NCBI GenBank assembly: GCA_964036195.1
Contig: OZ038452.1
Location: forward strand, 29,213,785-29,277,784
DNA from: Sphaerolaimus hirsutus
Taxonomy: Eukaryota; Nematoda; Chromadorea; Monhysterida; Sphaerolaimidae
Direction: 5' to 3'
DNA length: 64,000 nt
The notes beneath the pieces are model-generated. The model worked only from the letters and a program-made list of their open reading frames with translations. It was not told where the DNA came from and ran no database searches. Both the position numbers and the translations under genes were made by a program. Below are positions 1 through 64,000 of the stretch, in pieces; positions within the stretch are counted from its first letter, which is position 1; every line of letters begins with the position of its first letter.

Positions 1-143
1 TCGGTTTGTTTCATTTAAATGTTTCAATTAAGAATGGAAAAACGTTTTTCTACAACCCCGTGCAAAAAACCTTCTTAACAAAATACGTAGTGCAAAAGTA
101 CTAAAAAAATTTGGCTGAGGTTTAAAAAAACTGACGTTCTTTT

Positions 144-1514
144 CAGGGCCGTATCCAGGGGGGGGGGCTGCAGCCCCCCTCCCTCCCGGGGCGAGACCAG
201 AAAGTGACCAGAAAATGCGACTTTTTCAACGTCAGCGTAAAAATTTTTGTATAAGGTATAAGGTATTATCATCAGATATAAGGTATTATCATCAGATATA
301 AGGTATTATCATCAGATTTGCTCCATGTGGCCGCAAATCATTAAAAATGTTGTGCTTTTTGCTGTTTTGTATGTATATTTGCATACATATACAGCGTTCC
401 ATGGCGCTGACGGCAACGCCAATGGCGCCATGGCGTGGCGCCTACTAATGGCGCCAGCGCCATGGCGCCATTCCGCCACTATGTAGCTAAAATTTTAGGG
501 GGGGGGGGCTAGGGTTCAAACGATATCACTTTTCGATATCGATATTCGATATTCGATATTTTTTCAAAATTTTCGATATCGATATTCGATATTCGATATT
601 TTTTCAAAATTTTTGATATCGATATTCGATATTCGATAGTTTTTCAAAATTTTCGATATCGATATTCGATACGATATGGACCCTCGATATCGATATTCGA
701 TATTCGATACTAAAAAATGGTCGATATTCGATATTGATATTTCGATATTTTCGATATTCGATATTTAGCTTTTGGTATAGCAAGGCATATTTCAAGCAGC
801 ATGTTGTATTTTCATATGGTTGCAAACATGGTTGATTATCTCTTTACTGAAAAGTACAATTAATTTTAACAAGGTTTACAATGGTCAGAATGAAAAAATC
901 GAAGAAAAAACATGACGAGACAAATTGTATCAGACAAACAATAATTGGTAGATACAACAATTCATACTTATAACCCAATTGTTTAAGGGCATGTTGCAAA
1001 AAAGCAGCATATCAGCATTTTCTGGCTTCAAATATGAGGTAGGTAGTTCAGTATGTGGCCAAACCAAATACAAGAAATGTGGAGTAAGCACTCCAACAAA
1101 GATAACATTAAATACTTTACTTTTACTCATCAACTTAGATACTATAAGCAAATCAAATTAATCACAAATATCTCAAAACAAAAATAATAACTCAATTAAG
1201 GACATTATACAGGTTCGATATATCAAAAATATGGTCGATATTCAATATCGATATTCGATATTTTTTCAAAATTTTCGATATCGATATTCGATATTCGATA
1301 TTTTTTCAAAATTTTCGATATCGATATTCGATATTCGATATTTTTTCAAAATTTTCGATATCGATATTCGATATTAAAAAATGGTCGATATCCGATATTC
1401 GATATTCGATACGATATATCGTTTGAACCCTAGGGGGGGCTGAGCCCCCCCCCCCTCGCCGGGCTCCGTAAACAAGCAGCCCCCCCCCGCTCAAAAATCC
1501 TTGATACGTCCCTG
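144..1514. mobile_element. hAT-like non-autonomous transposon (CAGGGNCGTATCC ends)
   Basis: Ends are CAGGGCCGTATCCAGG and ..GATACGTCCCTG, flanked by the exact 8-bp duplication GTTCTTTT (136-143 and 1515-1522), which is typical of the hAT superfamily. Inside are G-runs, C-runs and GGCGCC-type palindromes (about 400-480). It is interrupted by a second hAT-like element at 510-1432. A related copy lies at 5730-6172. No transposase is visible. Confidence 0.85.
510..1432. mobile_element. hAT-like transposon with GATATCGATATTCG arrays, nested
   Basis: Terminal inverted repeats TAGGGTTCAAACGATAT are flanked by the exact 8-bp duplication GGGGGGGC. Both sides of the interior carry arrays of a GATATCGATATTCGATA unit separated by TTTTTTCAAAATTTT. 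The unique centre (about 800-1200) is nearly identical, in inverted orientation, to the copy at 54934-55866, so both moved fairly recently. No transposase ORF is present, so mobilisation in trans is inferred. Confidence 0.9.
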
Positions 1515-1599
1515 GTTCTTTTTCAATAACGTTGTTTTTCAAAACCTTTGAAGAAACGCCGGCCATCGCTAGTTTCGACACTGTGCCTTGTTGTCTCAG

Positions 1600-1916
1600 G
1601 CGGCCGGCTGGCGCGTCTACGGCACGGGCGAGCACATCTGCCTGGAGAGGGTGCGCGATTGCGGCAGCGACAACTGCGCCGTGCTGCGCGTGCGCCTGCG
1701 CCGCTGGACCGTCGCCGCCGTGTGCATCGAGGCCGTGGGCGTGCAGGGCGCCGTGGCGGCGACGACGCGCGTCGTGGCCGCCAAGCTGCTGCCCACCTGC
1801 CTGCGCACCACCGCCGGCGTGGGCGTCCTGCCCAAGATGGCCGTCGACCGGGCGCACGTGACCCAGCTCCTGCTGCAGTTGTGGCCCCGGCTGCGCGCGG
1901 CCACTTCGCGACCCAG
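1600..1916 (+). CDS. HECTD1: HECTD1 exon A (first plus-strand exon in window)
   Basis: It starts after the acceptor ttgtctcag in phase 0 and ends in phase 2 at CCCAG|GTGCC. It encodes about 105 residues beginning AAGWRVYGTGEHICLERV. Frame and phase fit the next exon exactly, but I could not align this exon to a definite HECTD1 segment; the KLLPTCLRTTAGVGVLPKM stretch may match a helical region after the ankyrin repeats. Earlier exons must lie left of the window, or elsewhere if the scaffold is misjoined. Confidence 0.6.
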
Positions 1917-4900
1917 GTGCCTATCTCAGACCTTGATAAGTGCACCGTGAAATGTCAAATGTTATGCAAAGTGTCAAAAAGCATGGAAAATGCCCTGCAA
2001 CTCGGTTGACATTTTCCATGACGTTTGACACTTGACATGACATTTGACATTTTACAGGGCATTTCACAGGGTCTGGGACTGCCCCCAGGGAGTCTGTCGA
2101 GCGGCTGCACTCGGCCTGCAAGCGGGCGCTGGACATCCAAAGCGGCGACGCGGTCGCTTGTCTGGACGATCTGCGCACGCTGCTCGAACTGGTCGCCGAC
2201 GAGGGCGCCGTGTCCATCTACGAGCTGGCCAACTGCGACGCGGCCGCCTCGCTGGCGCACCTGTTCAAGTGCATCTGGGTGGAGCGCGAGAAGAGGGGTC
2301 CCATGAACGACGTGTTTCTGCGCGCCGGCTCGCACGCGTTCGCCGCCGCCGGCTCGGCCGCCAAGACGACGCGCGCCCGCAAACTGGTGCCACTCCCAGA
2401 CCCTGTAAAAGACTGTAAAGTGTCAAAGACCCAGCAAAATGCCAGGTGTCATGTGAAAGATGATGTCAAGTCGCAAATGTCATGTAAAAGACCCTGTAAA
2501 GTGTCGTGTATCCAAATATTATTTTATCGTATCCAAATCTTATTTTTTTGTATCCAAATCTTACTTTTTGACATAAGATTTGGAACCAAAAACATAAGAT
2601 TTGGATACAATAAAAGAAGATTTGGATACACTTTACAGGGTCTTTCACATGACATTTAACACTTTACAGGGTCTTTTGCATGACATCTGACATTTTACAG
2701 GGTCTTTGACACTTTACAGGGTCATTTACAGGGTCTGTGAGTGCCCCTGGTCGTCCGCTTGGTGCGGCTGCTCGAGGCGGTGGCCGACCGCCCTCTGGCC
2801 GCCATTCAGTACGACGCGCCCGGCGGCAGTTCGTTTTCGCTGCAGCTGCTGCAAAAGAAGCTCAGGTTTACGATGCACTGCGACCATCCGGGGGCTGTGA
2901 AGCCGGAACAAAGTTGGTGCTATTTGTAAAACGGAAAATCTGTTGTCATTATCGATGGCGATGGCAAACACTCTGGAAAAAGTGTTTAAATTTTTCGAAA
3001 ATCACTTTTCTATAATAATTTCCGATTATTTCGCGAGAACAGTATTCGCGTTTAGTTTTTTAATTTTTGGATCTACTCTTCGAACTTTCTGGAATACTTT
3101 TTGAATTTTCGAATTTTTTGGAAGACTTTTGAATTAATTTTAATTGAAATAAAAAAATCGGTTTTTAAGTGTTTTTCTCTCATTGTGGGATAAAAATTCG
3201 AAAACTGCAAAAAAATCTTTCAGGCATTTAAAAAACGTGTTTTAAAATTTTTCTTGGCCATCGTTAACTGCCACAAATTTCAAATTGTTTGATGAGAACG
3301 ACAACACATTGCAGCCGACGACAAGGGCGCCTCTAAAGGTGCGGCAGACAAGGAAAATTCGTCGTGCGTCTATGACGTGTCAGGCGTCGTCGTAAAGGCG
3401 GAGCCAACGGCCACCCAGCAACAACTGCTCGCGCTCATCGAGGCGATCGCTATGAAACCGTGGTACTCTGTGCCCCGCACTCAGTTGGAGTATGTGAAAC
3501 AGGTTAGCAACTCGTATCCATTTCTTGTTACTTGAGTGTGCTCGGGTTTGTACGAGACATAGTTTTCTGAACCAGGGCTCTTAACCGGAAAGCAACATTT
3601 GTATGGAAACGGAACATTGCAGAAAACAGAAAGGAGGTGGAAACACACAGAAAAATTGCCGGAAAATCAACGGGAAAAACGGGGGGAAAATAAGCGGCCA
3701 GAAATCGGAAACGGAAAATTTTGCTTTCGGAAAATAGTTAGAAAACGGAAAGTTGACACCCTAGTCGAGACTGAAAAATTCCGATATTTTGCACGACTCC
3801 CGTTCTAACGATAGCAAAACGATGACCAAACTTGCCTCCCATTTTGCAGGTAACCGATCTGCTGCCGGGCAAGGTGCTCGAGTTCCGCTACGAGCGCGAC
3901 ATGGACAAGAACGGCATCCTGTTCTGGATGGGCAGCAACGGCGCCACGCTGTCGCACTGGGTGAACCCGGCGAGCGTGGGCCTCACGCCCGCCACCAGCA
4001 GCGACGGGCCCAGGCACTTGCCCTACGGCCAGCCCAGTCACGTGCTCGGCCGAGATCCAAATAATATTTCCAATTGCCACACTTCCGATTCCAAGTGAGT
4101 TATTAGATTCGGTGATATGTGAAGTTGGGAAACGTAAAATTGTTTTTTAAAAGACGGGGCAAACCGTGTTTATATATATAATAAAAAACAAGCCAAATTT
4201 TTTAATACTTTAACAGATATTTTGCAACTTTTTGAAAATTCTGACATACTTGTATTATATGTTGACTCAACCATATTTGGAACTTCTTGAAGAACTTTTT
4301 TGAACTTTTTTTATTTTTCAAAAACGTGTTTAAAAATATGTATCGTGAAAAACAGGGTCGTTTTTCCATCCGTACTCCAATTAACAATGTAAACTATGCA
4401 TATTGTCTCCCGCAGACGCGCCTACATCGCGTTCGACCTGGGCGTGTCGGTGGTGCCGACGGCGTACACGCTGCGCACGTCGCGCGGCATGGACAACAGC
4501 GCGATGCGCACCTGGCACGTGCTCATGTCGGCCGACGGCGAGCGCTGGCGCCGCGTGTGGGTGCACGCCGACGACGAGTCCCTGTCGCCGGTGGCCGGCG
4601 CGACCGCCACCTGGCACCGCCGTCTGGCCGCAGACGACTGCCCCACTGCCGCCTACCGCTACGTGCGCATTCAACAGCGCGGACCCAATTCTTCGCAGTT
4701 GGGTCATCAGATGTCGCTGGCAGGCTTCGAGATTTATGGCTACGTCGTTGGAGCTTTTACTGGCGATCAGTTCACGAAAACGTTAGCTTGGCGTTTTTTT
4801 TAGTGAGTGGTTTTGTGCTCTGGATGCCTGGAGGAGGTCATCAACGTTTTGGGATGGAAAAGTAGACGTAGGGATGAAAAATAACGTTCTTTAGGGACCT

Positions 4901-7338
4901 CAAAAGGTGGTTGCAAAAAGTCTGTTTGGTGTGCCGTGTAGTTTCGGAAAGAATAAATTTTGAAATCTAAAAAATATCAGCTAGATCTAAAAACTGCTTA
5001 AAAAGTAAAATCTATTTTTTTATGATCCTAATGTAAATAGGGTTCAATCTTGATTCCGTGAAGAAGACTTCAGTAATGTTATGAGGGATGAAAAATAGGT
5101 TTTGATTTTAAAAATACAGTTTCCACCATAAGATTTAACAAAATAAGTCGTAAAAGATCAAGTGCCCCGCCCAGTCTTCACCGTGTACCTACCGCACGCT
5201 CTCAGCGTGAACGACGTGCTGCCGTCGCACATCGCCGCGGACAAGGTGGCGGGCACGCCGCCGCACTACGGGTCGGGCACGCCGAGCTACGAGGACGAGC
5301 CGGCGCAGCAGCAGGCGGTCGTGCCGCAGCAGCACATCGACGTGACTGGCGCGGTGCACACGGGCGGCGCGGCGGGCCGCAGCTCCATCGGCGCGCACAT
5401 GGTGCAGCTGCTGCGGTCGCAGGTGCGCGTCGGCGGCGCCCCCGGCAGGCAGAGGCCGGCGGCCGCCGCGCGCACGCCCGCCGCCAGATGGTACGTGCTT
5501 GTTGCTGTATAAGTTGTCCAGTCTAAGGTGCATAGCTCTGTTTATCGAATATCTGAATATTCGGAAATCTGTGAGATGTGCGCATTCGCTGTCCGGGTAA
5601 CGATGGCATACAAAATTGTTAAGTTTTCGATTTTTTTTGCACGAATAGAAAAAAACATTCAAAAATCGATATATATTTATCTAGAAAAAAATCGGAATTT
5701 CGAAAAGTGTTGATGCATATTTCAGGTGACAGGGACGTATCCAGGATTTTTGAGCGGGGGGGGCTGCTTGTTTACGGAGCCCGGCGAACGGGGGGGGCTC
5801 AGCCCCCCCCCCCTAAAATTTTTCCCTATATAGGGACGGAAAGGCGTTTTGCGCTAGCGCCATACAAAGGCGCCACACCATGGCGTTATTGGCGTTGGCG
5901 CCAGCGCCAGGAACCGCTTTATATGTATGTAAATATGCATACATATACAGCGAAAGTCGCAAAAATATGCTCATTTCCGAGGATCTTTGTTTACAGGGAC
6001 CGATCCGCTGAAAATACAATGCATCGGGAAGACATTGCGCGCTTGCGCGCAAAATTTTTGAGAAACACAGAAAAATATACATGAAAAGTTGCATTTTCCG
6101 GGACTTTTTAGGTCTCACCCCGGGAAGGGGGGGGGCTGCAGCCCCCCCCGCCCCCCCCTGGATACGTCCTTGTCAGGTGATGATTATGTCAATTTCCAAT
6201 GGATCTACCGTATTACCTCGAATTAACCCCCCCTTGAATTAAACCACCCCTCGAAATACCCCTCCTTAAATTCGGCTGAGGAAATAATAAACAACCCCCC
6301 TCGAAATACCCCCCTAAAATTGAGTGTAAAGAGAACGTACATGACAAATACCGCAGTTTGTCATCTGTACAATGCAGAACACACGTTAAAATGATGATTG
6401 AGTGACATGAGGGGGGCAGGGTTTATGTGTATATATACAGTTATGTATGCCTATAAGCACACATAATTACATCTATGTAATTTTTTGATTTTTCTACGTC
6501 TGAGTATGGGTAATCTCCGAAAATTTCTGGCGAAAAAATAGACCCCCCTCGAATGATCCCCCCTCAAATTTTGCTGGCGAAATTATAAACCCCCTGGGGG
6601 TATTTCGAGGTAATACGGTATGTATAGCTGCAGAACAAAAATGTGCAGATGTAACAGCGTGGAAGGCTGTTGAACATGAAAGTGTATTGAAAATTCTGCA
6701 TAAAAATTCGAAAATGCAATAATTTGTTGCAAATAATCGAAAAGTAATAAAAAAATATTCGCAAATTCGGAAGGTAATTAAAAAATTCGAAAATTCAGAA
6801 AAGTCGATTTACAAAAATACTTAAAAAAATTTAAGACTTTTTTCCCAGAGGGATTGTCATCATTCGTGTTTGGTTAGGTTATTAGTACGGTAAGACCAAA
6901 TTTCTACGCACACGTAGATAATTTGATGATATCCAGCCGAGCGACCGCGCATTTCCGCAGGGTCGGCTCGCAGTCCGGCCGCGGCGTGTCGTCGCGGCCG
7001 GCCGTGCTGGTCGACTGGTCCGTGCTGCAGGCGGCCGCGTCCGCGTCCACGTCGGCCTCGTGGCGCGTGGGCGACCGCGTCATGAAGGCGTCGCACAAGC
7101 GCATGCTGGACCTGCTGAACGCGAGCGAGATGCGCGGCCCGCTGCCCGAGGCGGCCGCCTCGTTCAAGCCCGACGTGGGCACCGTCGTGTCCGTCACCTC
7201 CGAGGGCGTGTTCGTCCGCTGGGACGGCGGCGAGTTGAGCACGGCGGCGATCGCGGCAGAGTCGCTGTGCGCGCCGCCGGCCAACGCGAATGCTCAGCGC
7301 ACCGCTGCCGCTGCGCACCCGACAGTCACGTCGTCGAG
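1600..7338 (+). CDS. HECTD1: HECTD1-like E3 ubiquitin ligase, middle part (8 exons, partial)
   Basis: Exons are 1600-1916, 2089-2386, 2750-2912, 3315-3502, 3850-4094, 4416-4781, 5206-5490 and 6961-7338, about 746 codons in one frame. HECTD1 is a large animal HECT-type ubiquitin ligase. The order here matches the family: helical segment, a SUN/galactose-binding-like domain (exons 5-6, with KNGILFW, WVNP, NLPYG-like LPYG and FEIYG), then a MIB/HERC2-like segment (exons 7-8, GTVVSV and VRWDGG). The start, ankyrin repeats and catalytic HECT domain are not on this strand. N-terminal exons lie at 10.4-14.4 kb in the opposite orientation. The exons are much richer in GC than the introns. Two introns (2 and, in the other half, 3) are CTG-flanked introners with uncertain splice sites. 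Confidence 0.85.
1917..2085. mobile_element. Introner A: inverted-repeat element forming an intron, CAG target
   Basis: A short element (GTGCC... to ...GGGACTGCCCC) is flanked by CAG on both sides (1914-1916 and 2086-2088). Its interior is a long imperfect palindrome of TGTCAAATGTCA-type motifs. Removing GTGCC...CCCCCAG (1917-2088) joins exon A phase 2 to exon B phase 1 and keeps the frame (..RP-R-ESVERLH). The element supplies the donor GT and the duplicated target supplies the acceptor AG. Confidence 0.85.
2089..2386 (+). CDS. HECTD1: HECTD1 exon B
   Basis: It reads ESVERLHSACKRALDIQSGD, then DDLRTLLELVADEGAVSIYELA and on to TTRARKL. This matches the HECTD1 helical segment containing the family pattern LIVLLKDENTISPYEM. 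The start is set by the AG of the duplicated CAG. The end is inferred at CTG|GTGCC because the conserved residues continue directly in exon C. Reading through would append introner sequence. Confidence 0.8.
2387..2746. mobile_element. Introner B: 360-bp element in HECTD1, CTG target
   Basis: The ends GTGCCACTCCCAGACCCTG and CAGGGTCTGTGAGTGCCC are flanked by CTG at 2384-2386 and 2747-2749. The interior has TGTCAAATGTCATG arrays plus an inverted pair of TATCCAAATCTTA units also seen near 25.2 kb and 46.3 kb. Exact removal joins ..RKL to VVRLVRLLE as in HECTD1, but would make a GT-TG intron. The last AG inside the element followed by in-frame sequence meets TGA. Confidence 0.8.
2750..2912 (+). 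CDS. HECTD1: HECTD1 exon C
   Basis: It encodes VVRLVRLLEAVADRPLAAIQ, then YDAPGGSSFSLQLLQKKLRF, aligning to the HECTD1 segment with the pattern RKLIAVLE..LP..LYDTPGS..LQIL.RRLRF. The end is placed at A|GTTGGT because it gives phase 1, which is what exon D needs. The donor is weak, so the exact end is uncertain. Confidence 0.75.
2959..3263. mobile_element. Small transposon with AATTTTCGAA motif in HECTD1 intron
   Basis: The left end CGATGGCAAAC and right end GGCCATCG are inverted repeats matching a family with TAACGATGGCAAAC ends (copies near 42.1-42.9, 49.3 and 51.9 kb). The interior is made of AATTTTTCGAA and AAGTGTTTTTT units. It fills most of the intron between exons C and D. Confidence 0.6.
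3315..3502 (+). CDS. HECTD1: HECTD1 exon D
   Basis: The acceptor is acattgcag and the donor CAG|GTTAGC. After a Lys/Ser/Asp-rich start (DDKGASKGAADKENSS), the segment VVVKAEPTATQQQLLALIEA and MKPWYSVPRTQLEYVKQ fits the family pattern [25 protein letters not shown]. Phase 1 at the start, phase 0 at the end. Confidence 0.85.
3578..3763. mobile_element. Truncated GGAAAACGG-array transposon end
   Basis: An array of GGAAAACGGAAA units ends at the inverted-repeat terminus GTTGACACCCTA, the end found intact at 59742-60241. Only this end is present. It lies in the HECTD1 intron between exons D and E. Confidence 0.6.
3850..4094 (+). CDS. HECTD1: HECTD1 exon E: start of SUN/galactose-binding-like domain
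   Basis: The acceptor is attttgcag and the donor CCAA|GTGAGT, phase 0 to 2. It reads FRYERDMDKNGILFWMGSNG, WVNPASVGLTPATSSDG and LPYGQPSHVLGRD, closely following HECTD1 (F.HQHDFDENGIIYWIGTN, EWVNPA, SSEGRNLPYG). This is the best-conserved stretch of the locus and anchors the identification. Confidence 0.95.
4095..4415 (+). other. HECTD1 intron E-F, no element recognised
   Basis: About 320 bases of AT-rich sequence with a short TATATATATAATA run and a pyrimidine-rich end (tattgtctcccgcag). I see no inverted repeats or coding sequence. Confidence 0.6.
4416..4781 (+). CDS. HECTD1: HECTD1 exon F: second half of SUN/galactose-binding-like domain
   Basis: It encodes AYIAFDLGVSVVPTAYTLRT, SRGMDNSAMRTWHVLMSADG, HADDESL, ATWHRRL and YRYVRIQQRGPNSS..LAGFEIYG. 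All landmarks of the HECTD1 DOC/SUN-like fold are present (FAIDLG, P.AYTLRH, ALRNW..Q.S.DG, THVDD, RHVRI, LSGFELYG). The donor C|GTTAGC gives phase 2. Confidence 0.95.
4782..5205 (+). other. HECTD1 intron F-G, no element recognised
   Basis: About 420 bases of AT-rich sequence ending in a pyrimidine-containing acceptor (taccgcacgctctcag). No convincing repeat ends were seen. Confidence 0.55.
5206..5490 (+). CDS. HECTD1: HECTD1 exon G, linker to MIB/HERC2-like domain
   Basis: Phase 2 to 2 between ctctcag and TG|GTACGT. The product is low-complexity (His, Gln, Gly, Ala-rich: HYGSGTPSYEDEPAQQQAVV) and contains MVQLLRSQVR, which resembles the RRLVRSQVLKYM helix that precedes the MIB/HERC2 domain in HECTD1. 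The linker is longer than I expect for the family. Confidence 0.75.
5730..6172. mobile_element. hAT-like transposon inserted in HECTD1 intron
   Basis: The ends CAGGGACGTATCCAGG and CCTGGATACGTCCTTG are flanked by the exact 8-bp duplication TCAGGTGA (5722-5729 and 6173-6180). The interior has long G- and C-runs and GGCGCC-type palindromes. It is the same family as 144-1514, without that copy's nested insertion. Confidence 0.9.
6208..6618. mobile_element. Tc1/mariner-like MITE with CCCCCTCGAAATA arrays
   Basis: Inverted ends CCGTATTACCTCGAATTAA are flanked by TA. The sub-terminal regions are runs of CCCCCC(T)CGAAATA units. The interior shares sequence with the copies at 39104-39528 and 43526-43950. 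No ORF is present. Confidence 0.8.
6961..7338 (+). CDS. HECTD1: HECTD1 exon H: MIB/HERC2-like segment
   Basis: The acceptor is atttccgcag and the donor AG|GTGACT, phase 2 to 2. It reads VDWSVLQ, WRVGDRVMKASHKRMLDLL and VGTVVSVTSEGVFVRWDGG, consistent with the MIB/HERC2 pattern GARVIRG..W...GTVTG....WIDVTWD.GG. The fit is divergent. The next exon is not found before the 7967 gap, so the gene is cut here. Confidence 0.8.
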
Positions 7339-7966
7339 GTGACTCGAATTAACAATGCTCTAACTTTCGTAATGTGGTCTTTTTGTGTTCATCGGCATTT
7401 CTCTACCGGATTCAAAGAATAGCACCATTTTGTCCCCTTTCGCCACAAATCCTTTTAAATTCACTCAACGGTCTGATTGCGCTGTATTTGTATGTATATT
7501 TACATACATATAAACACCTGTTTACCTCGGTCCGCACCTTTGCGATTTTTTTAGAAAAAGTTTTGTTGCTCCCCCCACCTAACTTTACAGCGAATTTCAC
7601 CCTATACAAAAAGTAGCCCAAAGAGTCGCCTAAATGCTCATTGGGGCACCCCCCATTGTAATGCCATGTGGGCTGTGTAATGGCCCACACATTTTTTATA
7701 CCAAAATGCAGTGATCACCTTGCTCCATACGTGTTTCATTAAATGATTCTGTCAGTCATGGCCGGAAAACTGCTTGAAAGAAAGAAAGGAGTCCTAGCTT
7801 AGTGCCAAATGCCATTTCAATGGCTAATTTACAGATAGAAATGAGATTAGGACATTTTCAATTTGTTCTGATTTGTACAGCAGATCACGATCAGCTGTGT
7901 TTGTGATCGATTTTTCTGCTCATGCTACATCTGCTCACACAGAGTATGCTTCTGTCTGAAAGAGAA
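7339..7966. other. No gene seen; AT-rich intron or intergenic sequence
   Basis: It contains a short palindromic TATGTATATTTACATACATA stretch that also occurs inside the hAT-like copies at 144-1514 and 5730-6172. I see no coding sequence. Confidence 0.5.
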
Positions 7967-8166
7967 NNNNNNNNNNNNNNNNNNNNNNNNNNNNNNNNNN
8001 NNNNNNNNNNNNNNNNNNNNNNNNNNNNNNNNNNNNNNNNNNNNNNNNNNNNNNNNNNNNNNNNNNNNNNNNNNNNNNNNNNNNNNNNNNNNNNNNNNNN
8101 NNNNNNNNNNNNNNNNNNNNNNNNNNNNNNNNNNNNNNNNNNNNNNNNNNNNNNNNNNNNNNNNNN
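7967..8166. other. Scaffold gap (200 N)
   Basis: A run of exactly 200 Ns, the length often used for gaps of unknown size. It separates the two oppositely oriented halves of HECTD1. Confidence 0.99.
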
Positions 8167-9060
8167 TATTGACTGGCCGTATAAAGAGAGTATCAGTGAC
8201 CTGCCCACGGGAAAAGCAGAAGCCTTGGTGCAGTTTAAATCACTGATAAGAAGATTCAACAAAGATCCAAACTTATTCAAATACCGGAAAGTTTTGGATG
8301 ACCAACTAGAAAAGGGATCTGTGATGACAAAACAGACAACAAGGGGATTCATTACCTGCCACACCAGCCAGTAATCACGCCGGGCAAATTGACATCATGC
8401 AGAATCGTGTACGATGGGTCAGCAGGTAAGCACATTTTCAACGAGTGCTTTTTTAGAGGACCAATTACAACACCATTAGCACTGGGCCTACTCCTGAGGT
8501 TCAGGGCAGGCAATCTAGCATTAATTGCCGATATTGAAAAAGCATTTTTGCAAATAGGATTGCATGACCAAGCTAGAGACTACACACGATTTTCCTGGCT
8601 GAAAGATGCCTCAAAACCAGTAACTGAAAATAACTTAATAGTACTTCATTTTAAACGTGTACTGTTTGGACTTGTCTGCAGCCCAGCAATTTTGGGAGCA
8701 GTCATAAAATACCAGTTAAATGTGACAATAAACAACATGAATGAATATGAAGAAAATGAAGGGGAATGAAACCAGTTGGCAATGATAATAAACAACATTT
8801 ACGTCAGTTACTTCATCATGAGTGTCACAAATGAAGTTGAAGCTTTAGAACTATATTACAATATCAAAACCAAAATTGCAAATTGACAGCATCACAACAC
8901 CAACCAGACAAAACTTGAATAAATTATTGGTGTCAGCATTTGACCCAATTGGGTTCACAGCACCTGTTTCACTGACCCTGAAATCCCAGTTGTCAATGCT
9001 GCTCCAAGAGACAAAAACAACACAATTGGATGAGCCAATTGAAGATAAATACAGATTGGA
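8167..9060 (+). pseudogene. Degraded BEL/Pao retrotransposon pol fragment
   Basis: Reverse-transcriptase motifs of the BEL/Pao type are visible: YLPHQPVITPGK, RIVYDGSAG, LIADIEKAFLQIGLHDQARD, TRFSWL and FGLVCSPAILGA, followed downstream by AFDPIGFTAPVSLTLKSQLS. The reading frame is broken by a shift near 8335, a stop after NEGE at 8769 and a deletion before 8876. Around 8800 the expected catalytic YVDD position reads YVSY. No LTRs or other domains are seen. It is cut by the gap on the left and runs into a GGAAAACGG array on the right. Non-functional. Confidence 0.85.
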
Positions 9061-9380
9061 AAAACAATGGAAAAATGCCAGAAAACTGAAAATCGAGCCA
9101 GAAAATGGAAAAATGGCCTGGTAAAACGGAAACGGAAAGGTAAAAATTGTTCAGCCGGAAAACGGAAAAATGGGCCGGAAAAACGGAAACGGAAAGGTAA
9201 AAAAATTTCAGCTGCCGGAAAACGGAAAACGGAAAGGTAAAAATTTTTCGGCTGCCGGAAAACGGAAAACGGAAAGGTAAAAATTTTTCGGCTGCCGGAA
9301 AACGGAAAACGGAAAGGTAAAAAATTTTCCTGCGGAAAGGCGGAAACGGAAAACGGAAACGGAAATTTGACACCCTAGTT
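9060..9380. mobile_element. GGAAAACGG-array transposon end
   Basis: Tandem GCCGGAAAACGGAAAACGG units end at TTTGACACCCTAG, the terminus of the family whose intact copy is 59742-60241. The other end is not recognisable. It abuts the BEL/Pao remnant. Confidence 0.6.
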
Positions 9381-9394
9381 GTGGTGGTTTGATA

Positions 9395-9790
9395 TATAGG
9401 CTTTTTCGGGGCATAGAAGGAAGAAAAGGGAGAAAAATCGCTAAAAGTAGGTGTAAAATAGCTCAAAATGGGTATACAAGAGCATATAGTACTTAAAATA
9501 GCTGAAAATAGGCAGTTAGACGCATGAACCAGTGATTTTGGAGGTGAAAATCTATATATAGGTATGAAAAATAGCGATTTTGAGCGAATATTGGGGTATA
9601 GTTTCTGAAAAATCGCTCCAGATAGGTAGATAGCTGAGCGATTTGGGGGGGGGGCTTTAGGGGGGTAGTAGCCCAAAATTTTGCCTCCGGGATAGATAGA
9701 TAGATAGATAGCTGAGCGGCCTCCGAGATAGATAGATAGCTGGGCGGTTTGGGGGGGGGGGGTAACCCCCCCCCCATTCGAGACCCCTGC
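9395..9790. repeat. GATAGATAG / GAGCGATTT repeat with G-runs
   Basis: Short GATAGATAGATAGCTGAGCG units and long G- and C-runs end near ATTCGAGACCCCTG. Related sequence occurs at 16850-16932, 17816-17900 and 23740-23840. Confidence 0.5.
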
Positions 9791-10184
9791 ACAAGGTATA
9801 TATATATATATCTAGGAGCTTTAAAAAAAAACGTTTTTTATTTGAAAAAAACGTTTTTTTATAAAAAACATCGAGTTAAAAAAACAACGTTTTTTTCAAC
9901 CATTGTCGCGGGGGGGGGGGTGAAAAACAACCCCCGTCAAAAAACCCTGGATACGCCAGTGTGTAAGCTAGATTTTGACCTTCCTGGGGTTGGATATATA
10001 GCAAATCGCTGCTCCGGAGGAATAGGTAGCTGATACTTGTTTTTTAGGGGGAGGTGGGTTTGAGAGGGGTTCGCAGGGGTTCAAGATATGTGCATAAAAT
10101 GTGAAAAAAACCTATGCTGGAGGTTCCCGTTCACATTTTTAGTGCAAAAATGTCATTTTTTCACTTTATATCATTTCCTCTGAT
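9791..10184. other. Low-complexity sequence, no gene seen
   Basis: ACGTTTTTT and AAAAAACG inverted runs (about 9825-9900) and a G-run near 9910. They may be transposon remnants; no complete element could be delimited. Confidence 0.4.
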
Positions 10185-10330
10185 GTTTCCGGCATCGGGA
10201 TCGGGATTGGGGTCACGGGATCGGATTTGAAAATTTTTGGGATCGGGATTGGGACAGGAGTCTCGGGATCGGGGCCGCTAAATCCCCGCTAAGATTCTCG
10301 ACATTCGGAATCCCGTTTGAACCCTCCGTG
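10185..10330. repeat. GGGATCGGGATTGG array with TTTGAACCCT end
   Basis: GGGATCGGGATTGGG units finish at AATCCCGTTTGAACCCTCC. That terminus is the TAGGGTTCAAACG inverted end used by the GATATCG elements, but joined to a different motif. Single-ended here; related left ends occur near 31605 and 35590. Confidence 0.55.
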
Positions 10331-10384
10331 CCATCCCTAGTTCCTCCTACCCCCGACGTTTGCACCCCCCAGCAAACAGCTTAC

Positions 10385-10724
10385 CTTCCATCGTACTGCC
10401 GGACGCGGCCGACTGCTGGCCGGCGCGTCTGAGCGCCACGGCGGCGGGCGTGAGGCATGCCGCCGGCGCCAACGTCGGCTTCACGTTGCCGCCGGTGCCC
10501 AGACTGCAGTTGAGCGCCGACCTGCCCTCGAACACGAGCACCAAGATCAGGTCGATCAGCCGCAGGGCGTCGGTGCACGCGCGGTCGTCCGCGCCAGTGA
10601 GACTCGTGTGCAGCGCGGCCGGCGCCAGCTTGTGCGACACGATGCGCTCGCCCGCCGCCGGGCTGTGGCGCGCCAGCGAGCACAGGATCGACAGCGCCTT
10701 GGAGATGCACGTGGCCGAGCGCAG
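10385..10724 (-). CDS. HECTD1: HECTD1 exon 6
   Basis: The acceptor is ccatcgcag and the donor GAAG|GTAAGC, phase 0 to 1. It includes SKALSILCSLARHSPAAGER, SHKLAPAALHTSL and ACTDALRLIDLILVLVFEGR, matching STIVSLLSTLCRGSP, LLRSELPDSIESAL and [21 protein letters not shown]. The alanine-rich tail precedes the expected ankyrin repeats. Confidence 0.88.
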
Positions 10725-13700
10725 CTGCGATGGACGGTTGCCGGGAAGGTGTTCGAAAGTGAAAAGTGCCAAACAGAAAACCAACGACCATGTACCTGTA
10801 GTCATGTAAACCCGCTAGTCATGTAGACCCGCCAGTCATGTATTTTAAGGGGGGGGTTAAAAGATTGAGGAATTAGCGGCAGCGTGTTTACATGATAAGT
10901 AGAGCGTTTACGTGTTTACAAGTAGAGCACATAGTTTTGCACTATTTTGATGACACTGCTCAGATAAAAAAATTTAAATTTCACGAACCAGTTGTCGTTT
11001 GAGTTTTTTAAATTTTTTCATTGAGCAGTGTCATCAAAATAGTGACAAAAACAATGCAAGTGCACACGCACTGCGGCCCGCGCCATGTACTCTACTTATT
11101 ATGTAAACCCGCTGCTGTAATAATGTAAACCCCAATACATAACTAGCGGGTTTACATGACTAGCGAGTTTACACGACTAACGGGTTTACATGACTAGCGG
11201 GTTTACAAGACTACGTCAAACAAACCATAGGCGGAGAGGTGTGTATATCATTCACTTCAAGGCCGAATTTATTCAACCAATCATTCTCGGCGCCAGCTAC
11301 ATTCTCGCCTTGACCGGGGCGCGAGTTCGATTTGCGCAGAGCGATCAGCGCATTGAGCAACATGTCCACGAGTTGGCCACTTTCGTCCACGGCGGCCGGA
11401 TCCAAAGTGCGTCTTGTGAATCGATGCAGTACGGTATCGAGACACGAGATGGCAGTTTCGGTCATCTGCGACAGTGTTAATCGATTTAATTTAAAATATT
11501 TCAAAATGCCTAGTGCATACATACCAGAAATTGTACATTTTTTAAATTCAGTTTCCACCCTCTGAATTTTGTAAATACGATTTTTTATCACTTGAAAAAA
11601 GCAAGTACGGGGAATCCCTATTTGCGGGGGACCTCACACCAAAAAACCCCTCCACCATTGGAGACCCCTGACTTGCGGGTGTTCTATACATAGGTTTTTA
11701 GAGGTGTAGAAAAAGGCAGAAAAAAGCTAATATAGTGAAAAACGTGTATATATATAAATACATATATAGCTCCAAATGTAAGAGGCGAAAGTATAAAACT
11801 AGCGGTTTTGAACGAAAATTGGGGAAAATATCTGGCAGCGACAATTGCAGCGACAACAACAAAAAACCGCCCAAAAATACCTGCTGATCATCCGACTGGG
11901 CGAGAGTGGTGAGCGACTTGGCACAGTGCCCAACGGCGGCCTCGTCCAACGGGTCGATCTTGGCGCACAGCGCTGCGACCACGCTCATGGCGGACACGAC
12001 GGCGTCGCGGTGCATGTTGCGCGCGTGCAGACACACGAAGTCTGTGGACACGCGTAGGCCGCCCGCCGCGTAGAACTGCTCGCCGTCGAGACTGACCAGG
12101 GGGCAGTCCCAGACCCTGTAAAATGCCCTGGAAAATGTCAAATGTCACGCAAAGTGTCAAAAGTCATGGAAAATGCCCTGCAAAATGGCAACCGAGTTGC
12201 CATTCTGCAGCGATTTTCCCATGACTTTAGACACTTTGCATGACACTTGACATTTTACATGGCATTTTCCAGGGTCCGGGACTGGCACCAGGCGCTCGAG
12301 CATCTTGACGCACTGTATGGCGAGCTCCTTGCCGTCGCGGTCGTGCACGTCGGCGGCGCCGAGGCGGTCGCACAGCGCCTTCACCAGCCCCTTCACTTCG
12401 AGGATGCGCCGCGCGTTGTCCGTCGCCATGCCCATGTACTCGAGAGCGCGCGCGCCGCCAGCTGCGAGTGCGAGTGACGCGGTGAATTTGAATGAAATAC
12501 ATGCGTGTTTAGAAGATTTATTATTTTAATACATAAATATAATTATGAATTAATATATAAAAAGAGCAGTATTTTGATACATACATATTTATTTTGATGA
12601 TACATAATTATTTTTAATACATAAATACAATAAATTTTTATTTTAATACAAAAATATACATATGGGAATCTCCGTTCCAAAAGTTCACAAGCGCCAAATC
12701 CAGAAAAATCGAGTTAAGCGTGGATTTGACCTCCACGTATAGTTTTTCACATTTTAGAAAAAAATCAGCGTTATAGTCCATTTCGTTCCCGAGATACAGT
12801 GGTACCGATTTTCTAAAAAATCGCAATTTTCACATCGAAAGTTTACATATCCATGACCAGTCCCCTATGAAAAACAGGACTTTCACATCAAAAATGCATA
12901 AATCCATCTCAGACCGCCGGAGTTTCATATCGAAAATGCACATATCCAAAAAATTCCATTTCCAAAATTTCATTTCGGAGCGGCCGCAAAGAGCTGGCCA
13001 GAATTTCCATACAAAATAAAGTTTCATTTCCAAAAATGCATACGTGAATTTCCAAATCTATTTTGCACTATAAATCAAATATACGTGTATATATTGATCT
13101 GAAAATTTAGGTAGATGTACTTTTAGACACAGGCTTAGTAGTGTCATTCCTTTTTGCCTGTGATGCACCGTTAAGAAGTTATTCAACATTTAATTTCAAA
13201 TGTTCAGATTTGTTCCCAATTTTGGGTGACTTACAAAATCTCACATAACTCCCTGAATATTTCCCGGCCAACGAAATTTGTGGTTACAAAAATTGTAGAG
13301 AAATGTCGGATCTATCTGAAAATGGCAAGGCAAGCTTTGTCGCCCAAACATAGCGCCGTCGGGCCATCGCCAAACTTTAAAATGCGATTTTGAAAAATTG
13401 AAAATTGTGGATACATGCGTTTTTGGAATGAAACTCCCCATATAGAGTGTGTTCAACTGTAATGAGCTTTATAGGCTGTAATAGGCTTTTGAAAAATATT
13501 CTTGAAAGTTTTCAATGCCCAGGCCAGAATAAAGCGGCCTAGTCGCTAGGGTGGCAAACGGTGAATCTCTAGAAATATCTAGTGTGTTTATTCGCCACGC
13601 CTACCCGAGAAGATTTTTCTAAGATTTTTTAAACTTTCCGAGAGAAAAACATGGATGAATTAGTGTCTTTTAATTATTTGGACCGCATGTTTACAACAAA

Positions 13701-14388
13701 TCCTAAAACAGAAAGGTCGGTGTCTATCTGTTATTTATATTTTTCGTCGACAAAAATCACATCGCAGAAATGTTGGCCCCCTCGATATAATTAAATCTGG
13801 GGCGGCGTCAATTGAATTTGAAATTACATAACTTTACCTCAACGATCTTGTCACTGGCTACGTTGTCGATGAAAGTCTGACACAACGGAGGCAGAAACTG
13901 CCGCGGCGGAAAAAGCTCAAAGCATCTGTCTATGTTGTCGCAAATCAACAACTCGGTGCACAGCGTTTCCAATGCGTTTGCCTGCGAACGTGGGTCACAA
14001 ATATAACTCTTTTCAAGTAAAAGTGTCTCTGTTAAACGAAGATGTTAACTGGAAATTTTATGCATGAGAATCATACCGCAGAGAAAATTTCCACACTAAG
14101 TCGAACCATTGGTGAAAATTGAAAAATGTCCAGTCATTTTGATCCACCGAATTTCAAATTTTTACATTGGCTTGTCCCTGCCATGTTTGAGCGACAAATT
14201 TCATCCACATTTTCGACACCTTCAACCAATACATTTAACCCCCCCCCCCCCACGTAAACGACACAACAAAACCACCCCCCCCCCCCCCGAAAAAACCGCA
14301 CCTGCATTTCCCTCACGCCGTCGGTGGCGTCGCGGCTCACGCCGGACATGATCCACTCGATCAACGTGTCCCTGTCCACGCCCATCAT
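10385..14388 (-). CDS. HECTD1: HECTD1-like E3 ubiquitin ligase, N-terminal part (6 exons, partial)
   Basis: Exons, in order of translation, are 14388-14302, 13981-13838, 12459(12461)-12289, 12096-11881, 11465-11301 and 10724-10385, about 374 codons. The sequence starts MMGVDRDTLIEWIMSG, like the HECTD1 N-terminus, and follows the armadillo-like helices of the family to the segment just before the ankyrin repeats. It ends at a strong donor G|GTAAGC with no next exon found to the left. The ankyrin region is missing, and the following plus-strand segment (1.6-7.3 kb) faces it. Intron 3 is an introner. Intron 2 has a phase problem at its acceptor. Confidence 0.85.
10798..11215. mobile_element. 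Inverted-repeat element with TAGCGGGTTTACATGAC motif
   Basis: The ends GTAGTCATGTAAACCCGC and GCGGGTTTACAAGACTAC are inverted. Several CTAGTCATGTAAACCCG units sit at each end, with a central palindrome (GATGACACTGCTCA / TGAGCAGTGTCATC). It fills most of the HECTD1 intron between exons 6 and 5. The target duplication is not clear. Confidence 0.65.
11301..11465 (-). CDS. HECTD1: HECTD1 exon 5
   Basis: The acceptor is ctgtcgcag. It reads MTETAISCLDTVLHRFTRRT, LDPAAVDESGQLVDMLLNAL, like [26 protein letters not shown]. Two phase-0 donors are possible, AAT|GTAGCT (end 11301) or GAA|GTGAAT (end 11256). I prefer the first without strong evidence. Confidence 0.8.
11590..11880. other. HECTD1 intron 4-5, repeat remnant
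   Basis: Contains GGGGACCTC...CATTGGAGACCCCTG, resembling one end of the G-run family near 9780, then AT-rich sequence. No complete element. Confidence 0.4.
11881..12096 (-). CDS. HECTD1: HECTD1 exon 4
   Basis: 72 codons: VSLDGEQFYAAGGLRVSTDF, MHRDAVVSAMSVVAALCAKI, EAAVGHCAKSLTTLAQSDDQ. This matches [29 protein letters not shown] and CVESLSSLLKHEDHQ. The donor CAG|GTATTT is good. The 5' boundary is inferred from the introner edge and the protein alignment. Confidence 0.85.
12100..12288. mobile_element. Introner C: 189-bp palindromic element in HECTD1, CTG target
   Basis: Flanked by CTG (12289-12291 and 12097-12099), with ends GTGCCAGTCCCGGACCCTG and CAGGGTCTGGGACTGCCCC on the gene strand. 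The arms carry TGTCAAATGTCATGCAAAG motifs and an inner GGCAACC/GGTTGCC-like stem. Exact removal restores CVKMLERL-VSLDGEQFYAAGGL, the same length as HECTD1, but implies a GT-TG intron. Confidence 0.85.
12289..12461 (-). CDS. HECTD1: HECTD1 exon 3
   Basis: It reads ARALEYMGMATDNARRILEV, KGLVKALCDRLGAADVHDRD and GKELAIQCVKMLERL, matching ARAITYYLDV...TRRI, GAIKALCNRL and LAEQCVKVLEL. The only AG nearby (cgcag, start 12461) is two bases out of frame with exon 2. An in-frame start would be 12459, after GCAGCT. The end at CTG|GTGCC is set by the introner. Confidence 0.8.
12663..13440. mobile_element. Transposon with GTTTCATATCGAAAATGCA units in HECTD1 intron
   Basis: The ends GGGAATCTCCGTTCCAAAA and TTTTTGGAATGAAACTCCCC are imperfect inverted repeats. 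The interior repeats TTTCATNTCNAAAATGCANA and shows homology to the interior at 38.3-38.9 kb, whose element spans 38286-41328. It lies in the intron between exons 2 and 3. Confidence 0.6.
13441..13837. other. HECTD1 intron 2-3 remainder, nothing recognised
   Basis: About 400 bases of AT-rich sequence. I looked here for a micro-exon that would repair the exon 2/3 phase mismatch and saw none. Confidence 0.45.
13838..13981 (-). CDS. HECTD1: HECTD1 exon 2
   Basis: 48 codons between gttcgcag and GAG|GTAAAG, phase 0 both ends: ANALETLCTELLICDNIDRC, FELFPPRQFLPPLCQTFI, DNVASDKIVE. This matches HECTD1 ([36 protein letters not shown], DNVLE) residue for residue in length. It was missed by simple start-to-stop ORF calling because it is short. 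Confidence 0.92.
14302..14388 (-). CDS. HECTD1: HECTD1 exon 1 (coding start)
   Basis: It encodes 29 residues, MMGVDRDTLIEWIMSGVSRD then ATDGVREMQ, against the family start MADVDPDTLLEWLQMG..ERDMQ. Two adjacent ATGs (14388 and 14385) could start it. The donor is ATGCAG|GTGCGG. Long C-runs (about 14240-14290) follow in the intron. Confidence 0.88.
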
Positions 14389-15447
14389 TTTGTAGGGCCG
14401 TTCCACGTTAACGTCACACGTGGGGGACTTGAAACGTTTCGTAGCTTGAGCCCCACGCGTAAAACTGCGTATTTAACGTGAAAAACGTTGTAACATAACA
14501 CGTTTGGATCGAGTGGAGAATTGAAAAGAAACAAGGATGGGTCTGTAGAGAGAAAAACAACTTGAGATTACTATCGTCCGCAGGAAAACACCGGATATGA
14601 GAAAGAATAATTATCTTTTTGGGGAGACGGTCGAATGACGTCATCATAGAATATAATAAATTCGCGACGTTAGAACAACCAATTTTCCACAAGTATTCCA
14701 TCTTGAACGAGATTTCTCATTAGATAAATATATTCACGCCGTACTGTCACTGTACAGTCACTGTAAATGACGAAAGTTTATGACTGCTTTTAAAAAGCTC
14801 TAAGTTATGATTGATGACTGTAAGTTATGTTTTTTGGCGAGTTTCCAACTACTAGCTGCGTGAGCGTAAATTGCGCAGCTTTATGATCAAACCGGCAAAT
14901 CAAAAGACGGAACCAAGCTTACCTGCGTTCGTAAATTGAGCGGACTCGCCGCTCGGATCATCAGATAGAACACACATTACAAATTTTCACTCACGTTACC
15001 GAAGTATTTTTGCTTTACATACGCGTACGTGCGCATACAAGTGCGCGCAGAAATTCCTGTGCGTATTGGCACCGAGCCATGTGCCACTGTTACTCCGCGC
15101 ACTCGCGCCAGCCTACATCTTAAAACTGCACGTGAATTTTGCTAGGCCGGGCATGTCGTTTTCCCTATACAAACTTGTGATTTTTACGAACCTTTCGAGG
15201 CCCACCACACGCTTAAAAATGGGAATTGTGGGTCGAGCGTACGCACAGGGGGCTAAAATTATGTGCGTTCTCTGGCGAATGTAAGAAATCGTAGAAATTT
15301 AACTGTCGTTATTGAGCTCAACCACAAAAAAGGCGAGCCTGGCGGAACGTACGTGATTTTTGGGGTTAGCGCTAGTGGGCATTTACACGAAAGTGGGCGG
15401 AGCTTACGCCGACGGCCGCATGCAAAGCAAAATATCTGCGCGCACTG
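14389..15447. other. Upstream of the HECTD1 start; no gene seen
   Basis: This should hold the 5' UTR and promoter of the minus-strand HECTD1 half, but I recognise no definite promoter element. There is a tandem CACTGTACAGTCACTGTA near 14745. GC-rich repeat-like sequence fills 14990-15440. Confidence 0.4.
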
Positions 15448-16300
15448 CAGAGTTGGAAAAACGTATTTACGTTTACCCGAAATACCCGGTTATTCGGGTA
15501 TTTATTTTTACGTTGACGTTTACGTTTTCCAAAAATACCATTACGTTTTGTTACGTTTTCCTGACCAAAATACCCAGGTACTAGGGAAAACGTAAAAATT
15601 CTGATATTTAGTAGTTTCTTAGTGGCCGCGCCCCCAGACGGAACTGCGTATTTCCATGAATTCTCTACAGATTTTGATCATTGAGCACTTAAAATCATCA
15701 GAATAATGTGGCGATCACTTTAGTGCAGCGATTAGGATGATTACAAACAATAACTGAAACATTTTATAAACTCCAACACATAGTCACCATTTGTCTACCA
15801 ACAATAGTCAATGCCGCACAGAGAATATAGGTAACTGTATACTCCAGCAAGTCAGCAACATTACACCTTACAATGAAATCTACCATATCCCATCTGAATA
15901 AAAGAACAAAGATAAAAAAAATTTTCCTCAAATTTATCAAATTGCTTTGATAAATATGATGAAATTTTTTTATGTTTGTTCTTTTATTCAGATGGGATAT
16001 GGTAGATTTCATTGTAAGGTGTAATGTCGCTGGAGTATATTTTGTAATAAACTGACAACAAATTATGAACAAAATAGTGAAAGAAATATCATATTTATGA
16101 TTCAAAATTCAACACAATTCCAGGTACTCTCTTCAGATAGGTGTGGCAGATTTCACAGTATATTTGATGGAGTGTTTTTCCAAAATAGACTAAAAACAGT
16201 TTTAAAAGTTTCAATGCACTGAAATTACTGTCTGTTCCCCTTACATAGGTGGCTGTAGAGTGACCATTTAGCCATGGGCTTGTGAAATTTGCTAAAATAA
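15448..16300. mobile_element. hAT-like element, one CAGAGTTG end plus body (other end lost)
   Basis: It starts CAGAGTTGGAAAAACGTATT with arrays of TTTACGTTTACG up to about 15600. From there on, the body (about 15600-16200) is homologous to the interior of the TAGTGATG element at about 21810-22190. A nested palindrome sits at about 15864-16024. No matching right end was found. Confidence 0.7.
15864..16024. mobile_element. Short palindromic MITE
   Basis: Arms CCTTACAATGAAATCTACCA and TGGTAGATTTCATTGTAAGG are inverted, with a small AT-rich loop. Related arms (CCTACCATA, TTTCATACTAAGTGTGATG) occur near 24490, 52105 and 52565-52745. Confidence 0.75.
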
Positions 16301-16932
16301 TTTGTTGATAATTAATAATAATAATAGTAATAATGATTCAATTCTTACAGCATTCTTTTGGAAGCTGCCCTTCTATTTTTTCGCCGGTTTTTCAATCAAT
16401 TTTTCACGTTCTGTCAACGTTTTCCCAAGTGTTGTCACAAAAAATTTATACTATGGCGATTCATCGAGTTGATTAAACATTTGATCTTCAAATAGCTCAA
16501 AATCAATCCACGGAAGCCACTAAATAACAGCATCCGCTGACTTTTTTAATAAGCATTTGGCACAATTCGATTTTGGGAAGTAATACGTAATACTCTGCAC
16601 GGAGGTGGGGTCTAACTATAGAATAATTTGAATATTGAATATACCTATTTTGAAAATACGGCTTCTGTGGAGGAAAAGTGTGCGCTGGCGCGCAAATTTT
16701 TTAAAGTTGTCGGAAATTTATGACGGAAATTACATTTTGCCAAAAAAATTGGGTCTCACAACGTTTTTTACGTTTTCTCGTTTTTTAAAAATCGCGGTAA
16801 ATCCCCTTTTATGCTTTGCTCCCAATTCTTTCTTGCAGTCTAAATCAGGGGTTCAGTCTGGCGGGGGTTGGAGGGGGGTGGGGGGGGGGGTTACCCCCCA
16901 ACAAACGCTCCGGCTATCTATCTATCCCCGGT

Positions 16933-17815
16933 TAGCATTGAAAAAAATGTCCGATTTTGAGAAAATATAATTAAATATTATCTCAGAAAATCTCTCAAGA
17001 AAAAAATATAATTAAATCTCTTGGGTCATTTTCGAAAATATAATTAAATCTCTGAGAAAATCTCTTGCCGTTCAAAAAATCTCAGAAAATCGCTCAACTT
17101 AAATTACCTATGATTTAATCGCTAGGTGTCTCAAGGTGTTTGAGCCAAAGGCGTTTGTTCGAGTATTTAGATATTAAGCACCTTATGTGTTGTTTCAGTT
17201 TTTACTACCACATACTTCTACCTAGTATCTAAATAATCAACAAAAATATAAATAAGGTACATTTTTCCTCAATAGAATACATTACTTTTACGTGTGAAGA
17301 TTGGAACAAAATTTATCAGATGACTTTTTTCACGAAATTTTGGTAACTGTATTTACAAACATATTTACATTGTAGTTGTTAAAACATATTTACATTGAGT
17401 AATCCTCTGAAAAAGTACCAGTACTCTCTTTTAATCTATTCTTTTTGAAAGTACTTGAGTACAGCGAATGTATTTCAGATAGGTATACTTTTTATATCTC
17501 TTTCATGTTATCGAACAGAAAAAAAAGAAAATAAACTTAAAATAGGTGCAAAAATAGCCAAAAATGGGTTTATTAGTATATATATATATATATATAGCTG
17601 AAAATAAGCGAAAAAGGACATGAACTAGTGAATTTGAAGGTGAAAATGGACAACTATAGAGAGATTTTCCCGAGAGATTTTCTCAATCAGGAGAAAATAT
17701 AATTAAATCTCTCTGGAAAATCGTGGAAAAAATATAAATCTCAGAAAATCTTATATTTTCTGAGATTTTCTGAGATTTTTTAAATATAAATCTCCCAGAG
17801 ATTTTTTCAATGCTA
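16933..17815. mobile_element. hAT-like transposon with AAAATCTCAGAAAATCTC arrays
   Basis: Ends TAGCATTGAAAAAA and TTTTTTCAATGCTA are flanked by the exact 8-bp duplication TCCCCGGT (16925-16932 and 17816-17823). Sub-terminal arrays of AAATCTCAGAAAATCTC and AAATATAATTAAATCTC occur on both sides. It is inserted in a GATAGATAG/G-run repeat. A TACTC-type element end lies inside at about 17350-17480. Confidence 0.88.
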
Positions 17816-18064
17816 TCCCCGGTGCCGCTCAGCTATCTATCTAACCTGAGGCTAAATTTTAGGCTACTATCGCTCGAGCCCCCCACCCCCCCCCCCAAAA
17901 TCGACCAGATATGTATTTCTCCAGAGCGATTATTTAAGAAATTTTGCCCCGATTTAGTGGTTGTTTGAATGGGCAAAAGTTGAATAGACTACTATGACTT
18001 CAGCGGTACGTGACTCACAGTTATGCACTCATTTTTCTACCATCAAATTGTAGAACAAATTTTT

Positions 18065-18270
18065 TTGGCGCTGGCGCTATTGGCGCTTGGCGCCATCACT
18101 CTCTGGCGCCATTGGCGCTTGGCGCTGAGGTTCAGAAAAGCGCCATGGCGCTTTTGGCGCTTGGCGCCATTTTGCTCTGGCGCCATTGGCGCTTGGCGCC
18201 GGGGTCAGAAAAGCGCCATGGCGCTTTTGGCGCTTGGCGCCGAAAGCCTGGCGCTTTTTCCATCACTACT
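18065..18270. repeat. GGCGCC/TTGGCGCTTGGCGCC array with TAGTGATG-type end
   Basis: A dense array of TGGCGCTTGGCGCCATT units finishes at TTTTTCCATCACTA, the TAGTGATGGAAA terminus shared with 37305. Only this end is recognised. Introner-like element 18274-18435 follows immediately. Confidence 0.6.
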
Positions 18271-18273
18271 CTG

Positions 18274-18435
18274 GTCCCAAGCCATGTAAAGTGTGATGTA
18301 AAGTGTCAGATGTCATGTAAAATGTAAAGAAAAGTGTCAATTGTCATGCAAAGTTCAATAATAAATTTTTTTTTGGTTTTGATTGACATTTTACATGACA
18401 TTTATTTGACACTTTGCAGGGCTTGGGACTGTCAC
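18274..18435. mobile_element. Introner-class element outside genes, CTG target
   Basis: GTCCCAAGCCATGTAAAGTG at the left and CACTTTGCAGGGCTTGGGAC at the right are inverted, flanked by CTG (18271-18273 and 18436-18438). TGTCATGTAAAATG units sit inside. Confidence 0.7.
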
Positions 18436-18648
18436 CTGGCTGGGGGACAAGCAAAAACAAAATGCAAACTACACAATAGAACAAAATACGGCCAGTAACG
18501 AAGGCTCAAACGAACATTCAAAGTGACTTTTCAAAATGCATATTTAATGCTCTGCTGATCATTACGCTATTTCATTGCAAAATTATGATAAATCGGGTGG
18601 GCGCGCCAGCGCCATCCCTCGCTGCCGAGGGAGGGCGCAAGCGACCCA

Positions 18649-19010
18649 CCCATAATATGGTCGGACACACCAAAATGCGGAAATCGCAAATTAAAAATCG
18701 CAATAACTTTGGAACGCAATGCGCTAGTGCAGAACCGACTGCACCATTGAAAAGCCCGTGTCGAAAAGTACCACCATGCATATTTTCAGATCCAACGGTT
18801 GAGTTCGGAGGAAGTTATTACGCATTTTCTTTTTCAAGTAGTGTTCTTGTTGTTGTTGTTGTTGTTCTTGTTCTCCCGAAAATCTTCAAACTGCAATAAC
18901 TTCCTTGAAACACGACCGATTTTCATGGTTGATGGCTCATTTGAAAGAGAATATGATGCCATTTCTTTTTTTCGGGATTTTTTTTCACAGGCTCCGCCCA
19001 CTTTGGTACG
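18649..19010. repeat. Dispersed repeat shared with 36494-36825
   Basis: ATATGGTCNGANACANCAAAATGCGGAAA, the paired CAATAACTT segments, GATGGCTCAT and TTTCACAGGCNCNGCCCACTTTGG occur in the same order in both places. No terminal repeats were identified. The second copy is cut by a gap. Confidence 0.65.
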
Positions 19011-19254
19011 GTATTTGTTTGAAATTTTCAAACCTCAATAAATTTTAAATTTGAATACAAATGGGGCAAAAAAAAAAATTTGTTGATGTGTGCCATGACT
19101 AGAGCTTTCAAATGAGCCAATTTTTGGCAATTTTGGTACAGATTTACAAAAGTTATTCAAGTTTGCTTATTTTGTGTAAAATGCGCAAACATGCCTGAAC
19201 TACTGCTTCATGTGATACTGAGCATGTGACCTTGCATGCTGATTACTATCAGGT

Positions 19255-20720
19255 CATAAATGTCTAGTGGTTGATGTCAAGTCAAATGTCAAGTTATAAA
19301 TGTCAAGTCAAATGTCAAGTTATAAATGTCAAGTCAAATGTCAAGTGATAAATGTCAAGTGATAGATGTCTAGTGATAAAATATTAAGTGATAAAATATC
19401 AAGTCAAATATCAAGTGATAAATGTCAAGTGGTAGATTTCAAGTGAAATGTCAAGTGATAATTGTCAAGTGATAAATTTCAAGTGAACTGTCAATTGATA
19501 AATGTCAAGTGATAGATAGTTATAAAATATCAAGTGATAAAGTATCAAGTCAAATTTCAAGTGATAACTTTCAAGTCAAATGTCAACTGATAAATTTCAA
19601 TTGAAATGTCAAGTTTAATGTCAAGTGATAAATGTCATGTCAAATGTCAAGTCAAATGTAAAGTGATAAATTTCAAGTGAAATGTAATGTTAAATGTCAT
19701 GTCAAATGTCAAGTGACACATTTCAAGTCAAATATCAAGTCATATGTCAAGTCAAATTTCAAGTGATAAATGTCAAGTCAAATTTCAAGTGAGAAATGTC
19801 AAGTCAAATGTAAAGTTTAATGTCAAGTGATCAAATATCAAGTCAAATGTCAAGTTATAAATGTCAAGTCTAAAGTCAAGTCAAGTGTCAAGTGATAAAT
19901 GTCAAGGTGAATATAAAGTGATAACTTTCAATTGAAATGTCAAGTCAAATGCCAAGTGATAAATTTCAAGTGAAATGTCAAGTAATAAATTTTTTGGCAA
20001 TTTTGGCAATTTTGGTATAGATTTACAAAAGTTATTCAAGTTTGCTTATTTTGTGTAAAATGCGCAAACATGCCTGAACTACTGCTTGATGTGATACTGA
20101 GCATGTGACCTTGCATGGTGATTACTATCAGGTCATAAATGTCTAGTGGTTAATGTCAAGTCAAATGTCAAGTTATAAATGTCAAGTCAAATGTCAAGTG
20201 ATAAATGTCAAGTTATAAATGTCAAGTCTAAAGTCAAGTCAAGTCGAATGTCAAGTGATAAATGTCAAGGTGAATATACAGTGATAACTTTCAATTGCCA
20301 TGTCAAGTCAAATGCCAAGTGATACATTTCAAGTGAAATGTCAAGTAATAAATTTCAAGTGAAATGTCAAGTCAAATGTCAAGTTAAATGTCAAGCTTAA
20401 TGTCAAGTGATAAATGTCATGTCAAATGTCAAGTTTAACATCAAGTGATAAATTTCAAGTGAAATGTCAAGTTAAATGTCAAGTGATAAATGTCATGTCA
20501 AATGTCAAGAAACAATTTTCAGGTGATACCTGTCAAGTTGTTTATGTCAAGTGAAAACTATCAGGTGAAAAAATGGCAAGCAGTTCATGTCAAGTCATAA
20601 ATATCAAGTGATGCCATTCAGTCATAAATGTCAAGTGGTTTATGTCAAGTTATTGTCAAGTGGGTAATTTCAAGTCATAAATGTCAAGTGATAACTTTCA
20701 GGTTCTAAATGTCAGGTTGA
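19255..20720. repeat. Satellite-like array of TGTCAAGTGATAAA / TGTCAAGTCAAA
   Basis: About 1.4 kb of irregular tandem units of roughly 14-15 bp built on TGTCAAGT. A larger duplication is embedded: the block around 19110-19330 recurs at about 20000-20220, giving a higher-order period near 0.9 kb. The heptamer is the same one found in introner arms. Confidence 0.85.
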
Positions 20721-20846
20721 AAATCTTTTGAATCTTAGTATTTGGCTTCTTCTTGACTATAGATTGTATTGCTCACTGCCACATTTGGCATTTGCTTGAT
20801 TTGCAATAACTTATAAACTTTTGGGCCTGTGGCCCTCAAAAAGAAG

Positions 20847-21348
20847 TATATCTGATAAAAAATGGCTAAAGCCAACAAAAAGTGGACACTGCACCTAACC
20901 ATGTGTATGCTTTTGAATGCACAAAAGTAATATATCATATACCATGCCATTTTCTGATTGAGCTATCAAAAGATGTATATCAAGGGAAATGTACACAAAT
21001 GCTAATAATATAGGCTATCAACACAGCAAACTGCATCACAAGAAACAATTTCACCAAACTTTTGCATGGCAGCGTGAGCTTTTTGTATCTTTAATGTTTG
21101 CAGCACTTTGACACAGCTCACACTGCCATGCAAAAGTTTGATGAAATTGTTTCTTGTGATGCAGTTTGCTGTGTTGATAGCCTATATTATTAGCATTTGT
21201 GTACATTTCCCTTGATATACATCTTTTGATAGCTCAATCAGAAAATGGCATGGTATATGATATATTACTTTTGTGCATTCAAAAGCATACACATGGTTAG
21301 GTGCAGTGTCCACTTTTTGTTGGCTTTAGCCATTTTTTATCAGATATA
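20847..21348. repeat. Large palindrome: 234-bp arms, 34-bp spacer
   Basis: 20847-21080 and 21115-21348 are nearly perfect inverted copies (TATATCTGATAAAAAATGGC against GCCATTTTTTATCAGATATA). It is a fold-back element. Related half-sites lie near 43450-43520, 43960-44090 and 45570-45730. Confidence 0.9.
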
Positions 21349-21587
21349 AAGATGAACAACACGACTATTGCAGAATAGTCACAAATCAGAATCACGGTGC
21401 CTGGCGAAGATAATAATGGCGAATAACCCCTGGGCAACTGCGCTCAGTGGACAACTGCGTGCGCTCAGTGGGCCGCGAACACCCCTGGACAACCGCAACA
21501 CGCAGCCGCAGCCGGGCGCCCGCAAACATCCACCAAAAACATGGGCCATGCGCAGTCCGAAGCACAGACACGACTCCCTGCGGTCAC

Positions 21588-22524
21588 TAGTGATGTTAAA
21601 GGCACCGGGAAAAATGGCACCGCACCGCACCGGCACCTTTGCCAACGCATGAAAAGGGCACCTGGCACCTTGGGGCACCGGCCAGAAAATGGCACCGCAC
21701 CGCACCGGCACCGGTGCCTTTTGGAAAAAATGGCACCGGCACCGAAGGGCACCGGTGGGTTGCCGGTGCTAGCACCGAAAGGCACCGCACCGGGCTGGAA
21801 TTTCTGAAGTAAATATCGGGCAGTTTCTCAGTGGTCTCACCTTTGGAAGTGCATATTTCCATGAATTTTCAACCGATTTTGATGGTTGAGCACTTAAAAT
21901 GATCAGAATGATGTGGCAATCACTTTTATGAAGCAATTACAATTATTACAAATGAAAGATAAAATATTTAATTCACTGCAATGTCCATAGCCACTACTGT
22001 CTACTGATCGTAGTTGTTGCTGTACAGAGAATGGAACTATCTCTGTCATAAACTGACAACAAATTTTGTACAAACAAGTAAGATAAATATAAAATATAAA
22101 AATGATATAAAATTCAACAATATTTTAGATTCGCTGATCAGATCACGTATCGGGTATAATGGATTTCACAGTAGGTATATTTATTTGATGTGAGGTTTAC
22201 AAATCAGGCAAAAACGGTTGCGTAAATATATAGCTGTTTTTTGAAATATGTATAAGCACATACTATGGACAAAATTGCACAGCACATGAAGCCTTGGCCG
22301 GTGCCTTTCCCGGTGCCTTTTACTTTGGCCCTGGTGCTAGCACCTTTGGCACCGGCAAAAAAATGGCACCGCACCGCACCGGCACCGGTGCTATTCTGAA
22401 AAAAATGGCACCGGCACCGGCATGGAACCCCTGAAGATTGCAATGGCACTGCACCAGCACCGGTGCTGGTGCCCTTCGGTGCCCAGCACCGGGGCACCGG
22501 TGCCCCGGTGCCTTTACATCACTA
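21588..22524. mobile_element. hAT-like transposon with GGCACCG arrays
   Basis: Ends TAGTGATGTTAAAGGCACCG and CGGTGCCTTTACATCACTA are flanked by the exact 8-bp duplication GCGGTCAC (21580-21587 and 22525-22532). Arrays of GGCACCGGCACC lie inside both ends. The centre (about 21810-22190) is homologous to the body of the CAGAGTTG element at 15.6 kb. Confidence 0.9.
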
Positions 22525-22556
22525 GCGGTCACTGCGCGCGTGTCGCGGTTGTCCAG

Positions 22557-22750
22557 CGGGCACACCGAGACCCTGGAAAAGGCATGTAAAAAGCCCTGCA
22601 AAATGTTGACTGTCATGCATTGTGTCGAAAGTCATGGAAAAATCCCTGCAACGTATGTCTGCCATTTTGCAGGGCATTTTATATGACTTTAGACACTTTG
22701 CATGACATTTGACACTTTACAGGGCATTTTACAGACTCTGGGACTGGCAC
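22557..22750. mobile_element. Introner-class element outside genes, CAG target (empty site known)
   Basis: It sits between two copies of CAG (22554-22556 and 22751-22753). The surrounding repeat has an uninterrupted inverted copy at about 21425-21510 (..GGTTGTCCAGGGGTGTT.. on that strand), which shows the empty site and proves a 3-bp duplication. Its arms carry TGTCATGCATTGTGTC and related units. Confidence 0.85.
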
Positions 22751-22882
22751 CAGGGGTGTTTGCGGTCCACTGAGCGCAGTTGCCCAGGGGTCTTTGTAGC
22801 CCGCAGCTGCTGAGTCGCATAAAAAAACCAACCGATTAACGCTAGAAATCAATCCAACAACGAAAAAGAACCATTTCAAATA

Positions 22883-22993
22883 CCGTATTTCCTCGAAATG
22901 CCCACCCCCCACGAAATACCCCCCTCGTTCTACACCCCCTCTCGGGAACACTATGAAACAATCACCCCCGGGGGGTATTTCGAGGAAATATGG
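22883..22993. mobile_element. Short Tc1/mariner-like MITE with C-run arrays
   Basis: CCGTATTTCCTCGAAATGCC and GGTATTTCGAGGAAATATGG are inverted and flanked by TA. It is only about 110 bp, almost all of it the CCCCCCTCG motif. Confidence 0.75.
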
Positions 22994-25044
22994 TAATTAG
23001 TGACAAATCACGAAAGTTGGGAAAATTTTGCTCCGCTTTTCACATGTATCCAAACATTCCGGCAGAACGTTTTGCATATTTACCTGAAAAATGTGCAACT
23101 CAAATAGCTAAAAATAGCCTTACAAAAAGGCAAGATAATTTACAGTTTTTTAGATCAAATCGATTCACAAGATCAATCCTTTTTGCCAGTACGAAATTTC
23201 GCGATGACTTATGTGTGTATTTGTGAAAGTTCGCAGTTAAAATGCATTACAGAAAAATGTGGAGCCAATTTACCAAGCCACAATAAAAGCTAGTGATAAA
23301 TTAGTGCATCAAATATCGACCCTCTTCACATCAAATATTGACTAGGTAGAACTTTTTGGTACAATACTTGAGTAATACATTCCAAATCTACCTGGGGCCA
23401 GATTTAATTCTCCCTACAGTTTTGTTTGTAGTGTAGGGCAAACGCCCGACAAAATTTCCAACGTTCCGCCACGTTGACGCAAACACACTGAGAGCAAGGC
23501 AGTTCATGAAATACATGAAAGTTTGCCTTGACGTCGCCTCTATTGCAATATGATACCGTTTACTTAGATTTAGGCCCGGAAATAACGAAGTCATCATTCC
23601 TTGGCAGTGGGCCAACTCTCTTCTTTTTTTATGGGGTGGCTACTACAGTGGCGTGAAGGAGACGAGCGAACGTAAAATATCATCAAATTCTACCCCGATA
23701 CTCACATACAACCACCTCGCTCAACAGGTATTTCGATAGCTATGGGCTTTGGGGGTGGGGGTTCAGGGGACAGTAGCCGACATTTGCCTCGGGGACAGAG
23801 AGATAGCCAGGTGATTTGGGGGTAAACCCCCAACCCCCTTTCCTAATCGCGACTGGGTAAAACAGACACTCGCAATATCCCGCAGCCTCTTGTGTCACTG
23901 ATTTCACATCGGGCCATCTTGGTTCCACATCTGGCTGCATTCCCTGCAATTTTTAACGTCAATATCATTTTGTAAAATATTATTCGTGTGTTGTTCTACA
24001 GAACTGTACCGAAACATTTAAGATTGGCTGTAAATGTAGGTAACATTTGTCAACGAGGCAGCCTTGTGGGGATCGCAGACCTTATACATACTTGGCACAC
24101 GTCCAATTCTGCATTGTATATGGGTAAGTTATGTACATACAAGAGTGAAAGGCGCAGGATTTCCATTTGAGTCACCAATAATCACCGCGGAATGCGATAA
24201 AGCGACCGGAAATGGTCGCTAATGGCAGCCAAATCACTAGTTTACACATGTATGTCAACTGATCTCTGAACGGTATACAAACACGCGTATACAAAAACCT
24301 TTTTGACAAGCTGCCAAGTTTATATACGGGGTCTCCTTGTGGCCGCCTGAACTGAGGCCGTAGCCAGGGACCCTTCCTCAGATTTGCCCCGGAGATTATG
24401 TAAAACGATTTTCTACATGGACTGCAACAATTTTGCATGCAAGTCCCCACCCGGTGTTCATTTTTATATACTCTGAGGACATCACACTTACTATGAAAAC
24501 CTACCATAGTCCATTTGAATAATGATTGTACAGTTTTTTTCATCATAATTTTTCGTTTTTACAATAGAATACATGATCACGAATTTATCACAAGAGTTTA
24601 TTCACCTAAATACTGGTAGGCTTCCATATCTCAGGGCTGAAATGAAATGTTGGCACTGAGCCAAAAACATGCTTAGAGTATTTCCACATTTACAAACGGG
24701 TTGTTTCTGAATAAAATCAATTGCAAAACCAATGGAATCTTTGCGGCCAGATTAAAATCTGAGACATTTAACAAGTATTTGTAAAATTGTCTCACAAAAA
24801 TTCAAATTTGTAAATTTACTGGCATAAAATTGTCTCACAAAAGTCTCATGTCTAATTTACAAAATGTTAACATCGTCTAAAGGGAGGAAATCTTAAATAT
24901 CTCACATCCCAACGAGTTTGCTTAAAAAAACTCTTTTCCAACCATTTAGCTACAGTCCCCCACTACACAAGAGACAGTTAAATGAAAATAACACTTTTGA
25001 AACCCTTAAAAAGTTAAGAACCTCAGTAAAATGTCTCACCTTTG
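22994..25044. other. Intergenic, no gene recognised
   Basis: About 2 kb of mixed AT-rich sequence. A G-run/GATAGCC repeat lies at 23740-23840. A segment near 24080-24250 (TGGCACACGTCCAA ... GCGGAATGCGATAAAGCGA ... GGTCGCTAATGGC) recurs at about 63270-63420. A short ORF (23388-23615, minus) has no recognisable features. Confidence 0.45.
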
Positions 25045-25045
25045 G

Positions 25046-25277
25046 GCAGTCCCAAACCCTGTAAAGTGTAAAGTAAAGTGTCAAATGTAAAGTAAAGTGT
25101 CAAGTCAAATGTCAAATGTAAAGTAAAGTGTCAAATGTAAAGTCAAGTGTCAAGTCAAATGTCAAATGTAAAGTAAAGTGTCAAATGTAAAGTAAAGTGT
25201 CAATTGTGTATCCAAATTTTATTTTTTGTATCCAAATCTTATGTTTTTGTACACTTTACAGGGCTTGGGATTGGCAC
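25046..25277. mobile_element. Introner-class element outside genes
   Basis: The right end GGGCTTGGGATTGGCAC is followed by CAG. The left GCAGTCCCAAACCCTGTAAAG is slightly degraded. The interior has repeated AAAGTAAAGTGTCAAATGT and TATCCAAATCTTATNTTTT units, as in introner B. Confidence 0.65.
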
Positions 25278-25714
25278 CAGTTGGCACTGTGCCAATTTGT
25301 GACATTCATCCGCGCAAAAGAAAATCTGGGACCCAAACTCGCTGCATCCCAGTCTCTAATACTAAAAATTGCTCGAAAATTCAGATATTTTCGCTTTTTC
25401 GCGACATTCTGATAAAGTATCCAGTCGTTAAAACGAGTTGCGATTTGCTTTTTTGTTAAAAAATTGGCATTGTGTCAGAATCTTAATTGGCGGCTTGGAT
25501 GTTAGCTAATTTTCTAAAAACAGAAAATTTGTTGCAAAATTGACTGTTATACCTTATTAAGACTTGGTTGCTGGCCAAAATAATTTGACATCACTATTTA
25601 TATTTAAAAATTAGGTATATTACCACATATATAGATGAAAATCACGACCATTATGGTGCAGTTCTATAAATACCTATTAGGTAAATATTTTCTCAGCGCA
25701 TAAATAACCAAAAA

Positions 25715-26074
25715 TTCAGTATTTCGGCGACGCGTCTCCAATAAAGCAACCTCTCCAATAGTGCGACCCCTTTGGCCACGTTGTGTGAGTATTTACAATG
25801 CGACACACTCCAACAATGTGACCCCCTGCAACAAAAAAACATAAAATAATGATGTAACGATGTGGCAATCTGCGGAAGCGGTGGATTCGGCACTTTCGGA
25901 CAAGGCAGCGGGCAGTTTGCAAGAGCGCCAGGCACAGCATTGCCGCCACTCTGCACTGTTTATTACTTTACAATGTCAAGCTCACACTTGAGTTACGTGG
26001 ACAGTGGAGTTGTTGATTTGAGGCAAAATAAACTGTGACACTCTCTATTCATGCAACCTCTCCAATAGTGCGAT
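25715..26074. mobile_element. Left part of a CTCCAATAGTGCGAC-motif element
   Basis: Repeats of CTCCAATAGTGCGAC and a body homologous to 59640-60540 (GCGGAAGC.G.GGATTC, GTTATGTGGACAGTG-like). It continues after the nested hAT-like insertion, to about 28225. Confidence 0.55.
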
Positions 26075-28152
26075 TAGCATTCGAAAAATAACCCGTGATT
26101 TATATTTTCGAAAATCACAATAAATATAAATAACCCGTGATTTATATATATTTATATTTTTTCAAAATTCTGAGTGATATATTTATATATTTTTTAAATT
26201 TAAAAAAAATCACTGAGAAAATCACTCATACTTGATACATTGTGGTGCAATGATTGCGCTTTATGACTAAAACATGTAATCTGTGCAAGAGAAATTTGTG
26301 AGTGATTTTCTCCAGAAAATCTCTCTGTTCGTGTACAGCATTATTGGGTCAAAATTGTATTTGAAGCAGGTAAATATTGTGCCTACATACACTAGTTTTC
26401 ACCGTGACTTCATGTGAAAACTGAGACTTTTTCAAATGCAATTTAATGAACACAGTTGAATGATTTGATTTTATTAAAATTAGAAATTAAATAAATGAAA
26501 ATTGAATTAATGAAAAAATTAATAAAAATTGAAAATTTGAAAACTAAAACACATATAGCATACAAAAAGAGTAGGCTGAATGTTGCCATGTCGCCATTTC
26601 AGTTTTCACACAAGTCACAGTGAAAAGTAGTGTGTGTAGGGCCATTGTGCCTACACACACTAGTTTTCACCCTGACTTTTTTGAAAACTGAAATGGCCAA
26701 AAATGGTGACATGTTTCCATCAAGTTTTCCACAACATACTGAAAGCTATATACAGGGTGGCACACATCAGGCACACAGTTTCAATCTGCTCTCAACAAGT
26801 CAATTTTAAATGAAAACCGTTCAAATTTGGTATGGCAGTAGATAAATGCACTCCATTTAGTATGTTAAGAGCACACATTCATATTGCAAAATTTTTATGT
26901 TAGAACGTGTCTGATCTGATGGTCCAGCAGTTCAATGAAATTTTGCCTAGCATGTGTGTGAATGTTGTGGGTGAACTGCTTAATCATTTGGGTATTGTTG
27001 TATTGCGATAATGGCGGTGGTTCTGTGGAGTGATGTTCTTTCATATGGTTTGATGTATGTGAAAATTTAGCGATATGAATGTGTGCTCTGAACATACTAA
27101 ATGGATTACATTTATCTACCGATATACCAAATTTCAGCACTTCTCATTAAAAATTGACATGTTGGGAACAGATTGAAACTGTGGGCCTGACATGTGCCAC
27201 CCGGTATGTTCAGTTTTCACAAATGGCATGAATTTTGGTGGGGTGGTGTTGGCAAATCACTAGTTTGATCACAACTCAAACTCAAATGATGACAAATGGT
27301 GACATCACCATCAATTAGTTTTCATTTTGTATGTGACAAAAATGAAAACTGTTTTAGTAACTTTTTCTTTATGTCATCTCGCTATGAATTCTATGGTTAT
27401 GTTTTAGGTATAAAGCATCTCTCTATCTTATAACATACTTTTCTGAAATAAAACATGACTTTGAATCAAAAAATGCCAATTTGATGTGATCAAAATTTAT
27501 CTACAGTGATTGCAAGCTCAGTTTACCATTTTTGAAAACTGATGATGCTTTGTGACTTGCACCAATGTCAGCTGTTTTCAAATATGGGGAAAACTGTCAT
27601 CATGGTGTCACCAGTGCCACTAGTGTCATCACAATGTTGCCAAAATGTAGCCATGTGCCCAAAAATGAGTTTTCACAGCACATCACCATTGAAAAAGTGC
27701 TGAGCATGAGCGCCTATTTAGTCAAACATCCATTGCCACAACCAGGCGCTATAGGTTGAGTGCTAAATATTTGCAGTGCAAAATATTTTTGAAGTTTTCA
27801 TTGAGGTTGAATTGAAGGTTAAATTTTTCTGTGATATTTGCTTGATGTTTTCACTTGTAAAATATTGTATAAATGAATACTGATTGTGGAATGATAATAT
27901 ATGGACTGTGGTATATTAGAGTACATTTTTTGTGCTTGCAAATGGTAAATAAAGCCCAGAATATAGCTTGAAATTGAAATAAAGCGCAAGTGATTTTTTG
28001 AGATTTTTTTTGAGCTCAGAGTTATTTTTTCAGTAATTTAATTTTATTTTCTGGAGACCTAGAGTGATTTATATATATTTATATTTTTTCCAATATTGGA
28101 GTGATATATTTATATATATTTTCCAAAAAATCGGTGATTTTTTCGAATGCTA
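26075..28152. mobile_element. hAT-like transposon with AAATCAC/ATAAATATA arrays
   Basis: Ends TAGCATTCGAAAAAT and ATTTTTTCGAATGCTA are flanked by the exact 8-bp duplication AGTGCGAT (26067-26074 and 28153-28160). Terminal family as at 16933-17815, but the arrays read GTGATTTATATATATTTATA instead of AAATCTC. About 2.1 kb, with a further nested element inside (about 26755-27205). No transposase is recognised. Confidence 0.88.
26755..27205. mobile_element. Element with GGGTGGCACACATCAGGC ends
   Basis: ACAGGGTGGCACACATCAGG and CCTGACATGTGCCACCCGG are inverted, with CAGTTTCAATCTG / CAGATTGAAACTG just inside. A related copy is at about 30243-30802. Confidence 0.65.
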
Positions 28153-28224
28153 AGTGCGATCCCCTAAAAATGTGCTGAAAACAATAATAAGATGGTCGTA
28201 ATATTAGGGAATTTATGGTATATG

Positions 28225-28930
28225 CAACCAATGTGATAAATATTTATATCTCACATGAATTTTATTCATGCGTGTAGTGATCTGAAGACACCATGGCACC
28301 TGGCGCCAGCCCCAAACAGCATTCCAAAAATGAATGTTTGTTAGAGAATATATTTACTGTTTTTAATCGACATTCCTCAACCTTGAATAGTTCCTCCCTT
28401 GAAAAAAATCGAAGAAAAATCTCTTAAAAATAAAATATAATTGAATATGTTTGAAAAATGCATAGAAAATATAAATACCGTATATCCTTGGGTATACCTT
28501 TTATTGAAGGTATGCCTTATTTTTATTTCATCACATTAAAAAAACAACAAAAAGTTATACCTTACATGAGAGAGTACCTTTTATATGAGGTATACATAAT
28601 ATAAGATGTAATATGGCATTCTTGATTATTTTCATTCTTATTCTTTATTATTCCCCCTATTCTTCTTATTCTTTTCTCAGCTGCACAATGAATGCTAATG
28701 CATTTTTGAGGCATGTGAAATGCCTTAACCACTGACAAATGTGCCTTCTATTTTGTGTGAAATGCTTTCAAAAAGAACTTGCTAAAAGTGCAATATGTTT
28801 CACCAGCTGCCAGCCTGTGGTGGATGCAGGGCTTAATTTTCATGATCTTGGTTTCAGCTGTAGGGCAGTAAAAACAATGTACATGTATGACAATACAAAT
28901 CATGAGTAATGTACATTATGTACCCATCAA
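28225..28930. other. No gene recognised
   Basis: AT-rich. A palindromic TACCTTTTATNNAAGGTAT-type repeat near 28490-28610 and AAATATAATTGAAT units near 28400 suggest fragments of other elements. Confidence 0.4.
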
Positions 28931-28937
28931 TTGAGGA

Positions 28938-29607
28938 GTTTGATTCCGAAACCCGTTATCTGCACGTTTTTGGGTTTTTTGAAAATCGCATTTGAAACTT
29001 TGACATTGGCCCGCGCGGGCATGCTTCACTTGACAACGCTTGCCCAAAACTTTTTGAAAAGTTCATGAATTTCTCTACATTTTCCATATTTACAACCCTC
29101 TGGCCGGCATATATACCTAGAGATATGATGATTTGTTTGATGTCACATCAGCATAAATGCATGCAGATAACGAGTTTCGGGTGCAAAGTCACCTGCAGAT
29201 AACGTTTAATTCATAAAAACCAGATCAGATTTCCGTAACGAGTTTCAGATGCAAACTCCATTTTTGTATGGTGATTTTGACACCTCCATACTAAATCCTT
29301 AACGAGTTTTGGATGCTAACTTTTTTCTCTGCAGATAACTAGTTTTGGGTGCAAAAAATGATAGTTTTTTTTTGTAGATAACAGGTTTTGAGTGCAAACT
29401 CACCTATTTTGGGCTTCAGATAACGGGTTTTGGATGCAAAATTGCATTTTTTTCAAAAAACGATATCTCTGTATCTCAGGAACGGTATGAGATATTGAGG
29501 TAATTTTTTTTTATCATGAAGAAATATATATATATATATATATATATATGTCAGATCCGCACTTAACTCAATTTTTTCCACTTTTGCACTTAACGGGTTA
29601 CGGAATC
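28938..29607. mobile_element. Element with GCAGATAACGAGTTTTGGG arrays
   Basis: TTTGATTCCGAAACCCGTTA and TAACGGGTTACGGAATCAAA are inverted ends. Between them, units of GCAGATAACGAGTTTCGGGT recur about every 60-70 bases. A TATATATA run sits at about 29527-29550. Confidence 0.7.
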
Positions 29608-29635
29608 AAATGCTTCAATTATAATGATAAAAAAT

Positions 29636-29641
29636 TTTATT
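29636..29641 (-). promoter_or_regulatory. Candidate polyadenylation signal AATAAA
   Basis: AATAAA on the minus strand about 140 bases after the stop codon of the ankyrin gene. Position is plausible; no other evidence. Confidence 0.45.
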
Positions 29642-29781
29642 GGTTTTTCTCTATAAAGGGATCATACCAAACATTATCAAGGAGTTACATATTGTACACT
29701 TAGTTAGATACAAATATGCTGTGAAATGCATTACATTTGCATCATGGTTAGAAGTACATGGAAATTTAATACCAAAAAGTT

Positions 29782-30143
29782 TCACACAAATGCTTGTAAC
29801 AAGTAGGGTGTAAAAAGTAAAATGATTGAATAAATGTTGTGAAATGCAGACTTATTTACATTTTCAGTATCTTTTTGATTTTCAGCATGTTCTTCATCAG
29901 ACATATTTACATTTTCAGTATCTTTATCATCTTCAGCAGGTTCTTCATTCAGATTCTTCATATGTGTCATCAGTTTGTTCACAATCTCTCTTCTGCCAAA
30001 CGATTCAGCAACCTCCAACAGTGTCCTTCCATCCTTGCTCCTGTGCATCAGATCAGCTCCAGGGGCTGCCAGCAGAGACTCAAAGGCATCTGTGTGACCT
30101 TCCATTGCAGCCCACATCAGTGCAGTTGTTCCATCATCATCCA
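29782..30143 (-). CDS. Ankyrin gene last exon
   Basis: (V)DDDGTTALMWAAMEGHTDAF, ESLLAAPGADLMHRSKDGRT, LLEVAESFGRREIVNKLMTH, then an acidic tail with an internal near-repeat (DDKDTENVNMSDEEHAE / NQKDTENVNKS) and a hydrophobic end IILLFTPYLLQAFV before the stop. The hydrophobic end could be a C-terminal anchor, which would make the product surface-bound rather than free. Confidence 0.85.
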
Positions 30144-33100
30144 CTGTGTAGTTGGTGTTTCAAATGATATATATTTATCTCCTACCTTATGTCAAATGGT
30201 TGACAGAGTTGTTCAAATTACTGAACTTTTTCAAAGTGACGCAAAGGTGGCGCCCGTCAGGCGCATGGTTTCAATTGGCTCCTAACATGTCAATTTTCAA
30301 TGAAAACTGCTCAAATTTGGTGTGGGAGTGGATAAATGTACCCCATTTGTTGTGTTAAGTCCATAATTTCATATCGCAAGATTTCATGTCTGAACGTGAA
30401 GGACAGTTCCATATGTGATTGAACATGTCCCATTGTGTTTGGATGCGCATGTTGTGAAAATGGTTGAACAGCGACAGCAAAATGCTGAACTTTCAAGATG
30501 CAGTCAAGCTGACAAATTAAAATATTTAATGGGGTACATTTATCTACTTCCATGCCAAATTTGGACTATTTTTATGAAGAATTGGTGCTTTGGTAGATGA
30601 TTTAAACTGTGCACCATGTTCAAACACGTATAAAACTGTCCTTCACATTCCGATATGAAATCTTGCGATATGAAATTATGCACTTAACACAACAAATGGG
30701 GGACATTTATCCACAGCCATACCAAATTTGAGCAGTTTTCATTCAAAATTAATGTGTTGGGAGCCAATTGAAACTGTGCGCCTTACGTGCGCCACCCGGT
30801 ATTTGTATGTATATGTGAAATACTATTTTACTCACCCCTGAGTACAAAAAATGTAAAATACTTTTTTTGTAAATACCTGTACTCATGAGTACATGTGAGC
30901 CAAATACTTTTTATCAAGAAAATGTAAAAGCAAGTACTTTTTCCCTGGAAAATGTAAAAGCAAGTACTTTTATTCATAGAGTATGTAAAAGTGAGTATAT
31001 TTTTGGTGGAAAATGAAAAAGCTGCTACTATTTACATGTGAAAGCAATTTTTATAATGGAAGACATTACATAAGTCATTTTTTATGATTATTTACTGATT
31101 CTACTGATTTTCAAATAAATGTAAATCCATTTTAACAACAACAGTTGATTGCACAGAGGACGAGAATTCCACCTGCATTGACGTTGTCTGCTGGCAGCAT
31201 CCCCAGCAGTTTGTCCACAATTTTTGCATTCCCCCCTTTTGCAGCATACATCAGCAGTGTCTTACCCCACTTGTCCCTCTGCTTCACATCTACACCAGGG
31301 GCTGCCAGCAGAGACTCAAAGGCATCTGTGTGACCTTCCCTTGCAGCCCACATCAGTGCAGTCCTTCCACCATCATCCACTGTGTAGTTGGTGTTTCAAT
31401 TGATATACAGGGTGCGGCAATTTAAACCAACGCTTTAGATTTTGAACAACTTGACGCTCGGTGGTCGGATGCAAATCAAAATTTAGGTGAATGTCAACAA
31501 CTAAATACGAAAGGCTTCCACAAAATATGGCTGCGATCGCTCCACTCGTTCATAAGTTATTTATGTAAATGTGTAATTGTCACGTTTCCATGACCTCATG
31601 ATAGGGTTCAAATGGGATCGACTTTTCGGGACCTGGATCGGATGGGATCGTTGTTTTTGTTGCTTTTTATATTATTTTTGCAGCGGCGCGCCTATATGCA
31701 TACGCGCGCGCCACAATTTCGCATATCTGATAAGGAAATCGGTGGGCGCTTGCGTAATTTGTGGTAAAGCGAGGTGGTCGTAGAGTGACAATTATTGGTG
31801 TTTGCTTGAATAACTCTTGAGTTACCAGTTAAGCGATCACGCCCATATTTTATGGAAATCTTTCCTATTCAGTTGTTAATGTTCACCTGACTTGTTTACT
31901 CTCATCCGACCACCCAGTGTCCGACCCAGAGTTGTACAAATACTGGTATTTTCGGAAAACGTAAACGTAAACGTAAATACCTTTTTGAAATTGTGAGTAT
32001 TAATACTGAAAACGTAAAATACTTTTAAAATACACGGGTAAACGTAAAAAAAACGTAAACGTAAAAATTTCTTTGAAGTGCACAACCCGTGATCAGATGC
32101 ATTGAAAAACACCTTTGTTTTTTCTATTTCAAGCATTTCTCTGCTAATAAGATCACATTTTTGCTTACCTATGTTATTTATCAAACAATTTAGCGGCTAA
32201 TTGGCCAAAAATATAAATTGTACTTATTGTATCAGAAAAAAGTTCAAAAATGCACTGTTTTTGTGCATTGCCATACGATTTTTACGTTTTCTCTAGTACC
32301 CGGGTAATTGTGCCAGGAAAACGTAACAAAACGTAATGGTATTTTTTGAAAACGTAAACGTAAACGTAAATATAAATAACCAAATAACCGGGTATTTTGG
32401 GTAAACGTAAATACGTTTTTCCAACTCTGGTCCGACCCCTTGTGATTTAACAAAATCTAAAGCATTGGCTTAAATTGCTGCACCATGTATATTTATCTCA
32501 TCACTTATGCCAAATGGTCTAGAGTTGTTCAAATTACTGAACTTTTTAAAAGTATATGTAGATGTAAAGTACTTTTTTTACTCATGCCTCAGTACAGAAA
32601 ATGTAAAATACTTTTTGTATCTGTATTTGTTTTGTATACATGTGAGTACAATGAGTACATGAAAATGTAAAAGCTAATACTTTTTTACCTGGAAAATGTA
32701 AAAGTGTAGAGTATGTAAGAGTGGGAACTTTTTTTCGTGGAAAATGTAAACTACTATTGACATGTGAAAGCAATTTTTATATTGGAAGACATAACAGAAG
32801 TCATTTTAATGATTTTTAGTGATTCTACAGGAAAAAGGTGTGATTTCTTCAAGGTTCTTTATTAAAGCAACAAAAATTTGAAATTACAAAAATACATTTC
32901 AAATGCATGCTTACAGGTGAGTACAGGTACTTTTTCTAATTATATGTGAATTTATATACCTGGCACTCGTGTATTTTTCGGGGAAGTGTGAATACATTTT
33001 AACAACTGCAATGGTTGATTGCACAAAAGACAAGAATCACACCTGCATTGACATTGTCTTCTGGCAGCATCCCCAGCAGTTTGTCCACAATCATTGCATT

Positions 33101-36100
33101 GCCCCCAATTGCCGCAGCCATCAGCAGTGTCCCACCATACTTGTTCTTCTGCATCACATCTGCACCAGGGGCTGCCAGCAGCGACTCAAAGGCATTTGTG
33201 TGACCTTCCCTTGCAGCCAACATCAGTGCAGTCATTCCAAAATAATCATCTGTGTTAGTCAATGGTTCATAAATAAATTTATAAATTCCTTCACATATAC
33301 AGGGTGCGGCAATTTAGATGCCCGCTCTAGATTGCGAATACCATATTTCTTCAATTTTATTGCCTTGTTCATTCACATTGCTGTGCTCGATTACTTTGCC
33401 ATGTTTGTGGGGCATCTGAAAAATACATTGCCATGCTCAAATACAATGCCATATGAAAAGTTTGACGTTGCATCTTGCATGATCTGATTAATTTCTTGAT
33501 GTTTTCCGTTGATGTGCACATTGTCTGCTTATCAGATGTCGCACTGCTAACGCTTTCATAATGCCATTCATATTTTCATTATCAAATGTGCATACTTCAA
33601 CAAATGCACTTCCACGTATTTTTGTGACCAACATACCGTATATCCTCGAAGTACCCCCCTCATTCTACCCCCCCCCCCCCCCCACTCTCGGGACCACTAT
33701 GAAACAATCACCCCCCCCTCGAAATACCCCCCCCCCCTCGTTCTACCCTCCCACTCGGGACCACTATGAAACAATCACCCCCACTCGAAATACCCCCACC
33801 CCCCACCAAATTGAGTGTAAAGGGAACGTACATGACAATAACTGTAGTTTGTGTTCTGTGTAATGCAAAACACATGTTAAAACAATGTTGGTGTCACGTT
33901 AGAACAGTGTTTATACCATCTACCTAGTAATATTAGTCTACAGAACGTTATAAATGGCGGTTTTTGTTGCATTCTTCAAGATCTGCGTACGTTTCAGACA
34001 ATGATTTCATACTTGGATTTCAAAAATTTTCTTGTGAAATAATAACCCCCACCCTCGAAATACCCCCCCCCCCTCGTTCTACCCCCCCCCTCTCGAGACC
34101 ACCATGAAACAATCACCGCCCAGGGGTATTTATTCAAGGAAATATGGTATTTACCTACATACCTACGTATTTACTTACCTTAACAAAATGCACTTACCTA
34201 ATAAATATGAAGGGTGTGCTTCTAAAAGTACCGATCTACAAATTTTTCAAATTTGAGTTAGGACCATTTTTGGGCGAGAACTCGGCCGTAAAGTAAACCC
34301 GGCTGTAAAGTAAATCTGGCCGTAAGGCATAGTTGTACAAACATATTTACATTTACTCGATAAATATGTATACTCAAGTGCTGCGTAATTACATTTACGT
34401 TTCCTCCTGAGAAAATGTCGGTACTCACTTACTCGCGTAAAAAAGAACGCGGGTACAGAAAACGTGATTGAGAACATTTTTTGAGTGCATAAAAAGCAAA
34501 AAATCACTCACACGAATATAAACCGCTGAAAAAATAGCGTAAAATAACAGCGGAAATTATAGAATTCGCGATGGGTAGCGATAGCGACGACTCTCGTTTC
34601 ACCTATACTCATTTTTACGTTTTCCTAGGTACAAAACTAAAGTAGCACCCACTACTTTACGGCCGGGTTTACTTTACGGCCGGACCATCCCCCCATTTTT
34701 GGGGTCCCCATAAACATGCGCTTCAAAAAAATATATAATATGTGGGGGATGTGAAATTCAATTTTGAGATATGGGGGGTCGAAAAAAGCAGAAAAATCGC
34801 AAAATTCGATTTTTGAAATTTTAAAAGCACCGATCTACAAGCTTTTTCAGCTTTTGTGTCTTTAAAAGTACCGATCTACACACGTTTTTCAAAATTGTTC
34901 TTTTAAATGTACCGATCTGCACATTATTTTTTGTGCTTCTAAAAGTACCGATGTCAGATCGGCGTCTGATTCAGCAAAAACTAATTTTGTGCTTTTTTAT
35001 TATGGGTAAAAGTACCGATCTACAGCTGTCTGATTTTGTGCTTTAAAAATACCGATCTACATGCTATTACCAATTTGTTCCTTTAAAATGTACTGTACTA
35101 CAAAAATAGAATTCACTACATTTTATATAGCTAGTGTTATGTGTATAATCAATTATTATACCCATGCATGTGGATACCCAACAATATGGCCGAAATACCC
35201 ATACTCAAAATTCCCATACCCAATACCCATGTATGGGTATTGCATACTCCAAACTTTCAATTGCGATTATCTCGAAATCGATTTTTTGTAGATTGGTACT
35301 TTTATAATCACACCCTTCATATGCTCTGAGTTATACGTTGCCGTGTTCATTCACATTGCCGTGCCTGTTTACATTGCCCCCCTAAAAGAGCTGCTTGTGA
35401 AACAATACATTGCCGGTCAATAAAATCAAAGAAATACGGTAACTTGTCACTGGGTCGTCGGATTAACATCAAATTTTAGGTCAACATAAACAACTAAATA
35501 GGAAAGGATCTCTGAAAGTATGTTTGCGATAGCTCCACTCGTTCACAAGCTATTCATGTAAACGCGTAATTGTCACTTTTCCAACACCTTGTGATATCGT
35601 TCAAACGGGATTGACTTTTCGGGACCAGGATTGGAATCAGATTGTTTTTTTCAGTATTTTTTCTCATTTTTCGCAGCGGCATGCCTTAATGTGTGCACGC
35701 CCGGCACCAATACGCCATGCCCGTAAGGAAATCGGTGGGCGCTTGCGTAATTGGTCATAAAGCTAGGTGGTGGAAAAGTGACAATTACGCGTTTGCATGA
35801 ATAACTTGTGAACGAGAAGAGCTATTCAAATTCTAGGGCGAGCGTTTAAATTGCCGCACCCTGTATTAACACACACGACATGGCTGATTACACAAAAGGC
35901 AGGAACATCACCTGCATTGACATTGTCTGCTGGCAGCATCCCCAGCAGTTTGTCCACAATAGTTGCATTGCCCCCTTCTGCAGCAGCCATCAGCAGTGTC
36001 TCACCCCAATTGCTCCTGTGCTTCACATCTGCTCCAGGGGCTGCCAGCAGAGACTCAAAGGCATCTGTGTGACCTTCCCTTGCAGCCCACATCAGTGCAG

Positions 36101-39100
36101 TCTGTCCATCATTATCCACTGTGTTAGTCAATGGTTCATAAATAAATATAAAGAAAATCTATACACCTACATTAAATAGTTGATTGCACAAAAGGCAGTA
36201 ACATCACCTGCATTGATATGGTCCGCTGGCAGCATCTCCAGCAGTTTGTCCACAATCATTGCATTCCCCCCTTTTGCAGCATACATCAGCAGTGTCCAAC
36301 CATCCTTGTCCCTCTGCATCAGATCTGCTCCAGGGGCTGCCAGCAGCGACTCAAAGGCATCTGTGTGACCTTTGTATGCAGCCCGCATCAGTGCAGTCCT
36401 TCCATACACATCATCCACTGTGTTAGTCAATGGTTCATAAATAAATATATAAATTCTATCACATACATTAACACACACCACATGTGACCCAAAATAATAT
36501 GGTCAGAGACAGCAAAATGCGGAAATTTGAAAATAAGACATTGAAACCTCCAGAATGTCATAATCTATAAGAGAACTGTTTACATGGTTGGAAAGTCAGT
36601 GTCGGGAAGTATCCCATTCTCTAACCCTGTCCCCCATTTTCAGACCGATTGGTTGAGTTAGAAAAAAGTTATTGTTCTAGTTCTTGTTGGGATGAGCAAC
36701 TTCAAACTGCAATAACTTCCGTGTAACCTGACTGATTTTCAAGGATGATGGCTCATATGGGAGAGCATAAATATGATCTCATTTAGTATTCTTGAAAAAA
36801 AATTCACAGGCGCTGCCCACTTTGGNNNNNNNNNNNNNNNNNNNNNNNNNNNNNNNNNNNNNNNNNNNNNNNNNNNNNNNNNNNNNNNNNNNNNNNNNNN
36901 NNNNNNNNNNNNNNNNNNNNNNNNNNNNNNNNNNNNNNNNNNNNNNNNNNNNNNNNNNNNNNNNNNNNNNNNNNNNNNNNNNNNNNNNNNNNNNNNNNNN
37001 NNNNNNNNNNNNNNNNNNNNNNNNNACATTAAAACTGATGATTAAGTGACGTTAGGGAAGGGTTTTTGTGTATATACAGTAATATATGCCTATAAACGCA
37101 TATAAATCTATGTGATTGTTCGATTTTTCTACGTCTGCGTATGGGGAATTTCCGATAATTTCTGGCGAAATAATAGACCCCTTTTGAATTATCCCCCCTC
37201 AAATTTTGCTGGCGAAATAATAAACCCCCTGAGGGTATTTCGAGGTAATATGGTAAATACAAACAAGGTAATTAGAAAAAATTGTTGATGTGCGCAGGGA
37301 CAACACTAGTGATGGAATGGCGCCATGGCACTGGCGCCATTTGAGGGCGCCAAAAAGCGCCGCGCCATGGCGCCATTGGTGCTTGGCATTCTTTTTTGTG
37401 GCCGAAAGTGTCCAAAAGGATTACGGTAGCTTTGTTGACGTCATGAGGTGATTTTAAAAGTTATGTTTCATTGTTATGACATCATTGTAGGCTACCGTAA
37501 TTCTTTTGTAGGATAATGTGATTGCGTGTTTTACAGATGGAACCTTGCTGTGTTAGGTTGAAGGCTCTTTTGCTTAAATTGTTAATTTAAGCAAGCCATT
37601 TGTTTGGCTCACTGTAGACTCACCATTGCGTCATTAAGGACTGTGCAGTTTATTGAAAATAATTTAAGCAATACCATAGGCTCACAAATTGAATTGATTA
37701 GGCAATAGATAGAAGCAGAAAAAAGCAAATACGTTAGCACATTGCAAATTGGAAAAATGTTGCAAAGGAGCCTTCAACCTAACACAGCAAGGTTCCATCT
37801 GTAAAACACGCAATCACATTATCCTACAAAAGAATTTCGGTAGCCTACAATGACATCATAACAACGAAACATAACTCTCAAAATCACCTCATGATGTCAA
37901 CAAAGCTACCGTAATCTTTTGGACACTTTCCGGAAAAATGTATGAGGTCATACATCCCATCCCACTGCTTAGAACAAAGTGGACATTAACCTTGTTGTGG
38001 TGGGTTAAAGACCACTTATATTCTGCTTTCGATTAAGATTTTTATATTTTTCAAATTATTATTTTTTCTTTTTATGATTTCTTATTATTTTTTTATTAGT
38101 CGATTTTTTTTGATACTTTTTACCATTTTGGGTGTAGATGTTCTATTTGAGTTTCATACTGTATCCAAATTTTTTCAGACGTTTGTAAGTATTAAGTAAA
38201 ATCACTTTTCTTATTAAGGTTGGGTGTGTACATTATTGTAACGTGTCTGGTTGAGGTAATTTACTGAAAAAGTTGCCATTTTCATAATTGAAGAGTTTCA
38301 TTCCGAAAACGCACAAGCACCAAATCCATAAAAATCGAGTTAAGCATGGATTTGACTTCCACATATAGTTTTTCACATATTAGAAAAAATTAGGGTTATA
38401 CTGTATTTGCTTGAATAATCCCCCTGGGGGATTATTATTTCGTCAGACATTTTTGAGGGGGGAACTACTCGAGGGGAGGAATTATTCAAGGGGGGGGGGG
38501 AATTATTATTTTGTCAAAATTTTCAAGCATGTTTCCATCAACTCATTACCCGAAACATGCCTTATAAACACAATAACGTGCCATTTTTTTATAAAAATTA
38601 GGTAGAACACATAAATCAAATCTTTAAAGGGGGGGATTATTCGAAAGGGGGAATTATTAGTTCCTCACTCGTGTTGCAGCGGGGGATTTTTCGAGGGGGG
38701 GAATTATTCAAGGGGGGGGACCATATCGTTCCCGAGATACAGTGGTACCCATTTTCAGAAAAATCACGATTTTCATGTGGAAAGTGCACAAATCCATGAC
38801 CAGTGTACCATGAAAAACAGGACTTTCATTTAGAAAATGCATAACTCCATCTCTGACTGCCAGAGTTTCATTTCATCAGTGCACATATCCAAAAAAAATT
38901 TTTATTTTCAAAAATGCATGTGTGCTCATGTCAGGATCGCTCACGAAGAGCCGGCTGGGGGGGTATTTCGAGGGGGGGGGGGTTATTATTTCACAAGAAA
39001 ATTTTTGAAAACCAAGTACGAAATTGTCGTCTGAAACGTACGCAGACGTCGAAAAATGCAACAAAAACCGCCATTTATAAGGTTCTGTAGACTAATATTA

Positions 39101-42100
39101 GTACCGTATTACCTCGAAATACCCCCAGGGGGTTTATTATTTCGCCAGCAAAATTTGAGGGGGGGATAATTCGAGGGGGGGGGTTTATTCGAGGGGGGGG
39201 TCTATTATTTCGCCGGAAATTTTCGGAAATTCCCCATACGCAGACGTAGAAAAATCGAACAATTACATAGATGTTTATGTATTTATACGCATATATAACT
39301 GTATATACACATAAAACCTTCCCTAACGTGACCTAATCATCATTTTTCACGTATGTTCTGCATTGTACAGATCACTAACTGCGTATTTGTCACGTACGTT
39401 CTCTTTACACTCAATTTTAGGGGGGGTATTTCGAGGGGGGGGTTTATTATTTCCTCAGCCGAATTTTAGGGGGGGTATTTCGAGGGGGGGGATTAATTCA
39501 AGGGGGGGGTTAATTCGAGGTAATACGGTATGTAGATGGTAAATATGTACACTGTTCTAACGTGACAGCGACATTGTTTTAACGTGTGTTCTGCAGTACA
39601 CAGAACTGAGAACACAAACTACAGTTATTGTCATGTACGTTCCCTTTACACTCAATTTGGGGGGGTCTTTCAAGGGGGGGGGGGGTGATTGTTTCATAGT
39701 GGTCTCGAGAGGGGGGGTCAAACGAGGGGGGGGGTATTTCGAGGGGGGGGGGGGGGGGTATTTCGAGGAAATACGGTATATAAAAAAAAATGTGTATACC
39801 TATATAGATTTGAAAATTTAGGTCGAGGTACTCTTCGACATGAACTTTGTAATAGCACACTCAGTTTTGCTCCACAATGCATAGTTTAGCATTTATTTCA
39901 CTTTGAATTGCAAATATTCAGATTTACTCCCTATTTTGGGCGTTTTCTAAAATATTACATAACTCCCAAATATTTGCCGGCCCACAAAATTTGAGAAATG
40001 AAAAATGTAGACAAATGTCCAAGGTATCTGAAAAGTGCGGGGCAAGCTTTGTCGCCCAAATATGGCGCTTTCGGGGCCAGTCTCAAACTTGAAACTGAGA
40101 TTTTGAAAAATCAAAATATGTGGATACCGTATTTCCTCGAAATACACCCCCCCCCCTCGAAATACCCCCCCCCCCCTCGAAATACCCCCCCTCAAAATGG
40201 ACACTATGAACTTATAAACCCCCCCATCGAAATACCCCCCCCCCCAAATTTAGTGTATAGACGTAGTGTACGTAAATGACAAAGGCTGCGGTTTGTCATC
40301 TGGGTAATGCAAAACACACGTTAAAAACGATGACTCTGTTATGTGAGAACAGGTGCCGGTTCCGCAAGTGGACAAGTTAAGAGTTAAAAGTTAAGAGTTG
40401 AGTAAAAAGACAAATGGCGAGTTAAGAGAAAAGTTAAAGTTTAAGAGAAAAGTTAAAGTTTAAGAGAAAAGTTAAAATTTAAGAGAAAAGTTAAAAGTTG
40501 AGTTAAAGGTTAAGAGTTGAGTTAAAGGTTAAAAGTTGAGTTAAGAGTTAAAAGTTGAGTTAAGAGTTGAGTTAAGAGTTAAGAGACAAGTGGAAAATGA
40601 AGGTAAAAAAATATAAAAAATAAAAATATGAAATTGGTATCGATACGGCTGTTCGCTGGCATGGTGCCAATGTTGTATGCACGTCATTTGAAAATAACGT
40701 ATCCAAAAAAATTATCGCTAAAAAAAGAAAAAATCGCCGAACGTTGTTTCGAAATGGCCGTGCGGGGACAAAATATGATTGAAGATCAGCGTATCGCGCT
40801 TCTGCAACGAATGACCCATTTGTCTTTTAAATCAACTTTTGACTCAACTTTTAACCTTTAACTCAACTCTTAACTTTTAACTCAACTTTTGACTCAACTT
40901 TTAACCTTTAACTCAACTCTTAACTTTTAACTCAACTTTTGACTCAACTTTTAACCTTTAACTCAACTCTTAACTTTTAACTCAACTTTTGACTCAACTT
41001 TTAACCTTTAACTAAACTCTTAACTTTTAACTCTTAACTTGTCTACTTGCGGAACTGGCCCCAGTGATTATACGTCTACACACTGTTACAAGTCTTTAGA
41101 GTCTTATAAATGGCAATTTTTGTTGCATTTTCGACGTCTGCGTACGTTTCAGACGACAATTTAGTACTTGGTTTTCAAAAAATTTCTGGCGAAATAATAA
41201 ACCCCCCCCTCGAAATACCCCCCCCTCGTTTAACCCCCCCTTAAAATTCTCACTATGAAACAATAAACCCCCCGGGGGTATTTCGAGGAAATACGGTATG
41301 TGCATTTTTGGAATGAAAGCCTTCAATTGCAGGACCTAATGAAAATTTATTTTGGGCCTGTGACCGTGGTTGGAAAAAATAAAATAATATTAAAAAAGAA
41401 AATGCAAGAATAAAATAAAATGGAAATGTTTAAAATAAAAACTACAATTTGTTAAAAAATTTGAATTTTTGTAAAATTGTATAAAAATTCATATTTTTTC
41501 TGTAAAAAAATTGTATCATGTTGGTTGAGTTTCTACCTGTCTATTCGCAGAACTAGTGCCTGGTGAAATAAAACAAGAAGTGAGAAGTTAAATGATAAGT
41601 AAAAAGTTAAAAGCAAAATAATTTTAGTAAAGGTTAAAAGTTTTTTTTTGTTTTCAAACTTTTCACTCAAGTGTTTTTTTAATTCTCCACTTGTTGAATT
41701 GCACCTGCACTCACATTGCTTGCCGGAATTCTGAGGATGCTCAGTGCAAATGTGCCCAGCACATTCCAGTAGTACTTGTAACATTACACTTTGGAGCTAA
41801 CTAACAAATACCTACTGCATGCAACATTTACAAAGTAAATTATGTTGTGTTCATTTATGTTAACAATTATGTTTATGTTGTCACATAAAAATTTTTCAGG
41901 TTTTTCTCTAATGAAATCATTTTTCTGGCTTTGCATGCGAGATTCAGATTTTTTGCAAAATTTTTGTACAATTTTTGTAAAAATTTTATTTTGTTTTTAT
42001 AAATGACATTTTGGAATGAAAATAAAATAAAATGAAACTAGAATAAAATTAAAATAAAATACAATTGTTAGGCCATTTACATAGGCCCCGACCGGTAAAG

Positions 42101-45100
42101 ATGGCAAACCTCCCAGAAAAAAAGTATTTAAATTTTTAAGTGTTTTTTCTAAAATGAATTTTCGGATTTTCGAATTTTTTCCCAAATTAATTTTCGAATT
42201 TCGAATTTAATTTTCGAATTTTTGAATTTTCGAATCTTTTTTGGCAATTTTCGAATTTTTTCAGAAAAAGATTGAATTTGAAGCTTAAAACACAGTATTT
42301 GGGCTGTTTTCATGTTTGGAGCCTCTTTTAACCTTAATTTCACTGTAAGTGAAGCATGACATGACAATTTTATATCACTTTAACATGATAAATGGTAGAA
42401 ACACTTATGTGGACCAGTTTGCACCATTTTCACTGGGGCAGAATGCCTTCCAAAAATGTTTGTGACTTCCCCTCGGAAGACCCGCGAGCGATTTTTTTGA
42501 TGGAACGGAGTCTCTATCCGCGGAAGTAAAGCGCCGCGGTTCTAATTGTTTGGGCGGCTCTGTGCATTCCTAAATAGATGTCATAAATAGATGGAGTCCG
42601 CTGCTGCCCTCACGGATGCCATTTCAATGTTTTTTCGTTTCACGTTTTTTTCGTTTCAATGTTTGTTTTTTCGTTACACGAGACTTTTTCAGACCCACCG
42701 CATATAAATTGTCGCTTTATTTAGCACGCTGTACTTAAGATCTCTTTTTGTCACCTTGAATTCCCTGAAAAATTCGAAAACTATTTTCGAATTTTCGAAT
42801 TTTAGAATTTTAGAATTTTTTTAAAAATAAATCGATTTTTAAGTGTTTTTTCCAGGGGTGGAATAAAAATTCGAAAATTATGAAAAAATTCGAAAATTCG
42901 AAAATATTTTCGAATTTTCGAATCTTTTTTTCCCATCGTTACCGACCGGTGACCGGTACCCGGCAAAAAATTTTATTTTCTTCAAAAGACAATAATTGAC
43001 GTGTATGGGTTGTTTGCATGTTAATTAGGTTAACTATCACCAAATTAGCATGCACAAAATTTTTGCAAGACAGTTACACGCGCTGATGCATTTTTTTGGG
43101 GGGAGTGTATAATTTTTTTGGATTTGTCGGAATTTTGGCATGTGTGTACTCCTTCATTTAGTGAGTATGCATGCCAAATTTCAGCTCAGCGCGGTCACCG
43201 GTTCTTATTTTCTGTATACTTAAATTTCGGTTGATCACTGTATTTTTGTATAGTGATCAAAATTCTGCCGGGGAGCAGCCCCTGGCAATATCAAAATGGC
43301 CCTGACCGGGATCAGGATCAATATCAAAACAACCCATCACGCCAATTATTGACTTTTGAAAAAGACATTTTTTTGCTGGGGACTGGTCCCCGGCCTGGGC
43401 CTATGTAAATAGCCCAACTTTATACAATTTGTATACAAATTTTTTTAATACAAACAACTGTGCCTGTGCCCCCATAAAAGAAGAATATCTTCTAAAAAAT
43501 GGCTTAAGCCAATGAAAAAAGTATACCGTATTACCTCGAAATACCCCCAGGGGGTTTATTATTTCGCCAGCAAAATTTGAGGGGGGGACAATTCGAGGGG
43601 GGGTTTATTCGAGGGGGGGGGTCTATTATTTCGCCAGAAATTTTTGGAAATTCCCCATACGCAGACGTAGAAAAATTGAACAATTACATAGATGTATATG
43701 TGTTTATAGGCATGTATAACTGTACATACACAAAAACCCTTCCCTAACGTCACTTAATCATCAGTGTTAACGTGTGTTCTGCATAGTACAGATCACAAAC
43801 TGCGGTATTTGTCATGTACATTCACGTTACATTCAATTTTAGGGGGGGTATTTCGAGGGGGGGGGGTTATTATTTCCTCGGCCGAAATTTAGGGGGGGTA
43901 TTTCGAGGGGGGGGTTAATTCAAGGGGGGGGTTAATTCGAGGTAATACGGTACACTGCACCGATAACTTCTAACATCTAAATATATGCTTTTGATTGAAC
44001 TTGAGCTCTGTAAAGAAGTATATCGAAACATTTTACCCTATTTTATCATGGAAGCATGAGCTTTTTCTATTTGACATACTGCATATTGAATATGACACTG
44101 CTCCAGAGCATAGTTGTTAAAACATATTTACGTTTGCTTGAGTACTGAGTAAATACATTTATGTATACTTTGAAAAAAGTACCTGTACTCGCTTTTACGT
44201 ATACTTTTTAAAAGTACTCAAGTACAGAAAACATATTTTAGATAGGTTTTTATAGGCTTTTTCAAGGCATATATGGGAAAAAATTGAGAGAGAAAGCTAA
44301 AAATAGGAAAAAATTGTCAAAAATTACTGAAAACAGGTAAATAACACAGTAACACAATACTAGTGAATTTGAAGGTTAAAATGGACTAAAACGTTCAAAA
44401 ACTAGTGATTTTTAGTGAAAACTGGGGCAAAGATCCTATCCTCAAAATACTCATGTTTACATTTTCTGAGGGAAATGTATTTTACTCATGTTTATTCATG
44501 AGCAGGGTTGGCAAAATCTCAGAAAATAATTAAAATAAAATTAAAATAAAATGGAAAATTTAAGAATAAAATAAAATAAAATAAAATGGAAAATTTCAAA
44601 ATAAAAATAAAAATTTGAATTTTTGTAATTTTTTGTAAAATTGTATAAAAAATCGAATTTTTGTAAAATTGTATAAAAATTCATATTTTTTGTAAAATTT
44701 TTATTGTGTTGCTTGAGTTTCTACCTGTCTATTTTGGGAACTGGGTGCTGTACTAAGCCTGTGAAGTGTTAAATGCCATGTAAAATGTCATGCAAAGTGT
44801 CAATTGTCATGACAAATGTAAAGTAAAGTGTGAATTGTCATGACAAATATAAGTTAAGATGTGAGTAAACCTACTTTTGCTCCGAGAAAATGTAAACGTC
44901 AAAAAAATTTTGAAGTGTCATCCCAATTTTCGCCGAAAATCACTAGTTTTCATCACTTTTTGACTGTTTTGAGCAATTTTTGGACATGTACCGTATTTCC
45001 TCGAAATACCCCCCCTCGTTTGACCCCCCCCCTCTCGGGACCACTATGAAACAATCACCCCCCCCCCTCGAAATACCCCCCCAAATTGAGTGTAAAAGGA

Positions 45101-47548
45101 ACGTGCATGACAATAACTGTAGTTTGTGTTCTGTGTACTGCAGAACACACGTTAAAACAATGTCGGTGTCACGTTAGAACAGTGTACATACCATCTACAT
45201 ACTAATATTAGTGTACAGAACCTTATAAATGGCGGTTTTTGTTGCATTTTTCGACGTCTGCGTACGTTTCAGACAACAATTTCGTACTTGGTTTTCAAAA
45301 ATTTTCTTGTGAAATAATAACCCCCCCCCTCGAAATACCCCCCCTCGTTTAACCCCCCCTCTCGGGACCACTATGAAACAATCACCCCCCGGGTGGTATT
45401 TCGAGGAAATACGGTATGTGCGTGGGGACACATTACCGATTTTTTTCTGTACTCGAATACTTTCAAAAAGTATACATAAAAGCGAGTACAGGAACATTTT
45501 CCAGAGGAAACGTATACATATTTACTCAGTACTCGAGTAAATGATCATGCTGCCATGATAAAATTGGGTAAAATTATTCGATATACTTCTTTTCAGAGCT
45601 CAATCTCAATGTTGGACAGTAAATGATGTTTTCTGAGCTCAAGCTCAATCAAAAGCATATATTCAGATGTCAGAAATTATTGGTGCAGCGCATACTTTTT
45701 CATCGGCTTAAGCCATTTTTTAGATGTCAAATATTTGTCTAAGTTCTGTCAGTTTCTGGAAATGAAGTGGACCTGAGCAGGGTTGGTTTTATAAAAATCA
45801 TTTGTATACAAATTGTATAAAAATTGTATAAAAATGTATTTTATTTTTATTTTATTTTTGTTTCATTTTATTTTATTTTATTTTATTCCAAAATAATAAT
45901 AAAATAATAAAATGGACCATTTTACAAAAATTTTACAGAAATTTTACAAAAAATCATAATCTTGCATGCAAGGTCAGAAAAATGTGATAATTAGACCTAA
46001 ACATGAAAAACGTGTGACAAATTCTACCATTACTTTGGAAAAGTTGCATGCAGTAGGTATTGTTAGCTAGTTGCAAGTGTTAAGTTACAATTATCAATAA
46101 GAATGGTTTGCATTTTCAGTAGAAGGATTACTGGAGTGTGCTGGGTGCATTTGTAAAACATCATGCAAAGTGTCAATTGTCATAACAAATGTAGTAAAGA
46201 GTCAATTGGCATCTCAAATGTCAAGCAAAGTATAATTGTAATGACAAATGTCGTGCAGAGTGTAAATTGTGTATCTGAATCTTATGTTTTGGTATCCAAA
46301 ACTTATATTTTGGTATCCAAATCTTATGTTTTGTATCCAAATGTTCACATAAGATTTGGTTACAAAAACAACAAGATTTGGATACAAAAGATAAGATTTG
46401 GATACAATTTGCTTTACAGTTTCCACTTTTATTTATATTTGTCATGACAATTGACACTTTACTTAACATTTTCATGAAAATTGACACTTTCCATTCCATT
46501 TCATATGACATTTTGACACTTTACATGGCTTGGGACTGCCCCAGCTCCGCGAATGAACAGGTTTAACTATAAACAACAGAAAAAAAAATTTACAAAAAAA
46601 TATGAATTTTTATACAATTTTTACAAAAATATGAATTTGTATACAATTTTACAAAAAATTTACAAAAATTAGAATTTTTATACAATTTTTATTTTTATTT
46701 TAAAATTTTCCATTTTATTTTATTTTATTTTATTCTTCAATTTTCCATTTTATTTTTGTTTTATTTTTATTCTTTTCTGAGATTTTGCCAACCCTGGACC
46801 TGAGTATAAAAGCAGAAACAGACAGAACTTTCTTTCCAACCTAATAGTTGCCTAATAATAATATAATACCTAATATTGCACAAAAGGCAGTAACATCACC
46901 TGCATTGATATTTTCAGCTGGCAGCATCTCCAGCAGTTTGTCCACAATCGTTGCATTGCCCCCAGCTGCAGCATACATCAGCAGTGTCACACCATCCTTG
47001 CTCCTGTGCTTCACATCTACACCAGGGGCTGCCAGCAGCGACTCAAAGGCATCTGTGTGACCTTTGTATGCAGCCCACATCAGTGCAGTCCATCCAAGAT
47101 TATCCACTGTGTTAGTCAATGGTTCATAAATAAATATATAAATTCTATCACATACATTAACACACAGCACATGGCAGATTGTACATCACCTGCATTGATA
47201 TTTTCAGCTGGCAGCATCTCCAGCAGTTTGTCCACAATTGTTGCATTGCCCCCAGCTGCAGCAGCCATCAGCAGTGTCAGACCATCCTTGTCCCTGTGCA
47301 TCAAATCAGCTCCAGGTGCTGCCAGCAGAGAGTCAAAAGCAGTTTCATTACCATCCCTTGCAGCATCCATCAGTGCAGTATTTACATTACCATCCTCTGT
47401 GTTAGTCATTGTTTCATAAAGTAATTGATTGTTTACCTAATCATTGATGATGCAAAGTGCAAAGGTCACCTGTGTTGGCAGTGCGCACAGGCAGCACACA
47501 AAACACACACAGCACGCAGCACAGCAAACTCCTCAGTGTGGGCACCAT
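29782..47548 (-). CDS. Predicted secreted ankyrin-repeat protein, complete 8-exon gene
   Basis: Exons in order are 47548-47470, 47396-47190, 47106-46900, 36417-36208, 36118-35912, 33249-33043, 31379-31173 and 30143-29782. They join in frame to 561 codons plus stop. Exon 1 is a signal peptide. Exons 2-7 are tandem duplicates of 207 or 210 bp, all phase 1 to 1, each coding for two ankyrin repeats (TALMWAAREGHTDAFESLLA; TLLMAAAEGGNATIVDKLL). The last exon adds one more pair and an acidic tail. Donors are AATGCAG|GTGATG-like and acceptors ACTAACACAG-like. Ankyrin repeats usually bind proteins inside cells, so secretion is unusual. Partner and role are unknown. The intron between exons 3 and 4 is about 10.5 kb and is full of transposons and one gap, so further exons could be hidden there. 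Confidence 0.85.
30243..30802. mobile_element. Element with AGGTGGCGC...GCGCCACC ends in ankyrin intron
   Basis: GGTGGCGCCCGTCAGGCGCA and TGCGCCTTACGTGCGCCACC are inverted, with TTTCAATTGG / CCAATTGAAA inside. Family as at 26755-27205. Internal TTGTGTTAAG-type segments are themselves repeated. Confidence 0.6.
31173..31379 (-). CDS. Ankyrin gene exon 7
   Basis: (V)DDGGRTALMWAAREGHTDAF, ESLLAAPGVDVKQRDKWGK, TLLMYAAKGGNAKIVDKLLG. The donor differs slightly (GCAG|GTGGAA) but stays phase 1. Confidence 0.9.
31408..32487. mobile_element. Tc1/mariner-like element (CAGGGTGCGGCAATTTAAA ends) with nested hAT
   Basis: CAGGGTGCGGCAATTTAAAC and TTTAAATTGC..-type end (TTAAATTGCTGCACCATG) are flanked by TA. 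A hAT-like element is inserted at 31927-32429. It lies in the ankyrin intron between exons 6 and 7. A TAGGGTTCAAATGGGATCGA segment occurs inside at about 31604. Confidence 0.75.
31927..32429. mobile_element. hAT-like transposon with AAACGTAAACGT arrays
   Basis: CAGAGTTGTACAAATACTGG and GTTTTTCCAACTCTG ends with the exact 8-bp duplication GTCCGACC on both sides. Arrays of AAACGTAAACGTAAATACC lie within each end. Confidence 0.92.
32530..32760. repeat. GTACTTTTT/AAAATGTAAAAGC tandem motif
   Basis: Units such as GTACAGAAAATGTAAAATAC recur. Similar blocks occur at 30820-31030, 34320-34460, 44110-44240, 45440-45545, 52200-52350 and 62800-62945, often next to ATAGTTGTACAAA or GTACTCGAGTACAG, suggesting ends of one element family. 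Confidence 0.5.
33043..33249 (-). CDS. Ankyrin gene exon 6
   Basis: (D)DYFGMTALMLAAREGHTNAF, ESLLAAPGADVMQKNKYGG, TLLMAAAIGGNAMIVDKLLG. The split codon gives Asp instead of Val at the junction. Confidence 0.9.
33636..34147. mobile_element. Tc1/mariner-like MITE with C-run arrays
   Basis: CCGTATATCCTCGAAGTACC and CAAGGAAATATGG ends flanked by TA. Long C-runs with CTCGAAATAC and CTCGTTCTAC units; the central ACGTACATGACAATAACTG segment is shared with 39620, 44991 and 49421 copies. Confidence 0.7.
34208..35319. mobile_element. TA-flanked element with AAAAGTACCGATCTACA arrays
   Basis: TGAAGGGTGTGCTTCTAAAA and TTATAATCACACCCTTCA are inverted and flanked by TA. At least eight AAAAGTACCGATCTACA units occur inside. 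A CGGCCGTAAAGTAAACCCGG-ended element (about 34275-34690) is nested within. Confidence 0.75.
35912..36118 (-). CDS. Ankyrin gene exon 5
   Basis: (V)DNDGQTALMWAAREGHTDAF, ESLLAAPGADVKHRSNWGE, TLLMAAAEGGNATIVDKLLG. Boundaries ACACAG|TGGATAAT and AATGCAG|GTGATG were checked base by base and give 207 bp. Confidence 0.92.
36208..36417 (-). CDS. Ankyrin gene exon 4
   Basis: (V)DDVYGRTALMRAAYKGHTDA, FESLLAAPGADLMQRDKDG, TLLMYAAKGGNAMIVDKLLE. One codon longer (210 bp) than its paralogues because of an extra residue in DDVYG. The following intron is 89 bp. Confidence 0.9.
36494..36825. repeat. Dispersed repeat shared with 18649-19010
   Basis: The matched blocks are listed under the other copy. This copy is interrupted by the N gap at its right end. 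Confidence 0.6.
36826..37025. other. Scaffold gap (200 N)
   Basis: 200 Ns inside the large intron between ankyrin exons 3 and 4. Followed by the right part of a CCGTATTACC-type MITE ending at about 37254. Confidence 0.99.
37305..37400. repeat. TAGTGATGGAATGGCGCC end with GGCGCC array
   Basis: The terminus TAGTGATGGAATGGCGCCAT is the same family as the right end near 18255 and resembles the GGCACC element end at 21588. Followed at once by the palindrome 37402-37932. Confidence 0.55.
37402..37932. repeat. Large inverted repeat with about 168-bp arms
   Basis: CCGAAAGTGTCCAAAAGGAT ... and its near-perfect inverse ending ATCTTTTGGACACTTTCCGG. Arms are about 37402-37569 and 37765-37932 with a unique loop of roughly 195 bp. 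Arms hold TACGGTAGC and TGACATCATTGTAGGC. Confidence 0.85.
39104..39528. mobile_element. Tc1/mariner-like MITE, empty site known
   Basis: CCGTATTACCTCGAAATACC ends, TA duplicated. The host sequence CTAATATTAGTATGTAGATG survives uninterrupted (inverse strand) at about 45190-45210, proving TA target duplication and the element limits. Confidence 0.9.
40127..41296. mobile_element. Tc1/mariner-like MITE interrupted by 40353-41061
   Basis: CCGTATTTCCTCGAAATACA and GTATTTCGAGGAAATACGG ends flanked by TA. Uninterrupted relatives are at 49421-49824 and 44991-45414. Confidence 0.85.
40353..41061. mobile_element. CAG-target element with AGTTAAAAGTTAAG arrays (introner-like ends)
   Basis: GTGCCGGTTCCGCAAGTGGA and TACTTGCGGAACTGGCCC ends between two CAGs (40350-40352 and 41062-41064). 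The empty site is visible in the 49.6 kb relative (GAGAACAGTGATTATA on the inverse strand). Left arrays are AGAGAAAAGTTAAAGTTTA, right arrays ACTCAACTTTTAACC. A 200-bp unique core (40620-40825) has an open frame. Confidence 0.88.
41500..42070. repeat. Dispersed repeat, inverted copy at about 45780-46140
   Basis: CATGCAGTAGGTATTTGTTA, GTTACAAGTACTACTGGAAT and the TTTTTACAAAATTTTTGTA / AAAATAAAATAAAATG blocks occur in both places in opposite orientation. One edge at 41700-41720 resembles the 3' end of an ankyrin exon. Confidence 0.55.
42089..42943. mobile_element. Element with AATTTTCGAATTTTCG arrays
   Basis: GGTAAAGATGGCAAACC and CCCATCGTTACC are imperfect inverted ends. Arrays lie at 42150-42270 and 42775-42930. 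The middle is unique with no long ORF. Confidence 0.6.
43526..43950. mobile_element. Tc1/mariner-like MITE inserted in a fold-back repeat
   Basis: CCGTATTACCTCGAAATACC ends flanked by TA. The flanks rejoin to GAAAAAAGTACACTGCACC, matching the AGTGGACACTGCACC part of the 20.85 kb palindrome family. Confidence 0.85.
44515..44740. repeat. AAAATAAAATAAAATGG / TTGTATAAAAATTCATA array
   Basis: Begins after GGGTTGGCAAAATCTCAGAA. Similar arrays lie at 41390-41520, 45790-45960 and 46570-46800, the last ending CTGAGATTTTGCCAACCC, so 44515-46800 may be one inverted-ended element with insertions. Confidence 0.55.
44991..45414. mobile_element. Tc1/mariner-like MITE with C-run arrays
   Basis: CCGTATTTCCTCGAAATACC and GGTATTTCGAGGAAATACGG flanked by TA. 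Its uninterrupted interior supplies the empty site for 39104-39528. Confidence 0.88.
46150..46541. mobile_element. Introner-class element outside genes
   Basis: The right end ACATGGCTTGGGACTGCCC is followed by CAG. The left limit is unclear. TGTCATGACAAATG and TATCCAAATCTTATG units with their inverse (ACATAAGATTTGG) fill it. A half element with the same units lies at 44745-44870. Confidence 0.55.
46900..47106 (-). CDS. Ankyrin gene exon 3
   Basis: (V)DNLGWTALMWAAYKGHTDAF, ESLLAAPGVDVKHRSKDG, TLLMYAAAGGNATIVDKLLE. Separated from exon 2 by only 83 bp of intron, whose sequence resembles the intron edge beside exons 4 and 5, so flanking intron was duplicated too. Confidence 0.9.
47190..47396 (-). 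CDS. Ankyrin gene exon 2
   Basis: 69 residues, (E)DGNVNTALMDAARDGNETAF then DSLLAAPGADLMHRDKDG and TLLMAAAAGGNATIVDKLLE. The most divergent of the duplicated exons in its first half (MDAARDGNETAFDS in place of MWAAREGHTDAFES). Confidence 0.88.
47470..47548 (-). CDS. Ankyrin gene exon 1: signal peptide
   Basis: MVPTLRSLLCCVLCVFCVLP followed by VRTANT, then ACACAG|GTGACC in phase 1. It has a short basic start, a hydrophobic cysteine-rich core and small residues near a likely cleavage site. This ATG is the first in the frame; the frame stays open upstream through the 10-bp tandem repeat. Confidence 0.8.
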
Positions 47549-47550
47549 GT

Positions 47551-47600
47551 TGGGCACAGTTGGGCACAGTTGGGCACAGTTGGGCACAGTTGGGCACAGT
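47551..47600. repeat. 10-bp tandem repeat (TGGGCACAGT x5) just upstream of the ankyrin start
   Basis: Five perfect copies end within a few bases of the start codon of the minus-strand gene, so they would lie in its 5' UTR or core promoter. Perfect repetition suggests recent expansion and likely length variation. Confidence 0.85.
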
Positions 47601-47729
47601 TGTGGGGTGAGCAGGGGAGTTCTGCATGCAAATGTGGGTGACAGGTATTTCACTCTGTGTGCTTACATTTAAATATGCATAAATATTTTTTTCAAAATTT
47701 GAAGCAAATTTACAAGAAGGTAATGCAAT

Positions 47730-48020
47730 TTGAAAAAATCAACCCCCCAAAAAGTCTCTGACATCTCCCCCCAAATAGGAAGGGAGGCATCACAAATGGA
47801 TACACAGGGCTGCAGCGATCCCAGGCCAACTATAGGTGCCTTGGTATCCAAAATTGATGAATGTGAAAAGTCTTCATCAAAAGAAAGGACCAAGACTAGA
47901 GGATCAGCGGTACAAATTTGCAATAATGGCAAACCATCTGGAAAAAGTGTCTATTTCCACAACAACTTTTTGGATTTATTACTGAAAAAAAGTTTCCAAA
48001 GTTTTGAATGTAGTTTTTGA
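47730..48020 (+). other. Unrecognised 96-codon ORF
   Basis: MKKSTPQKVSDISPQIGREA, then ASQMDTQGCSDPRPTIGALV and KIDECEKSSSKERTKTRGSA. It is charged and serine-rich with balanced composition, unlike the shadow frames of repeats, but I recognise no domain. It lies just upstream of the ankyrin gene on the other strand. It could be an exon or a transposon remnant. Confidence 0.25.
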
Positions 48021-48121
48021 GTTTTTTTATATTTGGGCTACATTTAGACTTTTTTGCACCAATTATTGCATTTTCAAATTTTCTCAGGTGAATTTTGAAT
48101 ACATTTCTATGTTTCACAGCT

Positions 48122-48555
48122 TTAAAGCCGGAATTACAGCTCAGCGGCGTTTGATGTGAAATGATGACGTCGTAAAATTGATTACATCAAAATAGACATA
48201 GGTACAGTGTTGAAATTTCAGAATTTGATAGTTCTAGTAATTGTGTGTAATGTCGTAAAAAAAATTAGGAAAATAATTATTATTTGATAAGTTATTAATT
48301 TTACGTCAAAATTTACACATTCTATGTCAACATTTCACGTCAAACATTTTAAGTCACCAAAAAATGTTGACGTTAAATTAATAACTACTTAAATAATGAT
48401 TATTTGATAAAAATTTTTTTAGGGACATTACACACAATTACTAGAACTATCTAATTCTGAAATTTCAATGCTGTACCTTTGTCTATTTTGATGTAATCAA
48501 TTTTACGACGTCATCATTTCACGTCAAACACCGCTGAGCTGTAATACCGGCTTAA
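48122..48555. repeat. Palindromic MITE (TTAAAGCCGG ends)
   Basis: TTAAAGCCGGAATTACAGCT and AGCTGTAATACCGGCTTAA are inverted; the arms include TGATGACGTCGTAAAATTGA and its inverse. Arms are about 190 bp. A one-armed relative lies at 60535-60610 (TTAAGCGGGAATTAGAGCTC). Confidence 0.85.
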
Positions 48556-48559
48556 CAGC

Positions 48560-49415
48560 TGTTATCACAGATAAAGTCGGCAGACGTATCGCCCTACAAA
48601 CATTTGCGTCAATCTCTCCAGTGGAGAGTGCATGACGACATCAGGTATTGTGACGCAATATTTTAATGATTGGAATAGATCGGGTCACGTATGAAAACTT
48701 GGCCCTTATCCCAGTTACCAGTTGCGTATTATCCAAATGGGAGTGAAAACTGAAAGTTAGCTAAAAATCGTTAAAATTTGCTTCGCTTTGCCAATTTCCA
48801 CCTTCATAATCGCTATTTTTGTTTATATACATGGTTATATAGCTATTGTGAGCCTATTTTATTCATATTAATAGCGGATTTCGAAATTTTCTTCTGTTGG
48901 AATGGAGCCAACGAATGAAAAATAACATAAAAACAAAAACGGTAGTTTGAACGGTAAAACAGTAGTTTAAACGGTCAAATTCTTTACGAGCAACGTTGAA
49001 AATGTAGATAACTAGGGCGTGGCACGCACGGACGCAGCGAAACATCCATTTCTTTTTTAATATGATTTTCTTTTTCAATTACTAGCGTCCGCGTGGGACA
49101 CAAGTTTCGTTGTTCGCTCTATTCACGAGCGAATTCTAACTCTCCGATTTTGTAGGGTGAAATGTCTGCCGACTTTACATCTGCACATTTTTGTCATGTT
49201 GATTTGCATAGATATGCATGGGAAATCGACACAATCATCACTTTCATGCATTTTCAACTAAAAATACAAGAGAAAACGTTTTTGAATTTCCAAATTTGCA
49301 AACTTCTTATTTTTTCAGGAAACAGTCAATTTTAAAGTGTTTTTTTCTAGGGGTGAAATGAAAATTTAGAAACTAAAAAAATCCAAAAAAGGTTCAAATT
49401 TCTGTTTGCCATCAT
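48560..49415. other. No gene recognised
   Basis: Mixed AT-rich sequence. An AATTTTC-type array lies near 49290-49400 and CAAACGGT-type short repeats near 48945-48975. Confidence 0.4.
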
Positions 49416-49420
49416 TACTA

Positions 49421-49824
49421 CCGTATTTCCTTGAAATACCCCCGGGGGTTTTATTTTATCAGAGTGAGTATTTTGAGGGGGATTAAATGAGGGGGGGTAT
49501 TTCGAGGGGGGGTTTATTATTTTGCCAGACATTTTTTTAAAACCAAGTACTAAATTGTCGTCTGAAACATACGCAGACGTCGAAAATGCAACAAAAATCG
49601 CCATTTATAAGACTCTAAAGACTTGTATAAGTGTGTAGATGTATAATCACTGTTCTCACATAACAGAGTCATCATTTTTAACGTGTGTTTTGCATTACCC
49701 AGATGACAAACCGCAGCCTTTGTCATTTACATACTCTATACACTAAATTTGGGGGGGGGGGGGGGGTTATAAGTTCATAGTGTCCATTTTGAGGGGGGGG
49801 GGGTGGTATTTCGAGGAAATACGG
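49421..49824. mobile_element. Tc1/mariner-like MITE with G-run arrays
   Basis: CCGTATTTCCTTGAAATACC and GGTATTTCGAGGAAATACGG flanked by TA. It supplies the uninterrupted site for the CAG-target element at 40353. Confidence 0.85.
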
Positions 49825-49829
49825 TAATC

Positions 49830-50550
49830 TACCAGCATGTCAACACTGTTCTTACATCTATTTTTGCATGTTGTATAGGCAGTTTCCGCAATGAAAGTGC
49901 AGAATTTTGTGAAACCAGACCAAAGGTTTGGAGGAGCATCCTGCTAGTCAGTGGATAAATACAAAATTCCAAACTAACATAATATAGTTGACGTAGCTGT
50001 TAATCTGAATCCACAATAACTCAGATGGGCTTTTATGGTAGAAGATAAGTTTTGAATTTGTGAAGATTTAGTGAAGAATGATTAAGAGTGAGCTGTATTT
50101 ATATCTGCGGGACAACAGAAAATATGCAGTAAAAGGTGCAGATTTTAAGTTAGTGTAAGTTACCGGCCACCCACGTGCATTGGCGGATAAAAACTATTAA
50201 TTGTGTTCGACAAAATACCATATATATTTTTCCAAAAGCAGAGCACCATTCTATTTTTTTCTTCAACTTTTTAACTGCTGTTCTGTATAAAACGATATGA
50301 AGAAATATAAAGATATGAGAATAAAAACAAACTTGAACCACATTCAAAACGATTTTTTTATTTTTCAGAACAACAGTAAACAGTGAAACTGCCTGTAAAA
50401 TTCAACATCTCAAACTGCAGATAAATTAACAAAATTTAAAGTTTCCACCAAAACAACACAAAAAGTGTAAAAAATATTATCTAAGATAACAGTGGTATTA
50501 TTGGATGCGCCATGACGATACTTAATCTGTACACAAATACATATTCATTA
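49830..50550. other. No gene recognised
   Basis: About 700 bases of AT-rich sequence without clear inverted ends or coding sequence. Confidence 0.4.
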
Positions 50551-50557
50551 TGAACAC

Positions 50558-51737
50558 CAGAGTTGGAAAAACGTATTTACATTTACCTGAAATACCCAGT
50601 TATTCGGGTATTTATACTTACGTTTATGTTTACGTTTTCCAAAAATACCATTACGTTTTGTTACGTTTTCCCGACCAAAATACCTGGGTACTAACTAGGG
50701 AAAACGTAAAAAAACTTGTGATCGTTCACACGTGCACACGTTCAAATAGGCCGCACCACATGCAGCTAACAAAATTCTTTTGTTTTTGCATAAACGTAAC
50801 ATATGTACAGGAAAGTGATGTATGAAAAAAGTGACTGCACGCTTGCACTTACACACGAAATACTGGGTACATACCGTATTTCCTCGAAATATCCCCCCTC
50901 GAAATATCCCCCCATCAAAATGGGCACTATGAATTTGTGGTCCGGGAAATGCATAACAGACGTTCAAAACATTTACTGTGTTACGTTAGAACATCGTTTA
51001 TACCATCTACATCCTTATATAAGGCTGTAAACACTTATAAATGGTGGTTATTGTTGCATTTTTCACGTTTTTCTCTCAAAATTTTCACTCTGAAAAAATA
51101 AACCCCCGGGGGTAATTCGAGGAAATTCGATATTTATAAAATGTGTTCAAATGCTGAACACAGAAACCTTTTTGTTTGTTTGTGGAGTCTTGCGTTTTTG
51201 AATTTTTTGTGATGAATTCCGACGACGCCACTTGCAACAACTGAGTAGCACACGTGTTGAAAGTGGCAGGGCGAGTGCAAGCTCTGGTGCCAATCCCACA
51301 CTCTGTAGGATGCCCTGTAAATGCAAAATGTCATGCAAATGTCAAAACTCGTGTAAAATGCCCTGCAAAATGGCAAAAATTTGCCATCTTCCAGGGCATT
51401 TTGCATGACTTTAGACACTTTGCATGCCATTTGACATTTTACAAGGCATTTTACAGGGTCTGGGACTCCCCAGAATCAGCAGCGCAGTTGGATTTCGCCA
51501 CACACAACAGAAAGTGGTGCACATGGAGCGATTGACCCATCTAAAGGTAAAAATAATGGTATTTTCTAAAGCACAATGGCAAATACTACGTGTGTAAAAT
51601 TTTGACGTTTACATTTTTTACATATTCCTTGGTATTTTAAAAATACCTTATGTTTTAGAATTTATGCTTTTGATTTGGAAAAGGTATTTACATTTACGTT
51701 TATGTTTTCCAAAAATACCAGTATTTGCACAACTCTA
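50558..51737. mobile_element. hAT-like transposon (AAACGT arrays) carrying a gene-like fragment
   Basis: CAGAGTTGGAAAAACGTATT at the left and GTATTTGCACAACTCTA at the right with the exact 8-bp duplication ATGAACAC. Inside are a TA-flanked MITE (about 50874-51130), an introner-class element (51287-51466) and a fragment (about 51140-51290, minus) readable as TRPATFNTCATQLLQVASSE and TNKQKGFCVQHLNT. The same cargo is in 61084-61936. Confidence 0.88.
51287..51466. mobile_element. Introner-class element inside a hAT-like transposon
   Basis: GTGCCAATCCCACACTCTG and CAGGGTCTGGGACTCCCC with TGTCATGCAAATGTC arms. CTG precedes it but CAG follows, so the target duplication is not intact at one side. 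Confidence 0.65.
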
Positions 51738-51864
51738 ATGAACACATTGGAACACATGCATACCAAAAATTATCAAATAGATCCCATTGGGGATAAATCG
51801 TTGTCAGACTTTTGGGAGATCTTTTCAATGGGACATAATCAAAGGATGGACCCATTTTGACAGA

Positions 51865-52060
51865 TTGTGGTTAACGATGGCAAACCCCCCCAAAAAAACT
51901 ATTTAAATTTTTAAGTGTTTTTTCTAAAATGAATTTTCTAATTTTCTAATTTTTCCTCAAAATAAGTTTCGAATTTAGAATTTGATTTTCAAATTTTCTA
52001 ATTTTTGAATCTTTTTAACACTTTTCGATTTTTAAAAACAAAACAAAAAAACACTAAAAA
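51865..52060. repeat. TAACGATGGCAAAC end with AATTTTCTAATTT array
   Basis: Same terminus as 2959-3263 and 42089-42943 but with the motif changed from AATTTTCGAA to AATTTTCTAA. The partner end was not found. Confidence 0.5.
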
Positions 52061-52437
52061 CGAAATATTGTGATGAAAAAACTGTATAACTTTTGGTTCA
52101 TTTTTCAGATGGGTTATGGTAGATTTTCATACTAAGTGTGATGTCCGCCAAATATACCTTTACTTGGATGAGTGAGTAGTGATGGAAAAAGCAGAAATCA
52201 ACATAGTTTTTAAAATGTATTTACTTTTACTCGATCAATACGTATAGGTAGTTAAGTACAGAGCAAATATGTTTACATTTCCCCATAAGTTCCTGTACTT
52301 AATTTAATGTATACTTTTTGAAAGTACTCGAGTACAGAAAACGTACTTCCGATAGGTGTTTATATTTTTTTCAAGGCATGGAAGGTAGATAAGGATGAAA
52401 CAGGCTAAAAATAGAGGAAAATGGCAAAAAATGGGTA

Positions 52438-53113
52438 CCATATTTCCTTGAAATACCCACCCCCATGAATTAAAGACATCATGTATGCAATCTAGGTATA
52501 TGATGTATTCATTGCAGTCAGTTTGCACCGCAGCTACACATATACCTTGTGTAAGTCGCTATACTTTGCTGACAGCACACCTAGTATGAAAACCTACCAT
52601 AATTTTATGAATAAAATCTTGTGATAAATTTCATAATTTCTTATTCCATAGTAAAAATAAAATATTATGATGTACAAACTATATAAATTTTGGCTCATTA
52701 TTCAGATGGGTTATGGTAGGTTTTCATACTAAGTGTGATGTCCGCCGAGTATATGTATGTTAAAATGCCCAAATACATTTTATTTTGTCACATTCATTGC
52801 TGGTTTTTGGAATGTTCGACATATAGTTTAGTTACTACTAATTTCAAAAAAATTTCTGATGAAATAATAAATCCCCCTCGAATTAACCCCCCTCAAAATG
52901 TGCTGACAAAATAATAAACCCTCGGTTTCGAGTGAAAATTTGGGCAAATTTCTCAAAAATACTCACTTTTACATTTTCTTGGGAGAAAAGTTTTTTACCT
53001 CAATCCTCGAATGAGTTATTTTTTTGTCAGACATTTTGGTGGGGGGACTTATTCAAGGGGGGAGTTATTTGAGGGGGACTTATTCGAGGGGGGTCTTATT
53101 CAAGGATTTGCGG
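52438..53113. mobile_element. TA-flanked element with nested palindromic MITE
   Basis: CCATATTTCCTTGAAATACC at the left and TTATTCAAGGATTTGCGG at the right. A palindromic MITE with arms CCTAGTATGAAAACCTACCA / TGGTAGGTTTTCATACTAAG lies at about 52562-52745. The left and right arrays (CGAATTAACCCCCC and GGGGGACTTATTC) differ, so it may be two joined elements. Confidence 0.5.
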
Positions 53114-53229
53114 TACTCACATTTACTCATGAGTAAAAGTTTTAAAAATACTTTGTTTTATCTACTCAGAGGGTGAGTAAAAAAAAAATACTTTACATTT
53201 ACATATACTTTGAAGAAAGTTCAGTGTTT

Positions 53230-54000
53230 TTTACAACTCTGGAAATAAATACACCCTACATGCACTGGGTATTTCGACGAAAGCAGATTTAAAACCGGTC
53301 TCATAAAACAAAATGCAGCAAAAAATTGTTTTCGACATGTGACTGCAATTTCTCAGGTAGATATTTGGTAAAAAAAACAGAGATTTAAATCATCTTCAAG
53401 TTAGTGCGACGATTGGAAAATCACAAGGCACCATATTTTACAGTAAAATATTTGTTTATCTCATGGCTGGAACATGTGACGTAAATCACAAACGAGAAAG
53501 TTTATGTTCAGCCATTATTTCAAAGACAATTTTTACCATATTACAGATTACATATTGATGCCGAACATACTAGTTTACTAATGGTAAATTAAGAATTTGG
53601 TGAACTCATTTTCAGCTACAGAGGAGATCTGAGTTTACTGGAATGAGCTGTTCGTCAACTACAGTTGACAGAGATTAAACAAAACACATTCCGGTAAACT
53701 CAGATGCGCTCAGAAGCTCAAAATGAGTTTACCAAATTATCAGTTTACGGTTAGTAAACTAGTGTGTGCAGCGCTATTACAGAAATGGCGCTGTACACAT
53801 GAGTTTACTGCCAGTAAGCTCAAAATTTGGAAAACTCATAAATCACCTGAATTGACATTTGACTTTACTGGAATTAGGTGTTAATCAAATACAGTGAATG
53901 AAGGGTTAAAATGGTAAACTCATTGCTGTGAGCTCGAATGCATTCAAGGCAATTTATTTACAAAACAACAACAGTATTCTCGATAAAAGTGTGCACAGTG
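53230..54000. repeat. AGTTTACTGG / GGTAAACTC repeat region
   Basis: AGTTTAC and GTAAACT in both orientations recur at about 53570-53935 (ACTAGTTTACTAATGGTAAA, GGTTAGTAAACTAGTGTG). Probably another motif-array element. No gene seen. Confidence 0.4.
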
Positions 54001-54036
54001 TGTCATACAAAAGAAATACTTGGTCCGACTGAAAAG

Positions 54037-54808
54037 CAGAGTTGTTTAAATACCGGTATTTTTGGAAAGCGTAAGCGTAAGCGTAAGCGTAAATACACTT
54101 TCCAAATTTTGAGTATGGATACTGTAAGCGTAAGGTATTTTTCAAATACCTAGGAAAGCGTAAAAACAAAGCGTAAGCGTAATTTTTTTTGAGAGAGCGC
54201 TTTTGCTATTGAGCATCGGAAAATACCCTTGCCTTCACATTTAGATTGCTTTCAATGCATCACAGATTCTGTCCATTTTTGTTAAGTGAATACTTTCCCA
54301 AGCAAGCTCTCAACGACATTTTTCCCACTTGGTAGTCTGCTCTTTGCTGTAGATGGCAATTTATCGACAGCGACACTCAATTCGCCCTCATCTTGTAACT
54401 CAGAGTTGGTGCTGTGACGGCGACAACATCGTTGTCGGAATCCATTTGCACCCCCAAAATTCGTAATCTGAAGCCACGATATTGAAAGGCCACACAATTT
54501 TAACCAAACATTTCTATTTCGACACAAATTGTAGATGTGCTGCTATTTTCTGTATGTTACTGCACACACGCGGTCATTTTTTTGTGGTACGCGTTGTCTT
54601 TCATTTTCGTTTTTGTAGTTTTACGTTTTTCAAAAGCGTAAGACTGAACCGTGGGAAATTTTTTTACGCTTTTGGTATCCGGGTAATTTGGCCGGGAAAG
54701 CGTAATAAAGCGTACGGGTATTTTGTGAAAGCGTAAGCGTAAGCGTAAGTATAAATACCCATTTACCCGGGTATTTCGGGTAAGCGTAAATACGCTTTCG
54801 CAACTCTG
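54037..54808. mobile_element. hAT-like transposon with AAGCGTAAGCGT arrays
   Basis: CAGAGTTGTTTAAATACCGG and CGCTTTCGCAACTCTG ends with the exact 8-bp duplication CTGAAAAG. All array units read AAGCGT in place of AAACGT at both ends and in the interior. Inserted in the left arm of the 5-kb composite. Confidence 0.92.
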
Positions 54809-54933
54809 CTGAAAAGTCCCCGGGCAGTGCTCGCCATTCGCGCCAGGGGTAAACTAACGGTCATAAAATTTGGACAGGTTAGGATATAAGGTGTTTTGAG
54901 TTTTCACCCAAAATTTCACCCCTCTAGCTCCAC

Positions 54934-55866
54934 TAGGGTTCAAACGATATATCGTATGAATATCGAATATCGGATATCGACCATTTTTTAATATCGAATA
55001 TCGAATATCGATATCGAAAATTTTGAAAAAATATCGAATATCGAATATCGATATCGAAAATTTTGAAAAAATATCGAATATCAAATATCGATATCGAAAA
55101 TTTTGAAAAAATATCGAATATCAATATCGAATATCGACCATATTTTCGATATATCGAACCTGTATAATGTCCTTAATTGAGTTATTATTTTTGTTTTGAG
55201 ATATTTGTGATTAATTTGATTTGCTTATAGTATCTAAGTTGATGAGTAAAAGTAAAGTATTTAATGTTATCTTTGTTGGAGTGCTTACTCCACATTTCTT
55301 GTATTTGGTTTGGCCACATACCTACTGAACTACCTACCTCATATTTGAAGCCAGAAAATGCTGATATGCTGCTTTTTTGCAACATGCCCTTAAACAATTG
55401 GGTTATAAGTATGAATTGTTGTATCTACCAATTTTTGTTTGTCTGATACAATTTGATTCGTCATGTTTTTTCTTCGATTTTTTCATTTTGACCATTGTAA
55501 ACCTTGTTAAAATCAATTGTACTTTTCAGTAAAGAGATAATCAACCATGTTTGCAACCATATGAAAATACAACATGCTGCTTGAAATATGCCTTGCTATA
55601 CCAAAAGCTAAATATCGAATATTGAAAATATCGAAATATCGATATCGAATATCGACCATTTTTTAGTATCGAATATCGAATATCGATATCAAGGGTCCAT
55701 ATCGTATCGAATATCGATATCGAAAATTTTGAAAAACTATCGAATATCGAATATCGATATCGAATATTTTGAAAAAATATCGAATATCGAATATCGATAT
55801 CGAAAATTTTGAAAAAATATCGAATATCGAATATCGATATCGAAAAGTGATATCGTTTGAACCCTA
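54934..55866. mobile_element. hAT-like transposon with GATATCG arrays, second copy
   Basis: TAGGGTTCAAACGATATATC and GATATCGTTTGAACCCTA ends with the exact 8-bp duplication AGCTCCAC. Nearly identical to 510-1432 in inverted orientation. Confidence 0.92.
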
Positions 55867-55962
55867 AGCTCCACCCACTGCGGAACTGTGGGGGTTACAA
55901 TTTCTCTCATTTTGTATTTTTTTAAATACTGATGTACACATGGTGCTCTAGCTCAACGCTGC

Positions 55963-56466
55963 TTTAAGTTGTGATCATGAAACTTTGGCTAGTGTAAGCC
56001 ACCAGTGTTGGCAATGTGCCAGCACTAACCAATATTAGCTATGATATCATTTGCATGGTCCATATTGTCATTACTGTCACTGCTCTCACTACCAACTTCA
56101 TCATTATGCCACTTCTTCTCAAAAAGTGGTTAATACAGGATACATTTTACATGCAATTTTTGTTGAACACAGGTAATGTGTCACCTACAGATTAGTAATG
56201 AAACATAGGGAAATTTGAATCACATAATCAATTTACTGCACATTTCAAAACAACGTTAAAATCACTGCAATACAACATGATCTCAGATGATCACCAAAAA
56301 CATCCATCACAGTTCCCACGTTTCTTGCACATCACCCTGATCTGCATATAAATTTGACATAAATAGCATTGATGTTGATGAAAGTGTTGAATATTATCAC
56401 CACATTGCCAACACTGGTGGCTTACATAGCCAAAGTTTCATGATCACAACTTAAAGCAGCATTGTG
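55963..56466. mobile_element. Inverted-repeat element with GCTGCTTTAAGTTGTGATCA ends
   Basis: Arms of about 70 bp (GCTGCTTTAAGTTGTGATCA ... CCACCAGTGTTGGCAATGTG and the inverse) with a unique 350-bp core. It splits the composite arm after TAGCTCAA. Confidence 0.75.
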
Positions 56467-57374
56467 GCCACACAAGCTGGTTTTCAATGTTCCTTTTTGA
56501 AAACTCTCCTAGGCGATGCGTCGCTGTACGGAATTCAAAAGTGTGCAATTTGCACTTTTATTTTTCAAAAAGTGACAGCATATGTGAATATTGGTTTCGG
56601 CAAGTCACATTTGCCGTTCAAAGTTCACATTTGCAGAACATTTTTGAAAACTGTAGGGCGACGCGTAGGCGACGCGTAGGCGACGCGTCGCCAACAAAAT
56701 ACTCTGAAGACAATTTTGAAAACTTAAAATTGAATAATGTAGTTTTCAAAAATGTACATTCTAGTTTTCAAATTTGCAGAACATTTGTGAAAAGTGCGAC
56801 GTACAGCGACGTCGCTGTACGTAGCTGTACGTGCCAGTTTTCAATATCTGTGCAACATATGTGAAAATGCGTCGCTGTACACACAAAAAGTAGCAAAATC
56901 GTCGCCAGGCGTCGCTAGTTTATGGATTTTCGCCAACTTACTCCAAAATCCTTTAAAAACACTGGATGGATGGGTTAATGTAAAATTAAGAGTGTACATG
57001 CAGTATTTTATGCTGCATGTACTGATGGGGTTGTAGAAAACTTGGGATGCATATAAAATAAAATAATTTTTTTTTAAAAAAACGTCACTGTGGCGACGTT
57101 TCAGGTGACAACTGTATATGTCACCTGTTTCCATAAGTTATTACCAATCTTGAAAAGTACTTATAACATGACAGAATTCATAAATTTATCAACAACACCG
57201 AATCTGGGACTTGGTACTACTGTTAATTAAATCAATCTTTCTGAAATTTGTGTGTACCATGCAATTGTTAGTCATGATCTTGCATTAAAATATAAATATA
57301 TATATAATTTTTCATTTCATTAATTGATAAATATTTGTGAAAGTGATTTATACATGCAGTTAGGTTGGCACTCT

Positions 57375-57510
57375 GTACAATGGGCTAAATGAAATTTCAG
57401 ATGCAAATCACAGGGATGAAATTCAAGATGCCATCACAAAGAAAATGAAAGACTGGTTTCGATGTACTCATGGCAGACTTAGATACTGCTCAATTGCCAG
57501 TCATTGGTGA
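57375..57510 (+). other. Unrecognised short open frame in composite transposon
   Basis: After GCAGTTAG the frame reads GTLYNGLNEISDANHRDEIQ, then DAITKKMKDWFRCTHGRLRY before TGA. Composition looks coding-like. A second frame from 57470 continues as MADLDTAQLPVIGELIQYDQ. Together they may be a frameshifted transposon or captured gene piece. I recognise no domain. Confidence 0.3.
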
Positions 57511-58988
57511 ATTAATCCAGTATGACCAACTGCTTGCACAATCTTTGGGTCAATACCAGCATCAACACTCCAAGGTGACCAAACAACTAAACAGTATCTG
57601 GCTAGCTGCCAAACCTGATTTTATGCATATAACACCTTGCATCACATTTACTAAGCTGAGTTTTCCTGAGCACTGCTTGGCTCAGCTGGACTGGAGCTTT
57701 TGGAGTTTTTGCTGCAGGCTGGAGTGTTGTAATGGCCTCCACTGGGTGCTTGGCAGTTAATTTATACCCTTTGCACTGACACTTGGAAGTTGTGCACATA
57801 CAGTAAATAATTTTGAAAAAATCTCTGGAAACATAAAAAGACTATGTGATTTTTCCAAGCCTTTTTTTGCATCTTTACATTTCTTTTTCAAGACTTTCAC
57901 TCAATTCCTCAATTCCATGGATAGATCCAGATAACTTTTGAGTTTTCAAAAAGGTTCATGTTTATGTTAAATTTTGTGACAGATCGTAATATTAAATGAA
58001 AACATTTCTGAAAACAATACAATAAAATTGTTTTTATTTTTTTGTGCTAGTGTATTGAATGTGACATTGTCTCAGTCAGTGTTCACTTGTTGTTCATTTT
58101 TTTGGCTTTCATTTACATACAAAATCAGCTGTTTCAATCGCACTTGTGATTTTTAAAAAAATTATAAAGTGGATTGTATAAAAATATCATTACTTGTTTT
58201 GCAGAAATGTTATTGAAGTCAGTTTTTTTTTGTTTGATGTGAAAAAATAAGGGCTTTTTACTGTGATAATGCAATAATTACAGATACACAGATGTAATTT
58301 TAAAAAATTATTTAATGTTTTAAGCATAACCACAATTTCTTCATCATCTTTGAACTTCTATTGTGAAACATGGTATCAAATGAAAGAGAAAAAAAAAACT
58401 GGATATATATCTGAGACGGATATCATATACAATGTAAAACTGAATTTAAAAAAATATTTATAGTTAGAAAATGAATTAATTTTTAAAAATATGTATAACA
58501 GTGCTAAAAATATACAATACAGTCCCAAAAATCAAGCATAATTTTCTGCATCACATGCTGCTTACAGCTTGTCCTACAAATTTGTACTTATTCAACAAAA
58601 AAATATTTTGTCTGCAGCATTTTACCAGAGTTTTCAAATATGTGTTCTTCCGGAGGAAAAATAGAAAAAAAACAAAGATGGCGGCCATTTGGCTCATTAC
58701 ACAGACTGTTTAAATGAATTTGAAAACAAAATAATGGGTTTTCACAGAGGGAACCTTGAAAACCAGCTTGTGTGGGGCCATTGAGCTAGAGCACCATGTG
58801 TACATCAGTACAAAATGACCGAAATTGTAACCCCCACAGTTCCGCAGTGGGTGCAGCTAGAGGGGTGAAATTTTGGGTGAAAACTCAAAACACCTGATAT
58901 CTTAACGTGTCCACATTTTATGACCGTAGCTTACCCCTGGCGTGAATGGCGAGCACTGCCCGGGGACTTTTCAGCCTGACCAAGTATT

Positions 58989-59480
58989 AGGTTGTAAACT
59001 AATAAAGTGTCTTTTTTTGATTTCACACAAATATACATTTGTGCATCAAACATTATGTTGTACGTTGACCGATTTTGATGCCATTTGAGTATGTTGGGGT
59101 TTGGGGTCTGGGCTATGAAGAAATGTTTTTGTTCGCTCGAATAATCCCCCAGTCCCGAGATAAGGGGGGTCTATAAAAAGGTGGTCATTTTATGTGGCCA
59201 ATATGTACATTGAATTTGGAGCTTAATAACTCAGCTATTTCTGGGCCAATTTGGATCGTTCAACACTTCAAATGATCGGCACCACCTGTAGATTCCATTT
59301 TTGTGGTCGGATTTGTGATGTCTAAATTCCGTATGCCGATTTTGCCCTGTTTTTAAACACCAAAAATATTTTTTTCTGAACATCCTATCATATACTTTAG
59401 ACAATGGGGATTCATATACCAACAAAAATTATTTCAATATCTCTTTCCATTCAAAAGTAATAGAACTTTAATCTTCCGCC
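58989..59480. other. No gene recognised
   Basis: AT-rich sequence with a short GAATAATCCCCC segment near 59140. Nothing else delimited. Confidence 0.4.
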
Positions 59481-59489
59481 TCACATACC

Positions 59490-60540
59490 GTAAATTTTCT
59501 AATTCGGCGACAGTGTTCCAATAATATGACATCTCCAATAGTGCGACAGGTTTGGGCACGTTGTGTGAGAATAACGCGACACTCTCCAATAGTATGACAC
59601 TCTTCAATAGTGCGACACCTGAGAAAAAATGAAAAACAACGTAACAATGTCCCAATCTGCGGAAGCCGCGGATTCCGCGCTTTTGGACAAGGTGGTGGCC
59701 ATAGGCGGCGTAAGTGCTTGTGCGCTTGTGAATGTCACAAGTAGGGTGTCAACAGAAACTTTTTGGCGGAAAACGGAAACAGAAACAGAAAAATATTTTC
59801 ACTTGCCGGAAAACGGAAACGGAAACGGAAAAAAATTTCCACCTGCCGGAAAACGGAAAAATGAAAGCCCGGAAAACGGAAACGGAAACGGGAAAATTTG
59901 CTGAAATTTATCCAGAAATCAAAAAATTTGCAGAAATCTTGCTAGAAATAGAAACAATTCACATAATTGAGAACCTGCATGCATGTTTACCAGTTTGACT
60001 GAAACAGAAAACAGAGAATTGAGCTAGAAAATGGAAAAAAAGTTGGAAAAACAGACAATTGAGCTGGAAAACAGAAAAAGGCGGAAAAACTGAAATTTTA
60101 GCCATAAAACGGAAAATGAGCCGGAAAAACGGAAATGGTAACAAAAAAACATTTAGCAGCCGGAAAACGGAAACGGAAATGGAAAAAAATTTGCCTGCGG
60201 AAAGCGGAAACGGAAAAGGAAAACTGAAAGTTGACACCCTAGTCACTAGCGGAATTTTCAGTGTCACAAGCAGAAATACCTATGTTTACCTAGTAAAAAG
60301 TGCACAAGGTCAAATTTTGGCCAATGTGATTGTGAATGTCACAAGCCTGAATTGGGTCCTTGCGTTGCCTATGGCGGTTGCTGTCGGTTCACAAGAGTCT
60401 CTGGGGAAAAGCGCCAGCTGCATCACAACCGCCACTATTTACCATGTTTATTGCTGCACTATGTCATGCTCATGTTTGAGTTATGTGGACAGTGACGTTG
60501 TTGATTTGATGAAAAATATATTACAACACTCTCTATTAAG
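59490..60540. mobile_element. CTCCAATAGTGCGAC-motif element with nested hAT-like copy
   Basis: Opens ACCGTAAATTTTCTAATTCG with four CTCCAATAGTGCGAC-type units. Body (GTCCCAATCTGCGGAAGCCG ... GTGGACAGTGACGTTGTTGA) matches 25840-26040. Short peptide MSQSAEAADSALLDKVV is shared with the 25.8 kb copy (MWQSAEAVDSALSDKAA), so this family once carried a coding or captured segment. Confidence 0.6.
59742..60241. mobile_element. hAT-like transposon with GGAAAACGG arrays
   Basis: TAGGGTGTCAACAGAAAC and GAAAGTTGACACCCTA ends. The 8-bp flanks GTCACAAG and GTCACTAG differ at one base. Arrays of GCCGGAAAACGGAAACGG fill both sides. This is the only two-ended copy of this family in the window. Confidence 0.82.
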
Positions 60541-61083
60541 CGGGAATTAGAGCTCAGCGTCGATTCGATGTGAAATGATGACGTGAAATGACGTCGTGAA
60601 ATTAATTACACGAGTGTGGATCATGCTACGGGTCTACAATTTTCTAAGGATTAGGCAGCGTTTACACGGATTTTTGGGTGACGACGAATCACACTTTAAA
60701 AGTTCCAAATTTCAACTGAAAAGTTCCTTATTTTTGAGAAAAAGTGGTCGAGTATATATGGTACTCAGGAGTATATGTATGTGAAATTTCATTCGTATTG
60801 GCTTGGTTGTTAAGGAGTGATAGACCACTGCATTTTTTTTTGTCGCCGGAAGCTGTCGGGAAGCCAACAACGATTCCGACAAATTGAGAGAATTTAATTT
60901 TGAGTGTGACAAATAGCAGATTCATCATTGTGATCGTCACACTCATACAGCAGACACACAGAAAAGTGGCTGAAAGTCGTCACGAGCTGTGAACGTGTTT
61001 TTTCAGTGACAACAATGTGTCTTTTATCTAAAACAGACACAGCACTTCAGCAAAATATTTTGGGAGTGTGTGTTGGTAGAATG

Positions 61084-61936
61084 CAGAGTTGTGCAAATAC
61101 TGGTATTTTTGGAAAACGTAAACGTAAACGTAAATACCTTTTCCAAATCAAAAGTATAAATACTAAAACGTAAGGTATTTTCAAAATACCAAGGAATACG
61201 TAAAAAAACGTAGTTGTAAAAAAAAAATTTACACACAGTATTTGCCATTGTGCTTTGGAAAATACCATTATTTTCACACGTCACGACAGGCATATATATA
61301 AGACCCTATAAAATGCCATGTAAAATGTCAAATGTAATGCAAAGTGTCTAAAAAGGCATGCAAAATGCTCAGGCAGGTGGCAAATCTTTGCCATTTTGCT
61401 GGGCATTTTACATGAGTTTTACAGGGCACCCTACACAGAGTCTGGGATTGGCTGGCACCAGAGGTTGCACTCGCCCTGCCAGTTTCAAAATGTGTGCTAC
61501 TCACAGTTGTTGCAAGTGGCGTTGTCGGAATTCATCACCAAAAAATTATTAATGCAAGGCTCCACAAACAAACAAAAAGGTTTCTGTGTCCAGCATTTGA
61601 ACACATTTATGAATACCTATGTACCCAGTATTCCATGTGTAAGTACAAGCGTGCAGTCACATTTTCATATACCGCTTTTTTGTTTGTATGTATACATGTT
61701 ACATTTATGCAAAAACATAATAATATTGTTGGCTGCAGGTGGTGCGGCCCATTTGAACATGTGCACATGTGAACGTCACAAATTTTTTTTACGTTTTGCC
61801 TAGTACCCGGGTATTTTGGCTAGGAAAACGTAACAAAACGTAATGGTATTTTTGGAAAACGTAAACGTAAACGTAAGTATAAATACCCGAATAACCGGGT
61901 ATTTTGGGTAAACGTAAATACGTTTTTCCAACTCTG
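61084..61936. mobile_element. hAT-like transposon (AAACGT arrays) with the same cargo as 50558-51737
   Basis: CAGAGTTGTGCAAATACTGG and CGTTTTTCCAACTCTG ends with the exact 8-bp duplication GTAGAATG. The centre holds an introner-class element (about 61299-61458, ending GGCAC|CAG) and the exon-like fragment (61458-61620). Confidence 0.92.
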
Positions 61937-61976
61937 GTAGAATGTGAATTTTTACGCTAGTTTATATAGATATATA

Positions 61977-62403
61977 CTGTAAATACTCTATTATTATGAC
62001 CCGCTCAATCAAGCAATCTGTCAAATTGCTCAATCTGTCAAACGCGACCCTCTCTAATTGTGCAACCACCAGAGAAAAACACAAAACAAAAAACCGACGT
62101 AACAAAGCGATCTAGCTATCTGGAGCGATTTTTCAGAAATTATACCCAATTTTTTTGAAAATCACTTTTTTTCATACCTTTCTATATGTTTTCACCTCCA
62201 AAATCACTAGTTCATGAGTCTAGCTGCCTATTTTCAGCTATTTTTAGTTCTGCAGGTTCTTATAAACCTACCGGTAGGTATTTTGTGAAAAATAGCAAAA
62301 TAAAATGCGACCCTCCCTATTGACGCGACCCCTCCAATAGTGTGATCCCTAAAAATGTGGTGAAAACAATAATGTGACAGGCATATTAATAGAGTATTTA
62401 CAG
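61977..62403. mobile_element. TA-flanked element with CTCCAATAGTGTGATCC motif
   Basis: CTGTAAATACTCTATTATTA and AATAGAGTATTTACAG ends flanked by TA. Units related to CAATAGTGTGATCCC and GCGACCCTCC inside, plus a GAAAATAGC-type insertion (about 62115-62300). Confidence 0.65.
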
Positions 62404-62409
62404 TAAATT

Positions 62410-63157
62410 CTGTAAATACACAAAAAAATCCTGGGGGGCTGGCTATTTCGTGGTGTAGAAGGAAGAATAAAGAGAAAAATTGATAAAAGCAGGTGAAAAA
62501 TAGCTTTAAAAAGTATATAGGCAAATATAAAACAAATCCCACCAAAGTCATGAATGTTTGACAAAAGCCGATATACATAATAAGTCGACATAAAACTGAT
62601 ATTTTTGTCAGAAATCACCACTTATAATGCTATCCCATGGCTCCACAGCCATTCTATGGCTATATATAACATCACAAAGTACTGCCACTCGTCTAATATA
62701 CCTGTATATGTTGACCCATAACCATATCTGGGAGCTTTTGAAAAAAATGGTTTTATTTTTAAAAAAACCGGTGTTGTTGAAAAAACAGTTTTTTCCACCC
62801 CCAGTATTTACATTTACTCAAAAAATCCATATACTTGAGTACTGTGTAAATATGTTTGTTTCCTCTGAAAGAAAGTACCCACACTCACCTTTATGCATAC
62901 CTTTTTCAAGTACTCAAGTACAGAAAATATATTTTGGGTAGGCTTATATATTGGCTTCTCACAGCATATAGAAGGGAAAAAGGAAGAAAAAAGCTTAAAG
63001 TAGTGAAAAGACATCAATCTTTTGTATAGCAAATACATATACAGTCAAGAGTAGCTGAAAATTGGCAAACGCAGATAAACAAGTGAATTTAAACGTGAAT
63101 ATGGGCAAAAAGGTATGAAAATTAGCGATTTTGAGTCAAAATCAAGGATGTATCCAG
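62410..63157. other. No gene recognised
   Basis: AT-rich. A TACTTGAGTACTGTGTAAATA / GTACTCAAGTACAG pair at about 62830-62925 belongs to the GTACTC-motif family. A short inverted AAAACCGGT/AAAAACAGTTTT stretch lies near 62755-62800. Confidence 0.4.
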
Positions 63158-64000
63158 CAGAGTTGCAAAAGTGTATTTACACTTACCCAAAATACCTGGG
63201 TAAATGGGTAAACTCGACGGACATTATGGAAGTCAATGCTCTACGGGATTTTCGTACAACTGCGTATATTCGTAGTTGGCACTCGTCCAAGTTACCGTTT
63301 GAGAGAATGTTGCCCAGTATGAAAGATGCAGGATTTCTGTCTGCGTCACCAAAAATGGCTGCGGAATGCGATTAAGCGAACGCAATTGGTCGCTAATGGC
63401 GGCGCACACACGAGTTGACACACATGTTGATTAAATTGGATACCGCGGTCATTTTCGTTGACGAGAGCGGAAATCTAGCGTCTTTTACCTCATTCGTATT
63501 CAACGCAAAGGTAACTTGGACACACTGGGAAGTTCATACGTTCTTTTTTGAAGGAATTCGTCGAGACTGCGACGATAAGATCCGACCTAAGACCTTACAA
63601 TCTGACTTTCTATAACGATTTGTCTATCAAACTCATCTCGTTCTCGCATAAAAAGTTGGATTGAATCAAAAGTATCGTGAACCGAATGGAATCCGTCCAT
63701 TCAAGTTCGAATTAAAAAAGATACGTCATTGGTAACCAAGGGCCGAATACCTGATTCGTTTCATGTCTGCCGAGTTTATTTATATTTACACTTACACTTA
63801 CACTTTCATAAAATACCTGTACACTTTTTTTACACTTTTCTGGGCAAAATACCCGGGTACAGAAAGTGTATTTTTTTCATTCAGATGGCCCCGTTTTATG
63901 CTTTTGAGAAAGCATAAAACAGGTTCATGTACCAAAAAAAACTGCACAGTGCACATATGCAGTTATGCATTGAATGTAGAAAATATGGCGAATGTGTAAA
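63158..64000. mobile_element. hAT-like transposon with AAGTGTAAGTGT arrays (right end outside window)
   Basis: Opens CAGAGTTGCAAAAGTGTATT and shows TTTACACTTACACTTACACT arrays at 63784-63840. The array unit is AAGTGT in place of AAACGT or AAGCGT. Part of the interior (63270-63420) also occurs near 24080-24250. Confidence 0.7.

Follow-up and report, generated by a model that had tools for sequence, protein, structure and literature searches.

The origin of introns is an old open question, and there are few live cases in animals so far. In the stretch of Sphaerolaimus hirsutus DNA analysed here (64,000 nucleotides; the window), a short repeated element lies exactly between two coding exons of a gene resembling HECTD1, and we asked whether insertion of this element made the intron. 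The family has two mirror targets, CAG, which gives a ready acceptor, and CTG, which gives none, and so offers a natural experiment that bears both on how strictly the spliceosome needs AG and on the improvement of a poor intron; intron birth and loose splicing become testable in an animal. The best joint explanation, to which we assign a probability of roughly 0.8, is that the elements would be introners that insert at CWG and are removed as GT-AG introns and, less securely, as GT...TG introns that later gain AG.

An element that coincides with a putative intron

Copy 1 (Table 1) reads as a near-palindrome, from GTGCCTATCTCAGACC to GGGTCTGGGACTGCCCC, between two CAGs. The first-pass annotation had described an element that starts with GT and has a duplicated CAG on either side, and a direct reading of 1914-2088 agrees with this. 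Its further claim, that removal of the element with one CAG restores the frame between the exons, also held: 1600-1916 and 2089-2386 joined into one open frame that reads CGA CCC AGG GAG across the join, the split codon taking 2 nt from the upstream exon and 1 nt from the downstream exon, whereas read-through with copy 1 left in place met stops in all three frames. When copies 1 and 2 were both removed, the frame was open from 1600 on to 2865. The left end of copy 1 differs from the family left end by 4 mismatches. Two ordinary introns in the window, 3502/3850 and 4094/4416, join their exons in frame as GT-AG; exon edges apart from the element ends were picked by eye, and the join 2865/3315 chosen in this way is out of frame.

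Table 1. Coordinates of the element copies and host exons in the window
Feature	Position	Strand	Determined by
Upstream coding exon, HECTD1-like, ends ...CGACCCAG	1600..1916	+	Open frame; left edge set by eye at AG
Left target-duplication copy, CAG	1914..1916	+	Read directly
Element copy 1, 169 bp, GTGCC...GCCCC; left end is the putative GT donor	1917..2085	+	Read directly
Right target-duplication copy, CAG, the putative AG acceptor; inferred intron 1917-2088	2086..2088	+	Read directly
Downstream coding exon, GGAGTCTG...AAACTG	2089..2386	+	Exon joining
Element copy 2, same gene as copy 1, CTG target (2384-2386, 2747-2749)	2387..2746	+	Sequence reading
Next coding exon, right CTG to donor (CAG, then GTTTAC) set by eye	2747..2865	+	Frame continues from 1600-2386 once copies 1 and 2 are taken out
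Element copy 3, HECTD1-like N-terminal exon, CTG target (12289-12291, 12097-12099)	12100..12288	-	Sequence reading
Further family copy, CTG/CTG, flanks not called coding	22557..22750	-	Sequence reading

The assignment of the host gene to HECTD1 was upheld only in part. A 498-aa query, a hand-made string of exons that includes the out-of-frame 2865/3315 junction, gave a Pfam match to Sad1_UNC barely above the cut-off (6.6e-5), and the N-terminal part gave a match to a TRIP12-type domain below the cut-off (3.3e-4), other N-terminal pieces yielding weak matches only. The exons had no matches in the PDB, and a protein search with the 498-aa hand-made fragment, whose length is not in the range accepted for full-length relatives, returned no HECTD1 homologues at E up to 1e-5. 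Beyond the two domain matches, the gene is presumably HECTD1. Its N-terminal exons are present twice, once per strand, at 10300-14472 of the window (minus) and at C3:29200000-29202250 (L113, L114; plus), the latter copy apparently without one (upstream) exon. Since both copies are partial and they lie on opposite strands, an intact host gene may be lacking. The plus-strand copy was considered as an empty site and rejected, as the upstream exon is absent and another intron, with the end CCCTAG, lies at the exon edge that the element occupies in the minus-strand copy.

Ends, targets and copies of the family

The 17-base end quoted in the annotation proved abundant: a search of the 348-Mb genome found 827 + 806 exact occurrences, against 0 for the reversed control. 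In the window there were 8 matches with at most 3 mismatches, where 0.04 would be expected by chance, and one copy can give two such matches. The family left end is GTGCCAGTCCCAGACCCTG and the right end CAGGGTCTGGGACTGCCCC; apart from the sequence close to their tips the two form inverted repeats, so that only the left end starts with GT.

We sampled 116 elements from the window and 108 fetched loci, some of them overlapping, with repeats counted once. Median length was 183. CWG stood on both sides in 99 of the 116 copies, a rate favoured by the choice of most loci through exact CAG or CTG left ends, and the two sides matched in 81 of the 99. The target classes (left/right) were CAG/CAG in 46, CTG/CTG in 35, CTG/CAG in 14 and CAG/CTG in 4, with the left-hand proportions set by that same design and the 17 copies without CWG on both sides excluded. 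Genome-wide, exact left 22-mers numbered 686 with CAG and 587 with CTG. The target is CWG, that is CAG or CTG, and not the 3-bp CNG that had been proposed.

Longer copies (L064, L094 and 2387-2746 of the window) have in common an additional internal segment around GTATCCAAATCTTA, which may mark a subfamily. Other repeats in the window, at 1-1500 and 5740-5960, consist of CGATATTCGATATT arrays and palindromic stretches of G-runs and C-runs.

Copies inserted in coding exons

Flanks were scored independently by a codon model whose training set was limited to the HECTD1-like exons, and copies from the window were not counted. Under exact removal of the element, the two flanks agreed in phase in 22 of 22 copies at 90-nt flanks, in 16 of 16 at 120 nt and in 25 of 29 at 60 nt, where one third would be expected; the remaining 4 of 29 pairs disagreed. 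Taking GT-first as sense, 19 copies were called coding in sense only, 1 in antisense only and 3 in both (p 4e-5), and the lone antisense-only copy, L107, is weak. Frame agreement and orientation both use the HECTD1-trained model; a self-trained model, used below, is partly circular.

The orientation bears on the idea that the copies are precisely excised from DNA in body cells by a transposase, rather than from RNA. Such excision would fit the exact restoration of the target and would treat CAG and CTG alike. The element mPing is of the Harbinger type. Sites of mPing excision are reported to be repaired precisely (PMC4561436). Excision from DNA should, however, ignore orientation, and a ratio of 19 sense to 1 antisense is not what it predicts; we hold it to be highly improbable.

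Protein domains were then sought across the joins. There were 332 open joins, of which 146 passed length filters and 70, picked by codon score, were scanned against Pfam; the excess of sense over antisense joins among those scanned (45 vs 25) comes partly from this selection. Matches across the junction were obtained for 10 elements, all within the 45 sense joins tested, and for none among the 25 antisense joins tested. They were Rcd1 (L090), Cyclin_N (L058), E1_dh twice (L057), Sugar_tr (L092), Cation_ATPase_C (L033), Oscp1 (L017), AMP-binding (L095), Xan_ur_permease (L059) and Calpain_III (L093), two of the ten, the second E1_dh and Calpain_III, being below the curated cut-off. An eleventh join-spanning match was to Srx, a nematode family, at L053. 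By target, the 11 cases comprise 3 CAG/CAG, 6 CTG/CTG and 2 CTG/CAG, with two joins in one gene (L057). Two family copies interrupt the exons of this BCKDHA-like gene, the one with a CAG and the other with a CTG target; the CAG join shows a one-residue gap relative to PDB relatives, four residues past the join. In a Na,K-ATPase gene (L064, CTG/CAG), the alignment with the best PDB chain runs through the join for 92 residues and is gapless.

The annotation had read copy 1 as an introner, and this reading gains from the sampled copies, in which the same geometry, frame agreement, sense bias and join-spanning domains recur. Because copies lie in exons, with agreeing frames, a GT-first orientation and domains that run across the joins, we conclude that, as judged from sequence, the feature at 1917-2088 is probably an introner, whose insertion would make the intron and whose ends coincide with the putative intron boundaries. 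An ancient intron at this site, later invaded and replaced by the element, is highly improbable: 1917-2088 consists purely of element plus target copy, and the same exactness is seen at unrelated exons.

Insertions at CTG provide no AG

The annotation had also held that insertion into CAG by itself creates an intron, from the GT of the element to the second CAG. This would hold at CAG sites, but close to half of the insertions have a CTG target. There the inserted block ends exactly in TG instead of AG, and sliding the ambiguous boundary yields no AG either. Canonical splice sites were accordingly not found in every copy, CTG/CTG copies ending in TG. Published introners include GC and GA 5' sites, and canonical sites are hence not a strict requirement for an introner. 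Copies 2 and 3 of the window both have a CTG target, which precludes an exact GT-AG intron; at copy 2, which has no AG at its exact end, the GT-AG pairs that keep the frame either cost 27 nt or retain element sequence.

The exonic frequency of CTG/CTG copies is not clearly below that of CAG/CAG copies. The exonic share was 9 of 35 for CTG/CTG and 11 of 46 for CAG/CAG under the HECTD1-trained model, whose training exons carry three of the counted copies, and 10 of 35 and 16 of 46, respectively, under the partly circular self-trained model. The clearest single case is a CTG/CTG copy in CNOT9. A single occurrence of this gene was found in the genome, split into two parts by an element whose length is not a multiple of three. 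The best database match to its protein is 88% identical, so that the database showed no record from the same species, and the nearest named relative is Plectus sambesii; for COX1 the nearest match was 91% identical, and the named relatives among the 120 matches listed were near 70% and mostly arthropods. Together with the Srx match, these comparisons pointed to the animal probably being a nematode. Against PDB 9jnl, the CNOT9 protein aligns gaplessly over 120 residues that span the join, which falls between ...SLGVIGAL and VKTDEQEV...

Could the CTG copies instead be spliced as GT-AG introns at shifted sites, with a few residues changed? For 14 CTG/CTG copies (one of them, the second L053 copy, noncoding) we listed the GT-AG alternatives that keep the frame and contain no stops, with donors from -45 to +75 nt and acceptors from -75 to +48 nt. 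In this range there was no in-frame alternative for 3 of the 14, L059 and the second inserts of L057 and L017, and at the remaining copies the alternatives lose or add residues. In-frame AGs do lie close by in L046 (6 nt), L093 (9 nt) and L067 (12 nt), as shifted splicing would have it. In CNOT9, the nearest alternative would remove five residues where the sequence is identical to that of 9jnl, and an ACAG within the element (TTTTACAG), at a distance of 19 nt from the exact 3' end, is out of frame with the family donor. Splicing at shifted sites is thus improbable as an account of the CTG copies.

The CTG copies might otherwise be young, mostly recessive knock-outs carried in one haplotype, so that only CAG copies would be working introns. 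Slightly higher nearest-neighbour identity in coding CTG/CTG copies (87.4, n 9) than in CAG/CAG copies (85.9, n 11) is in keeping with this, as are two features of the right-hand target given below. It is harder to reconcile with the similar exonic frequency of the two classes, with the single occurrence of CNOT9, and with the CNOT9 copy itself: among 40 genome copies scored out of 2013 candidates, its best full-length relative is 91% identical, with 92% over part of the length, and the copy is therefore not obviously new. We consider this reading unlikely, though it is one to be taken seriously. That CTG-target blocks are instead removed exactly, as GT...TG, we place slightly below an even chance.

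Change from CTG to CAG at the right-hand target

Under strict ends, which 108 of the 116 copies allowed, the right target of CTG-left copies (n=52) was CTG in 31, CAG in 10, another single change in 3 and further off in 8; that of CAG-left copies (n=49) was CAG in 41, CTG in 2, another single change in 2 and further off in 4. With copies more than one change away left out (the 8 and the 4, respectively), 10 of the 13 single changes of a right CTG led to CAG, where one ninth would be expected (p 6e-8), and CTG-to-CAG occurred in 10 of 41 copies vs 2 of 43 for CAG-to-CTG (p 0.012). Genome-wide, the CAG:CTG ratio at exact ends was 686:587 on the left and 815:557 on the right (p 0.005; ends were counted, not copies). 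Excision from DNA should not favour CTG-to-CAG among the right-end changes.

Nearest-neighbour identity in the sample was about 81% for CTG/CAG copies vs 85-87% for CTG/CTG copies, which fits an older, derived state of the former. It is this identity that argues for the greater age, as mismatches at the ends were hardly higher (1.70 vs 1.55). Copies with both ends exact, counted by pairing positions over C1 and the initial 9.53 Mb of C2, were CAG/CAG in 13, CTG/CTG in 13, CTG/CAG in 2 and CAG/CTG in 1. The mostly unmutated state of these exact-ended copies (13 CTG/CTG vs 2 CTG/CAG), like the frequent CAG at the right end of CTG-left copies, is what knock-outs would lead one to expect. The bias from CTG to CAG suggests that TG is the worse acceptor, and hence that recent, harmful insertions may be found among the CTG/CTG copies.

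Predicted folding and a proposed mechanism

The intron RNA of copy 1, with its CAG, is predicted to fold into one long hairpin (-87.5 kcal/mol, z -12), as is that of the CNOT9 copy (-108.4 kcal/mol, z -17). In the CNOT9 fold, four 5'-terminal and seven 3'-terminal bases are unpaired, and with so few unpaired bases the donor and acceptor would lie side by side. The ACAG of this copy is inside the hairpin stem. By the usual consensus, GTGCCA is a poor donor.

We propose the following mechanism. A short non-autonomous DNA transposon would insert at CWG and duplicate the 3-bp target. Its left end brings GT, and with a CAG target on the coding strand the duplication closes the inserted block with AG, so that the spliceosome could remove the element and one target copy as a GT-AG intron. 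At CTG targets the block would, less securely, be removed exactly as GT...TG; the hairpin would bring the intron ends together and may aid this removal, and ACAG may help recognition while the exons are ligated at the TG or AG further downstream. TG-ended introns would later tend to gain AG when T mutates to A in the target copy on the right. In its full form, the proposal is that hundreds of transposon-born introns are constitutively GT...TG, that the target and not the element sets the acceptor, that the hairpin apposes the ends and that selection converts TG to AG. This we offer tentatively, as marginally more apt to be wrong than right; if true, the birth and the maturation of introns could be read in one genome.

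A conserved U2AF1 gene is seemingly present twice, perhaps as two haplotypes, and there seems to be in addition a second gene, diverged but with zinc-finger-like stretches retained (C14:3032343-3038004, C720 and C16:15183258-15191469; L116-L122). This second, diverged U2AF1-like gene may take part in GT...TG splicing.

Comparison with known introners and non-canonical introns

Literature listings on introners and intron gain by transposable elements, on introners and Harbinger elements, on introners in nematodes and on introners since 2022 showed no report of this family. The NuwaI group of PIF/Harbinger-like (PHIS) elements, found mainly in animals, makes a 3-bp CWG target duplication, a feature common to NuwaI and the present family (PMC4482050). 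The genome contains 163 matches to DDE_Tnp_4, and at four such loci (3.6 kb each, a span that may miss the ends) no family end within 6 mismatches was present that would point to an autonomous partner. A uniform Harbinger-like transposase family occurs at L109-L112 and many other places, and most of the matches listed have 4 in-frame TGA codons; in L111, the only one read, these lie in an intron-like stretch.

Gozashti et al. (2022) describe introns formed by non-autonomous DNA elements with target duplications and/or inverted repeats, among them a Chrysochromulina introner with a 4-bp duplication and without inverted repeats that takes its 5' splice site from the element and its 3' splice site from the target; most introner families leave mRNA length unchanged, and the survey detected introners in just two animal groups (PMC9860276). 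Our family resembles these introners at CAG sites and differs in that nearly half of its copies are without AG and a 3' change from CTG to CAG is seen (PMC9860276). Amoebophrya introner elements are alike in having direct repeats of 3-5 nt, hairpin-forming inverted repeats that join the exon edges, and non-GT-AG ends (PMC7789003). Amoebophrya is, however, a protist, and the ends of its introner elements are highly varied, whereas here the element would bring GT and the target dictate AG or TG (PMC7789003).

In human, TG acceptors are rare, alternative only and within 28 nt of an AG, and Szafranski (2007) concluded that they cannot work constitutively (PMC2374985). The nearby AG recalls the ACAG 19 nt upstream in the CNOT9 copy, and it is from these two observations together that we propose a role of ACAG in recognition; the human sites are only alternative, whereas here TG would be the sole exact site of many introns (PMC2374985). 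In Fritillaria borealis, 95% of introns are non-canonical, introner transposons with weak sites are a possible source of them, and the non-canonical splicing accompanies a duplication of U2AF (PMC13326754). Fritillaria is likewise an animal, one with introns that largely escape GT-AG, and it differs from the present case in that the two ordinary introns of our window are GT-AG (PMC13326754).
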